DNA from: an uncultured Lachnospiraceae bacterium
GTDB taxonomy: Bacteria > Bacillota > Clostridia > Lachnospirales > Lachnospiraceae
DNA length: 64,000 bases
Assembly: GCA_902786365.1 (NCBI GenBank)
Contig: CADACD010000002.1
Coordinates: forward strand, 90,707 to 154,706
Reading direction: 5' to 3'
The translations under genes and the position numbers were made by a program. The notes under the pieces are model-generated. The model saw only the letters and a program-made list of their open reading frames with translations, did not search any database and was not told the DNA's origin. Shown here piece by piece: positions 1 to 64,000 of this stretch. Within the stretch, counting starts at the first letter, position 1. Each line of letters begins with the position of its first letter.

Positions 1-1
1 G

Positions 2-190
2 CTTGAATATTGTAAGAAGTATTCTGTTCCGGTCATTATCGGAAGTGATGCACATGCCACTAACGTTGTTGCAAGACATGATACAGCATTGGAATTGATT
101 GATGAGGTGGGGCTTGATTATGGGCTTGTTTTGAATTTCTTTCCAGATAAAGTGAGAAAATATCTTAACAAGTACCGAAAAGGAGTATAA
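2..190 (+). CDS. C-terminal end of a PHP-family histidinol phosphatase (partial)
   Basis: Only the last 62 codons are in the window; the frame is already open at base 2. The fragment contains IIGSDAHATNVVARH, which matches the final metal-binding Asp-x-His motif of the PHP hydrolase fold, followed by the usual short tail with a helix ending in KYLNKY. This region is typical of HisK/HisJ-type histidinol-phosphatases, which remove phosphate from histidinol phosphate in histidine synthesis. Another PHP phosphoesterase cannot be excluded because the other metal-binding motifs lie outside the window. A histidinol-phosphate aminotransferase (HisC-like) lies 25 kb downstream and is not part of the same operon. 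Confidence 0.7.
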   Translation, partial: LEYCKKYSVPVIIGSDAHATNVVARHDTALELIDEVGLDYGLVLNFFPDKVRKYLNKYRKGV

Positions 191-259
191 AATTAAATAT
201 AGAAGGTAGTGAAAGAATATAAGGAATGTTATGACAGTGGCAGAAAGGAATATGCATAG

Positions 260-556
260 ATGAATGATAGAATGAAAAGTGAAGAAATGGATCATTTATT
301 TGAGGCTGTTTTGATGCTTGAAAATAAGGAAGAATGTTATCGGTTTTTTATGGATTTGTGTACCATCAACGAATTACAGTCTATGGCACAGCGATATGAG
401 GTGGCGCAGATGTTGAGTGATAAAAAGACATATACAGAGATTGCAAAGCAAACTGGTGCGTCTACAGCAACAATCAGTCGTGTTAATCGTTCGCTCAATT
501 ATGGAAGTGATGGTTACAGACTTGCTATTGACAGGGTAAATGGGAAGAATGAATAA
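260..556 (+). CDS. YerC/YecD-type TrpR-like DNA-binding protein
   Basis: A 98-residue protein of the TrpR/YerC-YecD family. The central part has the conserved stretch LCTINELQSMAQRYEVAQML followed by a helix-turn-helix around TYTEIAKQTGASTATISRVN (about residues 57-77). Family members are small dimeric DNA-binding proteins; unlike TrpR they do not have a known tryptophan role. The start is the ATG at 260, preceded by a purine-rich GAAAGGAA; the Met at codon 5 is an alternative. It lies 70 bases after the phosphatase fragment and may share its transcript. The regulatory target cannot be read from the sequence. Confidence 0.85.
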   Translation: MNDRMKSEEMDHLFEAVLMLENKEECYRFFMDLCTINELQSMAQRYEVAQMLSDKKTYTEIAKQTGASTATISRVNRSLNYGSDGYRLAIDRVNGKNE

Positions 557-723
557 AAAATAACAAAAAATCAGTAAAAAGAAATGGTAAAAGGGGCACG
601 AAGTACAGGTAAAAGTTGTCGGTGAATAATATAAGGGATAAAAATATGGCATGAAAATATGTATAGAGATATGATAAAGTATGGTATAAAAATATGTATA
701 GAAATATGAAATAAATGATAGAT

Positions 724-768
724 TTAAAAAAAAATAGCATTTCACGATCAGAACGAACAATGCTATTT
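724..768 (-). terminator. Rho-independent terminator of the DUF1836 gene
   Basis: An inverted repeat AAATAGCATT / AATGCTATTT encloses a 17-base loop. Read on the minus strand it runs into a tract of nine T (bases 725-734 are A on the plus strand). It lies about 60 bases past the stop of the minus-strand DUF1836 gene. On the plus strand there is no U tract, so it should end the minus transcript mainly. Confidence 0.7.
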
Positions 769-832
769 CAATATTGCTACTTGTTTTCATATAGTAACAG
801 GCTATATTCATTTTTTGCATTTTTTTGAATCT

Positions 833-1480
833 TTACTTTGAATTTTCTGAATTCTTATCAGTCTTTTTTTTGGAATCTTTCTTTTTGGAAGAATTTTTAG
901 GCATTTCAGAATTCATGCTATCAATAATACCTTCCAACATCTGTTTTTTAATATATACGTCAAAGCAGAGAGAAGTGATAAGGGAATATAGTTGGAGAAA
1001 TTCTTTGTCTTCCTTTGCAACTTCGGTAAACTGATTTTTTGAGTCATCAATCATGTGCCGGATATCATCTTTAATACTATCGATAAGTCCTGATTCTAGC
1101 TCACAGGATTTTGAATATATCTCCTCAAGTGAAATAGTATCATTGTTTTCAAAATAAGAGTCGCAAAGCGGAGTCAGAATAGTATTGATATCACTTATTG
1201 ACAAAATATTCTTATAATAATAAATCAGAATTAAAAGAATGATATGATTTTTTGAGTAACGCTTTTTTACAGGAGGAGGTAGCAACTCATTTTTGGAGTA
1301 ATTATTAATCATGGTTTTTGTTAAAATTTTATCATCAGGAAAGCGTTTGCTTTCAGAAAGATGTTTATTCATAAATGTAGTTACCTGATCCATGTATAAA
1401 TCTATTGATGGAATATCGACGGCGTCAATTATATTAAATTTTTTGAGTACTTCATTTAAGATTTTTTCTGTATTTACCAT
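833..1480 (-). CDS. DUF1836 domain-containing protein
   Basis: A 215-residue protein with the hallmark of the DUF1836 family in its middle: LTKTMINNYSKNELLPPP, then KRYSKNHIILLILIYYYKN and LSISDI (about residues 53-100). The first helix pair looks like a winged or MerR-like DNA-recognition unit, which is why the family is often thought to be regulatory, but its function is not established. The C-terminus is a lysine/serine-rich tail (KKKDSKKKTDKNSENSK), probably disordered. The start at 1480 has AAAGG about nine bases upstream on the minus strand. It is transcribed alone, away from pspA. Confidence 0.8.
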   Translation of the reverse strand: MVNTEKILNEVLKKFNIIDAVDIPSIDLYMDQVTTFMNKHLSESKRFPDDKILTKTMINNYSKNELLPPPVKKRYSKNHIILLILIYYYKNILSISDINTILTPLCDSYFENNDTISLEEIYSKSCELESGLIDSIKDDIRHMIDDSKNQFTEVAKEDKEFLQLYSLITSLCFDVYIKKQMLEGIIDSMNSEMPKNSSKKKDSKKKTDKNSENSK

Positions 1481-1897
1481 TGCTTATACCTTTACAATTA
1501 TTGCTTTGCATGAGATACCCGTTCTTGAAATCTTGCACGCAAAGTACACTTCCTTTCTGCAGTAACATCGTATATAATAATATTGTTATAGATTTCATAT
1601 AGAAAAACCCATATCCAATAGTTCATATATTCAATAGGACTGCGTCTGTTTTGAAGAAAAACGGAGTTCGTTTTGAACTTTAATATCAAATTTATTGACC
1701 GTTTAATGTGAAAAAATGAATATATTAATTCATGAACAATTTATTCGCACATATAATAAAATATTATATAGTATTAAAAACTATATGACAAGCAAAAAAT
1801 CAAAGTTTTATAGTGACTTTTTGTGCCTGATATTGTATAATTATTTTTGTAATCAAATGGCGATAAAAAATATTACATATTACAGGAGGATGGAAAA
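1481..1897. other. Divergent intergenic region, no gene supported
   Basis: About 415 bases between the divergent DUF1836 and pspA genes. I see a candidate pspA promoter (listed separately) and no RNA gene. Short open frames at 1498-1689 (minus) and 1716-1928 (plus) have no ribosome binding site or recognisable sequence and are treated as chance. Confidence 0.5.
1813..1841 (+). promoter_or_regulatory. Candidate SigA promoter of pspA
   Basis: TATAAT at 1836-1841 with GTGACT 17 bases upstream (1813-1818). The pspA start codon is about 55 bases downstream. The -10 box is perfect and the -35 box weak. Confidence 0.5.
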
Positions 1898-2590
1898 ATG
1901 GGAATTTTATCTAGATTTAAAGACATAATGTCAGCAAATATTAATGCATTACTTGATAAGGCAGAAGATCCAGAGAAAATGATTGATCAGTACTTAAGAA
2001 ATATTGAGAGTGATTTGGGAAAAGTTAAAGCAGAGACAGCAGCAGTTATGGCTGAGGAGACAAGATGCAAGAGAAAACTTGATGAGTGTAATGCAGAGAT
2101 AAATAAGTATCAGACATATGCTGAGAAAGCAGTAGTTGCAGGTAACGATGATGATGCAAGACAGTTCCTTGCAAAGAAATCACAGCTTGAAACAGAGAGA
2201 GCAAGTCTGCAGCAGTCTTATGAGGTGGCATCTGCTAATGCAGCTAAAATGAGACAGATGCATGATAAATTGACAAAAGATATTGCAGATTTGAATGCAC
2301 GTAAAGATGCTATCAAGGCAAAGGTGGCAGCAGCTAAGACTCAGGAGAAGATGAATAAGCTTGCAGGAAGTGTTTCAAGCTCAAAGGGAACGATGTCAGC
2401 ATTTGATAGAATGGAAGCAAAAGCAGACTCTATGTTAGATAAGGCAAATGCGATGGCAGAGCTTAACTCATCAGCAGAAGAGGCGGATATCAGCAATCTT
2501 GCTGCTAAGTATGACAGTGCATCATCAACAGCAGCTTCACCGGCAGTAGATGATGAGTTAGCAGCATTAAAAGCTAAGATGGGACTTTAA
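1898..2590 (+). CDS. pspA: PspA/IM30 family envelope stress protein
   Basis: A 230-residue, almost fully alpha-helical protein that starts MGILSRFKDIMSANINALLD, the typical amphipathic N-terminus of PspA/IM30 proteins, followed by EDPEKMIDQYLRNIE and a long coiled coil (about residues 25-185). Members bind stressed membranes from the cytoplasm and polymerise to preserve membrane integrity. The start has AGGAGG nine bases upstream. Its neighbours, a two-zinc-ribbon membrane protein and an SPFH protein, match the Bacillus ydjF-ydjG-ydjI arrangement, where YdjF is the PspA member. A strong terminator lies between this gene and the next, so pspA can be made separately. Confidence 0.92.
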   Translation: MGILSRFKDIMSANINALLDKAEDPEKMIDQYLRNIESDLGKVKAETAAVMAEETRCKRKLDECNAEINKYQTYAEKAVVAGNDDDARQFLAKKSQLETERASLQQSYEVASANAAKMRQMHDKLTKDIADLNARKDAIKAKVAAAKTQEKMNKLAGSVSSSKGTMSAFDRMEAKADSMLDKANAMAELNSSAEEADISNLAAKYDSASSTAASPAVDDELAALKAKMGL

Positions 2591-2662
2591 GAAGAATATT
2601 TTGCAGATAAATTTGATAAGTATATTTTCAGATTTGGTGCTGAATAGTTAAAACGAAAATAA

Positions 2663-2725
2663 AAGAAAAGGTGCCTGTAATCAATAAAATGCAAACGCAT
2701 ATGAAGGCACCTTTTCTTAATATTT
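2663..2725 (+). terminator. Rho-independent terminator after pspA
   Basis: A perfect 14-base inverted repeat, AAGAAAAGGTGCCT (2663-2676) and AGGCACCTTTTCTT (2705-2718), followed by a T-rich stretch. It separates pspA from the zinc-ribbon gene. Confidence 0.85.
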
Positions 2726-2891
2726 GTTATTTTAGATTGATAGAAATTAACTTTTTGCCCCCAACATCATATATATAGTCAGGATATTTTTAAGAATAAA
2801 AAATAAGTATGGTAGTGCTTAATTTTATCTTTCATAACGAAGAGGGGTTATCATATTAAGAAGATATAAAAAGCACAGAAATGAGGAAAGA

Positions 2892-4172
2892 ATGGCAGAT
2901 AATGTTTATTATTGCAGTAACTGTGGCGGCATTATGGAGTTTAATGTAAAGTCGCAGACTTTAAAGTGCCCCAACTGTGATACAGAAGTAAAAATTGTTG
3001 ATGACAGAAGAAATATAATAGAACATAATTTTAATGAAAGAGTTGCCAGATCTGTTTTGGTTAATGAGAAGCATTCGAGTACGATGCAGTGTAATGGATG
3101 TGGTGCAAGAGTTGAAGTGTCGGCAGATTGTACTGCCACAGAGTGTCCGTATTGTGGTTCGAAATATGTACTGGCACAGAAGCAGGAAGATGCAATCATT
3201 CCTGATGGTGTGCTACCGTTTAAAATAGATAAAAATGATGTAAAACAGAGATTTAATACATGGGTATCAAAAAGGTGGCTAGCTCCTGGAAAACTGAAAA
3301 ATCTCTATGAAAGAGATAAAATTCAGGGAGTTTATCTTCCATATTGGACATTTGATGCTGATATCGTGTGTGACTATTCAGCAGAGGGTGGAAAGAGAAG
3401 AAGAGAAAAAGTCAGAAAATCGGATGGATCAGTGACAGAGAAGACAGTTGTGGATTGGTACCACACACATGGAAGAATCAAGCATTTTTTTGATGATGTG
3501 CTTGTAAAAGGATCTAAGAACCTGAAGCCATCATTATTAAAAGGTGTGGAGCCTTATGATTTGAAAAAAGACCTTGCATCTTATTCACCACAGTATTTGT
3601 CTGGATATAGTGCTGAATGTTACTCAGTATCTCTTAATGATGCACATAAAGAAGCATGCCAGACAATCGAGAAGGAACTTCATAGCATGGCAAGGAATGA
3701 TGTACTGAAACGATATGATGAGGCAAGAAATATAAGAATTGCACCTGATTATAGAAATGAGACATATAAGCATATTCTTATACCAATCTATTCTACTGCA
3801 TATTCGTACAGAGATAAGAAATATACAGTTCTTATCAATGGACAGACAGGAAAGATAAAAGGCGATTATCCGAAGAGTCCGGTCAAGATAGGTATCATTG
3901 TTGCGGTGATTGTGACAATTCTAATCATGATATTTGCATCAAGTGCAAAAGCGGATGAAACAGAATATATACCGTCCAGTGAAGCTGGAGTTGTATATGA
4001 CACAGGATATGCGTATGACGAGTATGTGTATGATGAGTATGGATATGACGAAAATTATTTACTTGAAGAAAAGAATGACAATAGTGTAGCATTATGGGGT
4101 TCACGAAGTGATGGATACAAGGAAAATAATACAATAGATTATCAGGAGGAATTGAAAGATGGGACTTTTTAG
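2892..4172 (+). CDS. YdjG-like protein: two zinc ribbons plus membrane anchor
   Basis: A 426-residue protein with two N-terminal zinc ribbons: CSNCGG..CPNCD (residues about 8-30) and CNGCGA..CPYCGSKY (about 66-92). A central globular domain of about 220 residues has GVYLPYWTFDAD and related aromatic motifs. One transmembrane helix (about 340-360, IGIIVAVIVTILIMIFA) is followed by an acidic, tyrosine-rich tail with YDEYVYDEYGYDE. Bacillus YdjG shares the zinc-ribbon/membrane layout and helps place PspA at the membrane; the same role here is inferred from synteny. The start has GAGGAAAGA just upstream. The stop overlaps the next gene by 14 bases, so the two are translationally coupled. Confidence 0.75.
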   Translation: MADNVYYCSNCGGIMEFNVKSQTLKCPNCDTEVKIVDDRRNIIEHNFNERVARSVLVNEKHSSTMQCNGCGARVEVSADCTATECPYCGSKYVLAQKQEDAIIPDGVLPFKIDKNDVKQRFNTWVSKRWLAPGKLKNLYERDKIQGVYLPYWTFDADIVCDYSAEGGKRRREKVRKSDGSVTEKTVVDWYHTHGRIKHFFDDVLVKGSKNLKPSLLKGVEPYDLKKDLASYSPQYLSGYSAECYSVSLNDAHKEACQTIEKELHSMARNDVLKRYDEARNIRIAPDYRNETYKHILIPIYSTAYSYRDKKYTVLINGQTGKIKGDYPKSPVKIGIIVAVIVTILIMIFASSAKADETEYIPSSEAGVVYDTGYAYDEYVYDEYGYDENYLLEEKNDNSVALWGSRSDGYKENNTIDYQEELKDGTF

Positions 4173-5235
4173 TAATCAGTTTTCTAATGTTGTTGAGTGG
4201 CAGGAGCAAAGAGACGATATCATGTTTTGGAAATGGAATAATGATGAGATTAAAAAGGGAAGCAAACTTATCATCAGACCAGGACAAGATGCAATATTTA
4301 TGTACAATGGAAAAACAGAAGGTATCTTTACTGATCCGGGAAGTTTTGACATTGAATCTCAGATTGTGCCGTTTTTATCAACTCTCAAAGGAATTAAGTT
4401 TGGATTTAACAGTGGTATCAGAGCTGAGGTACTTTTTATTAATACAAAAGAATTTACTGTAAGATGGGGAACTAAGACACCTATCAATATACTGGCACCG
4501 GGACTTCCGGGTGGAATGCCGATAGGAGCATTTGGTACATTTTCATGTAAAGTATGTGATTATGATGTATTTATTGAAAAGATAGCAGGTATCAAGAAAC
4601 AATATGCTGTTGACGAGATAAGAGAGAGAATCACCTCTTCACTTAATCCAATGTTGATGAAATGGATTACAAGAGAAGGAAAAGACATGTTCAATCTTCA
4701 GGCAAATGCGATAGATATTGCAAAGGGCATACGTGAAGAATTTGATATGGATACTCACAAGATTGGTATTGCAATCACAGCATTTAATATCGAGAGCTTC
4801 AATTATCCGGAATCTGTTAAGAAGATGCAGGAGAAGGTTGCCTCTCAGAGCATGGTTGGAGACATGAATAAATATACACAGATGGCAATGGTTGATAGTA
4901 TGTCGAGAGGCGGCAGTGCAGGGTCTTCAGCAAACAACATGGCAAATATGGCAAATACAATGGCAAGTATGCAGATGGGAATGATGATGGGACAGCAGAT
5001 GGTTAATTCTATGCAGGGTTCAATGAATAATATGCAGCAGGCAGCAGGCGTGAATTTCCCAAATAATGGATATAACAATAATGGTTATAACCAACAGATG
5101 CAGCAGGCACAGCCACAGCATCAGATTCAAGGGGAAACAGGCAGTACAGGTACAGCACCAAAGTTCTGTCCGAATTGTGGAACAGCTACAAATGGTGCGA
5201 AGTTCTGTTCAAATTGTGGAACAAAACTTGTGTAG
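4159..5235 (+). CDS. YdjI-like SPFH-domain protein with C-terminal zinc ribbon
   Basis: A 358-residue protein. Residues about 1-230 form an SPFH (virion core/YdjI) domain: GSKLIIRPGQDAIFMYNGKT, PGSFDIE, and the conserved LAPGLPGGMPIGAFGTFSC. Then comes a Met/Asn/Gln-rich linker (about 235-320) and a C-terminal zinc ribbon, FCPNCGTATNGAKFCSNCGT. There is no transmembrane segment. In Bacillus YdjI acts with YdjG and YdjH to recruit PspA to the membrane. The start ATG has AGGAGG eight bases upstream and overlaps the preceding gene. No YdjH-like gene lies between them. Confidence 0.82.
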   Translation: MGLFSNQFSNVVEWQEQRDDIMFWKWNNDEIKKGSKLIIRPGQDAIFMYNGKTEGIFTDPGSFDIESQIVPFLSTLKGIKFGFNSGIRAEVLFINTKEFTVRWGTKTPINILAPGLPGGMPIGAFGTFSCKVCDYDVFIEKIAGIKKQYAVDEIRERITSSLNPMLMKWITREGKDMFNLQANAIDIAKGIREEFDMDTHKIGIAITAFNIESFNYPESVKKMQEKVASQSMVGDMNKYTQMAMVDSMSRGGSAGSSANNMANMANTMASMQMGMMMGQQMVNSMQGSMNNMQQAAGVNFPNNGYNNNGYNQQMQQAQPQHQIQGETGSTGTAPKFCPNCGTATNGAKFCSNCGTKLV

Positions 5236-5288
5236 GAAATATATGATAAATAAAGATTGGATTCTATAACTTATATATAAACAAAAAA

Positions 5289-5341
5289 AGCTGTCACATC
5301 CGGCAGGCAGATAAAAAAATACCTGTCGTGATGCGACAGCT
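5289..5341. terminator. Terminator-like hairpin between the SPFH gene and pcrA
   Basis: Arms AGCTGTC (5289-5295) and GACAGCT (5335-5341) enclose a second pairing CGGCAGG / CCTGTCG. An alternative short hairpin CTGTCG-TGATG-CGACAG is nested at the 3' side. The run of A before the first arm gives a clean U tract only on the minus strand; on the plus strand the following bases are TAATCATATTTT. Confidence 0.5.
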
Positions 5342-5375
5342 AATCATATTTTAATGACAGTAAAGGAAAAATTAA

Positions 5376-7625
5376 ATGAGCATTTATGATACATTGAATG
5401 ACAAACAAAAAGAAGCGGTATTTTATAAAGATGGACCTTTATTGATTCTTGCAGGGGCAGGTTCGGGAAAGACAAGAGTTCTGACACACAGGATTGCGTA
5501 TCTGATTGAAGAAGGTGTGAATCCATGGAATATTCTTGCGATTACATTTACGAATAAGGCAGCAAAAGAGATGCGTGAGCGTGTGAATAACCTTGTCGAG
5601 TATGGTGCCGAAAGTATATGGGTAAGCACATTTCACTCTATGTGTGTGAGAATTTTAAAAAGGTATATAGATAAAATTGGGTTTGATAATAACTTTACAA
5701 TTTATGACACAGATGACCAGAAAACTGTGATGAAAGATATTTGTAAACGTATTAATGTAGACACAAAGAAGATAAAGGAAAGAGCATTGCTTGCAGAGAT
5801 TTCAAAGGCTAAAAATGAGATGATTACACCGGAGGAATATGAAAAGGAGAATGCATCGGATTTTGGGAAAAAGAAATATATAGAGGCATATAGAGAATAT
5901 CAGAAGCAGCTGAAGAAAAATAACGCGTTAGACTTTGATGATTTGCTTGTGAAAACAGTGGAACTTCTAAGGTCAAACGGAGATGTGCTTGTACATTACC
6001 AGGAACGATTTAAGTACATCATGGTTGATGAGTACCAGGATACGAATACAGTACAGTTTCTTCTTATCAGACTTCTTGCAGGAAATAATGGAAATATTTG
6101 CGTTGTAGGTGATGATGACCAGTCGATATATGGATTCAGGGGAGCAAATGTAACCAACATTTTAGATTTTGAAAAATATTTTCCGGAAACGAAAGTGATA
6201 AAATTAGAGCAGAATTATCGTTCCACACAGATGATTTTAGATGCTGCGAATGCAGTCATTTCAAATAATGCAAGACGTAAAGAAAAGTCTCTTTGGACAG
6301 AAAATGATGAGGGCAGGAAGCTGGTGTTTAAAAGATTGGAAAGTGACTGGGAAGAGGCAGAGTATATATCAGATGAAATATCAGCTTATATAAGGGAAAA
6401 CGATTGTAGTTACAGCAGTATTGCATGTCTTTACAGAACCAATGCACAGTCACGAATTCTTGAAGAAAAATTTGTAAGAGATGGCATTCCTTATAAAATT
6501 ATAGGCGGTCAGAATTTTTATCAGAGAAAAGAGATAAAGGATTTGATTGCCTATTTAAAAGCAGTTGATAACGGAAAAGATGATGTGGCAGTCAAGCGAA
6601 TTATCAATGTTCCCAAAAGGGGAATTGGTGCGACAACGATTAATAAAATAGATACTTTTGCACAGGCGAATAATTTGAGTTTTTATGATACACTTTTGAA
6701 TGAAAATGCATTGGCTGTACTGGGAAGAAGTGCATCAAAAATACAGCCATTTGTTGATTTTATACAGAAGCTGAGAGCACAGATAAAGTATGAGAGTATC
6801 TCTGACATAATGGAGAAAATACTGAATGAGACAGGTTATCTGGATGAATTAAAGGCAGAGGGGACAGATGAAGCAAAATCAAGAATTGAAAATATCGATG
6901 AGTTTTTCAATAAAATTGTAGACTATGAAGTAAGAAATGAAAAGCCGTCTTTAAGTGAGTTTCTCGATGAAATTTCTCTGATTGCAGATATTGATAACCT
7001 CGAAAAAGACAGTGATTATGTAGTGTTAATGACAATCCACAGTGCAAAAGGACTGGAATTTCCAAAAGTATTTTTATGCGGAATGGAAGAAGGTCTGTTT
7101 CCGGGAAAAGCTGTATTATATTCAAACAGTGATAAAGAGTTGGAAGAAGAGAGAAGACTCTGTTATGTTGCCATTACAAGGGCGATGGAAAGTATGACGA
7201 TTACATGTGCAATGAGACGCATGTCAAAAGGAGAAATGCAGTATAATGCAATGTCAAGATTTGTCAAAGAAATACCAGGGCATATTATGGAATCTGATAT
7301 TTATATGGGTTCGTCATCCAGTGGACGCAGTGTTTCAAAAGACAGTGGCAGTTCGAACATTTCAGGAAGGATTTCGAAACCAACCAATAATTCAAGTGCA
7401 AAAGCAATTTTAAGAACAAGGGCATTTGATACAAAACAATATACAGTGAAAAAACAGCAAGTATTGGAGTATGGAGTAGGAGATACTGTAAAACATACAA
7501 AATTTGGAATAGGTCAGGTAACAAATATCACTGAAGGTGGAAGAGATTATGAAGTGACAGTAGAGTTTGTTACAGCGGGCACAAAAAAGATGTTTGCATC
7601 CTTTGCAAAATTAAAAAAAGTATAG
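5376..7625 (+). CDS. pcrA: ATP-dependent DNA helicase PcrA/UvrD
   Basis: A 749-residue SF1A helicase that unwinds DNA 3' to 5' in repair and replication. Motifs in order: Q-motif LNDKQKEAV, Walker A LAGAGSGKTRVL (about residue 25), motif Ia ITFTNKAAKEM, Walker B YIMVDEYQDTN, motif III VVGDDDQSIYGFRGA, motif IV EQNYRST, motif V TIHSAKGLEF and motif VI CYVAITRAMESM. The C-terminal Tudor-like part, YGVGDTVKHTKFGIGQV, is the one that contacts RNA polymerase in PcrA. Length is normal for PcrA. The start has AAAGGAAAAA upstream. It appears monocistronic. Confidence 0.96.
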   Translation: MSIYDTLNDKQKEAVFYKDGPLLILAGAGSGKTRVLTHRIAYLIEEGVNPWNILAITFTNKAAKEMRERVNNLVEYGAESIWVSTFHSMCVRILKRYIDKIGFDNNFTIYDTDDQKTVMKDICKRINVDTKKIKERALLAEISKAKNEMITPEEYEKENASDFGKKKYIEAYREYQKQLKKNNALDFDDLLVKTVELLRSNGDVLVHYQERFKYIMVDEYQDTNTVQFLLIRLLAGNNGNICVVGDDDQSIYGFRGANVTNILDFEKYFPETKVIKLEQNYRSTQMILDAANAVISNNARRKEKSLWTENDEGRKLVFKRLESDWEEAEYISDEISAYIRENDCSYSSIACLYRTNAQSRILEEKFVRDGIPYKIIGGQNFYQRKEIKDLIAYLKAVDNGKDDVAVKRIINVPKRGIGATTINKIDTFAQANNLSFYDTLLNENALAVLGRSASKIQPFVDFIQKLRAQIKYESISDIMEKILNETGYLDELKAEGTDEAKSRIENIDEFFNKIVDYEVRNEKPSLSEFLDEISLIADIDNLEKDSDYVVLMTIHSAKGLEFPKVFLCGMEEGLFPGKAVLYSNSDKELEEERRLCYVAITRAMESMTITCAMRRMSKGEMQYNAMSRFVKEIPGHIMESDIYMGSSSSGRSVSKDSGSSNISGRISKPTNNSSAKAILRTRAFDTKQYTVKKQQVLEYGVGDTVKHTKFGIGQVTNITEGGRDYEVTVEFVTAGTKKMFASFAKLKKV

Positions 7626-7779
7626 TAAAAATACAAGAAAGATGATATAATATGTGTTAGTGATTTAAAATTATTTTCGTCAAAAAAAGTACTTTTTATT
7701 GATGAATTTCTGTATTGAAAAGAACCTTTTAATGCATAATATTAATAGAGTACGTTAGACGAAGGAAAGGATGTGTGAT

Positions 7780-8049
7780 ATGGATAAGATCGAAAACTTA
7801 ATTAATGTTTCTAAGATTAATAGTCTTTTAAAGAAACAGGAAGAGCAGGCTAAGAAGGAACTGAAGAAGAAAAAAACATGCAAGATTCTTACAATAATTG
7901 GAATAGCAACAATTGTGGCAGCGATTGCATACGGAGTATACAAGTTTTTAAAGCCTGATTATCTGGAAGAGTTTGAGTATGATGATGAAGAATTGGATGA
8001 CTTTGAAGATGACTTTGAGGACGATTTCCTTGATGATTTAGATGACTAA
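7780..8049 (+). CDS. Small membrane protein with acidic C-terminal tail
   Basis: I do not recognise a named family. The 89-residue protein begins MDKIENLINVSKINSLLKKQ, has a lysine-rich stretch (EELKKKKTC type), one transmembrane helix (about residues 37-57, ILTIIGIATIVAAIAYGVY) and ends in a highly acidic tail dominated by D, E and F. An in-frame ATG at 7771 lies one base after the AAGGAAAGG site, too close to be used; the ATG at 7780 has proper spacing. The charge pattern predicts an N-in orientation with the tail outside. It stands alone, followed by a terminator. Confidence 0.65.
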   Translation: MDKIENLINVSKINSLLKKQEEQAKKELKKKKTCKILTIIGIATIVAAIAYGVYKFLKPDYLEEFEYDDEELDDFEDDFEDDFLDDLDD

Positions 8050-8357
8050 AATTGATTAATTATTTAACAAAGTCAATTACAAAAAATGGCTGAATAATTA
8101 GAGAATAGATTAAAAAAATTAATAAAAAATGAAACTGTTAATAATTCGAAATACACTTTATTATACTATAATTTATACGAAAAAGAGGCTATCGTGCATA
8201 TCGATAGCTTTTTTTTAACGTGAAAGTATGATATAATTTGCAATGAGGTGAGGCGTGATACATAATTATATGATATAAATGCAAAAGAAAAGATAAATTG
8301 TATGGCAATGTTATGAAAAATGAGAATTAATATACTATGAAATGGAGGAAATGAGAG
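8050..8357. other. Intergenic region with terminator and candidate promoter
   Basis: The stretch holds a terminator (8188-8216) and, just after it, an extended -10 element TGATATAAT at about 8229-8237 that could start the next gene. No RNA gene or open frame is supported. Confidence 0.45.
8188..8216 (+). terminator. Rho-independent terminator
   Basis: Stem GCTATCG (8188-8194) and CGATAGC (8202-8208) with a seven-base loop, followed by eight T. Confidence 0.85.
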
Positions 8358-8822
8358 ATGGATGAAAGAAATTCAGCAGGAAAGCAATTGTTATTGTTGT
8401 TATTAGGGATGTTAATGTGTGGTTCGGGACTGTACATATTTGCAAAACATGTTACAGTTTCAACTTATGGCAGTGGTTTTAATGGGATGTATTCCAGATT
8501 TGGTTTATTTGGAGGGAATGGAGTACCAGGCGGACTTGTTTTAGTTCCTTTGATTATCGGTATAGTGGTATGGGTTATTTTTCCAAAAAGTTTTGCGGGA
8601 AAATTTATTACAATGTTAGGAACACTATTTATTATATTTGGTGTGATTTCTGCAATCAAGTTAGAATTTCCAAGAACAAATTTATATGAGCTTTTAATTA
8701 TGCTTATTTTGATTTTTGGTGGTGGTGCATTAGCACTCAGGATTTTATTTATGCCGGATGCAGGAAGCAGTAAAGCAAAAAGAACAAAAATCGATGATTT
8801 GAACGATAAGTTGAATGACTAG
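8358..8822 (+). CDS. Hypothetical four-helix membrane protein
   Basis: A 154-residue protein of unknown function with about four transmembrane segments: LLLLLLGMLMCGSGLYIFA (about 11-29), VLVPLIIGIVVWVIF, FITMLGTLFIIFGVISAI and LLIMLILIFGGGALALRIL. The loop between the first two is glycine and phenylalanine rich. The C-terminus is short and charged (KRTKIDDLNDKLND). The start has GGAGG at a good distance. It is monocistronic and ends before a strong bidirectional hairpin. No catalytic or binding motif is visible. Confidence 0.7.
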   Translation: MDERNSAGKQLLLLLLGMLMCGSGLYIFAKHVTVSTYGSGFNGMYSRFGLFGGNGVPGGLVLVPLIIGIVVWVIFPKSFAGKFITMLGTLFIIFGVISAIKLEFPRTNLYELLIMLILIFGGGALALRILFMPDAGSSKAKRTKIDDLNDKLND

Positions 8823-8849
8823 ATAAATATATATTCTCCTTATTAGAAA

Positions 8850-8872
8850 CGGCCGGACTATAAGTCCGGCCG
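8850..8872. terminator. Bidirectional terminator between convergent genes
   Basis: A ten-base perfect GC-rich stem, CGGCCGGACT / AGTCCGGCCG, with a three-base loop. It lies between a plus-strand and a minus-strand gene that both point toward it. The T tracts are weak on either side. Confidence 0.6.
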
Positions 8873-8978
8873 ATATTTACTTGAATTCAGCATTGTTTTT
8901 CTTCAAAAAATCTACGTTTTCTTATCTGCGGTATGTGCAAATATTTTTCGAATATTGTATCATGTAATTATACTTATA

Positions 8979-10130
8979 TCAAGAGCATTCTTTTTCTTTC
9001 AATACTTCGGCAACCATATCAAATTGTTCTTTTTCTATAGCAGCATCCTTATGATACGGGTAATTTCTTACACTATTTTCAAAAAGTTTTTTATATTGGG
9101 AAGCCTTTTTTTCAGTAGGCTCAACCAATGTATAATAAGCATACAAAACTCTCTGCATAGATATAAACCTTGCTGCCTTTTCCAATTCCTTTTTGTGTAA
9201 TCCAAATTGCTCTTTAGCAACCTCATAATCTCTATCTATAACTATTGTTATAAATAGCAACTCACCATATAATAACTTTTCATGAAGTTGGTTAATACTC
9301 TTTGCATTACCTAATATATATGACGCCATTTCTTTTGCTTCCTGGTACTTCCCACTTACAAAATAGTAATTAAAACAACTAAATGCCTGTGATGTGATCA
9401 GTGGGTTCGTCATAGGTATCTGTTTATCAAATAGAAATAATTCTTCCGGCATTTCTCTCACTGAGTAATTTTCCGAAATATATTTTACTACGTCTAATTG
9501 ATTTCTAAATGCATCCCTTGCAAATTTATCTTTATACAGTATGATAGTGTTCGCTCCATCTGTTCCTATCTGAGTAAAAGGAAGTCCATTCATAATTAAA
9601 ATCAATAATGAAGTCATTGCAAACATAAGAGAAACTGCTGCTACTACAAAATGTGAATCCTTCAACACCGCAAACACTATTATCCCTATTACAAGGACAA
9701 ACAGATTCATAAACAGACCACCCAAATTGTACAATACAGCCGGCATATTCTCTGCATCTACCTTCGGTGCAGACATAATGCACTGTCCGCCTGTACCTGG
9801 CATATCATATTTACAAAATCGAAGTTTTCCATTCTCCTTTGCAAGCATAATTTTTCCAAATCTTATGGAATTAAATTCGTATCCACTCATTAGCCCAAAA
9901 ATCATATGTCCTATCTCATGCAGGCAAATATTAATAGTGTATGACAAAAATATTGTAGTAAGTGCTAATAATGCTATTATACATAGCTTTAGACCGCTTA
10001 TATTTCCACCCATATTCTTTTGTATAGAACCCATGAAATATCCTACACATCCTCCAATACAAGCAAATCCTATAAAATATAACAAACCAAACATAAATTG
10101 TTCTATTTTCATCTTCTTTTTGTAGTTCAT
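8979..10130 (-). CDS. Site-2-protease-like (M50) membrane metallopeptidase
   Basis: A 383-residue membrane protein. Residues about 1-210 hold five or six hydrophobic segments and the zinc-binding HEXXH motif in CLHEIGHMIFGLMSG (about residues 69-83), as in peptidase family M50. A second conserved feature of the family, an Asn/Asp-rich segment near the third helix, may be NGLPFTQIGTDG. The remaining 170 residues are soluble and helical, perhaps TPR-like. M50 enzymes cut substrates within the membrane; the substrate here is unknown. The start has AAGGAG upstream on the minus strand. No neighbour suggests a partner such as an anti-sigma factor. Confidence 0.75.
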   Translation of the reverse strand: MNYKKKMKIEQFMFGLLYFIGFACIGGCVGYFMGSIQKNMGGNISGLKLCIIALLALTTIFLSYTINICLHEIGHMIFGLMSGYEFNSIRFGKIMLAKENGKLRFCKYDMPGTGGQCIMSAPKVDAENMPAVLYNLGGLFMNLFVLVIGIIVFAVLKDSHFVVAAVSLMFAMTSLLILIMNGLPFTQIGTDGANTIILYKDKFARDAFRNQLDVVKYISENYSVREMPEELFLFDKQIPMTNPLITSQAFSCFNYYFVSGKYQEAKEMASYILGNAKSINQLHEKLLYGELLFITIVIDRDYEVAKEQFGLHKKELEKAARFISMQRVLYAYYTLVEPTEKKASQYKKLFENSVRNYPYHKDAAIEKEQFDMVAEVLKEKECS

Positions 10131-10308
10131 AGCATCTCCTTCATATCTAACTTTTTAAACTATTCGCGCATTATTCTTTGAAGTATTTCTATTTCTTAAC
10201 CAATTTTTAATCACATCAGCCGCTCTCGCACTATCTGATTTACCCCATATACATTTTTTCCTGCTTAAAACACAGGTACATATTCGTGGAAAAAGTCCTG
10301 AAACCCGC

Positions 10309-11703
10309 TTAAACTGGGACTTTTCTCGATAGCAAACAAACCGTCTCCACGTGATACGTTTGCGGAAACATGTCACAGGCACAGACTTTCTCTACTTTAT
10401 ATCCTCGCTCCTGCAGGATAACTAAATCCCTTGCAAGAGAAGTAGGTTTGCAGGAAATATACACAATCCTGTCCACACCGTAAGCAATCATCTTTTCAAG
10501 GGCTTTTGGATGAATACCATCCCTTGGAGGATCAAGAACAATCAAATCCGGTTTTTCCTCAATTTCATCTATCACTTTCAGAACATCTCCGGCAATAAAT
10601 TCGCAGTTGTCAAGTTTATTTAATTTTGCATTTTCTTTTGCAGCATTAACAGCCTCTTCTACTATCTCCACGCCAATCACTTTTTTAGCAACAGGAGCCA
10701 GTATCTGGGCAATCGTTCCTGTTCCACTGTATAAATCAAAAATCAGTTTATCTTTTGTATCTCCTACATATTCACGTGCTTTTTCGTATAATCTTTCAGC
10801 ACCCAGAGAATTTGTCTGGAAAAATGAAAAGGTGGATATTTTGAATTGAAGTCCCAAAAGTTCCTCATATAAAAATTCATTTCCATACAAAACTTCTGTT
10901 TTATCGCTTCTTACCATATCAGCAAGTCCGTCATTGTAAATGTGCATAATGCCGATGATTTTGCCTTCTGTATCAAGTTTTAAAAGCTCATCAACAAGTG
11001 TACTCAAATCCATATCAAGTGCAGTGGTAGTTACAAGTGCCACAATAATTTCGCCTGTTTTCACAGCTCTTCGTATCAGCAGATGTCTTAAATAGCCTTC
11101 TTTGCTCATCTTGTGATAATATGGAATATTTTTTTCTTTAAAATAAGCAAGTACTGTGGCAAGAATTTTATTGTAATCATCATTGACAATTTGACAGACA
11201 TTCGTTGTTACAATATCGTAAAAACTGCCTTTTTTATGTAAGCCGAGAGCTAATTCACCGCCTTTGCACTCATCTCCAAACGAATATTCCATTTTATTTC
11301 TATAGCCAAATTCATCAGGACTTCCGATAATTCCCTCGAAAACTGTTTTTTTATTGACTATCACCTCATCAAGAATCTCTTTTACCATATTCTTTTTCAG
11401 TTCAAGCTGTTTTTCATAGCTGATATTCTGATATGTACAGCCACCACATAGACCAAATTTCTCACATGGAGCAATTCTGTCTTCATATACCGATTTTCCC
11501 AAAACCTCAATTATCCGTCCCTCACATTTGGAAGAACGCTTTTTTGACAATACAAATTTTAATTTTTGTCCCGGCAATCCTCCTTTAATGACAACCCTTG
11601 TGTTTTTAACATCACCATCAAGTTCTTCTTTATAATGAATGATTCCTTTATTCGGGAATACAAGTTCGTCTACAGTTCCAATATATTCCTGACCTTTTTT
11701 CAT
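10309..11703 (-). CDS. rlmD: 23S rRNA (uracil-C5)-methyltransferase, RlmD/RlmCD type
   Basis: A 464-residue TrmA/RumA family enzyme that methylates C5 of uracil in 23S rRNA with S-adenosylmethionine. The N-terminal 60 residues form a TRAM-like RNA-binding barrel. An iron-sulfur cluster motif, CEKFGLCGGC, follows at about residues 80-90. The SAM-binding loop is FDLYSGTGTIAQIL, the NPPR-like motif is VLDPPRDGIHP, and the catalytic cysteine sits in VYISCKPTSLARDL. Length and domain order are normal. Low-GC Firmicutes often use a single RlmCD enzyme for two positions, so the exact target uracils are not decided. Confidence 0.9.
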   Translation of the reverse strand: MKKGQEYIGTVDELVFPNKGIIHYKEELDGDVKNTRVVIKGGLPGQKLKFVLSKKRSSKCEGRIIEVLGKSVYEDRIAPCEKFGLCGGCTYQNISYEKQLELKKNMVKEILDEVIVNKKTVFEGIIGSPDEFGYRNKMEYSFGDECKGGELALGLHKKGSFYDIVTTNVCQIVNDDYNKILATVLAYFKEKNIPYYHKMSKEGYLRHLLIRRAVKTGEIIVALVTTTALDMDLSTLVDELLKLDTEGKIIGIMHIYNDGLADMVRSDKTEVLYGNEFLYEELLGLQFKISTFSFFQTNSLGAERLYEKAREYVGDTKDKLIFDLYSGTGTIAQILAPVAKKVIGVEIVEEAVNAAKENAKLNKLDNCEFIAGDVLKVIDEIEEKPDLIVLDPPRDGIHPKALEKMIAYGVDRIVYISCKPTSLARDLVILQERGYKVEKVCACDMFPQTYHVETVCLLSRKVPV

Positions 11704-12072
11704 GTTAGTCCTCCACTAAAATATTTTTTCAATCTTAAATCAATCATCAAATTTGAATCAACCATATAAACATAAATCAAATTCAAATCTTGAATCACAC
11801 TCTATTATACAATATTTATTACATTTAGAAAAGAAATAGCAATTATGTTTTATTGCGAAATTATGAAAATCAGATTTTTTAAGTAAATGATATTTACACC
11901 TAGCAGTTAAAAATTGATGTTGAAGAGTAGCTTCACGAATTAATTTACACGAAATACTTGATTTTTTGCCTAAAAAGAATTATCTTTAATTTTATGGTTT
12001 TATCGTGTATTTGTCTGATAGTATTACTACTACAGTAATGGCTTGAAGTGTTCGAGTGGCAGGAGGTTAAAG
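11704..12072. other. Divergent intergenic region before mgtE
   Basis: About 370 AT-rich bases between the divergent methyltransferase and mgtE genes. I looked for a magnesium riboswitch (M-box), which is common before Mg transport genes, and found no recognisable conserved core. A small hairpin TTACT-ACTAC-AGTAA lies about 40 bases before the mgtE start. Confidence 0.4.
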
Positions 12073-13452
12073 ATGGAAAAAGAAATTTTAAAAGAACCGG
12101 ATTATGTTGAAGAGATATTGAAACTTATCAGAGGTGATATGCAGGATAGTGAACTGAAGGAGAAGTTAGAGGATTATCATGAGAAGGATATAGCAGAAGC
12201 AATTCAGATGCTGGCTAAAAAAGAAAGGCTTAGGCTATATCAGATACTCGGTGAAGAGCGCATGTCAGAGATTGTTGCCTATCTTGAAGATGTAGATGAG
12301 TATATGAAAGAGATAGACATCTATCGGGTTGCAAAGATTATTGAGAATATGGATTCAGATGATGCGGTAGATGTTTTGGAGGAAATGGATGATTCCACCA
12401 GAGAAAAACTGAAAGGTCTACTGGGAGAAGAGGCAAATGCTGATATTGAACTCATTCAGTCCTATGATGATGATGAGATAGGAAGCAAGATTACGACTAA
12501 TTTTATTGAGATAAAAAATAGTCTTACAGTAAAACAGGCAATGAGTGAACTGATTTCACAGGCAGGTGAGAATGACAATATTTCTACCATTTATGTTTGT
12601 GATGAAAATGGAAAATTTTATGGGGCAATTGATTTAAAGGATTTGATCATTGCAAGGGAATTTACGAAGCTTGAAGAATTGATCAGTACCTCTTATCCGT
12701 ATTTTTATGCACATGAAGTTGTGAGTGAATGTATTGAGAAAATTAAGGATTATGCAGAGGATTCTCTTCCGGTTTTAAATGATAAAGGAGAGCTGGTTGG
12801 TATTATCACAGCACAAGATATTGTCGAAGTGATTGATGATGAGTTAGGTGATGATTATGCAAAACTGGGTGGTTTGACATCAGAAGAGGATTTGGAGGAG
12901 ACGACTGTTCAAAGTATGAAAAAACGACTGCCATGGCTGATAATTTTGTTGTTTTTGGGAATGGGTGTGTCTTCTGTAGTAGGTGTATTTGAGTCGGTAG
13001 TAGCAGTGGTTCCGATTGTCATCTGTTTTCAATCACTGATACTTGATATGGCTGGAAATGTCGGAACACAGTCTCTTGCTGTTACAATCCGTGTATTAAT
13101 GGATGAGAATTTAGAGGCAGGAGAAAAGTGGAAACTGGTATTTAAGGAACTTCGTGTCGGATTTGCAAATGGGCTGGTTCTCGGTGTGATGGCATTTCTG
13201 TTTATTGGATTGTATGTATTTCTTTTTAAACACAATACGCCGGGAATGTCGGCTTTGTTATCAGGCTTCGTAGGGTGTGCTCTGCTTGTAGCGATGATGA
13301 TTTCGAGTTTGGTGGGAACACTGGTACCGATATTTTTCCATAAAATTAAAATTGACCCGGCAGTAGCGTCAGGACCGCTTATCACAACCGTGAATGATTT
13401 GGTGGCGGTAGTGACATATTATGGATTGGCATGGTTGTTGTTGATTCATTAG
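12073..13452 (+). CDS. mgtE: MgtE magnesium transporter
   Basis: A 459-residue Mg2+ channel/transporter. The N-terminal MgtE superhelical domain (about 15-130) has YHEKDIAEAIQML and MDSDDAVDVLEEMDD; two CBS domains follow (about 135-260, with ITTNFIEIKNSLTVKQAM and DSLPVLNDKGELVGIITAQD). Five transmembrane helices occupy about 285-459, including LDMAGNVGTQSLAV and DPAVASGPLITTVND, which line the pore. The cytoplasmic domains sense Mg2+ and close the channel when it is plentiful. The ATG at 12073 has AGGAGG directly upstream; an in-frame TTG at 12043 is not preferred. Confidence 0.93.
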   Translation: MEKEILKEPDYVEEILKLIRGDMQDSELKEKLEDYHEKDIAEAIQMLAKKERLRLYQILGEERMSEIVAYLEDVDEYMKEIDIYRVAKIIENMDSDDAVDVLEEMDDSTREKLKGLLGEEANADIELIQSYDDDEIGSKITTNFIEIKNSLTVKQAMSELISQAGENDNISTIYVCDENGKFYGAIDLKDLIIAREFTKLEELISTSYPYFYAHEVVSECIEKIKDYAEDSLPVLNDKGELVGIITAQDIVEVIDDELGDDYAKLGGLTSEEDLEETTVQSMKKRLPWLIILLFLGMGVSSVVGVFESVVAVVPIVICFQSLILDMAGNVGTQSLAVTIRVLMDENLEAGEKWKLVFKELRVGFANGLVLGVMAFLFIGLYVFLFKHNTPGMSALLSGFVGCALLVAMMISSLVGTLVPIFFHKIKIDPAVASGPLITTVNDLVAVVTYYGLAWLLLIH

Positions 13453-13474
13453 CGTTTTTATTCTATTATGAAGG

Positions 13475-13499
13475 AACCCCGATTTCATCGGGGTTTTCT
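13475..13499 (+). terminator. Rho-independent terminator after mgtE
   Basis: AACCCCGAT-TTC-ATCGGGGTT followed by TTCTT; a nine-base stem with a three-base loop. Confidence 0.85.
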
Positions 13500-13662
13500 T
13501 GCAAGTGCCAGGATTTGGGTGCTGGTTAAAACAAAAACTCCAAGTTAAATAGCAGTTGAAAAAATAATAGGAATTATTTATAATCGGGTTATTAGAAAAC
13601 GTGGTTTATTGTAGAAAACAGAACAGTAGTCTTTGCTGTGTCAAAAAAAGGAGAGTTGAAAT

Positions 13663-15405
13663 ATGGTAAGAACAGTCGCAATAGGTGTACAGGATTTTGA
13701 GACGATTATTATAAATGATTATTTTTATGTTGATAAGACAGATTTTATAAAAGAATGGTGGGAAAACGGTGATAGTGTTACGCTACTATCGCGTCCTCGC
13801 CGATTTGGAAAGACGTTGAATATGAGTATGCTTGAGGCATTTTTTTCAAACAAATATAAAAATAGGGCAGATTTGTTTGAAAATCTTAATATATGGAAAG
13901 ATGAGAAATATAGGGGAATTCAGGGAACCTATCCTGTGATAAGCCTTTCGTTTGCAAATGTCAAAGAAAAGAATTATGAGCTGGCTGTTTATCGCATATG
14001 CCGGATTATACAAAGGCTCTATTCGGAAAATATGTATCTTGTTAATTCAGAAAAATTATCAGAAATTGAGAAGAAAAGAATTTTAACATATGCAGATAAG
14101 GTGGAAGAAAAAGATGCTGTAATGGCAGTAAATGAGTTGGCTTTTTGGCTTATGAAACATTTTGAGAAAAAAGTCCTGATTTTTCTTGACGAATATGACA
14201 CACCTATGCAGGAAGCTTATGTGAATGGATATTGGGATGAGTTTGCCTCTTTTATCAGAAGTCTGTTTAATGCCACTTTTAAAACAAATCCATATATGGA
14301 AAGAGCTGTTATGACAGGTATCACAAGGGTAAGCAAAGAGTCAATCTTTTCAGACCTTAATAATCTTGCGGTTATTACTACAACGAGTAAAATGTATGCC
14401 ACAGATTTTGGGTTTACGGAGGAAGAAGTATTTACGGCAATGGATGAACTTACCTTGACGGATAAGACAGGTGTCAAGGTATGGTATGATGGCTTTGTAT
14501 TTGGTGATGTTTCAGATATTTACAATCCATGGTCTATCATTAATTACTTTAAATATCAGACATTCACAACTTACTGGGCAAATACAAGTTCCAATAGTCT
14601 GGTGGGTAAACTGCTTCGTGAAAGTAGTGCCAAGACAAAAAAGTTATTTGAACAGCTGCTTGAAGGAGAGACGATAGAGGTTCCTGTGGATGAACAGATT
14701 GTGTATAACAATCTTGATACCAGTGAAAACGCTGTTTGGAGCCTTATGTTAGCTACAGGATATCTGAAGGTTTTGCAATATCAGACAGGAGAGCAGTATA
14801 CAGGAAACCAGTATGCAATATATAAACTGACAATAACGAATGAAGAAGTAAAGAAGATGTTTTACCGTATGGTAAGTGACTGGTTTGGAGAAGTGGAAAA
14901 CAATTATAATGATTTTATCGAAGCATTGCTTACAGGCGATTTGGATGCAATGAATGAATATATGGAGAGCGTGACATTACAGATTTTCAGCAGTTTTGAT
15001 ACCGGCAGAAGAGCAGGAAAGAGTGAGCCGGAGCGTTTTTATCATGGTTTTGTACTGGGACTGATGGTGGATATGTCAGACAGGTACATTGTCAAATCAA
15101 ACAGAGAGAGCGGACTTGGAAGATATGATATTATGATATATCCGAAAGAGAGTGGCAAAGGTGAAACGGCAAAAGGAGATGCTGCAAAAGGCGATGCAAT
15201 CGTTATTGAATTTAAGGTAAAAAGCAAAAAGAAAGAATCAGACCTTGAACAGACAGTGGAAGCTGCACTCAGACAGATTGATGAAAAAAGGTATGATGAA
15301 GAGCTGAAGGCATTAGGATTTAAGGAAGATAATATAAGAAAGTATGGATTTGCCTTTGAGGGTAAGAATGTATTGATTGGAGAAAAACAGGGGCAGCCAC
15401 ATTGA
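13663..15405 (+). CDS. AAA-ATPase-like protein with C-terminal PD-(D/E)XK nuclease domain
   Basis: A 580-residue protein of the family found in many copies in Bacteroidetes and Clostridia. The N-terminal AAA-like domain begins with the typical VDKTDFI, a Walker A variant LLSRPRRFGKTLNMSML (about residues 44-60) and a Walker B LIFLDEYDTP (about 172-181). The C-terminal domain has GRYDIMIYP and AIVIEFKVKSKK, the D and E-x-K residues of a PD-(D/E)XK nuclease (about 485-525). Its biological role is not established; mobile or defence roles have been suggested for the family. It has its own AAGGAGAG site, stands alone and may be a transferred orphan. Confidence 0.85.
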   Translation: MVRTVAIGVQDFETIIINDYFYVDKTDFIKEWWENGDSVTLLSRPRRFGKTLNMSMLEAFFSNKYKNRADLFENLNIWKDEKYRGIQGTYPVISLSFANVKEKNYELAVYRICRIIQRLYSENMYLVNSEKLSEIEKKRILTYADKVEEKDAVMAVNELAFWLMKHFEKKVLIFLDEYDTPMQEAYVNGYWDEFASFIRSLFNATFKTNPYMERAVMTGITRVSKESIFSDLNNLAVITTTSKMYATDFGFTEEEVFTAMDELTLTDKTGVKVWYDGFVFGDVSDIYNPWSIINYFKYQTFTTYWANTSSNSLVGKLLRESSAKTKKLFEQLLEGETIEVPVDEQIVYNNLDTSENAVWSLMLATGYLKVLQYQTGEQYTGNQYAIYKLTITNEEVKKMFYRMVSDWFGEVENNYNDFIEALLTGDLDAMNEYMESVTLQIFSSFDTGRRAGKSEPERFYHGFVLGLMVDMSDRYIVKSNRESGLGRYDIMIYPKESGKGETAKGDAAKGDAIVIEFKVKSKKKESDLEQTVEAALRQIDEKRYDEELKALGFKEDNIRKYGFAFEGKNVLIGEKQGQPH

Positions 15406-15453
15406 AATTGGTTATGATACAAAGATAACAAATTTTTGAACGGAGGCGATGAC

Positions 15454-16158
15454 ATGATTAACATAGCGATATGTGATGATGAAGAAGTGATATTAAATGA
15501 TATGAAAGAGAAGATAAAAAAGGTATTTGATGTACAAAAGGCTGAAACGAAAATATACAGTACATCATCACCGGTAGAACTTCTCACATATTTGGAAACG
15601 AATAAAGCAGATGTACTTTTTCTGGATATTGATATGCCGGATATCAGTGGCATGGAAATTGCCAAGCAGATGTTAAATGAAGATTTGAATACACTTCTTA
15701 TTTTCGTGACAAATCATGAATCACTCGTGTATCAATCATTCAGATACCACCCATTTGGATTTATCCGAAAATCCTTTTTTGACAATGTGTTAGAAGAGCA
15801 GGTACAGAATATACTTGAGGAACTTACAAAGAGAAATAACACATTTTCATTTAAGACAAATGATGGTATTTGCCGATTGAAATTATCACAGATTATATAT
15901 TTTGAATCTGAATCGAATTACGTGAAACTACATACAAAAGAAGAGGAATATCGTTTCAGAGGAACACTGACATCATTAGAAAATCAGTTTTCAAGAAATG
16001 GATTTATTCGTGTACACAAAGGATTTCTGGTGAATCAGGAACATATCTATTTCATTCAGTCAGATGATATCAAATTAAGCGATGGTTCGGTGGTTCCAAT
16101 GAGCAGGATGAATAAGGAGACTGTTAAGGCAAAGATAATGAGTTATATGAGATATTAA
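15454..16158 (+). CDS. LytTR-family response regulator
   Basis: A 234-residue AgrA/LytR-like regulator. The receiver domain (about 1-120) has the acidic pair ICDDEE, the phosphoacceptor Asp in VLFLDIDMPDISGMEIA and the conserved switch Thr and Lys regions. The LytTR DNA-binding domain (about 135-234) shows IIYFESESNYVKLHT, FIRVHKGFLVN and DGSVVPMSR. The ATG at 15454 has CGGAGG upstream; the frame also opens at a TTG 18 bases earlier without a site. It precedes a GHKL kinase and a large set of ABC-2 exporter genes, so it probably controls these. Confidence 0.88.
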   Translation: MINIAICDDEEVILNDMKEKIKKVFDVQKAETKIYSTSSPVELLTYLETNKADVLFLDIDMPDISGMEIAKQMLNEDLNTLLIFVTNHESLVYQSFRYHPFGFIRKSFFDNVLEEQVQNILEELTKRNNTFSFKTNDGICRLKLSQIIYFESESNYVKLHTKEEEYRFRGTLTSLENQFSRNGFIRVHKGFLVNQEHIYFIQSDDIKLSDGSVVPMSRMNKETVKAKIMSYMRY

Positions 16159-16434
16159 AGTATATAAGATATTAAAATATATGAGATTTTGAGAAACTGT
16201 TACTATTTATGCAGTACAGGTAGATGCCAGATAACATAGTATCAGTAACAAAGACGTATATTAGAATGTCAAACTTCATCTTCTCACTGTTATCTGTCAT
16301 TACAGTCCTACGTTTTGATTAATTAAGTCAATTGATATGTATGATTATTTTTGAATATATACTGAAAATTTGATGTTAATACTGCTTTACTTGAGAGATC
16401 GATTATGAGAATAATCGGGATACGGAGGATGAAG

Positions 16435-17160
16435 ATGAAGAAAAGGTTTACAAAATTAAAGGAAGAATATGAGAGGCTTGAACAGGAATATATGCAGGAA
16501 GTTGCCAGAAATCTTGACCTTGAATACAAATATAACACACTCTGTTCGGAATATGAAAATGATATTTCACAGAGAAAAGAAATTGAAGAACTGCATGAAA
16601 ATACACGCAGACTAAAGCACGATATGAAAAATCATATTATGGTTATTGCGTCATATCTTAACAATAATGAGATAGAATCGGCAAAAGATTATCTGTCAGT
16701 GGTGTTAGATAATCTGAACAAGGTTTATTCATATATTCATACTGGAAACGAAATTATGAATTATATTATCAATACAAAATTATTATATGCGAGTAAGAAT
16801 GATATCAAATTTAATGTCGAAATAGAAAATCTTGCATTCCACAGGATGAGAAGTGTAGATTTTTCATCATTACTGGGAAATGCACTGGATAATGCCATTG
16901 AGGCAAGCATGGATTTGAAAGAAAAATTCATCAGTATTGTCATAAAGAAAAAGCGAAATTATGACACTATACTTATCAAAAATAAAATTGAAAAATCTGT
17001 TCTCAATGAAAATCCGAAACTTGCTACATCGAAAGATGACAAAGAAAACCATGGTATTGGTTTGGAACAGATAAAGCTGCTGACAGAAAAGTATGATGGG
17101 TTGTTGGATATCTATGAAGAGAATGAAATGTTTTGTGTGAATATTATGATACCTTCGTAA
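16435..17160 (+). CDS. GHKL-type histidine kinase without a membrane domain
   Basis: A 241-residue kinase of the AgrC-like GHKL group. It starts with a coiled coil (about 1-65, KLKEEYERLEQEYMQEVA type), then the H-box RRLKHDMKNHIMVI with the phosphorylated His, the N-box LLGNALDNAIEAS and the G-box NHGIGLEQIKLLTE. Most AgrC-like kinases have six or seven N-terminal membrane helices; none is present here, so the sensor is cytoplasmic or a partner protein supplies the signal. The ATG at 16435 has GGAGG six bases upstream; ATGs at 16405 and 16429 are less well placed. It forms a pair with the preceding LytTR regulator. Confidence 0.85.
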   Translation: MKKRFTKLKEEYERLEQEYMQEVARNLDLEYKYNTLCSEYENDISQRKEIEELHENTRRLKHDMKNHIMVIASYLNNNEIESAKDYLSVVLDNLNKVYSYIHTGNEIMNYIINTKLLYASKNDIKFNVEIENLAFHRMRSVDFSSLLGNALDNAIEASMDLKEKFISIVIKKKRNYDTILIKNKIEKSVLNENPKLATSKDDKENHGIGLEQIKLLTEKYDGLLDIYEENEMFCVNIMIPS

Positions 17161-17164
17161 AAGA

Positions 17165-17196
17165 AACAGTATAGAGGGATGGCTATACTGTTTTTT
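17165..17196 (+). terminator. Rho-independent terminator after the kinase gene
   Basis: AACAGTATAG / CTATACTGTT, a ten-base perfect stem with an eight-base loop, followed by TTTT. It separates the two-component genes from the transporter genes. Confidence 0.85.
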
Positions 17197-17391
17197 GTGC
17201 AATAAAACTTTTGACATTTATAATGAAAATGTGGATAAGGTGTGTTTTTTATCACAGAATCACTACAATTTATCCCACTTATATTGAAAAAAATAAAAAA
17301 ATATATTAATTTATTGAGGAAAAGAGGTTATTTAAAAGTAACCGTATAGAAACTTATTTGATAAATCAATTTATATCAGGAAAAGAAGGCT

Positions 17392-18375
17392 ATGATTATA
17401 GTAAAAAATGCAGTAAAAATTTTTGACAATGAAATACATGCCACAGACAATGTATCGTTTCACATTTCAAGTTGTGAAAAAGTAGGGCTGATTGGTGTAA
17501 ATGGTGCCGGCAAAACAACATTAATCAGATTAATCTGTGGACTGTTAAGACCTGACAGCGGTTATATCAGGGTGTTTCGAAGAGAACCGTTAAGCTGGGA
17601 CAAAACCATTGGAATGAAGATGGGAATGGTGTATGGACTTGGGGCGATTCTTGCAGGAAAAGGAAAGGTTTCGTTTGGATTTGATGCCCTTTCTTGCTTT
17701 GCCGGTTCGGGAAATCTTGACAGTGAACTCACTATCAAAAATAATTTTGAACTGATTCAAACAATCTATCGTATACCTCAAGATTTGTTTTGGAGTAGGT
17801 TTGATGAGCTTGATGAGGCTTTGGGTGTTAAAGAATATATGAATTATCATATCAATCAGCTTTCATTGGGACAGAAAATGAGGGCGGAGATTGCAAGTGT
17901 ATTAATCTATGAGCCGGAGCTTTTGATATTGGACGAGCCTTTTGTTGGAATTGATGTTTCGGCGAAAGAAGCGATAAGGATGCTGTTAAAAAAATTATCC
18001 ATGAATAAAAATACAACCATTATTTTGGCGACGCATAATGTCGAAGAAATTGAAAAGATATGTAACAGGGTGATGTTTCTTGACAGGGGCAAAATGATTT
18101 ACGATGGCAGTTTTGACAAAATAAAATATTTACATGGCTGTATGAACACCATTAGTGTAGAGTTTGATGAGAAAATTCCAGACTTGCAGGATTTACCTAT
18201 TGTTAAATATGAGATAGAAAATCACAGAATGAAAGCCTGGTATAACAGCGATATTGTTTCAGCAAAAGAGATAACAGCATTTATCGTTTCAAGATATAGA
18301 ATCAAAGACTTGCTGATTCATAAGCCGACAATTGAAGAAATGATAAAGAGTATTTATGGGGGAATTAGCACATGA
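17392..18375 (+). CDS. ABC-2 type exporter ATP-binding protein with altered Q-loop
   Basis: A 327-residue ABC ATPase. It has Walker A IGVNGAGKTTLI (about 34-45), signature QLSLGQKMRAEIA, Walker B LLILDEPFVGID and the switch His in LATHNVEEI. Compared with the two other ATPases of the cluster, the Q-loop is replaced: their GVVFGQ is GMVYGL here, followed by an extra glycine/phenylalanine-rich stretch of about 20 residues. The usual Gln that links nucleotide binding to the permease is therefore missing. The C-terminal 90 residues match the regulatory extension of this ABC-2 group. The stop overlaps the next ATPase gene by four bases, suggesting a heteromeric ATPase pair. Confidence 0.85.
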   Translation: MIIVKNAVKIFDNEIHATDNVSFHISSCEKVGLIGVNGAGKTTLIRLICGLLRPDSGYIRVFRREPLSWDKTIGMKMGMVYGLGAILAGKGKVSFGFDALSCFAGSGNLDSELTIKNNFELIQTIYRIPQDLFWSRFDELDEALGVKEYMNYHINQLSLGQKMRAEIASVLIYEPELLILDEPFVGIDVSAKEAIRMLLKKLSMNKNTTIILATHNVEEIEKICNRVMFLDRGKMIYDGSFDKIKYLHGCMNTISVEFDEKIPDLQDLPIVKYEIENHRMKAWYNSDIVSAKEITAFIVSRYRIKDLLIHKPTIEEMIKSIYGGIST

Positions 18376-19379
18376 GCAGTCATATAAATCATCACTTGAT
18401 TTCTGTAGAAAATATTTCAAAAAAATTTAAGAGACCCCGAAGTTTTAAAAAGGAAAATGGATTTATCAAAAATATATTTCAAAGGGACTATAAAAAGGCA
18501 GTTGATGATATCAGTTTTCAGATTGATGAAGGAGAGATGGTGGGACTGATAGGACCAAACGGTGCCGGAAAAACTGTGACTCTAAAAATGCTTTCGGGAA
18601 TTTTAAGACCTGATAAGGGAAACATTGTCATTGCTGGTCTGAACCCATATAAAGACCGTAAAAAATACGTTGCCGGTATAGGTGTGGTTTTCGGTCAGAA
18701 AAGTCAGATTACTTATGACCTGACACCACTTGATACCTATGGTGTGTTAAAGAGCATTTACAAAATTCCTGACAATATTTATCAGGATAATCTTGAGCGG
18801 TTTTGCGACTTGCTTGAAGTGGGTGGATATATTAGCCAGCCGGTATATTCCGTGTCAATGGGACAGAAGGTAAGAGCAGAACTTGTATGTGCATTGCTGC
18901 ATTCACCGAAGATATTGTTTCTTGATGAGGCAACGATTGGGATTGATGTCATCGGAAAAGAAAAAATACAGAAATGTTTAAGGGAGCTAAACAAGTCGGA
19001 TAAGCTGACAATGATTTTTACATCACATGATATGAAGGATATTGAAAATACATGTGACAGGTTGATGATTATTGATGAAGGGAAGATGATATATGATGGC
19101 AGTAGGGAGCTGTTGTGTGAAAAGTACAGCAGTCAGAGAATTATGGAGGTTGAATTTGAAAAACCACAAAAGGATATCAGGCTTGACAATGTAATTTGTA
19201 CGGATTCGGAGAATAATCCTATGTCTAAATATTTGCATTACAATCATTCAGATGTGGATTATAATGAGATGATTTTGAAACTGATGAACGAATATCCGGT
19301 AAAGGATATATCGATTCGGGAACCGGAGATTGAGTATATTATTCGGGAGATATATAAGAAAAATGGTAGAAACTTATAA
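18372..19379 (+). CDS. ABC-2 type exporter ATP-binding protein
   Basis: A 335-residue ABC ATPase with Walker A LIGPNGAGKTVTL (about 58-70), Q-loop VVFGQKSQITYDL, signature SMGQKVRAELV, Walker B ILFLDEATIGID and the switch His in FTSHDMKDIE. The second Walker A Thr/Ser is Val, which is unusual but tolerated in some members. The N-terminal addition FKRPRSFKKENGFIKNIF is typical of ATPases paired with ABC2_membrane_6 (DUF990) permeases. It overlaps the preceding ATPase (ATGA) and is followed by two permease genes, so two different ATPases may energise one exporter. The substrate is unknown. Confidence 0.88.
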   Translation: MSSHINHHLISVENISKKFKRPRSFKKENGFIKNIFQRDYKKAVDDISFQIDEGEMVGLIGPNGAGKTVTLKMLSGILRPDKGNIVIAGLNPYKDRKKYVAGIGVVFGQKSQITYDLTPLDTYGVLKSIYKIPDNIYQDNLERFCDLLEVGGYISQPVYSVSMGQKVRAELVCALLHSPKILFLDEATIGIDVIGKEKIQKCLRELNKSDKLTMIFTSHDMKDIENTCDRLMIIDEGKMIYDGSRELLCEKYSSQRIMEVEFEKPQKDIRLDNVICTDSENNPMSKYLHYNHSDVDYNEMILKLMNEYPVKDISIREPEIEYIIREIYKKNGRNL

Positions 19380-19483
19380 GTTAGAGAGCATCAATGTGAA
19401 GTATTTTATGAGTTTGAATATTGAGGAATATGCAAGTAAAATTTGGCAAAAATATCAGATAATATTTGCGAGGAGAATCAGGC

Positions 19484-20275
19484 ATGGAAGAGTATATTAA
19501 ATTTGCAAAAATCAAATTTATCAGTAATTTTGAAAATAAATTAAATAATATTATCGAAATTTTGGAAACGCTTTTCTTTTTTGTGATTTACTGGTATGTC
19601 TTTAGGACGTTGTACGATGGAAAACAGACAATTGATGGAATCACATCTGGAATGGCAGTGACAGTCATGCTGTTATCCGTTGGATTTGATTATTCTTATT
19701 ACAAAGGGAAGATGTATATACAGGAAAAAATGAGACAGGGAACATTGCTTGTTGAATTAATCAAACCGGTGGATTACCGGTTCAGATTGTTTTTTGAAGA
19801 CATGGGAACTACATTATATTTTGTGATATTTAGGTATGTTCCGGTCGTGTTCATTGCAATGTTATTTGCAAAACTTGAAGGAACAAAAAGTGTCCTGTAT
19901 TTTGTGTTATTTTTAATCAGCATTTTTCTTGGATATATTATCAGCTGGCTTTTCAATTTTGTATGCAATGAATTTGCATTTTTTACATTGAGTGTGTGGG
20001 GAATTGTCAGTATTAAAAATGCACTGATAGATATATTTGGGGGTGTGTTTGTTCCGGTGTGGTTTTTGCCGGAGTCAGTTAGGCATGGACTTATTTTTAC
20101 TCCGATACTTTCCATTTATTATATTCCAATCAATCTGTATTTTGGATTATATAGTGGAATAAAAATATTTCTTGCAATTTTATACCAGCTTGCATGGATA
20201 TTGATTCTTGCATGGATTTCGGACAAAGTCTGGAAAAGAGGAATTGACAAGGTAATCTTAAAGGGAGCGGGGTGA
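19484..20275 (+). CDS. ABC-2 family permease (DUF990/ABC2_membrane_6 type)
   Basis: A 263-residue membrane protein with six hydrophobic segments, starting MEEYIKFAKIKFISNFENK. The conserved features of the group are present: GTLLVELIKPVDYRF, FVCNEFAFFTLSVWGI and FVPVWFLPESVRHGLIFTP. It forms half of an exporter channel with the next gene. The ATG at 19484 has GAGGAG ten bases upstream; an in-frame TTG 18 bases earlier has no site. The stop is seven bases from the start of the partner permease. Confidence 0.85.
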   Translation: MEEYIKFAKIKFISNFENKLNNIIEILETLFFFVIYWYVFRTLYDGKQTIDGITSGMAVTVMLLSVGFDYSYYKGKMYIQEKMRQGTLLVELIKPVDYRFRLFFEDMGTTLYFVIFRYVPVVFIAMLFAKLEGTKSVLYFVLFLISIFLGYIISWLFNFVCNEFAFFTLSVWGIVSIKNALIDIFGGVFVPVWFLPESVRHGLIFTPILSIYYIPINLYFGLYSGIKIFLAILYQLAWILILAWISDKVWKRGIDKVILKGAG

Positions 20276-20281
20276 TGAAAA

Positions 20282-21076
20282 ATGGATTTGATACAGTTAT
20301 TTTTAGCCTATGCGAAAACCGGTATAAAGACACGTTTTCAATATCATATGGATTCGTTCCTATTATCATTTGCTGTTTTTTTCAGGGAGGCCTCCTCCAT
20401 ATTTGGTGTATATTTTTTACTGCTTAAATTTGACACACTAGGCGACTGGAATATCAAAGAGATATTCTTTATGTTCAGCATTATATCGGCAACGTATTCG
20501 CTTTTTATCATGTTTTTTATGGTGTTTCGGGATTTTCCTGACTGGATTAAGCATGGTGATTTTGACAGAATCCTTTTAAGACCGAGAGGGATATTCGTTC
20601 AAATGCTGCTCAATGGCGCAGACTGGGTTGCAGCGCTTTCACATGGTGCTATTAGCGTTTTGATGTTTATTGTATCAGCAAATAGTGTAGGAATCAGATG
20701 GAATGCAACTAATATATTGTATTATATTGTGACAATCATAAGTGGAACTGTGATACAGGGAGCCATATTTGTATTTTTTTCAGCATTTAATTTTTATTTT
20801 TCAAAAAATCATGGTATTAAAGAATTTGTCTTTTGGAAGTCGAGACGATTTGCAACGTTTCCGCTTAGTATTTATGGAAGGGTGGTGCAGAACATATTGA
20901 TGTTTGTTATTCCGTTTGCATTTGTGAATTATTTTCCGGCACAGTATCTGCTAAGGAAAAGTGATATGGCTGCATATCCGGCATATTATATGTATCTTTC
21001 CCCTGTGATAGCGGTAGTTAGTTTTACAATTGCGTATTTGTTTTGGAGATTTAGTCTGAGGTATTATCAATCTTAA
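20282..21076 (+). CDS. ABC-2 family permease (DUF990/ABC2_membrane_6 type)
   Basis: A 264-residue membrane protein with six helices, the second permease of the first exporter set. It shows DFDRILLRPRGIFVQML after the first helices and FVNYFPAQYLLRK near the C-terminus, both typical of the second partner in this ABC-2 group, which here is repeated by the gene at 23252. It is expected to pair with the preceding permease and the upstream ATPases. The exported compound is not predictable. Confidence 0.84.
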   Translation: MDLIQLFLAYAKTGIKTRFQYHMDSFLLSFAVFFREASSIFGVYFLLLKFDTLGDWNIKEIFFMFSIISATYSLFIMFFMVFRDFPDWIKHGDFDRILLRPRGIFVQMLLNGADWVAALSHGAISVLMFIVSANSVGIRWNATNILYYIVTIISGTVIQGAIFVFFSAFNFYFSKNHGIKEFVFWKSRRFATFPLSIYGRVVQNILMFVIPFAFVNYFPAQYLLRKSDMAAYPAYYMYLSPVIAVVSFTIAYLFWRFSLRYYQS

Positions 21077-21155
21077 TTTTCATCAGGGTTTTATATAGAT
21101 GAAATAAATGATAAGAATATAAAAAATAAAATATGAACAAGACAAGGAGGACATT

Positions 21156-22160
21156 ATGATAGAGGTAAATAATCTTAGAAAAGAATTTAAAAAGACAATC
21201 AAAGAGCCGGGACTGAAAGGAAGTGTTAAATCACTCTTTCATCCGAAAACGGAAAAGATTGCGGCAGTCAAGGATATTTCTTTTGATATAGCGGATGGTG
21301 AAATTCTTGGTTTTATAGGACCGAATGGTGCCGGAAAATCAACTGTGATAAAAATGCTTACAGGTATACTGACGCCTACATCAGGCACATGTACAATTAA
21401 TGGAAAAAATCCAACCCATAACAGGAAGAATTATGTAAGAGAGATTGGTGTCGTCTTTGGGCAGAGAACGCAGCTTTGGTGGGATTTGCCACTTCGAGAG
21501 ACGTATGGAGTGCTAAAAGAAATCTATGAGGTTCCTGATGATAAGTTCAAAGAGCGAATGGATTTTTTAAATGAGGTATTAGAACTTGAAGATTTCATTA
21601 CAAGTCCGGTGAGAACATTGTCACTTGGTCAGAGAATGAGAGCGGATATTGCAGCGTCATTGCTACATAGCCCGAAGGTGCTGTTTCTTGATGAGCCAAC
21701 CATAGGACTTGATGTTGTTGTAAAGCACAATATACGAAATGCAATTGAGTATATCAACAAGAAAGAAAATACGACAGTCATTCTGACAACACATGACCTT
21801 GCAGATATAGAAATGCTTGCCAACCGCATTGTTATGATTGACAAAGGTTCCAACGTATTTGACGGAACAATTTCGGAGTTGAAAAGTAAATACGGACAGA
21901 TTCGTGAGCTGAATTTTGATACAAATGATTCAGAGGCAAAAGAACGACTTGTCTATGCAAAACATTTTAAGGTAAACGAAGAGGATGTTATTGTAGAGCA
22001 GGAAGGAAATATGGTAAAGGTACGTTTTGATAGTTCTGTTATTCCAGTGTCAGACATGCTTACATATACACTTGGAAAAATCAAGGTAAATGATATTAGT
22101 GTCAAAGATGCCGATATCGAAGAAATCATAGCAAGACTCTACAAACATGAGGTAGGATAA
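21156..22160 (+). CDS. ABC-2 type exporter ATP-binding protein
   Basis: A 334-residue ABC ATPase with complete motifs: Walker A FIGPNGAGKSTVI (about 63-75), Q-loop VVFGQRTQLWWDL, signature LSLGQRMRADIA, Walker B VLFLDEPTIGLD and switch His in LTTHDLADIE. The N-terminal KEPGLKGSVKSLFHPKTE insert is typical of DUF990-associated ATPases. AAGGAGG precedes the ATG. It begins the second exporter set, followed by two permeases. Its last codons and stop lie inside the first copy of a structured repeat (22151-22227). Confidence 0.9.
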   Translation: MIEVNNLRKEFKKTIKEPGLKGSVKSLFHPKTEKIAAVKDISFDIADGEILGFIGPNGAGKSTVIKMLTGILTPTSGTCTINGKNPTHNRKNYVREIGVVFGQRTQLWWDLPLRETYGVLKEIYEVPDDKFKERMDFLNEVLELEDFITSPVRTLSLGQRMRADIAASLLHSPKVLFLDEPTIGLDVVVKHNIRNAIEYINKKENTTVILTTHDLADIEMLANRIVMIDKGSNVFDGTISELKSKYGQIRELNFDTNDSEAKERLVYAKHFKVNEEDVIVEQEGNMVKVRFDSSVIPVSDMLTYTLGKIKVNDISVKDADIEEIIARLYKHEVG

Positions 22161-22345
22161 TCCCAAAATGCGAAGCATTTTTTTAAATGGATTATCCGTC
22201 ATGCCGCCGTAGCAAAATAAGATGTACATTGCATCTTCGACGAGAAGCGGAGGGGGCAATACCTCTTGGTAGGATAATCCCAAAATGCGAAGCATTTTTT
22301 TAAAATGGATTATCCGTCATGCCGCCGTAGCAAAATAAGATGTAC
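22151..22345 (+). repeat. Direct repeat of a 77-base palindromic unit
   Basis: Two nearly identical copies, 22151-22227 and 22268-22345, 117 bases apart and differing by one inserted A. Each unit contains GGATAATCC and GGATTATCC, which pair with each other, and inside them the terminator-like AAATGC-GAA-GCATTTTTTT. The 3' half is GCCGCCGTAGCAAAATAAG and continues to GATGTAC. The 40-base spacer has its own hairpin (ATTGC..GCAAT). The first copy supplies the stop codon of the ATPase gene, and the second ends just before the next permease gene. It may be a small mobile or REP-like element, or a duplicated terminator. Confidence 0.8.
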
Positions 22346-22381
22346 TTTTTTAAAAATAAAGATTGGAGGCTTTTAGTAAAT

Positions 22382-23200
22382 ATGAGAAAAAAATTGAAAA
22401 TCTATCTCCCGTTTGTCAATGCAGGTATGCAGGAGACGGCAACGTACAGAACCAACTGGGTATTTTGGCAGCTTGGAAATATTCTCGGCTGTTTCATATC
22501 GTACTTTTTGTGGAGAGCGATATTTGTTTCAAGTGAAAATGGATCAATGAACGGATTTACAATGCCACAGATGATAGTATATATTTTTCTGATGTTTTTA
22601 ACAACAACATTGATTAATAGCGGTGGAACATATGATATAGGTGAAGAGATAAGAGACGGTTCAATTTCGATGAGGCTTATCAAACCAATCAGCTATAATG
22701 CAACCTTTTTGTTCCAGGAGCTTGGTAACAAGATTATGACAGTCTGTGTTCTGATTATACCGTTAGTCGCAGGAGTGGAATTTGTAAGATACAGATTCAC
22801 AGGTGAGGTGCAGTTTCATATATTGATGTTTTTACTGTATTTTTTAAGTGCTATATTTGCGTACTTGATTAATTTCTTTTTCAATATCTGTTTTGGATTT
22901 ATTGCATTTGTCATTAAGTATTTATGGGGTGCCAATATGATGAAAAACTGCATTGTGGGATTTTTGTCAGGACAGATTATACCATTAGCATTCTTGCCGG
23001 AAATGGCAAAAAAAGTATTTTTGATACTGCCTTTTGCGTCACTTAATTATACACCTGTCATGATATATATGGGAATGTATACAGGGACAAAGATGTTGAT
23101 GTATATTGGTTTACAGATGTTCTGGGTGTTGTTTTTCTGGGGATTGTCAAAACTATTGTGGTCAGTTGCAATTAAACATTTGTCGGTGCAGGGAGGCTGA
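22382..23200 (+). CDS. ABC-2 family permease (DUF990/ABC2_membrane_6 type)
   Basis: A 272-residue membrane protein with six helices starting MRKKLKIYLPFVNAGMQETA. It has SMRLIKPISYNATFLFQEL and PLAFLPEMAKKVFLILPFA, matching the first-partner permeases of the group (compare the gene at 19484). The ATG at 22382 follows GGAGG by twelve bases; an in-frame ATG at 22340 lies inside the repeat and is rejected. It is separated from its ATPase by the palindromic repeat pair, which may lower permease expression relative to the ATPase. Confidence 0.84.
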   Translation: MRKKLKIYLPFVNAGMQETATYRTNWVFWQLGNILGCFISYFLWRAIFVSSENGSMNGFTMPQMIVYIFLMFLTTTLINSGGTYDIGEEIRDGSISMRLIKPISYNATFLFQELGNKIMTVCVLIIPLVAGVEFVRYRFTGEVQFHILMFLLYFLSAIFAYLINFFFNICFGFIAFVIKYLWGANMMKNCIVGFLSGQIIPLAFLPEMAKKVFLILPFASLNYTPVMIYMGMYTGTKMLMYIGLQMFWVLFFWGLSKLLWSVAIKHLSVQGG

Positions 23201-23251
23201 ACTGTTTGATTTAGTGAGAGGTTAAAAGTTTTTAGAAAAGGATGTGAAGTC

Positions 23252-24052
23252 ATGAAACAAATCAAAAGAATGATGCGGATGCATAGGATTTTTGTGACAC
23301 AAGAGCTAAAAAGAATGTTAGAATATAAGGCGAATTTTGTGGTCGGAGTCATTGCATTTCTTTTAGGGCAGATTACAAATATCCTGTTTATATGGATAAT
23401 ATTTTCACAGATTCCAAATCTGATGGGATGGAATATCAACCAGATAGTTTTTATTTACGGATTTTCTTTGATACCTAAAGGAATTGACCATTTGTTTTTC
23501 GATAATCTATGGATGATTGGTCATTTTTATGTGAGCCGTGGTGAGTTTGATAAATACTTGACAAGACCTGTCAATACACTATTTCATGTTCTCGTTGAAA
23601 GATTGCAGATAGACGCACTTGGAGAACTGATTATGGGAATTTCATTGATTTGCGTGAGCATACCAAAAGTATCAATTAAGTGGAGTCTGCAAAAAGGAGT
23701 TCTCACTATTGTTGCAATTATATTTGCGACATTTATCTATACAGGAATTAAAATTGGAACTGCTGCCATAGCATTTTGGACAAAGAAAAGCGGAAATATC
23801 ACTTATATGTTTTATATGGTAAACGATTTTGCAAAATATCCGGTAACAATTTATAACAATACAGTACGTGGAGTCATTACATATATTATACCATTTGCAT
23901 TTACGGCATTTTATCCCGCAAGCTATATCCTTACAAATGCAAATCCATTATATAATGTCGGGATGACAGTAGTGATTTCAATTGTGCTGATGACAATTGG
24001 AATTATAATATGGAATATGGGAATACGGGCATATGAAAGTGCAGGATCGTGA
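23252..24052 (+). CDS. ABC-2 family permease (DUF990/ABC2_membrane_6 type)
   Basis: A 266-residue membrane protein with six helices, the partner of the preceding permease. It shows GEFDKYLTRPVNTLFHVL and AFTAFYPASYILTN, the counterparts of DFDRILLRPRG and FVNYFPAQYLL in the gene at 20282. AAGGATGTGA precedes the start. It closes the exporter region that starts at 17392; no terminator with a strong U tract follows directly. Confidence 0.84.
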   Translation: MKQIKRMMRMHRIFVTQELKRMLEYKANFVVGVIAFLLGQITNILFIWIIFSQIPNLMGWNINQIVFIYGFSLIPKGIDHLFFDNLWMIGHFYVSRGEFDKYLTRPVNTLFHVLVERLQIDALGELIMGISLICVSIPKVSIKWSLQKGVLTIVAIIFATFIYTGIKIGTAAIAFWTKKSGNITYMFYMVNDFAKYPVTIYNNTVRGVITYIIPFAFTAFYPASYILTNANPLYNVGMTVVISIVLMTIGIIIWNMGIRAYESAGS

Positions 24053-24394
24053 GATTTTCAATATAAAAATTGTTAAATAGAAATTTCAAATGTATAAGCC
24101 ATGTGAATTAACCATTAAAAATAGAATATTAATTCAGATTATTGGAGATTTTAATTGCTATACTTTTCAAAAATATATATTTATGTTATCATAAAAACTG
24201 TGATATTAAACTAATTACAGTGAAATGATGAAAAAAATATTATTTTTATGGAGATATGGAGAGCAGCATTGTGCGAAGCATCAGTAAGGATTAAGGGGGC
24301 AAAATACTTTTATCCCCCAACTTCATATATTTAAGAGTAAGTAAAGAAAGGAAAATGCAGATTCAATATCTGATATATGCAATGGTGAGATTTT
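24053..24394. other. Intergenic region with a G/C palindrome
   Basis: About 340 AT-rich bases. The main structure is GGGGG CAAAATACTTTTAT CCCCC at 24295-24318, without a U tract. The bases after it, CCCCCAACTTCATATAT, are nearly repeated before the zinc-ribbon gene at about 2758-2775 (CCCCCAACATCATATAT). No gene is supported. Confidence 0.45.
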
Positions 24395-25585
24395 ATGATT
24401 TCAGAAAAAATGAAAGTATTTGTAGAGGGAAGTTCTGTCATAAGAGCAATGTTTGAGGAAGGAAAGAGAATGGCTGACATTTACGGGGCGGAAAATGTAT
24501 ATGATTTTAGTCTTGGCAATCCGAATGTACCTGCACCAAAGGAAGTCAATCAGGCAGTTATTGATGTGATTAATGAGGAAAACAGTGTACATGTACATGG
24601 CTATATGAGCAATTCCGGTTATGAGGATGTCAGAAAAGCAGTAGCTGATAGTCTTAATAGAAGATTTGAGACAAATTTCAATGAATCCAATATTGTAATG
24701 ACAGTAGGAGCTGCAGGCGGATTGAATGTGATTTTAAAATCTATTTTAAATCCTGCAGATGAAGTGATTGCATTTGCTCCATATTTTGGGGAGTATCGTT
24801 CTTACGTTGGAAATTATGATGGAAATCTTGTGGTCGTTTCAGCAGATACAAAAGAGTTTCAGCTGAACCTAGAGGAACTTAAAGAAAAGATTACAGAAAA
24901 AACAAAGGCAGTGATTGTCAACAATCCAAACAATCCTTCCGGTGTTGTATATTCTGAGGAGACAATAAAGAAACTTGCAGAGGTTTTGAATCAAAAGCAG
25001 AGTGAACTTGGAACTTCAATTTATCTGATTTCAGATGAACCATATAGAGAACTTGTCTATGATGGAGTGGAGGTTCCTTATCTCACAAAATATTATAATA
25101 ATACAGTAGTAGGATATTCGTATAGTAAATCACTTTCATTGCCGGGTGAACGTATAGGATATCTTGTGATTCCTGACGAGGTGACAGACAGTGAACAGTT
25201 AAAATCAGCAGCCAATGTTGCGACTAGAATATTAGGATTTGTCAATGCACCTTCACTTATGCAGAGGGTAGTGGCGAGATGTGTTGATGTGGAGGTAGAT
25301 GTAGAGCCTTATAACAAAAACAGAGAACTATTATACACTAGTTTGGTGGAATATGGTTTTGAGTGTATCAAACCACAGGGGGCATTCTACATGTTTGTAA
25401 AAACACCGGGAGATGAAAAAGAATTTGTTGCAGCAGCAAAGAAACATAATATCTTGATAGTGCCGGGAAGTTCATTTGCGTGTCCGGGATACGTGAGAAT
25501 CGCTTATTGTGTATCCTATGACACAATCAAAAATTCATTGCCGGGATTTAAGAAACTTGCAAAAGAATTTGGATTAACCGAGTAA
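24395..25585 (+). CDS. Class I/II pyridoxal-phosphate aminotransferase
   Basis: A 396-residue fold-type I aminotransferase. Signatures: FSLGNPNVPAPKEV near the N-terminus, HGYMSNSGYEDVRKAVA, the substrate/PLP motif VIVNNPNNPSGVVYS, ISDEPYRELVYDG and the PLP lysine in SYSKSLSLPGERIGY (about residue 240). The C-terminal arginine that binds the substrate carboxylate is in GYVRIAYC. It is an aspartate aminotransferase-like enzyme, but the specific amino acid cannot be read. It lies 60 bases before another aminotransferase gene (HisC-like) and may be co-transcribed with it. Confidence 0.85.
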   Translation: MISEKMKVFVEGSSVIRAMFEEGKRMADIYGAENVYDFSLGNPNVPAPKEVNQAVIDVINEENSVHVHGYMSNSGYEDVRKAVADSLNRRFETNFNESNIVMTVGAAGGLNVILKSILNPADEVIAFAPYFGEYRSYVGNYDGNLVVVSADTKEFQLNLEELKEKITEKTKAVIVNNPNNPSGVVYSEETIKKLAEVLNQKQSELGTSIYLISDEPYRELVYDGVEVPYLTKYYNNTVVGYSYSKSLSLPGERIGYLVIPDEVTDSEQLKSAANVATRILGFVNAPSLMQRVVARCVDVEVDVEPYNKNRELLYTSLVEYGFECIKPQGAFYMFVKTPGDEKEFVAAAKKHNILIVPGSSFACPGYVRIAYCVSYDTIKNSLPGFKKLAKEFGLTE

Positions 25586-25646
25586 TAATAAATAATTTAA
25601 CATTGAATTTGAATTATACTGGTAACAGTAAGAAAAGAGGTAGCAT

Positions 25647-26696
25647 ATGAAAACATGGAGAGACAATGTAAGAAAGGTGGTACCTTATGTACCGGGAGAG
25701 CAGCCAAAACGCAAAGTTATCAAACTCAATACAAATGAAAATCCATATCCTCCATCACCGAAAGTAGAAGAAGCTCTGCAGGGATTTGATGCGGAATGTT
25801 TAAGGCTTTATCCTGACCCAGACTGCTTTAGCCTTAGAACAGTGTTAGCAGAGTATTATGGATTTGAGCCGGAAAATGTATTTGTGGGAGTAGGTTCAGA
25901 TGATGTTATTTCAATGGCATTCATGACTTTTTTTAACTCTGACAAACCGATTCTATTTCCGGATATTACCTATTCATTTTACAGTGTATGGGCTGATTTA
26001 CACAAAATTCCATATGAGACAGTTGCAGTTGATGAAAACTTTAAAATAATAAAAGAGGATTTTTACAGGGAAAATGGTGGTGTCATATTTCCTAATCCGA
26101 ATGCACCGACAGCAATCTGTGAAACGCTTGAATTTGTGAAGGATATCTTGGAAAACAATCGCGATGTTGTAGTGATTGTCGATGAGGCATATATTGATTT
26201 TGGAGGAGAATCTGTATTAGAGCTGACAAGAGAATATGACAATCTGTTAGTTGTTCAGACATTTTCAAAATCCCGTTCGATGGCGGGCATGAGAATCGGA
26301 TATGCCATAGGAAACCAAGAATTGATAAAGGCAATGAATGATGTGAAATTTTCATTTAACTCCTATACCATGAACCAAAGTGCGTTGTATATTGGTGGTG
26401 AGGAAGTGAAGGACGATGAATATTTTAAAAAAACAACACAAAAAATCATTGCAACAAGAGAAAAAACAAAAGAACGTTTGAAAGAGCTTGGCTTTGAATA
26501 TACTGATTCAAAGGCAAATTTTCTCTTTGTGACACACAAGACAAAAAAAGCAAAAGACATTTTTGAAGATTTAAAGCAAAAAGATATATTTGTCAGATAT
26601 TTCAATCTTCCAAGAATTGACAACTATCTAAGAATAACAATTGGAACAGATGAGGAAATGGATTCACTTATAACCGCACTTAAAGAGATATTGTAA
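25647..26696 (+). CDS. hisC: Histidinol-phosphate aminotransferase-like enzyme
   Basis: A 349-residue HisC-type aminotransferase that exchanges imidazole-acetol phosphate and glutamate for histidinol phosphate. It starts with VVPYVPGEQPKRKVIKLNTN, the standard HisC opening, and has FVGVGSDDVISMAF, IVDEAYIDFGGES, the PLP lysine in TFSKSRSMAGMRIGYAIG and LRITIGTDEEMDSLI at the end. It is not inside a his operon, so it could be a paralogue acting on aromatic keto acids. AAAGAGG lies before the start. The gene ends at a palindrome that also serves the convergent gene. Confidence 0.82.
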   Translation: MKTWRDNVRKVVPYVPGEQPKRKVIKLNTNENPYPPSPKVEEALQGFDAECLRLYPDPDCFSLRTVLAEYYGFEPENVFVGVGSDDVISMAFMTFFNSDKPILFPDITYSFYSVWADLHKIPYETVAVDENFKIIKEDFYRENGGVIFPNPNAPTAICETLEFVKDILENNRDVVVIVDEAYIDFGGESVLELTREYDNLLVVQTFSKSRSMAGMRIGYAIGNQELIKAMNDVKFSFNSYTMNQSALYIGGEEVKDDEYFKKTTQKIIATREKTKERLKELGFEYTDSKANFLFVTHKTKKAKDIFEDLKQKDIFVRYFNLPRIDNYLRITIGTDEEMDSLITALKEIL

Positions 26697-26728
26697 TCTA
26701 TCAAGAAAAGATTAATGGGTTAAATTTT

Positions 26729-26751
26729 GCCCCAGACCTTCGGTCTGGGGC
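26729..26751. terminator. Palindrome between convergent genes
   Basis: GCCCCAGACC-TTC-GGTCTGGGGC, a perfect ten-base stem with a TTC loop. Neither side has a long T tract. The right half, GAAGGTCTGGGGCATTA-like, is seen again at about 60356-60373, which suggests a dispersed repeat family. Confidence 0.55.
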
Positions 26752-26781
26752 ATTATGTGGTTTAAAGAGGTTCTCTTTTTG

Positions 26782-26967
26782 TTATTTGAACTGATTTGTC
26801 TTCTCATCATATGAGTAATTAATCGCATGCATCTTTCCAACCAAATCGTTGATATCTATATTGTTTGATGAACAAAAATCGGAAAGATACGAATAATTAT
26901 CGCGCAACTGAGTGTTTACATAACTGAGGAGAATAGCAGGATCTTTTGGTAAATTATTGATTTCCAT
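26782..26967 (-). CDS. DUF4250 domain-containing protein
   Basis: A 61-residue protein that spans a complete DUF4250 domain: LPKDPAILLSYVNTQLRDNY at the start and the closing motif INYSYDEKTNQF. The family is found in Clostridia and has no known function. The frame extends upstream to base 27042, but the family begins at this Met, which has AAAGGA upstream on the minus strand. It converges on the aminotransferase gene. Confidence 0.8.
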   Translation of the reverse strand: MEINNLPKDPAILLSYVNTQLRDNYSYLSDFCSSNNIDINDLVGKMHAINYSYDEKTNQFK

Positions 26968-27126
26968 TTTTATAACCATTCCTTTCAAAAAAATTACATA
27001 GAATATTATTTGATTTAAATTTATTATTGTAAGCTTTTTCAATAAATAAAAATATACCGCTTAAGTTATAGTATATAGTATACCCCTAAATTTGATGTTT
27101 AGTCAAATAATATTCATATATTTTAC

Positions 27127-27155
27127 TTGCAACATGGAAATTTTCAATGTATACT
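27127..27155 (+). promoter_or_regulatory. Candidate promoter of luxS
   Basis: TTGCAA (27127-27132) and TATACT (27150-27155) with a 17-base spacer. The start codon lies about 110 bases downstream, leaving a long untranslated leader in which I see no known riboswitch. Confidence 0.6.
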
Positions 27156-27265
27156 CTATAAAAGAAAAATATAAGTAACAAGAAAATTTGAAGTAAAAAA
27201 GACTGGGAAAGGAGCAGGTTGTTTTTATTTATTTAACTGGATAAATAAAAATAATATAAGAGACA

Positions 27266-27745
27266 ATGGAAAAAATAGCAAGTTTTACGATTAATCATTT
27301 AAAACTGGAACCTGGTATATATGTGTCTAGACGTGATTATATAGGTGATGAGGTGATTACAACATTTGACCTTAGAATGACAAGACCAAATTTTGAACCT
27401 GTAATCAATACTGCTGAAATTCACACATTGGAACATCTTGGAGCAACATTTTTAAGAAATCATAGTGAGTGGGGAAAAAAGGTAATATATTTTGGACCTA
27501 TGGGATGCAGGACAGGATTTTATCTCTTACTTGCAGGCGAACTTGACTCAAAAGACATTGTTGATCTTGTGAGAGAAATGTTTACTTTTATGGTTGCGTT
27601 TGAAGGAACAGTTCCGGGAGCATCAGCAAGAGATTGTGGTAATTATCTAGATATGAATCTGAATATGGCAAAGCATGTTGCAAAGCGGTATCTGGAAAAT
27701 ACACTTACGAATATTGACGAGAAGCATTTAGTGTATCCGGAGTAA
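27266..27745 (+). CDS. luxS: S-ribosylhomocysteine lyase LuxS
   Basis: A 159-residue LuxS that splits S-ribosylhomocysteine into homocysteine and the AI-2 precursor. The iron/zinc ligands are visible: HTLEH in [17 protein letters not shown] (His about 53 and 57) and the Cys in [12 protein letters not shown] (about 125). The catalytic Cys is in [12 protein letters not shown] (about 83). Length is normal. It is followed 150 bases later by mtnN, which makes its substrate, so both enzymes of the two-step recycling of S-adenosylhomocysteine sit together. Confidence 0.96.
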
Positions 27746-27896
27746 ATTGCAATATCAAACTGAGAAGTATAAATTGAAACATAAGTATAAAACATAATTA
27801 AAAAGTATAGAACGAAAAGCGGATGTAAGATAGGAAACCGCATATAAAGAGAAGTTACAAAACAGAAAGGAAATCTGCTTCAATAGTAGAAATGGT

Positions 27897-28610
27897 ATGA
27901 GAATGAGCGCTTATAAGATAATAGGGATAATAGGAGCCATGGATGAAGAGGTAGCAAAATTAAAAGAATGCATTGAAGATGTTGAAATAAAAACATTTGC
28001 CTCGATGGAATTTTACAAAGGAAGGATATCGGAAAAAGAGATTGTGATTGTCCGTTCGGGAATAGGCAAGGTAAATGCAGCAGTATGTGCACAGATTCTA
28101 GTAGATCAGTATCATGTTTCGGCCATAATTAATACAGGTATTGCAGGTTCTCTTAACGCAGACATCAATATTGGAGATATTGTACTATCGAAAAATGCAT
28201 TGCAGCATGATGTCGATGCGGTTGCGTTTGGTTATGATCTGGCAGTTATTCCAAGAATGGAGACCTCTATATTTGATGGAGACGAAAATCTGATAAAGAT
28301 CGCGAAGGAAGTATGCAAAGAAAAATTGAATGACATCAATGTGTTTGTTGGAAGAGTGGTAAGTGGCGACCAGTTTATCTCAGAAAAAGCAAAAAAGGAA
28401 TGGCTTATAGAGAATTTTAATGCGGATTGTACAGAGATGGAAGGTGCAGCAATAGCCCAGACAGCATATCTTAATCATATTCCTTTTCTTATTATAAGAG
28501 CAATTTCTGATAAAGCAGATGACAGTGCACATATGGATTATCCGGAATTTGAAAGTATGGCGATTAAGAATTCTGTTTTGATATTAAAATCGATAATAGA
28601 GAAGATATAG
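27897..28610 (+). CDS. mtnN: 5'-methylthioadenosine/S-adenosylhomocysteine nucleosidase
   Basis: A 237-residue Pfs/MtnN nucleosidase that removes adenine from S-adenosylhomocysteine and methylthioadenosine. Motifs: IGIIGAMDEEVAKLKE at the N-terminus, IVRSGIGKVNAAVCAQILV, INTGIAGSLNADINIGDIV, FVGRVVSGDQFI and the catalytic Glu/Asp pair in CTEMEGAAIAQ and IRAISDKADD. Start choice is uncertain: Met at 27897 is used, Met at 27903 is possible and no strong ribosome binding site is close. It feeds LuxS, the preceding gene. Confidence 0.93.
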   Translation: MRMSAYKIIGIIGAMDEEVAKLKECIEDVEIKTFASMEFYKGRISEKEIVIVRSGIGKVNAAVCAQILVDQYHVSAIINTGIAGSLNADINIGDIVLSKNALQHDVDAVAFGYDLAVIPRMETSIFDGDENLIKIAKEVCKEKLNDINVFVGRVVSGDQFISEKAKKEWLIENFNADCTEMEGAAIAQTAYLNHIPFLIIRAISDKADDSAHMDYPEFESMAIKNSVLILKSIIEKI

Positions 28611-28627
28611 TACAGAAATACAATCAT

Positions 28628-29365
28628 TCAGTGAATAAGCTCATCAACGGTGACAAATTCATATCCCTCTTTCGTAAGTTTATCTACAATGATAAGAGCT
28701 GCATCAACTGAAGTTTCGAAAATATCATGAAGCAAAATGATGTCGCCATCTTTTACACATGATAATATATGTTTTACAATAGAGTCAGTATTTAAAACGC
28801 TCCAGTCTCTTGGATCAACAGTCCATAGTACAGGTGTAAGGTTCGTCTCGGCCTCCAGTGATTTTGGAAGTGAACCGTATGGAGGCCTTATATACTGAAC
28901 TTTTTTTCCGGTACACTCTTCTATTATCTCATTTGTTTTAGAAATTTCTTCGGTTGCTTTGTTTTCGGTTATACATGTAAGCTGTACATGGGAAAATGTA
29001 TGATTGCCTATTACATGTCCGTCCTCACTCATCTTTTGGAGGATTTCAGGATGTTCGACTGCATTTACGCCAATTACAAAAAAAGTTGCTTTTACACCTC
29101 TTTGTTTGAGACCTTCAAGAAGTTTTAGGGTATATACAGGATGAGGTCCGTCATCAAATGTGAGGGCAACACGTTTTTTTTCATTTAGTGATGGGAGATT
29201 GTTGTCTGTATTATTAGTATTGTGATTGTCGTGCTTTTTAGTTAAAACTTTATCAGCAACAGTTGTGATAAAGTTTGTTGCAGAATTTTGCCAAATTATA
29301 TTGATAATCATTAAAAGAAAAAATGTGGAGATAATAATAAAATGCAGATGGTTATTTTTTTTCAT
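28628..29365 (-). CDS. Polysaccharide deacetylase (NodB family), membrane anchored
   Basis: A 245-residue carbohydrate esterase family 4 enzyme that removes acetyl groups from peptidoglycan or another surface glycan. An N-terminal membrane anchor or signal (about 8-26, LHFIIISTFFLLMIINIIW) is followed by a polar linker. The NodB domain (about 64-245) has all motifs: ALTFDDGPHP, GNHTFSHVQLT with the two metal His, YIRPPYGSLPKSL, DPRDWSVLN and IILLHDIFET. It converges on mtnN with only 17 bases between the stops. Confidence 0.9.
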   Translation of the reverse strand: MKKNNHLHFIIISTFFLLMIINIIWQNSATNFITTVADKVLTKKHDNHNTNNTDNNLPSLNEKKRVALTFDDGPHPVYTLKLLEGLKQRGVKATFFVIGVNAVEHPEILQKMSEDGHVIGNHTFSHVQLTCITENKATEEISKTNEIIEECTGKKVQYIRPPYGSLPKSLEAETNLTPVLWTVDPRDWSVLNTDSIVKHILSCVKDGDIILLHDIFETSVDAALIIVDKLTKEGYEFVTVDELIH

Positions 29366-29527
29366 AGCAAGACACCTATTGTAATCTCATAGTCAGAGTT
29401 GAGATTAAAAAATTTATATTATTAAATTATATGCTTTAAATAAAGTTAGATGAACAATAAAATCGATTTTGTAAAAAATAATTAAAGGTTAAGCATTAGA
29501 GTGAAACATATTTATAGAAGGGGCAGA

Positions 29528-30433
29528 ATGGAAAATAAGGAAACTAATATTAAAAATATAAAAATCCGGGTTTGCAAAAATGTAATTAGAAAGTATTTTT
29601 TTATTACATTTGCAGCAATAGGATATGGTGGGGGGATTGCAATATTTCTTGATAAGAATAATCTTGTACCGGGAGGAGTCAGTGGACTTTCCATCATTAT
29701 TAACCGACTGACAGGAATCAATACAGGAACGATTATTTTTATTATCAATATTCCCATTGTTATTTTAGGAATATACAAATTGGGTTTTTCTGTTATGGCA
29801 GATTCTATATATGCGATTATTATTTCAAGTGCGGCGGTTAATTTTTTAGAGAGTTTAAAACCTGTTACAAACGATACTTTTATAGCAGCAGTCATGGGAG
29901 GCGTAATCGTTTCGTTTTGCCTGGGTATTATTTTAAAAGAAGGAGCAACCACAGGAGGAAGTGATATTATAGTGATGATTATAAAATCAAAGTATCAATA
30001 TCTGAAAACAGGGGTGATTTTTCTCATAGCAGACATAATCGTCGTTCTAATGTCTGCATTTACATTTGATAATATTGACTATGCATTTTATTCGGCTTTA
30101 ACAGTAGTAACATCATCTGTAATTTTGGATATGGTTTTATATGGAAGAGATGAGGCAAGACTTTTATATATTGTGTTTAAGAATTCTGAAAATGAAGATA
30201 TACTAGCGGGGAGGCTTCTAGTAGAACTTGATGTCGGGGTAACGTATTTGAGAGGATATGGAGTGTATAAAAATAAAGATAAAAAAGTAATCATGTGTGC
30301 AATTCACAAAAAACTTCTTCCAAAGGCAAAGGAAATAGTAAAAGAGATAGATGATGAGGCATTTATGATAGTCACATCAGCGAATGAAATCATAGGAGAA
30401 GGATATAAAAGCCATTATGCAAAAACTCTGTAA
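29528..30433 (+). CDS. YitT family membrane protein
   Basis: A 301-residue YitT/DUF161 protein with about six transmembrane helices and a C-terminal cytoplasmic DUF2179 domain (about 215-290, VFKNSENEDILAGRLLVELD.. type). Conserved pieces: NNLVPGGVSGLSIIINRLTG, ILKEGATTGGSDIIVMIIK and RGYGVYKNKDKKVIMCAI. The function of the family is unknown; a transport role is likely. The ATG at 29528 has AAGGGGC five bases upstream; an in-frame GTG 27 bases earlier has no site. Confidence 0.88.
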   Translation: MENKETNIKNIKIRVCKNVIRKYFFITFAAIGYGGGIAIFLDKNNLVPGGVSGLSIIINRLTGINTGTIIFIINIPIVILGIYKLGFSVMADSIYAIIISSAAVNFLESLKPVTNDTFIAAVMGGVIVSFCLGIILKEGATTGGSDIIVMIIKSKYQYLKTGVIFLIADIIVVLMSAFTFDNIDYAFYSALTVVTSSVILDMVLYGRDEARLLYIVFKNSENEDILAGRLLVELDVGVTYLRGYGVYKNKDKKVIMCAIHKKLLPKAKEIVKEIDDEAFMIVTSANEIIGEGYKSHYAKTL

Positions 30434-30476
30434 AAATAGAAGATGTTGATTGTGAATACTAATGAGAAATATTTTG

Positions 30477-30505
30477 TTGACAAAACGGTATAAAATTGGT
30501 ATCCT
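30477..30505 (+). promoter_or_regulatory. Promoter of glnA
   Basis: TTGACA (30477-30482) and TATCCT (30500-30505) with a 17-base spacer. The predicted transcription start is at about 30512, the first base of the hairpin that follows. Confidence 0.75.
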
Positions 30506-30511
30506 TTATTT

Positions 30512-30555
30512 AGGAACAAAGGCGTTTCTCCAATGGGTGGAGAGCGTCTTTTTTT
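30512..30555 (+). promoter_or_regulatory. ANTAR-type antiterminator hairpin overlapping a terminator (glnA leader)
   Basis: A hairpin with stem AGGAAC / GTTTCT and hexaloop AAAGGC (30512-30529) has A at loop position 1 and G at position 4, the loop rule known for RNAs bound by ANTAR proteins. Its loop and 3' arm overlap the 5' arm of a terminator: GGCGTTTCTCCA (30521-30532) pairs with TGGAGAGCGTC, followed by TTTTTTT to 30555. The two structures exclude each other. An ANTAR regulator is encoded directly downstream of glnA. Only one hexaloop hairpin is visible, while well-studied ANTAR targets have two. Confidence 0.7.
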
Positions 30556-30601
30556 AGCAGAATGCTAATTTATTATGTATTATGTAATGGAGGAAAGGCT
30601 G

Positions 30602-31930
30602 ATGAAGTATACGAAGCAGGAAATTCTCGATATGATTGAAGAAGAGGATGTTGAGTTTATAAGACTGCAATTTACAGATATGTTTGGAAGCTTGAAAAAT
30701 GTTGCTATCACTGTAAGCCAATTAGAAAAAGCATTAGATAACAAGTGTATGTTTGATGGCTCTGCGATAGACGGCTTCACAAGGATAGAAGAGTCGGATA
30801 TGTATCTTTATCCGGATTTATCAACATTTACTATTTTTCCATGGAGACCACAGCAGGGAAAGGTTGCAAGGTTTATATGTGATATTCACAGGCCGGACGG
30901 AACGCCGTTTGAAGGAGATTCGAGGTATATTCTCAAAAAAGTTTTAAAAGAAGCAGAAGACATGGGATATACCTTTAATGTGGGACCGGAATGTGAATTT
31001 TTCCTTTTTCATGCAGATGATTATGGAAATCCGACAACAGTTACACATGAAAAAGCAGGATATTTTGATTTGGGACCAATTGATTTGGGAGAAAATGCAA
31101 GAAGAGATATGGTTTTAAACTTGGAAGAAATGGGATTTGAGATCTTAAAGTCTCACCATGAAATTGCACCAGGACAGCATGAAATAGATTTTAAATATGA
31201 TGATGCACTTACAACTGCTGATAATATTATGACATTTAAGCTGACAATTAAGTCAATCGCAAAAAGACATGGACTTCATGCGACATTTATGCCTAAACCA
31301 AAATCAGGAATTAATGGCTCAGGAATGCATATTAACCTGTCACTTCACAAAGATGGAAAAAATATATTCTGGGATGAGTCAGATAAAAACGGGCTTAGTA
31401 AAGAAGCATACAGTTTTATAGCTGGAATTATGAAGCATATCAAAGGTATGACAATCGTTACAAACCCATTAGTAAATTCGTATAAGAGACTTGTGCCGGG
31501 ATATGATGCTCCGGTCTATATAGCATGGTCAACAACAAGTAAGAGTCCTTTGATTAGAATTCCGTCTTCACAAGGTGAAAATACAAAGATTGAACTTCGG
31601 TGCCCTGATCCGGCGGCAAATCCGTATATGGTACTTGCTCTGTGCCTGGCAGCAGGTCTTGATGGAATAAAAAATCAGCTTGTGCCACCGGAAAATGTTG
31701 ATGTGAATATTTTTGAGATGACAGAAGCAAAGAGAATAGAGGCAAAGATAGACCATCTTCCAGAGAATTTATGTGATGCTATAGAAAAATTTGAGGAGGA
31801 TGAATTTGTAAGGAATGTGCTTGGAGAACATATTTCTAAAAACTATATCAGTGCAAAGAAAAAAGAGTGGCAGGAATACAGAACACAGGTCACAAATTGG
31901 GAAATAGAACAATATTTGCATAAATTTTAG
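30602..31930 (+). CDS. glnA: Glutamine synthetase, type I
   Basis: A 442-residue GlnA that makes glutamine from glutamate, ammonia and ATP. Motifs: the N-terminal beta-grasp with [26 protein letters not shown], the metal-binding [25 protein letters not shown], the Gly/His motif [34 protein letters not shown] and [14 protein letters not shown]. The length fits the short GSI-alpha type of Firmicutes without an adenylylation loop. The ATG at 30602 has GGAGG; an in-frame ATG 27 bases earlier is not used. Expression is probably set by the leader terminator and the ANTAR protein encoded downstream. Confidence 0.95.
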
Positions 31931-31964
31931 TGGTGCTGTATTTGCTGACCGGAGGTGATAGCAC

Positions 31965-32510
31965 ATGATAGAGATTTTAGTTGTATTTCCAAAACAGGAG
32001 GATGCCAGAGGAATCAAGAATCTTCTTATGCGAAATGGATATAATGTTACTGCTGTGTGTACGTCCGGAGCTCAGGCTATGTCAATCATAGATGATATGG
32101 ATTATGGTATAGTAGTATGTGGTTATAAAATCAATGATATGTTATATTCAGAGTTGTTTGAAAATATGCCGGATACTGTTCAGATGCTTCTCATTGCATC
32201 AAGAGTCAAACTGGAAAATGGTGTCTGTGAAGGGGTTGTAAGTGTGGAGATGCCATTGAAAGCATATGATTTGATTAATACTCTGGAAATGATGACACAA
32301 GCTCTCAGAAGAATTAAGAAAAAAGGCAAAGATAAACCTAAGGAGAGAAACGTAGCGCAAAAAGCAATTATTGATGAGGCAAAAAAGATATTGATGGAAA
32401 GCAGGAATATGACAGAAGAAGAGGCGCACAGGTATATCCAGAAAAACAGTATGGACAGTGGAAACAGTATGGTAGAAACCGCCAGAATGATACTGCATAT
32501 TATGCACTAG
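31965..32510 (+). CDS. ANTAR-domain response regulator (RNA antiterminator)
   Basis: A 181-residue protein. The N-terminal part (about 1-115) is a receiver-like domain, MIEILVVFPKQEDARGIKN, but it lacks the standard acidic pair and a clear phosphoacceptor Asp (the region reads YGIVVCGYKIND), so phosphorylation is doubtful. The C-terminal ANTAR domain (about 120-181) shows AQKAIIDEAKKILMESRNMT, EEAHRYIQKNSMDSGNSMV and ETARMIL. ANTAR proteins bind paired hairpins in nascent RNA and prevent termination; NitR of clostridia has this role beside glnA. GGAGGTGATAG precedes the start, 34 bases after glnA, so it is co-transcribed and should regulate its own operon. Confidence 0.88.
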   Translation: MIEILVVFPKQEDARGIKNLLMRNGYNVTAVCTSGAQAMSIIDDMDYGIVVCGYKINDMLYSELFENMPDTVQMLLIASRVKLENGVCEGVVSVEMPLKAYDLINTLEMMTQALRRIKKKGKDKPKERNVAQKAIIDEAKKILMESRNMTEEEAHRYIQKNSMDSGNSMVETARMILHIMH

Positions 32511-32592
32511 TAGATAAAATAATAAGTACAAACTGTCAATTTTTTTTAAATGGATATTCGACAGAAAATATTAGAAAAGAAAGGAAACAAAA

Positions 32593-33807
32593 ATGTACAA
32601 AATTAATGACAATTATTTAAAGTTACCGGGAAGCTATTTATTTTCAACAATAGGAAAAAAGGTCAGAGCATATAAGGCTGCTAATCCTGACAGGAATGTG
32701 ATAAGTCTTGGAATTGGTGATGTTGCACTGCCGCTTGCACCTGTTGTAATAGATGCAATGCATGGGGCAGTAGATGAGATGAGTAAAGCAGAAACATTCA
32801 AAGGGTATGCACCGGATTTAGGATATGAATTTTTGAGACAGGCAATTGCTGATAATGATTATAAGGCAAGAGGTGTTGATATAGCAATTGATGAAATATT
32901 TATAAGTGACGGGGCAAAAAGCGATTCGGGAAATATTGGAGATATATTCTCAGTTGATAATAAGATAGCGGTTTGTGATCCGGTTTATCCTGTATATGTT
33001 GATACAAACGCTATGTCAGGAAGGACAGGAGATTACATAGAGGAGACACAAAGATGGAGTAATGTTATCTACATGCCTTGTACGAAAGACACAAATTTTG
33101 CACCTGAAATCCCAAATGAGGAACCGGATATTATATATCTCTGTTTCCCAAACAACCCGACAGGTTCAACGATTACGAAAGATGAACTGCAAAAATGGGT
33201 TGATTATGCGATAAAAATAGGTGCTGTCATAATATATGATGCGGCATATGAGGCGTATATATCAGAAGAAAATGTTCCACATACGATTTATGAGTGTGAG
33301 GGAGCTAAATCGTGTGCCATAGAACTTAGAAGTTTTTCAAAGAATGCGGGATTTACAGGTACAAGACTTGGTTTTACAGTGATACCAAAAGAATTGAAAT
33401 CAGGAGATGTATCACTGAATAGTCTCTGGGCCAGAAGACATGGAACAAAGTTTAATGGTGCGCCATACATTATTCAGAAAGCCGGTGCGGCAATCTATAC
33501 TGAAGAGGGTAAAAAGCAGACTGCCGAACAGGTTGCTTACTATATGAATAATGCAAGGGTAATAAGAGAAAGCCTGACAGAGGCAGGATATTCTGTATCA
33601 GGTGGGGTTAATGCGCCTTATATATGGTTAAAGACACCTGATAATATGACTTCATGGGAGTTCTTTGATTTGCTGCTTGAAAAAGCAAATGTTGTAGGTA
33701 CACCTGGTTCAGGTTTTGGACCGAGTGGAGAAGGATATTTTAGACTGACAGCATTTGGAAGTTATGAAAATACACTGAAGGCGCTTGAAAAAATTAAAGC
33801 ATTATAA
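32593..33807 (+). CDS. dapL: LL-diaminopimelate aminotransferase DapL
   Basis: A 404-residue enzyme that turns tetrahydrodipicolinate directly into LL-diaminopimelate for lysine and cell wall synthesis. It begins INDNYLKLPGSYLFSTI, a DapL hallmark, and has ISLGIGDVALPLAP, GYAPDLGYEFLRQAIA, ISDGAKSDSGNIGDIF, CFPNNPTGSTITK and the PLP lysine in SFSKNAGFTGTRLGF. Length is normal. AAAGGAAAC precedes the start. A glutamate-dependent enzyme beside glnA fits a nitrogen-related neighbourhood, though it has its own spacing of 80 bases. Confidence 0.93.
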   Translation: MYKINDNYLKLPGSYLFSTIGKKVRAYKAANPDRNVISLGIGDVALPLAPVVIDAMHGAVDEMSKAETFKGYAPDLGYEFLRQAIADNDYKARGVDIAIDEIFISDGAKSDSGNIGDIFSVDNKIAVCDPVYPVYVDTNAMSGRTGDYIEETQRWSNVIYMPCTKDTNFAPEIPNEEPDIIYLCFPNNPTGSTITKDELQKWVDYAIKIGAVIIYDAAYEAYISEENVPHTIYECEGAKSCAIELRSFSKNAGFTGTRLGFTVIPKELKSGDVSLNSLWARRHGTKFNGAPYIIQKAGAAIYTEEGKKQTAEQVAYYMNNARVIRESLTEAGYSVSGGVNAPYIWLKTPDNMTSWEFFDLLLEKANVVGTPGSGFGPSGEGYFRLTAFGSYENTLKALEKIKAL

Positions 33808-33871
33808 ATTTTTGAAGTATGTTTTGATGTAAGGTTAAAGCTAACGAACATATATTTTTGAATTGAATTAG

Positions 33872-33920
33872 AACCATTGTTTTGGCAATTAACTGCAATT
33901 GCTAAGGCGATGGTTTTATA
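33872..33920 (+). terminator. Rho-independent terminator after dapL
   Basis: Outer stem AACCAT (33872-33877) / ATGGTT (33910-33915) with inner GCAATT / AATTGC pairing and TTTATA after it. Confidence 0.65.
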
Positions 33921-34090
33921 TATTGTATATTTTTGATTAAGCTGTCATGAACATAAAAATGAAACAGATATATGAACGGTAATTATATATGTTACGAAAT
34001 AATGAAAAATAAAAAAATAAATGGATAAATTTACAACAATGTGGTAATATTTACTATATATACAAGAAAAATTTGGAGATGATAGAATAG

Positions 34091-35062
34091 ATGAATAGTA
34101 GTGCGAAGACAAAAACGACACTTGAACTATTAACAGAAAAGTGTGATGATATTAAACATCAAAAAAAATTAATTACCAAAGATTTTGAAAATTTAAAAGA
34201 TATAGTAAAAAAATCTGGGATTGTATGTCTTGTATGTTTTTTAATACAGGTTATAATTGTTGGCTCATTTCTAAGTAGTAAGAATGCGTCGGTTTATGCA
34301 CTAGGAAGGTTTCTGACACCTTTTATACTTATGATTTTTTTGATAGCTCTTTATATTTTTTTAAATAGAGGATTTGATTTCTTTGTTAATGTAGACACCA
34401 AATATTCAAAGAAACTTGCAAAGAAATTGGACAGATTTACGGTTACAGAAAAATTGGATGATTTAAATAATGCAATAATGAGACTTGAGTTAGAGATTAA
34501 GAGACAGGAAGACAGCATTTACGAAAGAAATTATCTAAGTACAGGAATAATTGAAGATACTTATGTCAATCAGATGGATGTTGCAAGTGCTTTTTATTCA
34601 CAGCCTCAAACAGTAAATTACAATTCAGCAAATAATTACAATTCAGCATCAGAAGATTACAGTGTAACGAACAATTATCATACGGTAAATAGTTATCATG
34701 CAACAAGCAGCGATAATATGAAAAATTTATCTTCTGATATTGAAAATGAAGATGATTTGGAGATAGAGTTCATTGATGATTTTGGAATAGAATTTATTGA
34801 TGATGGACAAGACAATAATACAACTCAATCCAATGGCATAATGAATGAAAGTGAAAGAGTAAATGAAAATGATGATTATATGTTTGATATGCTGATTAAA
34901 AGAGCAGAGGTTCAGCAGAGGGTAAAAGCTGAGGAAGTACCGGTGGGAGTGATGAAAACTTCATCATTAACAGGAGAAAATAGTAAATCGGGTAATAGAA
35001 ATACTGTGAAGAATAGTGGCATAGATGATATATTAAATGGATTGGACAAAATTGGATTGTAA
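34091..35062 (+). CDS. Membrane protein of unknown function with low-complexity cytoplasmic region
   Basis: I do not recognise this 323-residue protein. Residues about 1-45 are charged and helical; two transmembrane helices follow (about 44-66 and 76-96, with VCLVCFLIQVIIVGSFL and FILMIFLIALYIFL). A coiled-coil region (about 115-155) leads into an Asn/Ser/Tyr/Thr-rich stretch with YNSANNYNSASEDYS. Next is an acidic duplicated motif EFIDDFGIEFIDDG (about 228-241) and a C-terminal SGIDDILNGLDKIGL helix. GGAGATGATAG precedes the start. The short ILNGLDKIGL tail could be a protein-binding peptide. It is monocistronic, before the sortase locus. Confidence 0.65.
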   Translation: MNSSAKTKTTLELLTEKCDDIKHQKKLITKDFENLKDIVKKSGIVCLVCFLIQVIIVGSFLSSKNASVYALGRFLTPFILMIFLIALYIFLNRGFDFFVNVDTKYSKKLAKKLDRFTVTEKLDDLNNAIMRLELEIKRQEDSIYERNYLSTGIIEDTYVNQMDVASAFYSQPQTVNYNSANNYNSASEDYSVTNNYHTVNSYHATSSDNMKNLSSDIENEDDLEIEFIDDFGIEFIDDGQDNNTTQSNGIMNESERVNENDDYMFDMLIKRAEVQQRVKAEEVPVGVMKTSSLTGENSKSGNRNTVKNSGIDDILNGLDKIGL

Positions 35063-35229
35063 TGTAATTATAGGAATTATATCCATATAAACATGTGATT
35101 AGTTAGATATTTTTTGACAAGATTATTTTCTTGATAAATATATAAGTGAATAAATGCATAAAAGTAGATAATTTTGAAAAGATAAAATTGTTAAGATTTT
35201 ACTAAATTTTAAAAATGCAGAAGATAATA

Positions 35230-35258
35230 TTGACAAATTATCAAGAATATATTATATT
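35230..35258 (+). promoter_or_regulatory. Promoter of the sortase locus
   Basis: TTGACA (35230-35235) and TATATT (35253-35258), 17-base spacer, 40 bases before the first start codon. A second TTGACA at about 35115 could mark another promoter. Confidence 0.7.
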
Positions 35259-35297
35259 TCTAGTATCTTAATTAATATAAATAAGGAGGATGAAAAA

Positions 35298-35834
35298 GTG
35301 ATTAAGAAATTATTAGCAGTTTCAGTTTCAGCAGTTATGATGCTTGCAATGTCAGTTAGTGCATTTGCAGCAGGCTCAGTAAACACAAGCGAACAAAAGA
35401 TTTTAGACGAGTTGAATGCAAAGAATGTGCCAGCGAAGTATGTTTCACAGGCAAAGAACTATGTTGAGAAGGATGGCGTCGATATCACAGAAGCACAGGC
35501 AAAAGAGATTATCGCTCATATTGATGCAGCAGATAAAATATTATCAGATGCTGGAATCACAGTTGCAGATTTAAAGAAAGACAGAGCTACTCTTGAGAAG
35601 GTTGTTGAGGAAGCTAAGAAGGCAGCTCAGGTGCTTAATCTTATTTTAACTTTTAACTATACTACATATGAAGTGACTGTTGTAGATGCGTCAGGTAAGA
35701 CAGTTGCAGTAATTAACTCTACTACAACTAAGAAAACAGGCGCTGATTCAATGTCAACAGTTGCAGTAGTTTCAGTTTTAGGTTTAGCAGTTGCTACATT
35801 AGCTGTAGTTACAAAGAAGAATGCAGAAGCATAA
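35298..35834 (+). CDS. Secreted protein, candidate sortase substrate
   Basis: A 178-residue preprotein. The signal peptide is MIKKLLAVSVSAVMMLAMSV.. ending in SAFA (about residue 25). The mature part is mostly helical with an Ala/Lys-rich middle and a short Thr/Val-rich strand region. The C-terminus has the layout of a cell-wall sorting signal: TKKTGAD, a hydrophobic helix of about 19 residues (STVAVVSVLGLAVATLAVV) and a basic tail TKKNAEA. The usual LPxTG is replaced by KKTGA. The start is GTG with AAGGAGG upstream. The stop overlaps the start of a sortase gene by 14 bases, which strongly suggests an enzyme-substrate pair. Confidence 0.75.
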   Translation: MIKKLLAVSVSAVMMLAMSVSAFAAGSVNTSEQKILDELNAKNVPAKYVSQAKNYVEKDGVDITEAQAKEIIAHIDAADKILSDAGITVADLKKDRATLEKVVEEAKKAAQVLNLILTFNYTTYEVTVVDASGKTVAVINSTTTKKTGADSMSTVAVVSVLGLAVATLAVVTKKNAEA

Positions 35835-36510
35835 AAATCATTTTGCTAAAAGATTGAATAGAATAATGGCATATATTTATGTGCCATTATTTTTTTCATT
35901 TTTAGCATATGGGGTAACATATTTAATGGCATCAGATGTAATTGATATGGCAGTTAATCTGGTATCTCTTATTTCTGCTGACAAAGCGCCTGATTTTAGT
36001 AATGAAAATAATTCGATATTTGTAAAAGATGCCGTTGAGGTTGTAGAAGAAGACGGAGTACAAACAGTTAAGCGAGCTGATGTAGGTATGGCGGATTATG
36101 GTGATTTATATGCTTATGTCAGATGTACAAGAATTGCCCTTGATGCACCGGTTTATTATGGAGATGATGATGCTATCCTGAAAAAAGGTGTAGGACAGGA
36201 TTTCGCCTCTTCACAGCCTGGATTTGGAAGATTGATAGTTTTATGTGCACATAATAATATGTATTTTAATGCACTTAAAAATATTGAGATAGGTGATATC
36301 GTTGAGATAGAAACAAGTTATGGAACATATAGCTATGAGATAAAAGAGACAAAAATTTTAAATGAAAATGACAGTTCGGCATTTGATTATGCAATTGACC
36401 ATGAACAGTTAGTGATGTATACCTGCTATCCGTTTGACATGCTTGCACATACGCCAAACAGATTTTTTGTATATGCTGATTTGATTTCGGGACCGGTATT
36501 TGTTGATTAG
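35821..36510 (+). CDS. Sortase, class D-like
   Basis: A 229-residue sortase with an N-terminal membrane anchor (about 15-40, IYVPLFFSFLAYGVTYLMA). The sortase barrel (about 90-229) has all catalytic residues: His in VLCAHNNMYF, Cys in VMYTCYPFDM and Arg in TPNRFFVYAD. The spacing and TCYP motif fit class D more than A or B. Sortases cut a sorting signal and join the protein to the cell wall or to pilin subunits. It overlaps the substrate-like gene and is followed by a membrane protein gene, so a dedicated three-gene unit is likely. Confidence 0.85.
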   Translation: MQKHKNHFAKRLNRIMAYIYVPLFFSFLAYGVTYLMASDVIDMAVNLVSLISADKAPDFSNENNSIFVKDAVEVVEEDGVQTVKRADVGMADYGDLYAYVRCTRIALDAPVYYGDDDAILKKGVGQDFASSQPGFGRLIVLCAHNNMYFNALKNIEIGDIVEIETSYGTYSYEIKETKILNENDSSAFDYAIDHEQLVMYTCYPFDMLAHTPNRFFVYADLISGPVFVD

Positions 36511-36618
36511 TAATCATTTAATGGGAGCCGTATAAGGATTAAATTTGAAAATGATACAAAGATATAATGGAAGATTTTTGCCTTGATTGTTAGGAAAATT
36601 AGAAAGGTATAGAATAAA

Positions 36619-37503
36619 ATGAAAAAATCATCAGTAAGAACAGTTATTTGTATACTTGCGAGTATGCTGCTTTCGATTTTTGTGTCTGTACTTGCTATTA
36701 TGCTTTCCGTTGAGCTTGGTTTTGCAACGAACAATTCGCTTGCTATAGCACTTGATGAAGTGAAATATTATGAAAGATTATATGAAGATTTTATGGACAA
36801 GTGTGAATCAGTTGTCATTCCTGATGGATTGGGAGCAGAAGTGTTTGATGGAGTATTTACCGTTGAACAATTGAAAAGCGATGGAAATGCATATTTGAAT
36901 GCACAATTAAATAGTACAGTTTACAAAATAAATCTTGATTCTTATAAAACAAAACTTACAATCAATATTAAGGAATATGTAGAGAAGAACCAACTTGTTG
37001 CGGATGGAAATGAAGATGAAATCATAGAGGCTATCACAGATAATATTATGGATTATTATATCAAGATGATAAGTATACCATATGCATCTACGATAGGTTC
37101 AATATTTAGAACAATTTCAGCATATTTTCCATATGTGTTTTTTGCGATGCTGATATTTGCAATTATTACCATATGGATTATCAATAAGCAGAATCCACAT
37201 AAGAAAAATAGAGTTTTCAGATATTTGGCATATGCAATAATGTCAGGAGCAATCACAACATTGGTTCCTCCGATTTACTGTATTTATACAAATTTTTATA
37301 CAAAGATACAGGTTTATCCGGGGTATTTGTATGATTTTATTGTGAGATATATAGAAAATGGAATTAGAATTATGCTGATTATCGGAATCATTCTTTTTAT
37401 AGTTGCGATAGCGATGATAGCACTCAGCACTTATATCAAATATAAATATATACATGTAAAGCATCATCACCATCATCATTCAAGTGATGATAGTGAAGCA
37501 TAA
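36619..37503 (+). CDS. Multi-pass membrane protein of the sortase locus, with natural His6 tail
   Basis: A 294-residue membrane protein of unknown family. The first helix (about 8-32, TVICILASMLLSIFVSVLAI) is followed by an extracytoplasmic helical region of about 130 residues (VKYYERLYEDFMDKCESVV..) and then four helices: YVFFAMLIFAIITIWII, YLAYAIMSGAITTLV, a short one, and MLIIGIILFIVAIAMIA. The C-terminus is VKHHHHHHSSDDSEA. AGAAAGG precedes the start at about twelve bases. It follows the sortase by 108 bases and probably belongs to the same transcript, perhaps as an assembly partner. Confidence 0.65.
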   Translation: MKKSSVRTVICILASMLLSIFVSVLAIMLSVELGFATNNSLAIALDEVKYYERLYEDFMDKCESVVIPDGLGAEVFDGVFTVEQLKSDGNAYLNAQLNSTVYKINLDSYKTKLTINIKEYVEKNQLVADGNEDEIIEAITDNIMDYYIKMISIPYASTIGSIFRTISAYFPYVFFAMLIFAIITIWIINKQNPHKKNRVFRYLAYAIMSGAITTLVPPIYCIYTNFYTKIQVYPGYLYDFIVRYIENGIRIMLIIGIILFIVAIAMIALSTYIKYKYIHVKHHHHHHSSDDSEA

Positions 37504-37518
37504 AAATTGATAAAATAA

Positions 37519-37547
37519 TTGACAATAATAAAAAAGTGTTGTATTAT
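37519..37547 (+). promoter_or_regulatory. Promoter of aspS-gatCAB
   Basis: TTGACA (37519-37524) and TATTAT (37542-37547), 17-base spacer. Transcription should begin near 37554, the first base of the hairpin that follows, as at glnA. Confidence 0.7.
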
Positions 37548-37553
37548 AATCCA

Positions 37554-37598
37554 AGAACAAAGGCGTTCTAACTTATTAGGTTAGTGCGTCTTTTTTTT
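37554..37598 (+). promoter_or_regulatory. ANTAR-type antiterminator hairpin overlapping a terminator (aspS leader)
   Basis: A hairpin AGAAC / GTTCT with hexaloop AAAGGC (37554-37569), the same loop as in the glnA leader, with A1 and G4. It overlaps the 5' arm of a terminator: GGCGTTCTAAC (37562-37572) pairs with GTTAGTGCGTC (ending 37590), followed by eight T. The distance from the -10 box to the hairpin matches that of glnA within one base. This makes the aspS operon a likely target of the same ANTAR protein. Confidence 0.68.
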
Positions 37599-37614
37599 GT
37601 TTGTCATTATTATA

Positions 37615-37955
37615 TATTAAATGCTATGAAAGAGACTGGAACAAATGATACCTGACAGGGAAGTGATGCCATAGACTGAGAGCATCATTCAGTGGAGCCT
37701 TGAACCGGAACACTCTGGAGCAGATTTATTGAAAGACAGTTCTATAGGAATTGCTATATGTAATTAAGCAATTGAAATATAGTTGTTTGAGTTTATATAT
37801 TGAAAAAAATGTTGATTAGATAAATACGTTGCACGCGTTAAGTGATGAAGAGTGGAAGATATGATGTATATTTTCTGAATGTGGGTGGTACCACGGATTA
37901 TGTTAATTCGTCCCAAGATACAATTTGATTAGTATCTTGGGATATTTTTATTTGA
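37615..37955 (+). promoter_or_regulatory. T-box riboswitch of aspS-gatCAB
   Basis: The T-box core GTGGGTGGTACCACGG lies at 37881-37896, followed by a terminator with arms TCCCAAGATA (37911-37920) and TATCTTGGGA (37933-37942) and TATTTTTATTT. Stem I covers about 37625-37720, with a distal hairpin GATGC..GCATC around ACTGAGAGC. T-boxes read an uncharged tRNA through a specifier codon and then its free CCA end. On the 3' side of stem I the bases GAAC occur twice (37702-37705 and 37708-37711); each contains GAA (Glu) and AAC (Asn). No GAC (Asp) codon is present there. I cannot fix the specifier without folding. Confidence 0.9.
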
Positions 37956-38028
37956 CAGATATGCTATGACAGGAAAATTTTATTGTAAGAATAAGCTAAG
38001 CCGGAAAGGAAAATGGAGGGAAAGTGAC

Positions 38029-39780
38029 ATGAAACAGGAAAGTATTTACAGAGACTTCACACTTGATAAATTGAGTGAGTCAGATATAGGAAAAGAGATA
38101 AAAATAGCAGGATGGATAGAGAATATTCGTGATCATGGAGGGGTATCGTTTATAGATTTGAGAGACATGTATGGTGTTGTACAGGTCGTACTTAGAGATA
38201 CAAGTTTGCTAGATGGTCTTGTAAAGGAAGATTGTGTATCAGTAAAAGGTCTTGTGGAGAAGCGTGATGAGGAAACATATAATCCTAAGATACCTTCAGG
38301 TACAATAGAGGTAGAGGCGCATGCAATAGAGATACTCGGAAAAGTATACAGTATGCTTCCGTTTGAAATTCAGACATCAAAGGAAATCAGAGAGGATTTG
38401 AGATTAAAATACAGATATCTTGACCTTAGAAACCAGAAAGTAAAAAATAATATGATTTTCCGTTCTAATGTGATATCCTTTTTAAGACAGAAAATGTCAG
38501 AAATGGGATTTTTGGAAATTCAGACACCGATTCTCTGCGCATCTTCTCCAGAGGGAGCAAGAGATTACATTGTTCCATCAAGAAAATACAAAGGAAAGTT
38601 TTACGCACTGCCACAGGCACCACAGCAGTATAAACAGCTTTTGATGGTATCAGGATTTGATAAATATTTTCAGATTGCACCTTGCTTCAGAGATGAGGAT
38701 GCGAGAGCAGACCGTTCACCGGGAGAATTTTATCAGCTTGATTTTGAGATGAGTTTTGCAACACAGGAAGATGTGTTTGAAGTTGGTGAAGAGGTGTTAA
38801 GCGCAACATTTGAAAAATTTGCACCAAAAGGTTATCAGGTGACGAAAGCACCGTATCCGGTTATCAGTTACAAACAGGCAATGCTGGAATTTGGAACTGA
38901 TAAACCAGACCTTAGAAATCCTTTAAGAATTATAGATGTTACAGAATTTTTTAGCAGATGTACTTTTAAGCCGTTTCATAACAAGACGGTAAGAGCGATA
39001 AAAGTTCATGCAGCAATGTCAAAAGGTTTCCATGAAAAACTGCTTTCATTTGCTACGTCCATCGGAATGGGAGGACTTGGTTATCTTGAGGTGATGGAGG
39101 ATTTGTCATACAAAGGACCGATTGATAAATTTATTCCTGATGAGATGAAGAGTGAGCTTATGGAGCTTGCAAAATTAGAAGTCGGTGATACCATCTTTTT
39201 CATTGCAGACAGAGAAGCAAGGGCAAATTATTATGCCGGATGTATTAGAACAGAACTTGGTCAGAAACTTGATTTGATAGAAAAAAATGCTTATCGATTC
39301 TGCTATATCAATGATTTCCCGATGTTTGAGTATGATGAGGAAGAAAAGAAGATTGGATTTACGCATAACCCATTTTCAATGCCACAGGGTGGACTGGAAG
39401 CATTAAATACCAAAAATCCTCTTGATATTCTTGCGTATCAGTATGATATTGTATGTAACGGTGTTGAGTTATCATCAGGTGCGGTGCGAAATCATGATAT
39501 GGAGATTATGGAGAAAGCATTTGAGATAGCAGGCTACAGTAAGGAGGAGTTAAAAAGCAAGTTTGGAGCATTGTATAATGCATTCCAGTATGGTGCACCG
39601 CCTCATGCAGGAATGGCTCCGGGTGTTGACAGGATGATAATGCTTCTCAAAAATGAGGAAAATATAAGGGAAGTAATCCCATTCCCGATGAGTGCAACAG
39701 CACAGGATTTGATGTGTGGAGCACCGGGAGAGGTAACAGAACATCAGTTAAGGGAAGTGCATATCAAGGTAAGGGATTAA
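38029..39780 (+). CDS. aspS: Aspartyl-tRNA synthetase (likely non-discriminating)
   Basis: A 583-residue class IIb synthetase of the bacterial type. An OB-fold anticodon domain (about 1-110) has IAGWIENIRDHGGVSFIDLR. The catalytic core has motif 2 FRDEDARADRSPGEFYQLD and motif 3 GMAPGVDRMIMLL, with the bacterial GAD insertion domain between them (about 280-410). In an operon with gatCAB it probably charges both tRNA-Asp and tRNA-Asn with aspartate; GatCAB then converts Asp-tRNA-Asn to Asn-tRNA-Asn. The ATG at 38029 has GGAGGGAAAG upstream; the frame opens 63 bases earlier without a site. Two leader switches precede it. Confidence 0.95.
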   Translation: MKQESIYRDFTLDKLSESDIGKEIKIAGWIENIRDHGGVSFIDLRDMYGVVQVVLRDTSLLDGLVKEDCVSVKGLVEKRDEETYNPKIPSGTIEVEAHAIEILGKVYSMLPFEIQTSKEIREDLRLKYRYLDLRNQKVKNNMIFRSNVISFLRQKMSEMGFLEIQTPILCASSPEGARDYIVPSRKYKGKFYALPQAPQQYKQLLMVSGFDKYFQIAPCFRDEDARADRSPGEFYQLDFEMSFATQEDVFEVGEEVLSATFEKFAPKGYQVTKAPYPVISYKQAMLEFGTDKPDLRNPLRIIDVTEFFSRCTFKPFHNKTVRAIKVHAAMSKGFHEKLLSFATSIGMGGLGYLEVMEDLSYKGPIDKFIPDEMKSELMELAKLEVGDTIFFIADREARANYYAGCIRTELGQKLDLIEKNAYRFCYINDFPMFEYDEEEKKIGFTHNPFSMPQGGLEALNTKNPLDILAYQYDIVCNGVELSSGAVRNHDMEIMEKAFEIAGYSKEELKSKFGALYNAFQYGAPPHAGMAPGVDRMIMLLKNEENIREVIPFPMSATAQDLMCGAPGEVTEHQLREVHIKVRD

Positions 39781-39855
39781 AACAGGTTAAAAATCGGAAT
39801 TTGGATAAATTTGAGTAAAGTTATGATAAGTGTATATGGAAATGGAGGTAAAATT

Positions 39856-40149
39856 ATGGCAAACGTAATATCAGATGAGACAATTGAGTATGTCGGAATA
39901 CTTGCAAAATTAGAGCTGAATGATGAAGAAAAAGAAAAAGCAAAATTAGATATGGCAAGTATGTTAGATTATATTGATAAACTGAATGAACTTGATACAA
40001 CAGATGTGGAGCCAATGAGCCACGTTTTCCCGGTTAATAATGTGTTTAGAGAGGATATTGTGACAAATGACGATGACAGGGAGAACATATTAAAAAATGC
40101 TCCTGAGGAAAAAAATGGAATGTTCAATGTTCCGAAAACATTTGATTAA
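39856..40149 (+). CDS. gatC: Asp/Glu-tRNA amidotransferase subunit C
   Basis: A 97-residue GatC, the small subunit that wraps around GatA and links it to GatB. It begins [20 protein letters not shown] and contains [23 protein letters not shown] and the closing [16 protein letters not shown], all standard for GatC. The ATG at 39856 has GGAGG; an in-frame TTG 45 bases earlier is not used. It follows aspS by 75 bases and precedes gatA by 26. Confidence 0.94.
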
Positions 40150-40175
40150 TTTTTTGACAGGAGGGAAGTTTTAAG

Positions 40176-41633
40176 ATGGATATTTTAGATTATACAGCCG
40201 TTGAACTATCAGATAAAATTAAAAAAAAGGAAGTATCTGTAAAAGAGACTGTGATGGCTGTTTTTGACAGAATAGATAAAATGGAAAGTGAACTAAATTG
40301 TTACGTTGAACTAGACAGATGTAGGGCACTAGAGAGCGCACAAAAGGTGCAGGAAAAGATTGATAATGGAGAGATTACTGGAGAACTTGCCGGTGTTCCG
40401 GTTGCCATTAAAGATAATATATGTACAAAAGGAATACCTACTACATGTTCATCAAAAATATTAAAAAATTTCGTTCCGACATTTTCGGCACAGGCGGTTA
40501 TTAATCTGGAAAATGCGGGAGCAGTCATTATCGGCAAGACAAACATGGATGAGTTTGCCATGGGATCTACAACAGAGACTTCTTGTTATGGTGCAACGAA
40601 AAATCCATGGAATACAGAGCATGTTCCGGGCGGTTCATCAGGCGGTTCAGCAGCAGCAGTAGCAGCGAAAGAATGTTATTATGCATTAGGTTCTGATACG
40701 GGTGGTTCGATAAGACAGCCGGCTGGTTATTGTGGTGTAGTAGGAATGAAGCCGACATATTCGACTGTTTCAAGATATGGATTGATTGCATATGGTTCGT
40801 CACTTGACCAGATTGGACCACTTTGCAAAGATGTTACAGACTGTGCGACAATTCTTGAAGTTATTTCAACACATGATCCTAAGGACTCTACCTCTGTAAA
40901 GAGAGAAGATACAGATTTTACATCTGCACTTATAGATGATGTAAAGGGAATGAAAATAGGTATTCCAAAGGATTATTTTGGAGAAGGAACTGATAAGGAG
41001 GTAAAGGAGGCTGTACTGCGTGCGGCAGAGGTTTTGAAAGAAAAAGGAGCCGTTGTGGAAGAATTTGATTTGAGTCTTGTAGAATATGCGATACCTGCTT
41101 ACTATACGATTGCAGCAGCAGAGGCAAGTTCCAATCTTGAGAGATTTGATGGAATTAAGTATGGTTACAGAACAGAAGAATACGAAGGACTTCACAATAT
41201 GTATAAAAAGACACGTTCGGAAGGCTTTGGAGCCGAGGTAAAAAGGAGAATTATGCTTGGTTCCTTTGTGTTAAGTTCGGGATATTATGATGCCTATTAT
41301 TTGAAGGCGTTAAAGGTAAAAGCATTAATTAAAAAAGCGTTTGATGATGCATTTTCAAAATATGATGTGATACTTGGACCTGTGGCACCAACACCGGCAC
41401 CAAAGCTTGGTGAAAGCCTTGTTGATCCGATAAAAATGTATCAGGGAGATATTGATACAATTTCAGTCAATCTTGCAGGACTTCCGGGAATCAGTCTTCC
41501 TTGTGGATTTAGTAGCAATGGACTTCCGATAGGATTACAGCTGATTGGTGACTGCTTTAAGGAAAAAAATATCATAAGGGCAGCATATGCGTATGAGCAG
41601 GCAAGAGGAAAATTTGTAAAGGAGGACAGATAA
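40176..41633 (+). CDS. gatA: Asp/Glu-tRNA amidotransferase subunit A (glutaminase)
   Basis: A 485-residue amidase-signature enzyme that frees ammonia from glutamine for tRNA amidation. The Ser-cisSer-Lys triad is visible: Lys in GVPVAIKDNI (about 79), the cis-Ser in HVPGGSSGGSAAAVA (about 155) and the nucleophile Ser in SDTGGSIRQPAGYCG (about 178). Later motifs include MLGSFVLSSGYYDAYYLKA and LPGISLPCGF. AGGAGGG lies upstream. It ends one base before the gatB start codon. The need for glutamine gives a reason for control linked to nitrogen supply. Confidence 0.96.
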   Translation: MDILDYTAVELSDKIKKKEVSVKETVMAVFDRIDKMESELNCYVELDRCRALESAQKVQEKIDNGEITGELAGVPVAIKDNICTKGIPTTCSSKILKNFVPTFSAQAVINLENAGAVIIGKTNMDEFAMGSTTETSCYGATKNPWNTEHVPGGSSGGSAAAVAAKECYYALGSDTGGSIRQPAGYCGVVGMKPTYSTVSRYGLIAYGSSLDQIGPLCKDVTDCATILEVISTHDPKDSTSVKREDTDFTSALIDDVKGMKIGIPKDYFGEGTDKEVKEAVLRAAEVLKEKGAVVEEFDLSLVEYAIPAYYTIAAAEASSNLERFDGIKYGYRTEEYEGLHNMYKKTRSEGFGAEVKRRIMLGSFVLSSGYYDAYYLKALKVKALIKKAFDDAFSKYDVILGPVAPTPAPKLGESLVDPIKMYQGDIDTISVNLAGLPGISLPCGFSSNGLPIGLQLIGDCFKEKNIIRAAYAYEQARGKFVKEDR

Positions 41634-41634
41634 C

Positions 41635-43068
41635 ATGACAAGTTATGAAACCGTGATTGGACTGGAAGTGCATGTGGAACTGGCTACAAAAACAAAAATA
41701 TTCTGCGGATGTTCTACAGCATTCGGTGCAGAGCCGAACGCTCATACATGTCCTGTTTGTACCGGAATGCCGGGAAGTCTTCCGGTGTTAAATAAGCAGG
41801 TTGTTGAGTATGCAATGGCAGTTGGATTAGCGACAAATTGTGATATCACCAGGTATTCAAAATTTGACAGAAAGAATTATTTTTATCCTGATAATCCGCA
41901 GAATTATCAGATATCACAGCTGTATCTACCAATCTGCAGGAATGGATATGTGGAAATAGAAGATAAGGATGGAAATCTGAAAAAAATCAGGATTCATGAA
42001 ATTCATATGGAGGAGGATGCTGGAAAATTAATTCATGACGAATGGGATGACTGTTCTTATGTCGATTATAATCGTTCAGGGGTTCCTTTGATTGAAATTG
42101 TGTCAGAGCCTGATATGCGTTCGGCAGAGGAGGTCATTAGTTATCTGGAAAAATTAAGACTGATTATCCAGTATCTTGGGGCTTCTGACTGTAAGTTGAA
42201 TGAGGGTTCGATGAGAGCTGATGTGAATTTATCAGTTCGCAAAGCAGGAACTGATAAGTTTGGTACAAGAACAGAGATGAAGAATCTTAATTCATTTAAA
42301 GCAATTGCAAGAGCAATTGAAAATGAAAGAGAAAGACAGATAGAGCTGATTGAAGATGGAAAACAAGTCGTTCAGGAGACAAGAAGATGGGATGATAACA
42401 AGGAATATTCTTATCCTATGAGATCAAAAGAAGATGCGATGGATTACAGATATTTCCCGGAACCGGATTTGGTGCCGATTGTTATCAGTGATGAGTGGAT
42501 TGAGAAAATAAAGAAGAATCAGCCGGAATTTCGTGATGAGAAAAAGAAGAGGTATATCAGTGAATTTGAAATTCCTGAATATGACGCAGGTATTATCACA
42601 CAAACAAAGCATCTTGCTGATATATTTGAGGAAACAGTCAGTATTGGTGCAAATCCTAAGAAGGTAAGCAATTATCTGATGGGAGAGACAATGAGGCTGT
42701 TAAAGAGCAAGGAAATGGAACCGGAGGAAATAAAATTTTCACCCGAAAATCTTGCAAAGCTTATCAAACTGACAGATGACAACCTGATTAACAGCAGTGT
42801 GGCCAAGGAAGTTTTTGAAAAGGTATTTACAGATGATATTGACCCGGTTGAATACGTGGAGAAAAATGGGTTGAAACAGGATAATGACGAAGGGGGACTT
42901 ACAGAGATTATTAAGGAAGTAATTGAAAACAATCCACAGTCGGTTAATGATTATAAAAATGGTAAAGATAAGGCAATTGGATTTTTGGTCGGACAGACAA
43001 TGAAAGCGACAAAAGGAAAGGCAAATCCGGGAATCATCAATAAGATTTTAAAGGAATTGTTGGGATAG
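41635..43068 (+). CDS. gatB: Asp/Glu-tRNA amidotransferase subunit B
   Basis: A 477-residue GatB that phosphorylates the Asp or Glu on the mischarged tRNA and receives ammonia from GatA. It starts YETVIGLEVHVELATKTKIF and has the zinc site FCGCSTAFGAEPNAHTCPVC, then RKNYFYPDNPQNYQISQ and HMEEDAGKL. The tail/YqeY domain (about 330-477) ends GFLVGQTMKATKGKANPG. The ribosome binding site AAAGGAGG is inside the end of gatA. It is the last gene of the aspS operon. Confidence 0.96.
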   Translation: MTSYETVIGLEVHVELATKTKIFCGCSTAFGAEPNAHTCPVCTGMPGSLPVLNKQVVEYAMAVGLATNCDITRYSKFDRKNYFYPDNPQNYQISQLYLPICRNGYVEIEDKDGNLKKIRIHEIHMEEDAGKLIHDEWDDCSYVDYNRSGVPLIEIVSEPDMRSAEEVISYLEKLRLIIQYLGASDCKLNEGSMRADVNLSVRKAGTDKFGTRTEMKNLNSFKAIARAIENERERQIELIEDGKQVVQETRRWDDNKEYSYPMRSKEDAMDYRYFPEPDLVPIVISDEWIEKIKKNQPEFRDEKKKRYISEFEIPEYDAGIITQTKHLADIFEETVSIGANPKKVSNYLMGETMRLLKSKEMEPEEIKFSPENLAKLIKLTDDNLINSSVAKEVFEKVFTDDIDPVEYVEKNGLKQDNDEGGLTEIIKEVIENNPQSVNDYKNGKDKAIGFLVGQTMKATKGKANPGIINKILKELLG

Positions 43069-43208
43069 ATATATGTAAGATGGTTAATTTTCTGTCAAGC
43101 TGATTTTTATTGAAACTTTTAATAAATTGATACCAGAAAAATGCGGGAATCAAGCTATGATAATAGCAACATAAGGATGATGAATATAAAAATTATGTCA
43201 AAATTAGT

Positions 43209-43237
43209 TTGCTTTTAACAGTGCATTGTATTATAAT
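43209..43237 (+). promoter_or_regulatory. Promoter of purF
   Basis: TTGCTT (43209-43214) and TATAAT (43232-43237), 17-base spacer, about 105 bases before the start codon. No riboswitch or ANTAR-type hairpin is seen in this leader. Confidence 0.65.
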
Positions 43238-43344
43238 CTACAATATATTGTCATTTTAAGAATGCAGAATTATTATCAGGTTTGTTTTCCGCATTATTAT
43301 TTTAAAATTGTTAGCAAATTGTGAAAGATTAGGAGCTGCACGAT

Positions 43345-44805
43345 ATGAAAAATATTCATAAAATAAATGAAATTATGAAACTTGATAATCAGGATGATGC
43401 ACTGCATGAAGAGTGTGGTGTGTTTGGAATGTATGATTTTGATGGTAATAATGTGGCGTCGTCTATATATTATGGGCTTTTTGCATTACAGCACCGCGGA
43501 CAGGAAAGTTGCGGTATAGCAGTAAGTGATACTGAAGGACCAAAAGGTAAGGTGACAGTTCATAAGGATATGGGATTGGTCAATGAGGTGTTTTCACCGG
43601 ATATTCTTGACAGTCTTAAGGGAAATATAGGTGTCGGTCACACAAGATATTCGACAGCAGGGGCGAGTACCAGAGAAAATGCACAACCTCTTGTTTTAAA
43701 TTATGTAAAAGGTATATTGGGATTGGCACATAATGGCAATCTGATTAATGCACTTGAACTGAAGAAGGAATTAGAGTATACAGGAGCAATTTTCCAGACA
43801 ACGATTGATTCGGAAGTTGTTGCCTATCTGATTGCGAGAGCGAGAATTCAGTCGGCATCTGTTGAAGAAGCGGTAAAGATGACAGTTCAGAAGATTAAAG
43901 GTGCGTATTCATTGATTATCATGAGTCCGAGAAAATTGATTGGTGCGCGAGATCCGTTTGGATTTAAGCCGCTTTGTATCGGGAAACGTGACAATGCATA
44001 CATTCTTGCCTCTGAGACTTGCGCGCTTGATACGATAGGTGCAGAGTTTGTAAGAGATGTAAGACCTGGTGAGATAGTAACAATAACAGATGGACAGATA
44101 CTATCAGATACATCACTTTGTCTTCCGGTGGAGAAGGAAGCGAGATGTATTTTTGAATATATTTATTTTTCAAGACCTGACAGCCGGATAGATGGTGTAT
44201 CAGTGTATCAGTCAAGAATTCTGGCAGGTAAATTTTTAGCAATGGACCATCCAGTCGAGGCAGATGTTGTTGTTGGAGTGCCTGAGTCAGGAAATGCAGC
44301 AGCACTCGGATATTCATTACAATCCGGTATTCCGTATGGAACGGCATTCGTAAAGAACAGTTATGTTGGAAGGACATTTATCAAACCAAAACAAAGCAGC
44401 AGGGAGTCGAGTGTCCGTGTTAAGTTGAATGTTCTATCGGATGTAGTAAAGGGAAAGAGAGTTATCATGATTGATGATTCGATTGTGAGAGGTACTACAA
44501 GTGACAGGATTGTTGGGATGTTAAAAGAGGCAGGGGCGATAGAGGTTCATGTGAGAATCAGTTCTCCTCCGTTTATCAGTGAGTGCTATTTCGGGACAGA
44601 TGTACCGTCAAAAGAACAGTTGATTGCACATAACAGAACAGTAGAGGAGATAAGGCAGATTATCGGTGCAGATTCGCTTGGATATCTGGGAATTGATAGA
44701 CTTGGCGAAATGGTATCGGGACTGTCGATATGTACAGGCTGTTTTACGGGAAAATATCCTATGGAACCGCCTAAGGATGATATTCGCGGAGAATTTGAGA
44801 GTTGA
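43345..44805 (+). CDS. purF: Amidophosphoribosyltransferase PurF
   Basis: A 486-residue enzyme that makes phosphoribosylamine from PRPP and glutamine, the first step of purine synthesis. A propeptide of about 23 residues precedes the nucleophile Cys in HEECGVFGMYDF. The glutaminase site has LQHRGQESCGIAV, VGHTRYSTAG and LAHNGNLINA. The PRPP loop is VIMIDDSIVRGTTSDRIV. Iron-sulfur cysteines are in ARCIFEYIYFSRPDS, SECYFGTD and ICTGCFTGKYP, as in the Bacillus-type enzyme. AGGAGCTGC lies upstream. purB and a PurF paralogue follow. Confidence 0.96.
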   Translation: MKNIHKINEIMKLDNQDDALHEECGVFGMYDFDGNNVASSIYYGLFALQHRGQESCGIAVSDTEGPKGKVTVHKDMGLVNEVFSPDILDSLKGNIGVGHTRYSTAGASTRENAQPLVLNYVKGILGLAHNGNLINALELKKELEYTGAIFQTTIDSEVVAYLIARARIQSASVEEAVKMTVQKIKGAYSLIIMSPRKLIGARDPFGFKPLCIGKRDNAYILASETCALDTIGAEFVRDVRPGEIVTITDGQILSDTSLCLPVEKEARCIFEYIYFSRPDSRIDGVSVYQSRILAGKFLAMDHPVEADVVVGVPESGNAAALGYSLQSGIPYGTAFVKNSYVGRTFIKPKQSSRESSVRVKLNVLSDVVKGKRVIMIDDSIVRGTTSDRIVGMLKEAGAIEVHVRISSPPFISECYFGTDVPSKEQLIAHNRTVEEIRQIIGADSLGYLGIDRLGEMVSGLSICTGCFTGKYPMEPPKDDIRGEFES

Positions 44806-44811
44806 GACAGT

Positions 44812-45097
44812 TAAAGAACCAAGCGCGGAAAACAAGTTTTCCTTGCTATTTGGCTTCGCCAAATACCCCTATATAATATCAGCCTCTTACGAGCAAGCAG
44901 GGCGAGTCAGACAATATATGGAGATCAGCCTCTTACGAGCAAGCAGGGCGAGTCAGACAATATATGGAGAGTAAAGAACCAAGCGCGGAAAACAAGTTTT
45001 CCTTGCTATTTGGCTTCGCCAAATACCCCTATATAATATCAGCCTCTTACGAGCAAGCTCGACGAGTCTGATATTATATAGGGGTGCTTGGTTCAGG
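44812..45097 (+). repeat. Nested direct and inverted repeats between purF and purB
   Basis: An 87-base unit occurs at 44812-44898 and 44972-45058 (identical by eye). Between them a 46-base unit is repeated in tandem (44879-44924 and 44925-44970). The second long copy closes into a branched fold: GAACCAAGC (from 44977) pairs with GCTTGGTTC (to 45095), and ACCCCTATATAATATCAG pairs with CTGATATTATATAGGGGT. Between these arms are two more hairpins, GGAAAAC-AA-GTTTTCC and ATTTGGC-TTC-GCCAAAT. The first copy lacks the right arm. The element looks like an RNA-like four-way junction or a palindromic mobile element with an incomplete duplication. Its effect on purB transcription is unknown. Confidence 0.85.
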
Positions 45098-45132
45098 TTT
45101 ATAAAATATATGTATAGAAAGGAAAGTAGAAG

Positions 45133-46563
45133 ATGTACGACAAATACCAGAGTCCATTATCAGAGAGATATGCAAGTAAGGAGATGCAGTATATTTTTTC
45201 TCCTGATATGAAGTTTAAGACATGGAGAAAGTTATGGATTGCGTTGGCAGAGACAGAGAAGGAATTGGGATTAAATATCACTGATGAGCAGATTGCTGAA
45301 TTAAAGGAACATGTAGATGATATTAATTATGATGTTGCAAAGGAAAGAGAAAAACTTGTAAGGCATGATGTTATGTCACATGTGTATGCTTATGGTGTAC
45401 AGTGTCCGAAGGCAAAAGGAATTATTCATCTTGGAGCAACATCTTGCTATGTTGGTGATAATACAGATATTATAGTTATGACAGAAGCATTAAAGCTTGT
45501 GAGAAAAAAGCTTATTAATGTAATTGCAGAACTTGCAAAATTTGCAGATGAATATAAGGCACAGCCGACACTTGCCTTCACACATTTTCAGCCGGCACAG
45601 CCTACAACAGTTGGTAAGAGAGCAACACTTTGGATGAACGAACTTCTGGTTGATTTGGAAGATATCGATTATGTAATAGGAAGCATGAAACTTCTCGGAT
45701 CAAAGGGAACAACCGGTACACAGGCAAGTTTCCTTGAACTTTTCGAGGGAGACCAGGAGAAGATAAAGAAAATTGACCCTATGATTGCGAAGAAAATGGG
45801 ATTCGAAAAGTGCCAGCCGGTTTCAGGCCAGACTTATACAAGAAAAGTTGATACAAGAGTACTCAACGTTCTTGCAGGTATTGCGGCAAGTGCCCACAAG
45901 TTTTCAAATGATATAAGACTTTTACAGCACTTAAAAGAAGTTGAGGAACCATTTGAAAAGAATCAGATTGGCTCATCAGCGATGGCATACAAGAGAAATC
46001 CGATGAGAAGTGAGAGAATTGCCTCACTTGCCAATTATGTGATGGTTGATGCATTGAATCCTGCAATCACTTCAGCAACACAGTGGTTTGAGAGAACTCT
46101 TGATGATTCAGCTAATAAGAGAATTAGTATACCGGAAGGTTTCTTAGCCGTTGATGGTATTCTTGATTTGTACTTAAATGTTGTTGACGGACTTGTTGTT
46201 TATCCAAAGGTAATTGAGAAGAGACTGATGTCAGAGCTTCCATTCATGGCAACAGAAAATATTATGATGGATGCAGTTAAAGCAGGTGGAGACAGACAGG
46301 AGCTTCATGAGGAAATCAGAAAACTTTCTATGGAAGCAGGGTATAATGTGAAGCATGAAGGACTTGACAATAATTTATTAGAACTGATTGCTAATGATGA
46401 GAAGTTTGGTATGTCTTTAGAGGATTTGAAGAAATCAATGGATCCTTCTAAGTATGTAGGACGTTCAAAGGAACAGGTTGAGGAGTTCTTAAATGAGGTG
46501 ATTAACCCTATTCTTGATGAGAATAAGGATGTACTTGGCATGACGGCAGAGATTAATGTGTAA
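45133..46563 (+). CDS. purB: Adenylosuccinate lyase
   Basis: A 476-residue PurB of the fumarase/aspartase superfamily; it releases fumarate from SAICAR and adenylosuccinate in purine synthesis. It begins YQSPLSERYASKEMQYIFSP. Motifs: IHLGATSCYVGDNTD, TLAFTHFQPAQPTTVGKRA with the catalytic His, GTTGTQASFLELFEGD and the flexible signature loop GSSAMAYKRNPMRSERIA with the catalytic Ser. Length is normal. GAAAGGAAAG precedes the start. It is separated from purF by the structured repeat and followed by the PurF paralogue. Confidence 0.96.
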   Translation: MYDKYQSPLSERYASKEMQYIFSPDMKFKTWRKLWIALAETEKELGLNITDEQIAELKEHVDDINYDVAKEREKLVRHDVMSHVYAYGVQCPKAKGIIHLGATSCYVGDNTDIIVMTEALKLVRKKLINVIAELAKFADEYKAQPTLAFTHFQPAQPTTVGKRATLWMNELLVDLEDIDYVIGSMKLLGSKGTTGTQASFLELFEGDQEKIKKIDPMIAKKMGFEKCQPVSGQTYTRKVDTRVLNVLAGIAASAHKFSNDIRLLQHLKEVEEPFEKNQIGSSAMAYKRNPMRSERIASLANYVMVDALNPAITSATQWFERTLDDSANKRISIPEGFLAVDGILDLYLNVVDGLVVYPKVIEKRLMSELPFMATENIMMDAVKAGGDRQELHEEIRKLSMEAGYNVKHEGLDNNLLELIANDEKFGMSLEDLKKSMDPSKYVGRSKEQVEEFLNEVINPILDENKDVLGMTAEINV

Positions 46564-46631
46564 ATTTGTCAGATAAACATAGATATAGATGGTTAGAAAA
46601 TAAGTAATATGTAAAAAGTGAGGACAAAAAA

Positions 46632-48041
46632 ATGGGTGGATTTTTTGGCGTTGCATCAAAAAATGATTGTGTATTTGATTTGTTTTTTGGAACAGATTAT
46701 CATTCACATTTAGGAACAAGACGTGCGGGAATGGCAGTGTATGGAAAGGAAGGTTTTGATAGAGCCATACACAATATAGAAAATGCCCCTTTTAGAACAA
46801 AATTTGAAAAAGATGTGAATACGATGAAAGGCAATTTGGGAATTGGATGTATTTCTGATTATGAACCACAGCCACTTATCGTTCGGTCGCATCATGGAAC
46901 TTTTGCAATCACTACAGTTGGAAAGATTAACAATGTAGATGAAATTGTAGGAGATATCTTTGCAAATGGAAATACACATTTCCTTGAAATGAGTGGTGGT
47001 GATATTAATGCAACAGAACTTGTTGCGGCGATTATCAACCAGAAGGATAATATCATCGACGGTATTAAATATGCGCAGGAAATCATAGATGGTTCCATGA
47101 CGATGCTTGTTCTTACGCAGAAAGGAATCTTTGCGGCGAGAGACAGACTTGGAAGGACCCCTGTGATTCTTGGCAAGAAAGATGATGGATATTGTGCGAC
47201 TTTTGAGTCGTTTGCATATTTGAATCTCGGATATGAGGATTACAGAGAATTAGGTCCGGGAGAGATTGTTGTGATGACTCCGGAGGAAGTAAGAACCGTT
47301 GGGGTTGCAGGAAAAGATATGAAGATTTGTACATTCCTGTGGATTTATTATGGTTATCCTTCATCAAGTTATGAAGGCGTGAGCGTGGAACAGATGAGAT
47401 ATAATTGTGGAGCAATGCTCGCAAAACGTGACAATGTGGAGGTTGATACTGTTGCAGGTGTGCCTGATTCAGGAACAGCACATGCCGTGGGATATGCCAA
47501 TGAGTCAGGAATACCATTTACAAGACCATTTATCAAATATACACCTACATGGCCACGTTCATTTATGCCGACAATCCAGAGTAAGAGAAATCTGATTGCG
47601 AAAATGAAATTGATTCCTGTCCATGATTTGATTAAGGATAAGAAGCTTCTTCTTATAGATGATTCTATCGTAAGAGGCACACAGCTTCGTGAGACAACGG
47701 AATTTTTATATAATAGTGGGGCAAAAGAGGTTCACATAAGACCGGCATGTCCACCCCTTGTATATGGATGTAAGTTTGTGAATTTCTCACGCTCATCATC
47801 AGAGATGGATTTGATTACAAGAAGAGTTATCAAAGATTTAGAGGGTGAAGATGCAAATGTTGAAAGTGTATTGAATGAATACACAAACCCTGAATCTGAC
47901 CGATATGAGAAGATGATAGAGGAGATAAGAAAGCAGCTTAATTTTACATCGCTCAGATACCACAGACTGGATGATATGATAGAGTCAGTTGGAATAGATA
48001 AATGTAAGCTTTGTACGTATTGCTGGGATGGAAGAGAGTAG
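46632..48041 (+). CDS. PurF paralogue lacking the glutaminase nucleophile
   Basis: A 469-residue homologue of amidophosphoribosyltransferase. Where glutaminases have Met-Cys-Gly at the N-terminus, this protein reads MGGFFGVAS, so the nucleophile Cys is absent. Other glutamine-site motifs are also lost: HTRYST is replaced by GCISDYEP and HNGN by TVGKINN. The transferase half is well kept: LLLIDDSIVRGTQLRE is a complete PRPP loop, and Cys residues at ICTFLWIYYGYP, YGCKF and KCKLCTYC match the iron-sulfur ligands. It may use free ammonia, another amine, or act as a regulator of the true PurF. It lies 68 bases after purB, in the same direction. Confidence 0.88.
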   Translation: MGGFFGVASKNDCVFDLFFGTDYHSHLGTRRAGMAVYGKEGFDRAIHNIENAPFRTKFEKDVNTMKGNLGIGCISDYEPQPLIVRSHHGTFAITTVGKINNVDEIVGDIFANGNTHFLEMSGGDINATELVAAIINQKDNIIDGIKYAQEIIDGSMTMLVLTQKGIFAARDRLGRTPVILGKKDDGYCATFESFAYLNLGYEDYRELGPGEIVVMTPEEVRTVGVAGKDMKICTFLWIYYGYPSSSYEGVSVEQMRYNCGAMLAKRDNVEVDTVAGVPDSGTAHAVGYANESGIPFTRPFIKYTPTWPRSFMPTIQSKRNLIAKMKLIPVHDLIKDKKLLLIDDSIVRGTQLRETTEFLYNSGAKEVHIRPACPPLVYGCKFVNFSRSSSEMDLITRRVIKDLEGEDANVESVLNEYTNPESDRYEKMIEEIRKQLNFTSLRYHRLDDMIESVGIDKCKLCTYCWDGRE

Positions 48042-48143
48042 ATTCATTCCATCAAAATACAGTACTTGTTAAAATGTCCTAAACACGCTTTAGTGTATCA
48101 AAAGAAAAAAATTCAAGACTGAAAAGTATAAAATAAAAAGAAA

Positions 48144-48231
48144 CTGCCACATTAAGAAAACTGACTATGATAGTGTAACTGATAAAATTAACAGTATCAT
48201 AGCAGATATGCTTAGTGTGGCAGATTTTTTT
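48144..48231 (+). terminator. Large terminator hairpin after the PurF paralogue
   Basis: CTGCCACATTAAG (48144-48156) pairs with CTTAGTGTGGCAG (48211-48223), with an inner CTATGATA / TATCATAG stem, followed by ATTTTTTT. Confidence 0.85.
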
Positions 48232-48237
48232 GCTATT

Positions 48238-50046
48238 CTATTTGGAAATAGCTTTTACAACTTCTAATAGTATTCCGCTATAAGCAGGCAGATTAAGTGA
48301 AAGACCTGACTTATCAGATTTCAGGGAAGCAACAGATTTTTTTGTATTGCCACCGAATTCAATCCAGTCTGTATGCAATACTGGCTTGAAACTTGTGCCG
48401 GAATCAAATTCGTTAACAGGCATTGAATATTGTTTGCTGGTGTCTGAAAAATTTAAAACAATAACAAGTTCTTTATCATGTGAACTTCTCTTATAAGCAT
48501 AAATACAGTCCGCTTCCTGATGACAGTCAATCCATTTGAAACCATCTTCTGTATAGTCATATTCCCATAATGCTGAATTTTTTAAATACAGCTTATTCAG
48601 TTTTGCTATATATTGATTAAATTGTTCATGCTTTGGAAAATCTAAAATAGTCCAGTCTTGTTCACGTTTTTCATCCCATTCACGGAATTGGCCGATTTCA
48701 TTTCCCATAAAGTTTAATTTTTTACCAGGATGTGTCATCATATACATATAAAACAATCTTACCTGAGGAAATTTATTGTCGTAGTCGCCTGACATTTTTT
48801 GTAATATTGTTGCTTTTCCATGGACATTTTCGTCATGCGAAAGAGGGAGAAGGAAGTTAGCATTATAATAGTACATCATAGAAAAAGTCAGTTTGTGATA
48901 ATTGGCACTTCTGTATTCCGGAGCTGTTCTCATGTAGTCGAGAGTATCATTCATCCAGCCCATATCCCATTTGTAATCAAAGCCCAGCCCACCTTCGGAT
49001 ACCGGCTTTGTAACATTGCCAAAATTAGTAGAATCTTCAGCTGCTAACATACAGTTTTGAAATCTGTCCTTTAATCCTTTGTTGAGTGTTTTGACAAAAT
49101 CAACGGCATTTCCATTGACACCACGTCGTTCGTCACCCTGCCAGTAAAGAATACGGCTGATAGCATCCATTCGAAGTCCGTCAATATGAAACTCTTCAAG
49201 CCAGTATGTGGCAGCACTGTTTAAGAAACTTCGAACTTCGCCACGACTGTGCATAAAGTTACAGCTTCCCCATTCGCTCACGCCTACTGCATCATTTGGA
49301 TATTCGTAAAGGGGAGTTCCATCATAATTGGCAAGTCCGTAGGCATCGACCGCAAAATGCACAGGAACAAAGTCAAGGATTACATACATATTGTTTTTAT
49401 GGAATAAATCGACCATTTCTTTTAACTGTGATGAAGTTCCATAGCGGCTTGTCGGTGCAAAAAAACCGGTATTCTGATATCCCCAGCTCTCGTCACTTGG
49501 ATGTTCACTGACAGGCATCAGTTCAATACAATTATATCCGTTTTCTTTCATATGTTCTATCAAAAGAGGAGCGATTTTATCATATGTATACCATCCATGT
49601 TCATCATCAGGGTTTGCTTTAAAACTTCCAAGATGCACTTCATAAATGTTCAAAGGTTTGTTCTTTGCATCCGTGCGGTTTTTCATCCATTTAGAATCAC
49701 TGAATTTGTAGTCATCAAGATTTCTGATAATGCTTGCGTGTTCCGGACGCAGCTGCATGCCAAATCCATAAGGGTCACAATGGTCGATTGTCTGTCCATT
49801 TTTTCCCTGAATCTTATACTTGTACATTTCACCGACTTTGGCTCCCTCTATGTGGCATTCAAAGAAATTGCCATCATGTATCTTATTCATATAATGTGGC
49901 TGCCAGTTGTTAAACTCTCCGATTACTGCAATGCTTGTAGCAGAAGGAGCAAATGTTCGAAACCATACACCCGTTTGATCCGGGTGGGCTCCAAGATATT
50001 TATACGCCTCAAATTCATTACCTGTATAGAAACTATAGAAATCCAT
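48238..50046 (-). CDS. glgB: 1,4-alpha-glucan branching enzyme
   Basis: A 602-residue GH13 branching enzyme that makes alpha-1,6 branches in glycogen. An N-terminal CBM48 domain (about 1-110) has YLGAHPDQTGVWFRTFAPSA. The catalytic barrel has FVPVHFAVD, the nucleophile Asp in HIDGLRMDAIS, the acid Glu in LAAEDSTNFG and the third Asp in LPLSHDENVHG. It lies 55 bases downstream of the TetR-GH13 fusion gene on the same strand, so the two form a glycogen or alpha-glucan operon. No other glg gene is in the window. Confidence 0.92.
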   Translation of the reverse strand: MDFYSFYTGNEFEAYKYLGAHPDQTGVWFRTFAPSATSIAVIGEFNNWQPHYMNKIHDGNFFECHIEGAKVGEMYKYKIQGKNGQTIDHCDPYGFGMQLRPEHASIIRNLDDYKFSDSKWMKNRTDAKNKPLNIYEVHLGSFKANPDDEHGWYTYDKIAPLLIEHMKENGYNCIELMPVSEHPSDESWGYQNTGFFAPTSRYGTSSQLKEMVDLFHKNNMYVILDFVPVHFAVDAYGLANYDGTPLYEYPNDAVGVSEWGSCNFMHSRGEVRSFLNSAATYWLEEFHIDGLRMDAISRILYWQGDERRGVNGNAVDFVKTLNKGLKDRFQNCMLAAEDSTNFGNVTKPVSEGGLGFDYKWDMGWMNDTLDYMRTAPEYRSANYHKLTFSMMYYYNANFLLPLSHDENVHGKATILQKMSGDYDNKFPQVRLFYMYMMTHPGKKLNFMGNEIGQFREWDEKREQDWTILDFPKHEQFNQYIAKLNKLYLKNSALWEYDYTEDGFKWIDCHQEADCIYAYKRSSHDKELVIVLNFSDTSKQYSMPVNEFDSGTSFKPVLHTDWIEFGGNTKKSVASLKSDKSGLSLNLPAYSGILLEVVKAISK

Positions 50047-50101
50047 ATGTATAATCCTTTCTTACTATCAATTTAAAGTATATTAGTTTGTCGATTATTA
50101 A

Positions 50102-51985
50102 TTACATTTTTATGTATTTTGCACTATATCCAGGAAGATTTAGTCCACCCTCGAAGCTCACGATATCACCTGTGATAAGGTCTGTACCTGTCGCTGCACC
50201 TGCATCAAAATGAGCAGTATAACTGTCACCGGAAGCATTGATTGCCACAAAAACACGTTCGCCATCACAATTTCTCTCAAAGACGCACTGGTGATTTGTC
50301 AGCACTACAGATTTGAAATCGCCATAGCAGATGGCTTTGCTGTTTTTGTGTGCATTTGCCAATTTTCCAATCAATGCTGATAAATCATTGTCAATAGGAG
50401 CATCGAAACATGCCCTGAGTGCAGGGTCCCCCTCGCTTTTGTGAGCTTTTGCCCCCCACTCACTTCCATAATATACACAAGGAATGCCCGGCATGCCAAA
50501 TGAAAGTGCGTATATCAGAGGAAGATGATTTTCATTATTCAAAGTGCTTGCAATTCTTGATACATCATGGTTGTCAACAAATGAAAGCAGATGTTTACCT
50601 TTGTAAAGTGTCCAATTTTCAGGTCCGAACTGACGGAGCAGTGAATGAACAATTTCAAACATATTCATACTATTGAAGCTGGAGAACATTCCTTTGTAAC
50701 ACTCATAATTTGTACAGCTGTGAAGCATATCATCATTAACCCACTGGTTGTAATCGCCATGAAGCAATTCACCACAGAGCCAGAAATCAGCTTTCAGTCC
50801 GTTGCAGAAACCACGAAGTCTCTTTAAGAAATCCCTGTCAAGGCAGTATGCCACATCAAGTCTGAGACCGTCAATATCAAACTCATCTACCCAGAATTTG
50901 ATGCTGTCAAAAAGGTAGGCAATGACTTCTTCATTTCTTAAGTTGAGCTTCACAAGGTCATAATTGCCTTCCCATCCCTCATACCAGAGACCGTCATTGT
51001 AGCAGCTGTTGCCACCGAAATCAATCCTTGCAAACCAGTCTTTATATCTTGAGCCCTCTCTGTACTGCAAAACATCCTGAAATGCGAAAAATCCACGACC
51101 AACGTGATTGAACACACCATCCAGCACAATTTTGATACCTGCATTATGAAGATTGTTGCAAACTTCCTTAAAGTCAGCATTTGTGCCGAGACGGCAGTCA
51201 ATCTTTTTATAATCTCTTGTATTATAGCCATGTGTGTCGGATTCGAAAATCGGCGAAAAATAGATGGCATTAAATCCAAGATTACGGATATGAGGAATCC
51301 AGTCATTCACCTTCAAAATTCTTGAGGTGAGAACACCATCATTTTCAAAAGGTGCCCCACAAAATCCTAACGGATAAATTTGATAAAATACGCTTTCTTC
51401 AGCCCACATGTTTAAGTCCTCCTTGAATAAATTGTTATCGATAAATCCTTTTTGTAGTTTTTTTGCAAAGGATTGCATGTTATTGACGGAAAGTGTGGTC
51501 CTTCCTGTCAAGTCAATAATGCCTAGAAAACCATTGACAAAAAATGTAACGGATATTCTGGCTTCCATCAGCTGTTCATCATTCAGCCCGAATACTGTAT
51601 ATCGTTTCATTAAAGTTTCTATAATCTCATTCCTTACCTTATAAAGGAAAGGGGACAGGCTTGGCGAATGGAACAATGGATCGTATAAATTATCATAGGA
51701 ATTGAGTAAATCAAGTACCTTATTCCAGATTTCCGGCAAATCTTTAATGGAGTTGATAATGCCATTTTCACATATAATATCTACAATCGGTGTGACAAGC
51801 TGACCAAAAAAATCATCAACACATTCGTAGATATCTTTGTAATGTAAGTAAAATGTACTTTTGTTAATGCCGGCATCTTTGCATAGTCCGATAATGGTGA
51901 TTTCACGAATGTCCTTCTCCATTAATAAATGGTGAAGGGAATTAAAAAGAGCATTTTTTGTTTTTGCTATTCTTGTATTTTCCAC
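50102..51985 (-). CDS. Fusion of a TetR-family regulator and a GH13 alpha-glucosidase/amylase
   Basis: A single uninterrupted frame of 627 codons. Residues about 1-192 are a TetR-type repressor: helix-turn-helix ITIIGLCKDAGINKSTFYLH (about 29-48), then a helical ligand domain. Residues about 193-627 are a GH13 enzyme starting MWAEESVFYQIYPLGF, with HVGRGFFAFQ after GVFN, nucleophile Asp in DIDGLRLDVAYC, acid Glu in FWLCGELLHGDY and third Asp in SFVDNHDVSRIA, so it should be active. At the junction AAGGAGG (51418-51424) lies eight bases before the internal ATG (51409), so the enzyme may also be made alone. The GTG start has AGAGAGG upstream. Two matching palindromes lie in its promoter. Confidence 0.88.
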   Translation of the reverse strand: MENTRIAKTKNALFNSLHHLLMEKDIREITIIGLCKDAGINKSTFYLHYKDIYECVDDFFGQLVTPIVDIICENGIINSIKDLPEIWNKVLDLLNSYDNLYDPLFHSPSLSPFLYKVRNEIIETLMKRYTVFGLNDEQLMEARISVTFFVNGFLGIIDLTGRTTLSVNNMQSFAKKLQKGFIDNNLFKEDLNMWAEESVFYQIYPLGFCGAPFENDGVLTSRILKVNDWIPHIRNLGFNAIYFSPIFESDTHGYNTRDYKKIDCRLGTNADFKEVCNNLHNAGIKIVLDGVFNHVGRGFFAFQDVLQYREGSRYKDWFARIDFGGNSCYNDGLWYEGWEGNYDLVKLNLRNEEVIAYLFDSIKFWVDEFDIDGLRLDVAYCLDRDFLKRLRGFCNGLKADFWLCGELLHGDYNQWVNDDMLHSCTNYECYKGMFSSFNSMNMFEIVHSLLRQFGPENWTLYKGKHLLSFVDNHDVSRIASTLNNENHLPLIYALSFGMPGIPCVYYGSEWGAKAHKSEGDPALRACFDAPIDNDLSALIGKLANAHKNSKAICYGDFKSVVLTNHQCVFERNCDGERVFVAINASGDSYTAHFDAGAATGTDLITGDIVSFEGGLNLPGYSAKYIKM

Positions 51986-52017
51986 TTTTTTATGCCTCTC
52001 TTATTTGTGATAATCAT

Positions 52018-52046
52018 ATTCTAACACTAAAACAGACAAATGTCTA
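52018..52046 (-). promoter_or_regulatory. Promoter of the TetR-GH13 gene
   Basis: On the minus strand, -35 TAGACA (plus 52041-52046) and -10 TAGAAT (plus 52018-52023), 17-base spacer. The operator palindrome overlaps the -35 box. Confidence 0.6.
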
Positions 52047-52069
52047 TAGTTTATTTTAGACAAATGTCT
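52034..52069. promoter_or_regulatory. Paired palindromic operators, probable TetR binding sites
   Basis: Two copies of AGACAAATGTCT, at 52034-52045 and 52058-52069, start to start 24 bases apart. Each is a palindrome AGACA-AA-TGTCT. The first overlaps the -35 region and spacer of the fusion gene promoter, the second lies just upstream. The position is typical for autorepression by a TetR-family protein. Confidence 0.7.
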
Positions 52070-52370
52070 ATTTTATAAGAATGATGTTTGTGAGATAAAG
52101 AATTCAACATTTGTTGAAAAGATTAAATAGACTAGTAAAAAAATAATGGCAAATCTTAAACATATATAAACTCCTTGCTAAAAATGCATATTAATGCTAC
52201 AATGAATAATATATTGAAGGAAAGGAACTTGCCGTTTTCAAAACTATATCATATGGTTTTGCATACTATATATAAAGGTTTTAAAGTTTTATTTTGATAT
52301 GCAGGCGGATCATTGCATACTTGTATATGTATGATATGTGATAATATGGCAATACGCATGGTTAGATAAT

Positions 52371-53237
52371 ATGGAAAAAGTTGCAGTAATTACAGATAGT
52401 AACAGTGGTATTACAAGTGAGGAAGCAAAAGAGTTGGGTATTTTCTTACTTCCTATGCCGTTTATGATTGATGATAAGGAGTATTTTGAAGGAATCAATT
52501 TAAATGTGGAACAGTTTTTTGAACTTCTTAAAAGTGACAGAACCATTTCAACATCACAGCCATCCATTGCGAATGTAACAGATTTGTGGAATAAAGTGCT
52601 TAAGGAATATGATTCAATTGTGCATATTCCAATGTCAAGTGGTCTTAGCAGTTCATGCCAGACAGCATTAATGCTTGCAGAAGATTACGATGGAAAAGTT
52701 CAAGTGGTCAACAACCAGAGAATTTCTGTTACGCAGAAACAGTCAGTAAAAGATGCGTTAATGTTGGCAAATGAGGGAAAGAGTGCGAAGGAAATTAAAG
52801 AGATTTTAGAGAGAGATAAATTCCAGTCAAGCGTTTATATCATGGTTGATACACTTACTTATTTAAAACGTGGTGGACGACTCACACCTGCTGTGGCAGC
52901 AATAGGTACACTTCTTCGAATCAAGCCGGTATTACAGCTACAGGGTGAGAAGCTTGATACATTTTCAAAGGCAAGAACAGTGAAGCAGGCAAAGAGTATT
53001 ATGATTAATGCAATCAAAGCTGATATTGAAAACAGATTTGAATTCCCGAGAGAAAAACGTGTGATAGCGATAGCGCATACAGACAATCTTGAGGCTGCCA
53101 AGGAATTTAGAAAGGAAATCGTAGAGGCATTTCCGGATTACACAGAGGATGAAATAGAGATTAATGATTTATCACTCAGCGTTTCATGCCATATTGGGCC
53201 AGGGGCACTTGCGATTGCGTGTAGTATAAAGGAATAA
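52371..53237 (+). CDS. DegV family fatty-acid-binding protein
   Basis: A 288-residue DegV protein. It begins EKVAVITDSNSGIT and has the loop DRTISTSQPSIANVTDLW, IPMSSGLSSSCQTALM and YLKRGGRLTPAVAAIGTLLR, all conserved. DegV/FakB proteins bind a fatty acid and hand it to the kinase FakA; whether this one does so cannot be read. The ATG at 52371 fits the family start; the frame opens 33 bases earlier. The stop is seven bases before an ABC exporter gene, so the two are co-transcribed. Confidence 0.88.
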   Translation: MEKVAVITDSNSGITSEEAKELGIFLLPMPFMIDDKEYFEGINLNVEQFFELLKSDRTISTSQPSIANVTDLWNKVLKEYDSIVHIPMSSGLSSSCQTALMLAEDYDGKVQVVNNQRISVTQKQSVKDALMLANEGKSAKEIKEILERDKFQSSVYIMVDTLTYLKRGGRLTPAVAAIGTLLRIKPVLQLQGEKLDTFSKARTVKQAKSIMINAIKADIENRFEFPREKRVIAIAHTDNLEAAKEFRKEIVEAFPDYTEDEIEINDLSLSVSCHIGPGALAIACSIKE

Positions 53238-53243
53238 ACTGAT

Positions 53244-54980
53244 ATGAATCAAAATTTAAAGAAAATGTTTGGTTATTACAAACCGTATAAGGGCATATTT
53301 TTTGCAGATATGTTCTTTGCAATGTTATCAGCAGCAGTGGCACTGGTTATTCCATTGGTAGTGCGATATGTCACTACAACTCTGATATACATGGAACCAG
53401 AGCAGATATTAAACAAAATAATTTATATAGCAATATTTCTGTTTGCATTACTTGCAATAGACTGTTACAGCAGGTTTTTTATTGGTAATTATGGTCATGT
53501 GATGGGTGCAAAGATGGAATATGATATGAGAGCAGAGATTTTCGACCATATGCAAAAACTTTCATTCACATTCTATGATGATGCAAAGGTTGGACAATTG
53601 ATGAGTAGGATTACTTCGGATTTGTTTGAGATAACAGAACTATTGCATCATGGACCGGAAAACATTGTTCTATCAGTTTTGAAGATAGCAGGTGCATTGA
53701 TTATTCTTGCGAATATTAGTGGGTGGCTCACATTGGCAGCATTCATTATTCTTCCGATTATGTTTCTATTTGCCTTCTTTTTGAACAAGAAAATGAGAAG
53801 AGCATTTAGAAGAAATCGTGAACAGATTGCCGACATTAATGCCCAGATAGAAGATAATCTGGCAGGAATACGAGTGGTCAAATCATTTGCAAATGAAGAG
53901 ATAGAAAATGAGAAGTTTAAACAGGGAAACGATGGTTTTTTGGCAGCAAAGAAGAACAGTTATCATTATATGGGAAGTTTTCAGGCAGGTGTCGGGGTGT
54001 TTACAACACTCATACAGGTGAATGTCATTATTGTAGGCAGTATATTAATTTCATATAATAAGATAGATGTTTCCGATTTGATTACATTTTTACTCTACAT
54101 AAGTGTGTTTACAGAGCCGATTAAGACATTGGTAGACTTTACAGAGCAGTTTCAAAATGGTTATACAGGATTTGAAAGATTTCGTGAAATTATGGATATA
54201 GAACCTGATATCATGGATAGTGAAAATGCAACTGAAATGATAGATGTAAAAGGAAATATATCCTTCAAAAATGTTACTTTTAAATATAATGATGGGGCCG
54301 AAGATGTTCTTAGTAATATAGACCTTGATGTAGCGGCAGGAGACTATGTGGCACTTGTAGGACCGTCGGGAGCAGGAAAAACGACGCTATGTTCATTGAT
54401 TCCAAGATTTTATGATGCTACGGATGGAGCGATTCAAATTGACGGAAGAGATATTAAGTCGGTAACTCTCAAAAGTCTCAGAGAGCATATAGGAATTGTG
54501 CAGCAGGATGTATATCTTTTTGCCGGAACAATTTATGAAAATATAGCTTATGGAAAGCCAAATGCAACGAAAGAGGAAGTAATCAATGCTGCCAAGAATG
54601 CCAATGCTCATGAATTTATTATGTCATTTCCGGATGGGTATGATACAGATATAGGTCAAAGGGGAATTAAACTGTCAGGTGGCCAGAAGCAGAGATTGTC
54701 TATTGCAAGGGTTTTCCTTAAAAATCCACCAATTCTGATATTTGATGAGGCAACCTCAGCACTTGACAATGAGAGTGAAAAGGTGGTAAAGGAGTCGTTG
54801 GAAAAGCTGGCAAATAACAGGACAACATTTGTGATAGCACACAGACTTACTACAATACAGAATGCAAAAAATATACTTGTTCTCACACAAAATGGAATAG
54901 AAGAATCGGGTACGCATGAGGAATTGATTCATAAAAGAGGAATTTATGAAAAACTGTATCATATGCATTTGAAGTATTGA
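53244..54980 (+). CDS. ABC exporter, fused permease and ATPase (MsbA/BmrA type)
   Basis: A 578-residue half-transporter. The N-terminal domain (about 1-320) has six transmembrane helices with the coupling loop QKLSFTFYDDAKVGQLMSRI. The ATPase domain has Walker A LVGPSGAGKTTLCSLI, Q-loop IGIVQQDVYLF, signature KLSGGQKQRLSIARVF, Walker B ILIFDEATSALD and switch His in VIAHRLTTI. It should work as a homodimer exporting lipids or drugs. It follows degV by seven bases. No second half-transporter gene is present. Confidence 0.92.
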   Translation: MNQNLKKMFGYYKPYKGIFFADMFFAMLSAAVALVIPLVVRYVTTTLIYMEPEQILNKIIYIAIFLFALLAIDCYSRFFIGNYGHVMGAKMEYDMRAEIFDHMQKLSFTFYDDAKVGQLMSRITSDLFEITELLHHGPENIVLSVLKIAGALIILANISGWLTLAAFIILPIMFLFAFFLNKKMRRAFRRNREQIADINAQIEDNLAGIRVVKSFANEEIENEKFKQGNDGFLAAKKNSYHYMGSFQAGVGVFTTLIQVNVIIVGSILISYNKIDVSDLITFLLYISVFTEPIKTLVDFTEQFQNGYTGFERFREIMDIEPDIMDSENATEMIDVKGNISFKNVTFKYNDGAEDVLSNIDLDVAAGDYVALVGPSGAGKTTLCSLIPRFYDATDGAIQIDGRDIKSVTLKSLREHIGIVQQDVYLFAGTIYENIAYGKPNATKEEVINAAKNANAHEFIMSFPDGYDTDIGQRGIKLSGGQKQRLSIARVFLKNPPILIFDEATSALDNESEKVVKESLEKLANNRTTFVIAHRLTTIQNAKNILVLTQNGIEESGTHEELIHKRGIYEKLYHMHLKY

Positions 54981-55041
54981 TGAAATAATATTGCTAACAG
55001 AGTGGCACGGATGTGTTTATTTTTTAAAGGCTCTTTAAAAT

Positions 55042-55092
55042 AAGAGTGGAAGGTTTTGTCTTAGGACTTAGAACCCTCCACTCTTTATTTGT
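55042..55092. terminator. Terminator between convergent genes
   Basis: AAGAGTGGA (55042-55050) pairs with TCCACTCTT (55077-55085), with inner GGTTTT / GAACCC pairing, followed by TATTTGTTT. It can serve the ABC exporter on the plus strand and asnA on the minus strand. Confidence 0.75.
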
Positions 55093-55128
55093 TTCAATCA
55101 GAACATATAAAAAACATATTTAGCCTAA

Positions 55129-56139
55129 TTAAAGAAGTACAATTCCATTCTCTAAAGCTTCATCATGGATATCATCCGGCCAGATAGAAGCCTGAACTTC
55201 TCCGATATGTGCTTTTCTTAAATAAAACATGCAGATTCTTGACTGACCGATACCGCCTCCGATTGTATAAGGAAGGTCACAGTCGAGAATCGCTTTCTGG
55301 AATGGAAGATTGGCACGTTCCGGACAGCCGGCTTTGTCAAGCTGTTCGCGAAGAGAATCCTCATCAACTCTGATACCCATTGAAGATAACTCAAGAGCAA
55401 TATCCAAAACAGGATAGTATACAATTATATCACCATTTAATTTCCAATCATCGTAGTCAGGGGCACGACCGTCATGCTTTTCGCCAGATGCAAGTTTATC
55501 GCCAATCTGCATAATGAATACAGCACCTTTTAATTTGACAATATTGTACTCTCTTTCCTTTGGTGTTGCATCAGGGTACATATCCTCTAACTCCTGAGAT
55601 GTGATAAAGGAGATTTCTGCAGGAAGAATTTCGTTGATGTAGTTATACTGCATTGACATAAACTTTTCAGTATCTTTCAGTGCATTGTACACCTTTTCAA
55701 CTGTCTGTTTTAAAGTTTCTACATTACGCTCTTCTTTTGAAATAATCTTTTCCCAGTCCCACTGGTCAACAAAGATAGAATGTATATTGTCAGTATCTTC
55801 ATCACGTCTGATGGCATTCATATCTGTATAAAGTCCCTCTCCTGAATGGAAACCATATCTTTTTAAAGCCTGGCGTTTCCATTTTGCAAGAGAATGTACG
55901 ATTTCCACATTTCTCTCATCCTGTTCTTTGATTCCAAAATTAACAGGACGTTCTACTCCATTTAAGTTGTCATTAAGTCCACTTTCAGGTGTGACAAAAA
56001 GAGGAGCGGATACTCTTGTAAGGTTCAATTCCTTTGCAAGTGAACGCTCAAAATAGTCTTTTACAAGTTTGATGCCTATCTCAGTTTCACGGATAGATAA
56101 AGCGGATTCATATCCGCCAGGTGTAATTAAATGTTCCAT
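55129..56139 (-). CDS. asnA: Aspartate--ammonia ligase
   Basis: A 336-residue AsnA that makes asparagine from aspartate, ammonia and ATP. It is related to class II synthetases. Motifs: [78 protein letters not shown] split over about 105-125, [10 protein letters not shown] and [20 protein letters not shown]. The start has GAAAGGA upstream on the minus strand. Its presence with aspS-gatCAB means that the cell can make asparagine both free and on tRNA. No T-box is seen upstream. Confidence 0.95.
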
Positions 56140-56587
56140 TTTATTTTCAATCCTTTCAAAAAATTATCTTTTTTAAATTGGCGTAGTAACAAAATTATTC
56201 TGTATTTAGAAAAAAAATACCATTTATGTATATTTTGAACAATTTTCTTAATAAGTTGAATTATAAAATATTATATAAAAAACTTAAGAATATGAATAAA
56301 ATGCCTTCTGCACAGCCACCATTAGATTATAGCACAACATCAGTAAAAATAAAGTAAAAGTTTTTAAAAAAGTGATTATTTGCAGGTCAGTGGAATCAAT
56401 AACCACCAAATTTTATTTGATTAATATACAATATTCAGTTATAATCAAATTTAAGGATGTCATACTTTTTCATGCAAGCGTGAAACGTATGACCTTTTGA
56501 CCCTGGTATCATTTAAGTTTTGAATTAGAGAAAATCAGGAATTGTAAGTTCATATATTTGAATATATTTTTGGAGAGGTATGAATCA
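56140..56587. other. Divergent intergenic region with a strong hairpin
   Basis: About 450 AT-rich bases between asnA and hflX. The only clear structure is at 56459-56493: GTCATAC / GTATGAC continued by TTCATGC / GCGTGAA around a two-base loop. It is followed by CTTTTGACCCTGG, which is not a U tract. It could be an hflX leader structure. No small gene is supported. Confidence 0.45.
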
Positions 56588-57874
56588 ATGGAAAAGACAT
56601 ACGACGTTTCAGAAAAACCGGAAAAAGTAATTCTGATAGGTGTTTCAACATATGAAAATGATGATACAGAGCAATCGCTTGAGGAATTAAAAGATCTTGT
56701 AAAAACAGCAGGTGCAGTGACAGTTGCCACAATGATACAAAATCGTGAGGCAATACATTCAGGGACGTATATTGGAAAAGGAAAGATAGAGGAAGTAAAG
56801 GTGCTCATCGATGAACTGGAAGCGACAGGAGTCGTTTGTGATGATGAGCTAAGTCCGGCACAGCTTAAGAATTTAAGAGATATGCTAGATATAAAAGTGA
56901 TGGATAGAACTTTGGTTATTCTTGACATATTTGCAGCAAGGGCAAGGACAGGAGAAGGAAAGATACAGGTAGAGCTTGCACAGTTAAAATACAGGCAGTC
57001 AAGACTGACAGGACTTGGAAAGTCTCTTTCTAGGCTTGGTGGTGGTATTGGTACAAGAGGTCCAGGTGAGAAGAAACTGGAAGTGGACAGACGACTTATC
57101 AGAGATAGGATTGCAACACTGAGACATGAAATTGCTGACATGGAAACACACAGAGAGCTTGCAAGAAGCAACAGAAGTAAGAAACCGACAACAGTGATAT
57201 CAATCGTGGGTTATACAAATGCAGGAAAGTCCACTCTTTTAAATGAGCTCACAGGGGCCGAAGTGCTGGAAGAGGATAAACTCTTTGCCACTCTTGATCC
57301 GACGACAAGAGGGTATAAGCTGGAAAGTGGGCAGGAAATTATGTTGACAGACACTGTTGGATTTATCAGAAAACTGCCTCACCATCTTGTCGATGCATTC
57401 CGTAGTACATTGGAAGAAGCAAAATATGCAGATATACTGATTCATGTGGTTGATGCGTCAAATCCACAGATGGACTCACAGATGCATATCGTATATAAGA
57501 CACTTAGCGAGCTTGGAGTTGAGGATAAGCCGATTATTACAATATTTAATAAACAGGACAAGTTAAAGCAGATGTATGAGGAAGAAGGAAAGACAAAGGA
57601 AGAATTTCCGGTATTCAAGGATTTCAAGGCAGATTACACTATTAATGCATCAGTCAAAAAGCATGAAGGATTTGAAGAATTATTAAAAACGATTGAGGAA
57701 ATTATTCGAAATCAAAAGATATATATTGCAAAGACATTCGATTATAAGAAGGCAGGAGAAATACAGAGAATTCGCAAATATGGTGAACTTCTAAAAGAAG
57801 AGTATACAGAATCCGGCATCTATGTGGAAGCGTATGTTCCGGTTGAGATAGCGAGTGCACTTACAGACAAGTAA
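56588..57874 (+). CDS. hflX: Ribosome-associated GTPase HflX
   Basis: A 428-residue GTPase that binds the 50S subunit and rescues stalled or hibernating ribosomes. The N-terminal domain (about 1-180) has YIGKGKIEEVK, DDELSPAQLKNL, RTLVILDIFAARA and the glycine-rich GLGKSLSRLGGGIGTRGPGE. The G domain has G1 VGYTNAGKSTLLN, G3 DTVGFIRKLPHHL, G4 FNKQDKL and G5 INASVKK. The ATG at 56588 has GGAGAGG; the frame opens 30 bases earlier at a TTG. It is likely transcribed alone. Confidence 0.94.
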   Translation: MEKTYDVSEKPEKVILIGVSTYENDDTEQSLEELKDLVKTAGAVTVATMIQNREAIHSGTYIGKGKIEEVKVLIDELEATGVVCDDELSPAQLKNLRDMLDIKVMDRTLVILDIFAARARTGEGKIQVELAQLKYRQSRLTGLGKSLSRLGGGIGTRGPGEKKLEVDRRLIRDRIATLRHEIADMETHRELARSNRSKKPTTVISIVGYTNAGKSTLLNELTGAEVLEEDKLFATLDPTTRGYKLESGQEIMLTDTVGFIRKLPHHLVDAFRSTLEEAKYADILIHVVDASNPQMDSQMHIVYKTLSELGVEDKPIITIFNKQDKLKQMYEEEGKTKEEFPVFKDFKADYTINASVKKHEGFEELLKTIEEIIRNQKIYIAKTFDYKKAGEIQRIRKYGELLKEEYTESGIYVEAYVPVEIASALTDK

Positions 57875-57962
57875 ATGGATAGCATAAAGAGACAGTACGT
57901 TTTTATGAGTCAGAATGTAACATGATATGTATATATAGTATGAGAAAAGAGAAGGAGAAACA

Positions 57963-58793
57963 ATGAGTTACGCAGATGATTTATTTATTGATATGTGCAG
58001 TGATATTATAGAAAACGGATTTAGTACGGAAGGTGAGAAGGTCAGACCGAAATGGGAAGATGGTTCATATGCTTATACAATCAAGAAATTCGCAGTAGTG
58101 AGCAGATACGATTTGTCGAAAGAGTTTCCGGCACTTACACTTAGAAAAACAGCATTTAAGAGTGCTGTCGATGAGATTCTCTGGATATGGCAGAAAAAAT
58201 CAAATAATGTCAACGAACTGAAAAGCCATATATGGGACAGTTGGGCTGACGAAGATGGATCTATTGGAAAGGCATATGGCTATCAGCTTGGTGTAAAGCA
58301 TCAATATAGAGAAGGTGAAATGGACCAAGTGGACAGGGTACTATTTGATTTGAAAAATAATCCATACAGCAGAAGGATTATGACAAATCTTTATGTGCAT
58401 CAGGATTTGCATGAAATGAACCTATACCCTTGTGCATACAGTATGACATTCAATGTAACAGGGGATAAACTGAATGCGATTTTGAACCAGCGTTCTCAGG
58501 ATATCCTTACTGCAAACAATTGGAATGTTGTTCAGTATGCGGTGCTGCTTCATATGATAGCACAGGTCAGTGGATTACAGGCGGGCGAACTAGTTCATGT
58601 GATTGCAGATGCCCATATTTATGACAGGCATATACCTCTTGTGAAAGAACTGATTTCAAGAGAAAAATATCCGGCACCGATATTCCATATCAATAAAGAA
58701 ATCAAAGATTTTTATGATTTTACCGTTGATGATGTGTGGCTTGAAAATTATGTAACAGGACCACAGATTAAAAATATTCCGGTTGCTGTGTAA
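57963..58793 (+). CDS. thyA: Thymidylate synthase (ThyA, Bacillus/phi3T-like form)
   Basis: A 276-residue enzyme that methylates dUMP to dTMP using methylene-tetrahydrofolate. The catalytic Cys is in NLYPCAYSMTFNV, where the common PCH is PCA. The dUMP site is RRIMTNLYVHQDL and NQRSQDILTANNWNVVQYA, and the end has HIYDRHIPLVKEL. The PCA form and the ANNWN loop (in place of LGLPFN) set it apart from E. coli-type ThyA and fit the Bacillus ThyA/phi3T group. AGAAGGAG precedes the start. The next gene is folA, which recycles its dihydrofolate product. Confidence 0.92.
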   Translation: MSYADDLFIDMCSDIIENGFSTEGEKVRPKWEDGSYAYTIKKFAVVSRYDLSKEFPALTLRKTAFKSAVDEILWIWQKKSNNVNELKSHIWDSWADEDGSIGKAYGYQLGVKHQYREGEMDQVDRVLFDLKNNPYSRRIMTNLYVHQDLHEMNLYPCAYSMTFNVTGDKLNAILNQRSQDILTANNWNVVQYAVLLHMIAQVSGLQAGELVHVIADAHIYDRHIPLVKELISREKYPAPIFHINKEIKDFYDFTVDDVWLENYVTGPQIKNIPVAV

Positions 58794-58878
58794 AAAAATG
58801 AAAGCACATATTTAATAAAAAATGAAAAGGCAATACCAAAGCCCAATTACATAACAGACAGAAAGGGTGAAGAAAATT

Positions 58879-59367
58879 ATGAAACTGATAGCAGCAGTTG
58901 ACAAAAACTGGGGAATAGGAAACAAGGGAAAATTGCTTGTGAGTATTCCGGAGGATATGAAATTTTTCAGAGAGACAACGACAGGAAATGTTGTTGTAAT
59001 GGGAAAAAATACATTACTAAGTTTTCCAAACGGACTTCCATTAAAGAACAGAATCAACATTGTTCTCACAACAGATAAAAGTTTTACAGCAAAAGATGCT
59101 GTGATTGTCCACAGTATGGAAGAGGCAATGGAAGAGATAAAAAAATATAATACTGAAAATGTTTATGTGATAGGTGGGGCAAGTATTTATCAGCAGATGC
59201 TTGACTATTGTGATACTGCTTACATTACATACATAGACTATTCCTATGATGCAGATACTTATTTTCCGAACCTTGATAAAAAGCAGGAGTGGGAGATGGT
59301 AGAGGAAAGTGAAGAGAAAACCTATTTTGATGTGGAATATTATTTTAGAAAATATGTAAAAAAATAA
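58879..59367 (+). CDS. folA: Dihydrofolate reductase
   Basis: A 162-residue DHFR that reduces dihydrofolate with NADPH. Motifs: KLIAAVDKNWGIGNKGKLL, IPEDMKFFRETTTGN with the catalytic acidic residue, VVMGKNTLLSFPNGLPLKNR and VYVIGGASIYQQML. The ATG at 58879 has AAAGGGTGA eight bases upstream; an in-frame GTG twelve bases earlier is too close to that site. It lies 85 bases after thyA in the usual thyA-folA order. Confidence 0.94.
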   Translation: MKLIAAVDKNWGIGNKGKLLVSIPEDMKFFRETTTGNVVVMGKNTLLSFPNGLPLKNRINIVLTTDKSFTAKDAVIVHSMEEAMEEIKKYNTENVYVIGGASIYQQMLDYCDTAYITYIDYSYDADTYFPNLDKKQEWEMVEESEEKTYFDVEYYFRKYVKK

Positions 59368-59470
59368 AACCGGGAATACAATTTCGCATTACAGAGCATA
59401 AATTGTGTCAACAAAGAAAAGTTTTCTGCATATAATGAGATAAAGTGTAATCATATAAGGATTGTGATTT

Positions 59471-60202
59471 ATGAAGGCAATGCAAAATGACATGGTTGAC
59501 AATGGAACATTGAAAGTTGTTTGTACTACGTTAAATAATATTCCTATCAAAGATGTTGATGTGTCTATCTATGTTGAGGGCGAACAGACAGATAAGATTG
59601 AGAAACTGGTGACTGACAGTACCGGACAGACAGAAGAGGTAGAATTAGAAGCACCTCCTGTGGAACTGAGTCTTGACAGAGAGAATATTATACAGCCCTA
59701 TTCGGAATATACACTGATGATTCAAGCAGAAGGATATGAGCCTGTCAACATATCAGGTGTGGAAATTTTATCTGGTGAGCAGGCTGTACAAAATATCAGG
59801 CTGAGGCCTGTACAGCAGGAAGACTATGGAAATGCATATGTCATACCGGCACATACATTGTATGGTGATTACCCGCCAAAGATTGCTGAAGATGAAATAA
59901 AACCACAAAATATATCAGGAGAGATTGTTTTAAGTAAAGTGGTGGTGCCCGAATATATCGTTGTACATGACGGACCACCGGCAGATTCATCAGCAAATGA
60001 TTATTATGTATTGTATAAGGACTACATAAAAAATGTTGCCTCGTGTGAGATATATGCGACATGGCCGGAAGAGGCAATTAAAGCAAATGTGCTTGCGATA
60101 ATGTCATTTACATTAAACAGAGTGTATACGGAGTGGTATCGGAAACAAAAGAAATTCGGGGTAAAAGTAAGGTACTTTCCAATGAGATACTGGTCAGGAT
60201 AA
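59471..60202 (+). pseudogene. SleC-like spore cortex-lytic protein, C-terminally truncated
   Basis: A 243-residue product matching the N-terminal part of clostridial SleC-like spore cortex-lytic proteins: GTLKVVCTTLNNIPIKDVDV, a beta-sandwich repeat with YSEYTLMIQAEGYEPVNI, then VVPEYIVVHDGPPADSSAN and YKDYIKNVASCEIYATWPEE. It reaches the SpoIID-like motif IMSFTLNRVYTEWYR and then leaves the family sequence, ending after about 21 unrelated residues. The rest of the SpoIID-like domain and the C-terminal region are absent. A 3' deletion or insertion of foreign DNA at about 60140-60200 is likely, since accessory genes begin right after it. Confidence 0.65.
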
Positions 60203-60420
60203 AGCCTAAGAGAGTAAGATGGATAAGGCAGGAGTTTGATTTGGATATGGTATGAAAAGATAATTTTGCAGACAGTAAAAAATGATTATAATTGAAATGA
60301 AAGCGAGCATGAACGAAATGAGTAATTGATTTCATGGGATAAGTTAGCGACAGAACGAAGGTCTGGGGCATTAGCAGGTTCACGAAGTGGTTCTGATAAT
60401 GTGTAAAAGGAGACATGGAT
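60203..60420. other. Junction region with a dispersed repeat fragment
   Basis: About 218 bases between the broken SleC-like gene and the accessory cassette. It contains GAAGGTCTGGGGCATTA at about 60357-60373, like the right half of the palindrome at 26729-26751, followed by GGTTCACGAAGTGGTTCTG. These look like remnants of a repeat family. Confidence 0.45.
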
Positions 60421-61311
60421 ATGCAGGAAGAATTAAAAAATAAACAAATTAGATATGAGAGAGAGATTGCAAGTCATTTTAAATATAAAAAAATATACGG
60501 TAATACGAAAATTGATGATGAATTTAATATAGTTATTTTTACAGAGGATACAGAATATGGGTATGAGTTTATAGAAAAATATATTAAAACATGTTATAAA
60601 GATAAGAACATTACACTTGTATCAACCGGAGGCTGTGGAAATTTCAGATTTGCATATAGGTTCATGGAACAGGAAAAATTTGATTATGCTATATTTGTGT
60701 ATGATAGAGGTAAGACATCAAAAAGTTTAGAAAATATAGGAAATAACAGAACAGATATAAAAAGAGCAATATTGAAATATAAAAAGTTTAGAAACAATAC
60801 AAAAATATTTGTATTTTCTCCATTGTCTTTTGAAAGTATATTTATGTCATTTGAATTCCTGTTAACAGACTATTTAATCAATTACAATATATCTGAAAAA
60901 TATACATTATTACATAAGGATTGTGTTTCCATAATGTCTGGAGAATTAAGTGATGATATCTTGAGTAAATATACAAAGTACTTTAAATCATTAGAACGGC
61001 TTATGGAGGATAGTATAGAGAACATTACAAGAGATACTGTATATCAAATTTCACATAACCCATCGTATATGTCAGAATGTTGGCATACCGGTTGTGAATG
61101 TGAAAATAAAATTGAAAAATGTCATATAACAGATGTTTCAAGTTATATCAATTATTCTAGTAGTAAAATAGAACTTTTGTCAGCACATTCTTCATTAGGA
61201 GGATTGACATATATTTTAGATAAGATATATGGTTACAAGTTCAGAAAATTACCAAAAGCATTTGGTAAGAATCAGAAATATATTAATAAACTCGTTGAGG
61301 AGGTTACATAA
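60421..61311 (+). CDS. Unrecognised protein with TOPRIM/RloB-like features
   Basis: A 296-residue protein I cannot place with certainty. Residues about 36-160 resemble a TOPRIM fold: FNIVIFTEDTEYGYEFIEKY with the acidic motif, FDYAIFVYDRGKTSK with an Asp on the second strand, and FVFSPLSFESIFMSFEFLL, which recalls the SNPCFExW region of RloB/DUF4276 proteins. The C-terminal half has a possible zinc cluster CWHTGCECENKIEKC (about 221-235). TOPRIM proteins cut or bind nucleic acids and often pair with ATPases in defence systems. The ATG at 60421 has AAAGGAG eight bases upstream. It is followed one base later by the next gene, in a three-gene operon. Confidence 0.6.
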   Translation: MQEELKNKQIRYEREIASHFKYKKIYGNTKIDDEFNIVIFTEDTEYGYEFIEKYIKTCYKDKNITLVSTGGCGNFRFAYRFMEQEKFDYAIFVYDRGKTSKSLENIGNNRTDIKRAILKYKKFRNNTKIFVFSPLSFESIFMSFEFLLTDYLINYNISEKYTLLHKDCVSIMSGELSDDILSKYTKYFKSLERLMEDSIENITRDTVYQISHNPSYMSECWHTGCECENKIEKCHITDVSSYINYSSSKIELLSAHSSLGGLTYILDKIYGYKFRKLPKAFGKNQKYINKLVEEVT

Positions 61312-61312
61312 T

Positions 61313-61789
61313 ATGTTAAAGATATATACAGACAAGAAAATAGCACAAAGCAGTAATCTGTCAGTGGTATTAGATGTAGAGGCACAGTATATTGTAAGAT
61401 ATAATGACATTATAGCCAAGTATGAGAACAATCAATATGCACTTCAAATACTTGAAAATATAGAGGGAATGACATGGCATAATGGAGATGTGATAAAGGC
61501 AAAATTTGGTTCTGTATCAATGAGGGATATATCTACAGGAGGAAAGGCATGTTTATTAGCTGTCATATACAATGAAGAATTTGCAGTAAGCAATATGGAA
61601 ATGGGATATAATTGTATATGTGAGTTGTTTAAGGTTGCGAAAAATATCAATATCAATTTGATAGTCGATTATGTTTATGAGAAACTTCCGATTGAATCAG
61701 AACCGGAAGTTTATATTAATGATGTTAGATGTGAAAATATAAACGAGATAATTGATATGATAGAACTGTTTAAGGAGGGGATAGCGTGA
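61313..61789 (+). CDS. Unrecognised protein, DUF4869-like
   Basis: A 158-residue protein beginning MLKIYTDKKIAQSSNLSVVL. The middle, SVSMRDISTGGKACLLAVIY, and the following NCICELFKVAKNININLIVD resemble DUF4869 proteins, which have a similar MLxIY start, an STGxK motif and a G-x-NC helix. The match is from memory and weak. GAGGAGG lies ten bases before the ATG. The start is one base after the preceding stop, and its stop overlaps the next start, so the three genes are translationally coupled. No catalytic motif is clear. Confidence 0.6.
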   Translation: MLKIYTDKKIAQSSNLSVVLDVEAQYIVRYNDIIAKYENNQYALQILENIEGMTWHNGDVIKAKFGSVSMRDISTGGKACLLAVIYNEEFAVSNMEMGYNCICELFKVAKNININLIVDYVYEKLPIESEPEVYINDVRCENINEIIDMIELFKEGIA

Positions 61790-62250
61790 ATAGGTTAGTA
61801 ATAAAGACAAGCACAGGAGAGGCGATGGACTTGCCAATCTATGATAAAGTAAGTGTAATAACAGGATATTCAGCGACGGGAAAAACGAAACTGTTAAATT
61901 GGATAAAAGCTTGTAAAGAACTGTATAGCATTAATCCAAAAGATATAACAGAGTGCAGTAAAAATTTTGATGATATATTGATTATAACAACAAAAGAAGA
62001 GTGTAAGAGTTTATTGCTTGCTGGTTATTCCCATAAAATTATTTTTATAGACAGATTTAATTATATCAGTAACGAGGAGTTAAATAATTTTGTCATCAAT
62101 TCAGAGAATATATTTATTCTGGTGGGACATGGGAATACTGCTAATTTTGCATCACAAGACGCAATTTTAGGAGTTAGGTATGAAAAGGGAGAATATCATT
62201 TTTACCAGATATATGAGAATGGAATATTAAATGCTACTGATATCATATAG
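61786..62250 (+). CDS. Small P-loop ATPase
   Basis: A 154-residue protein with Walker A ITGYSATGKTKLLNWI (about 26-41), a Walker B-like strand HKIIFIDRFNYIS (about 83-95) and a possible sensor region IFILVGHGNTANF. This is a minimal ATPase core without added domains. The start is GTG with AAGGAGGGG upstream, overlapping the stop of the preceding gene by four bases. A strong terminator follows. With the TOPRIM-like gene it gives a nuclease-plus-ATPase pairing like those in several anti-phage systems, but no experiment or database match supports a function here. Confidence 0.65.
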   Translation: MNRLVIKTSTGEAMDLPIYDKVSVITGYSATGKTKLLNWIKACKELYSINPKDITECSKNFDDILIITTKEECKSLLLAGYSHKIIFIDRFNYISNEELNNFVINSENIFILVGHGNTANFASQDAILGVRYEKGEYHFYQIYENGILNATDII

Positions 62251-62272
62251 CGAAACATATTGAAAGACATTT

Positions 62273-62304
62273 ACAGACAGTTTCATCACTGTCTGTTATT
62301 TTTT
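62273..62304 (+). terminator. Rho-independent terminator of the three-gene cassette
   Basis: ACAGACAG (62273-62280) pairs with CTGTCTGT (62289-62296), eight-base loop, followed by TATTTTTTT. Confidence 0.85.
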
Positions 62305-62355
62305 TGCAGTTTTATCAGATTGCATATTAGTGAAGTGAACTCAAAAAAGTTGTAA

Positions 62356-62628
62356 GTGCATTCACAAAACTTAGACAAAAATAAATATGAAAACATATTA
62401 TATTGTTTATACTTGAAAGAGGTAACACCTATCAGAACATATGATGTTCCAAATGAGCCAGAGGAACCATCAGACCCAGAAACACCTACACCAGATGATA
62501 ATGATGGTTCATACAATATAATAAAATGCTATTACACAGAAGATGAAGATACACATGAATTAGTAAACATGGGAACATTTTATAAACAGCAAACAAGCCC
62601 AGAAGTAGAAATTATAGATTTTATTTAA
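62356..62628 (+). pseudogene. Possible remnant of a secreted or phage-like protein
   Basis: An open frame of 90 codons without a ribosome binding site. Its centre is PNEPEEPSDPETPTPDDNDG, a proline/acid-rich linker typical of surface or tail proteins, followed by YNIIKCYYTEDEDTHEL and a short end. It may be the 3' fragment of a larger gene cut away by rearrangement. Low certainty. Confidence 0.3.
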
Positions 62629-62770
62629 AGATGAGAAGAAAATATTTAAAGAATGAGAAAAATTTAATTTAAAGATGAAAAGAAAATATTTAAAGAATGA
62701 GAAAAATTTAATTTAAAGATAAAAAGAATTTAATTCAAAGATAGAAAATATTTAAAGATAGAAATTGAGA
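62623..62770 (+). repeat. Tandem iteron-like repeats
   Basis: A 44-base unit starts at 62623 and 62667, with a third, decaying copy from 62711. Inside it the core ATTTAAAGA recurs about every 20-24 bases, about seven times in all, followed by purine-rich spacers. Such iterated short motifs before a replication gene are the usual layout of iterons that bind a Rep protein. Low-complexity purine repeats are the alternative. Confidence 0.7.
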
Positions 62771-63071
62771 ATCGTCTAAAACCTACCTATTTTTATTATC
62801 AAGTAAAGGGGCAGTGTGCTGTATCTATTCAACAATGAAAAGAATAGATGTAGCATATTTTTTTTGAGAATATCGCAAATTGTATTTGGCAAAAATGACG
62901 AAAAAATTTGGTTTAATGCTATATCAAAAAAAAATCAATGCATCTGCAACATGGGTAACGGGTGTGAAATGCAACATTTTGATAATGAAAAAAGTTTGTA
63001 AACTATATCAATATACATTATGAAAAATATTGATTACAATGAAGAAAAACAGGAAAAAGGAGATGGGATTC

Positions 63072-64000
63072 ATGGCTGACAGATTCATTGACGCAGGGTT
63101 TAAGATTGAGATAAGTAAAAGAAAGACAAGAGTCACGACTTATGAAAATTTAGTTTTGAGATATAAGCATGACGACTGGGAACAACGAAAAGACAAAAAG
63201 GAAAAAGATGAGAAAAGTTCATATGAAGATTTGAACTATTATAAAAGGTTAAAAAAACGGAAAAAGACAATTGATGAAATGTGTTATAACAATTTTGAAA
63301 TACCAAATACGGTAATGATTACGCTTACATTTGATGGAAAAAAGAATGAAAAAGATTACACGCAACTTGATGTTACACATTGTGAGTTTAAGAAATTTAT
63401 TCAGAGAATAAACAGTCGGTATGACAATTTTAAATATATCGCTACATTTTGCAGGCAGGAAAATCAAAATTGGCATTACCATATGATATGTAATTTTAAT
63501 CGAAAAATATTAAATGATGAAATAGCAGGTATTTGGAAAAACGGTTATACTTATATATCTTACATATCTCATCAATATTATTTTGATAATGTAGTGAAAT
63601 ATCTCACAAAAAATATGGAATCATCACATGATGAATTAAAGGGGCGAAGAGGTTATTTATGTTCAAAAAATGTTGAAAGAAATATTGTATTCACATCATG
63701 GAATGATGAAAATGATGTAAAATATATTGAGACTATGGAAAAAGTGAAAAAAGCAGAGCGAAGAATTATATACGAGGCAAAAAATCCGATTGGCTGGGAA
63801 AAAAAGATTCAGAGAAACGGACAGGAATGTACACATATCAGAATAGGTGTAGAGGAAAATAAACACTTGCAGAAACAGGGATATGTACTCTCAAATTCCG
63901 TTTTTACTCATTTAATATCAAAAGCTGACTTTAAGGAATATTTTACTCCACCTTCACCAGCCATAAAAAAGCAAAAGAAACTTGAAAAGAAAAGTTCTGA
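63072..64000 (+). CDS. HUH-type rolling-circle replication protein (partial)
   Basis: The frame is open from 63072 to the window end, 309 codons, without a stop. Motif 1 is VMITLTFDG (about 81-89), the HUH motif is NWHYHMICNF (His about 135 and 137) and a motif 3-like region is YYFDNVVKYLTKN (about 169-181). These fit phage, plasmid and ICE Rep proteins that nick DNA through a Tyr. In many relatives the sequence is Tyr-x-x-Lys-Tyr; here the first Tyr position is Asn, so the nicking Tyr may be one of the neighbouring Tyr residues. AAAGGAG precedes the ATG at 63072. With the repeats upstream it marks an integrated replicon. Confidence 0.8.
   Translation, partial: MADRFIDAGFKIEISKRKTRVTTYENLVLRYKHDDWEQRKDKKEKDEKSSYEDLNYYKRLKKRKKTIDEMCYNNFEIPNTVMITLTFDGKKNEKDYTQLDVTHCEFKKFIQRINSRYDNFKYIATFCRQENQNWHYHMICNFNRKILNDEIAGIWKNGYTYISYISHQYYFDNVVKYLTKNMESSHDELKGRRGYLCSKNVERNIVFTSWNDENDVKYIETMEKVKKAERRIIYEAKNPIGWEKKIQRNGQECTHIRIGVEENKHLQKQGYVLSNSVFTHLISKADFKEYFTPPSPAIKKQKKLEKKSS

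Follow-up and report, generated by a model that had tools for sequence, protein, structure and literature searches.

The window analysed in this study, a stretch of 64,000 nucleotides from an uncultured Lachnospiraceae bacterium, carries the aspS2 and glnA leaders and the genes that follow them on its forward strand. An operon of the order aspS2-gatC-gatA-gatB spans positions 38029–43068. Its first gene, aspS2 (38029–39780), encodes an aspartyl-tRNA synthetase (AspRS) of bacterial type and is the second such gene of the genome, followed by gatC (39811–40149; PF02686), gatA (40176–41633) and gatB (41635–43068), the last two being named from their position and their relatives. Upstream lies glnA (GSI; 30575–31930), which has a short leader element of its own (30512–30555). 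The gene of an ANTAR protein begins 34 bases after glnA (31965–32510; PF03861, 60.2 bits), and no second ANTAR protein was found in this genome. Shortly 3' of gatB, two PurF-like amidotransferase genes (43345–44805 and 46632–48041) flank, as judged by eye, a purB-like gene. Elsewhere in the window, two tandem GA-cis RNAs (RF02987; 22151–22341) that are alike in sequence stand directly 5' of an open reading frame at 22340.

The aspS2 leader begins with a match to the sigma-70 promoter, TTGACA-17-TATTAT (37519–37547), which agrees with the consensus at 11 of 12 positions. The promoter scan by itself proves little, since its 7 promoter-like matches in the region are near the expected number of 5.3. 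The RNA is predicted to start at about 37554, where a hexaloop hairpin begins, AGAAC-[AAAGGC]-GUUCU (37554–37569; −3.9 kcal/mol), which would thus form the first 16 bases of the RNA. Its loop carries A at position 1 and G at position 4 (A1/G4), and we regard it as a putative ANTAR-type site and as the antiterminator conformer. The alternative conformer is terminator 1 (37559–37598), an AAAGGCG...CGTCTTT hairpin (37559–37593) with a T8 tract (37591–37598), whose 5' arm uses most of the bases in the hexaloop hairpin, and the two structures are mutually exclusive. Terminator 1 has a predicted stability of −15.5 kcal/mol (z −5.75), and 0 of 200 shuffled sequences were equally stable. A hexaloop at the tip of the terminator hairpin was considered as well and rejected, as the tips are variable and do not fit A1/G4.

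According to the initial annotation, this leader repeats the arrangement in front of glnA, and it does: the glnA element combines the hairpin AGGAAC-[AAAGGC]-GUUUCU, thus the same hexaloop, with the same GGCG..GCGTC terminator. The distance from the −10 box to the hexaloop is 11 nt for aspS2 and 12 nt for glnA, within one base as claimed, while the eight T said to end the terminator are found in the aspS2 leader and only seven in that of glnA. Across the genome, an exact pattern of the element matched these two leaders alone, with 0 matches in the reversed control, and a covariance model recovered the same two sites in the window. Genome-wide, the model gave two further matches, one 5' of a gene for GSIII (52.3 bits), the other 5' of an ATP-grasp gene (36.3 bits). 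The latter copy (G000:C4:92501-92542, L219) has the loop GAAGGT, with G at position 1, and precedes a circularly permuted ATP-grasp gene; in another genus (L190) the element likewise precedes such a gene.

Only 18 bases separate terminator 1 from a T-box leader (37617–37918), and the claimed continuation into a T-box with its own terminator holds. Against RF00230 it scores 63.6 bits (E 2e-13) over the full length of the model (positions 1–219), and it is omitted by a default Rfam scan because the gathering score is 93. It carries the specifier AAC, the GGGTGGTACC motif and its own terminator 2 (37911–37949; −17.8 kcal/mol, z −4.93). The T-box motif TGGGTGGTACCACGG occupies positions 37882–37896, and the three marks of a T-box leader, namely a specifier fitting the operon, the motif GGUGGUACC and a terminator, are thus all present. 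The promoter scan found no promoter between the first hairpin and the T-box; one candidate, TTGAAA-18-TATATT at 37772, was rejected because it sits within the T-box.

The specifier (37709–37711, next base A) was calibrated against T-boxes found elsewhere in this genome (8 matches), with downstream genes named from their translations. At the expected place, proS reads CCA, tyrS UAC, pheS UUC and ileS AUC. Since the ileS leader (GTATCACTCCGGAGC) and the aspS2 leader (GGAACACTCTGGAGC) share an identical layout, we read the aspS2 specifier as AAC, for Asn. T-box leaders of AspRS genes elsewhere agree: among 75 leaders examined, 34 of the 35 that fit the specifier pattern read AAC, a count that excludes the 40 outside the pattern, and eight of these 40, inspected by eye, all read AAC too. 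In one leader (L126), a 7-pair hairpin with the loop AAAGGC lies within the T-box leader, just before the T-box motif and about 140 nt 5' of aspS2, perhaps by chance.

Given the AAC specifier, aspS2-gatCAB is an operon for Asn-tRNA. The same genome also encodes AsnRS, GlnRS and Asn_synthase proteins, for which reason we rejected the operon as the sole route to Asn-tRNA; rather, it represents a second, conditional route. T-box control of tRNA-dependent amidation is reportedly already known from Clostridium acetobutylicum. The reading as a second route would be in line with the title of the study on that species by Saad 2012.

To what extent the series is conserved was assessed in nine genomes of the genus (G000–G008). 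The element stands 5' of glnA in all eight genomes that have this glnA and 5' of GSIII in eight of nine, seven by pattern and G008 by model and eye (L060; AAGAC-[AAGGGC]-GUCUU, a weak model match of 17.7 bits that was read by eye). It also precedes the AspRS-gatCAB operon in 7/7 genomes where this operon was found (G000–G005 and G008); aspS2 was not found in G006 and G007. In G006, neither the ANTAR gene nor this glnA nor aspS2 was found, and no element precedes GSIII there. The ANTAR gene adjoins glnA in eight of the nine genomes, being split across two contig ends in G008. In G001 the operon begins with a non-orthologous AspRS of archaeal type (NCBIfam aspartate--tRNA(Asn) ligase, 573.9 bits, cut-off 353), followed by gatCAB, and its leader again consists of element and T-box, so that the series precedes two different types of AspRS. 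The Rfam T-box was detected in G005 (92.2 bits) and G001 (78.5 bits), both below the gathering score, and was not found in the AspRS leaders of G002, G003, G004 and G008. Consequently, the full series is present in three of seven operons. Relatives with a single gate exist in both forms: L091 has the T-box alone, and the four genus members just named have the hairpin alone. In G008 (L016 / L009), a GC-rich, repeat-like stretch 5' of aspS2 occupies the place of the T-box.

A near-consensus promoter lies 10–11 nt before the hexaloop in 6/7 AspRS operons, and none was found before the hairpin in the AspRS leader of G003. Taking glnA and AspRS leaders together, the −10 box is 10–13 nt from the hexaloop in 13/15 (16 nt for glnA of G007). 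GSIII leaders extend about 20–45 nt ahead of the hairpin (by eye), and because they start further upstream, a hairpin at +1 is not general. In several loci of the family the scan found no promoter. Some GSIII leaders, for example L050, L051, L052 and L054, show by eye an extra small hairpin immediately 5' of the hexaloop one; it is of the CAUAU..AUAUG type, and its loop is not A1/G4.

We aligned 22 elements of the genus (16 distinct; L060 is outside this set). Four of the five pairs in the hexaloop stem show two-sided changes, and its covariation of 0.425 compares with a shuffled mean of 0.279 (0/500 as high), while the competing terminator stem reaches 0.385 versus 0.207 (0/500 as high); related sequences can exceed such shuffles. 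Cells of the hexaloop stem are paired in 91.3%, as against at most 60% when the stem is slid. G4 is present in 22/22 loops and A1 in 21/22 (AAAGGC in the window); the glnA element of G007 and the fourth element of the window's genome have G at position 1. AC/GU closing pairs, which P1 of eutP shows too, occur in 19/22 elements, and the arms vary between GAAC/GUUC, GAAAC/GUUUC and CGC/GCG, with G-U pairs present. A terminator follows the hexaloop hairpin in 22/22 elements, in the same orientation. The initial observation of two antitermination elements in series before aspS-gatCAB is confirmed, and the comparison supports two regulated terminators in series. A first hairpin missing from relatives, named initially as a refuting result, is not what the genus shows: all seven AspRS-gatCAB operons found carry it.

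Outside the genus we compared 80 named aspS2 loci. A T-box was recognized by pattern in 72/80, L125 among the other eight having only 120 nt upstream, and no element model match was found within 1 kb upstream of aspS2 in any of the 80. Consequently, AspRS as a target of the element is confined to one clade. At one outside locus (L147), an AGTC-AAAGGC-GACT hairpin with a terminator, seen by eye and not matched by the model, precedes aspS2 without a T-box; it is possibly an independent gain.

A tree of GatA and GatB could be built for 44/87 loci, those with both proteins in reach; loci from beyond the genus received the label T-box as a default, though L121 has no T-box by pattern. G005, with both gates, groups with L091 (T-box only), and G000, also with both, groups with G008, next to G004, G003 and G002, all hairpin only. 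T-box-only loci surround the genus groups, and G001 (both gates) has no settled place. The simplest course is that the element was gained, once or more, before an old T-box leader and that one or the other was then lost. L091, where a similar promoter is joined directly to the T-box, represents the empty site. A candidate source of the element is the glnA leader, 7 kb from the aspS2 leader; glnA lies within the fetched stretch around aspS2 in 7/80 named loci.

The candidate regulator is the ANTAR protein encoded next to glnA, which combines a receiver-like part with an ANTAR domain. In the receiver-like part, Gly is aligned to the Asp that we take to be the phosphorylation site of response regulators; hence phosphorylation is probably not its switch. 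In order to learn how element and protein are distributed, 150 genera of Lachnospiraceae were surveyed with the element covariance model (E up to 0.01 plus stricter filters, run without a shuffled control). The model matched in 108 genera, and the ANTAR gene is present in 131. The element was found in 106/131 ANTAR-positive and in 2/19 ANTAR-negative genera (Fisher 2.7e-9, an optimistic value because genera are related); the two exceptions, G146 and G169, carry it, by eye, in leaders of GSIII and glnA. At least 21 of the 87 best element matches, that of the window included, lie 1.75–1.95 kb upstream of an ANTAR gene, a lower bound that covers these matches and the ANTAR rows entered for their genomes. 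A loose pattern matched 163/397 genomes, a count we discarded because the reversed control also matched in many, and the exact pattern gave 8 matches in 6/60 genomes, of which L003, L007 and L008 were rejected as elements, as they look like terminators in other settings.

Downstream of 30 element loci inspected, the glnA of the window among them, a glutamine synthetase follows in 22 (11 glnA, 11 GSIII). Four of the other eight were assigned a target, one each: asparagine synthetase (asnB), an ammonium transporter (amtB, 527 nt on), a circularly permuted ATP-grasp protein and a PPDK_N protein. The proposed link to glutamine synthetase is supported by comparison. The use of glutamine by GatCAB, put forward as its rationale, covers no more than part of the picture, given that elsewhere the element also precedes asparagine synthetase and an ammonium transporter.

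Taken together, we propose that an ANTAR antitermination switch acts in series with a tRNA-Asn T-box before aspS2-gatCAB, a reading to which we assign a probability of about three in four. At the first gate, two folds compete for the first ~45 nt of the RNA, the strong terminator and the small 5' A1/G4 hexaloop hairpin. The glnA-linked ANTAR protein, presumably active under nitrogen limitation, would bind the hexaloop as the RNA leaves the polymerase, and the 5' hairpin held in this way would prevent terminator 1. At the second gate, the AAC-specifier T-box would bind uncharged tRNA-Asn and prevent terminator 2. Only RNA past both gates would reach aspS2-gatCAB, whose products are predicted to make Asn-tRNA(Asn), the tRNA being charged with Asp that is then amidated. 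The need for both signals, as envisaged initially, would be the logic of such a series. The sequences and their comparison show the promoter match, both conformers of the first gate, the T-box, its specifier, the gene order, the conservation and the co-occurrence with ANTAR; that the ANTAR protein binds, that nitrogen is the signal, that the polymerase reads through, that the gates act as an AND and that AspS2 charges tRNA-Asn is inferred.

Several other explanations deserve attention. One might argue that the first hairpin is the terminator of the upstream gene and that the operon starts further down. That gene stops at 37503, and the hairpin, with its U8 tract, lies 56 nt past this stop codon; in G003, moreover, no promoter was found before it. 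However, the near-consensus promoter ahead of the hexaloop in 6/7 operons, the similar promoter of L091 that runs straight into the T-box and the lack of a promoter-like site between hairpin and T-box in the scan all speak for a start at the hairpin; a plain terminator would, in addition, call for neither conservation of a hexaloop nor covariation of its 5' stem. We consider this explanation very unlikely. Even less probable, to a degree that we would call remote, is that GAAC-N6-GTTC serves as a DNA operator, an inverted repeat at +1 whose RNA fold is incidental. Recognition of an RNA loop is favoured because the non-symmetric loop is conserved while the arms change, with G-U pairs among them, and in all 22 aligned elements a terminator comes after the hairpin, always with one orientation, although a dyad at the start site would suit an operator and operator arms would covary too.

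Whether the terminator is opened by the ANTAR protein is a separate matter. A regulated terminator might be opened by another RNA-binding protein or by a factor bound to RNA polymerase, and indeed the element has one hexaloop only, and two of 19 ANTAR-negative genera kept it. The A1/G4 hexaloop, the AC/GU closing pairs, the pairing of the glnA and ANTAR genes and the strong co-occurrence argue against such a factor, which we regard as unlikely. It is quite unlikely, too, that the site is a dual-hexaloop ANTAR target whose second hexaloop consists of the 3' arm of the terminator and the U tract (e.g., GGAAAG-AGCGCC-CUUUUU). A downstream A1/G4 hexaloop hairpin (at least 4 pairs, next 60 nt) is present in 13/49 leaders against 4.8 expected, among them 7/8 glnA leaders of the genus including that of the window, and in most of the 13 it is formed by the 3' arm and the U tract. 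This count used 27 of the 30 family loci, omitting L189 (a repeat of the window's glnA) and the loci L192 and L198, which are cut by contig ends. However, none of the seven AspRS leaders has such a hairpin of at least 4 pairs within the terminator, the sole match (G004) lying beyond it. In intrinsic termination, the decision falls while the U tract still belongs to the RNA-DNA hybrid. Because the hairpin needs this tract, we tentatively take the 3'-arm hexaloop as a by-product.

How does such a switch relate to described ANTAR targets? As described for EutV/eutP, NasR/nasF and AmiR/amiE (PMC3369931), an ANTAR target comprises two hexaloops with A1 and G4, a stem of at least 3 pairs and, in E. 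faecalis eut, a linker of 5–12 nt; eutP needs both hairpins, and its upstream hairpin P1, ahead of the terminator, is required in vivo. The window shares with these systems the A1/G4 hexaloop (here on a 5-pair stem), a hairpin that overlaps and excludes the terminator, nitrogen genes downstream and an ANTAR gene in the genome, and with P1 of eutP also the AC/GU closing pairs. It differs in having the terminator-overlapping hairpin only, without a separate upstream P1: a second A1/G4 hexaloop hairpin upstream (stems of at least 4 pairs) was found in 3/49 leaders against 3.8 expected. In the aspS2 and glnA leaders, moreover, the hexaloop hairpin is located at the predicted 5' end of the transcript, in contrast to described targets. 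The ANTAR link of the initial annotation is supported by comparison, but the target is not canonical. It agrees with the minimal ANTAR site as redefined by Walshe 2022, a short stem capped by a single A1/G4 hexaloop. In that study (PMC8934654), one ANTAR dimer contacts one hexaloop, both hexaloops are nevertheless needed in vivo in eutP, single-hexaloop sites are expected where the transcribing polymerase sets no time limit, and the importance of single-hexaloop motifs in living cells was left as a question. This expectation speaks against our reading, since the time limit of the polymerase applies to the leaders described here. For the question left open, the element leaders offer a natural and widespread single-hexaloop candidate (108/150 genera) with a built-in comparison in glnA.

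We lean slightly towards a wider reading, in which Lachnospiraceae possess a compact ANTAR switch for which a single hexaloop suffices and which, combined with a T-box, became an AND gate that later decayed in relatives. The shortest form would be the hairpin at +1, with no recruitment hairpin needed; one genus would have placed this switch before an existing tRNA-Asn T-box, and a nitrogen signal read by a protein together with a tRNA signal read by RNA would make a natural two-input AND gate. As relatives keep either gate alone, both the AND gate and its loss are directly testable.

Parts of the scheme have precedents. NitR, an ANTAR protein of Clostridium saccharobutylicum, induces GS/GOGAT genes by antitermination upon nitrogen limitation (PMC6316151), which resembles our system in placing an ANTAR protein on glutamine synthetase genes; the passage on NitR does not mention aspS2-gatCAB. 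The amidation genes of C. acetobutylicum (Saad 2012, 2013) reportedly have a T-box on the AspRS/GatCAB route to Asn-tRNA. A pairing of ANTAR and T-box was not found described in the open-licence literature (listings, abstracts and passages), and the word "ANTAR" has 0 occurrences in the main text of PMC12452182. The tandem T-boxes and the leaders with T-box and guanidine-type riboswitch covered there, as far as its passages go, likewise hold two regulated elements per leader. In those leaders RNA senses both inputs, whereas the aspS2 operon has two different antitermination inputs in series, one of which would be an RNA-binding protein.
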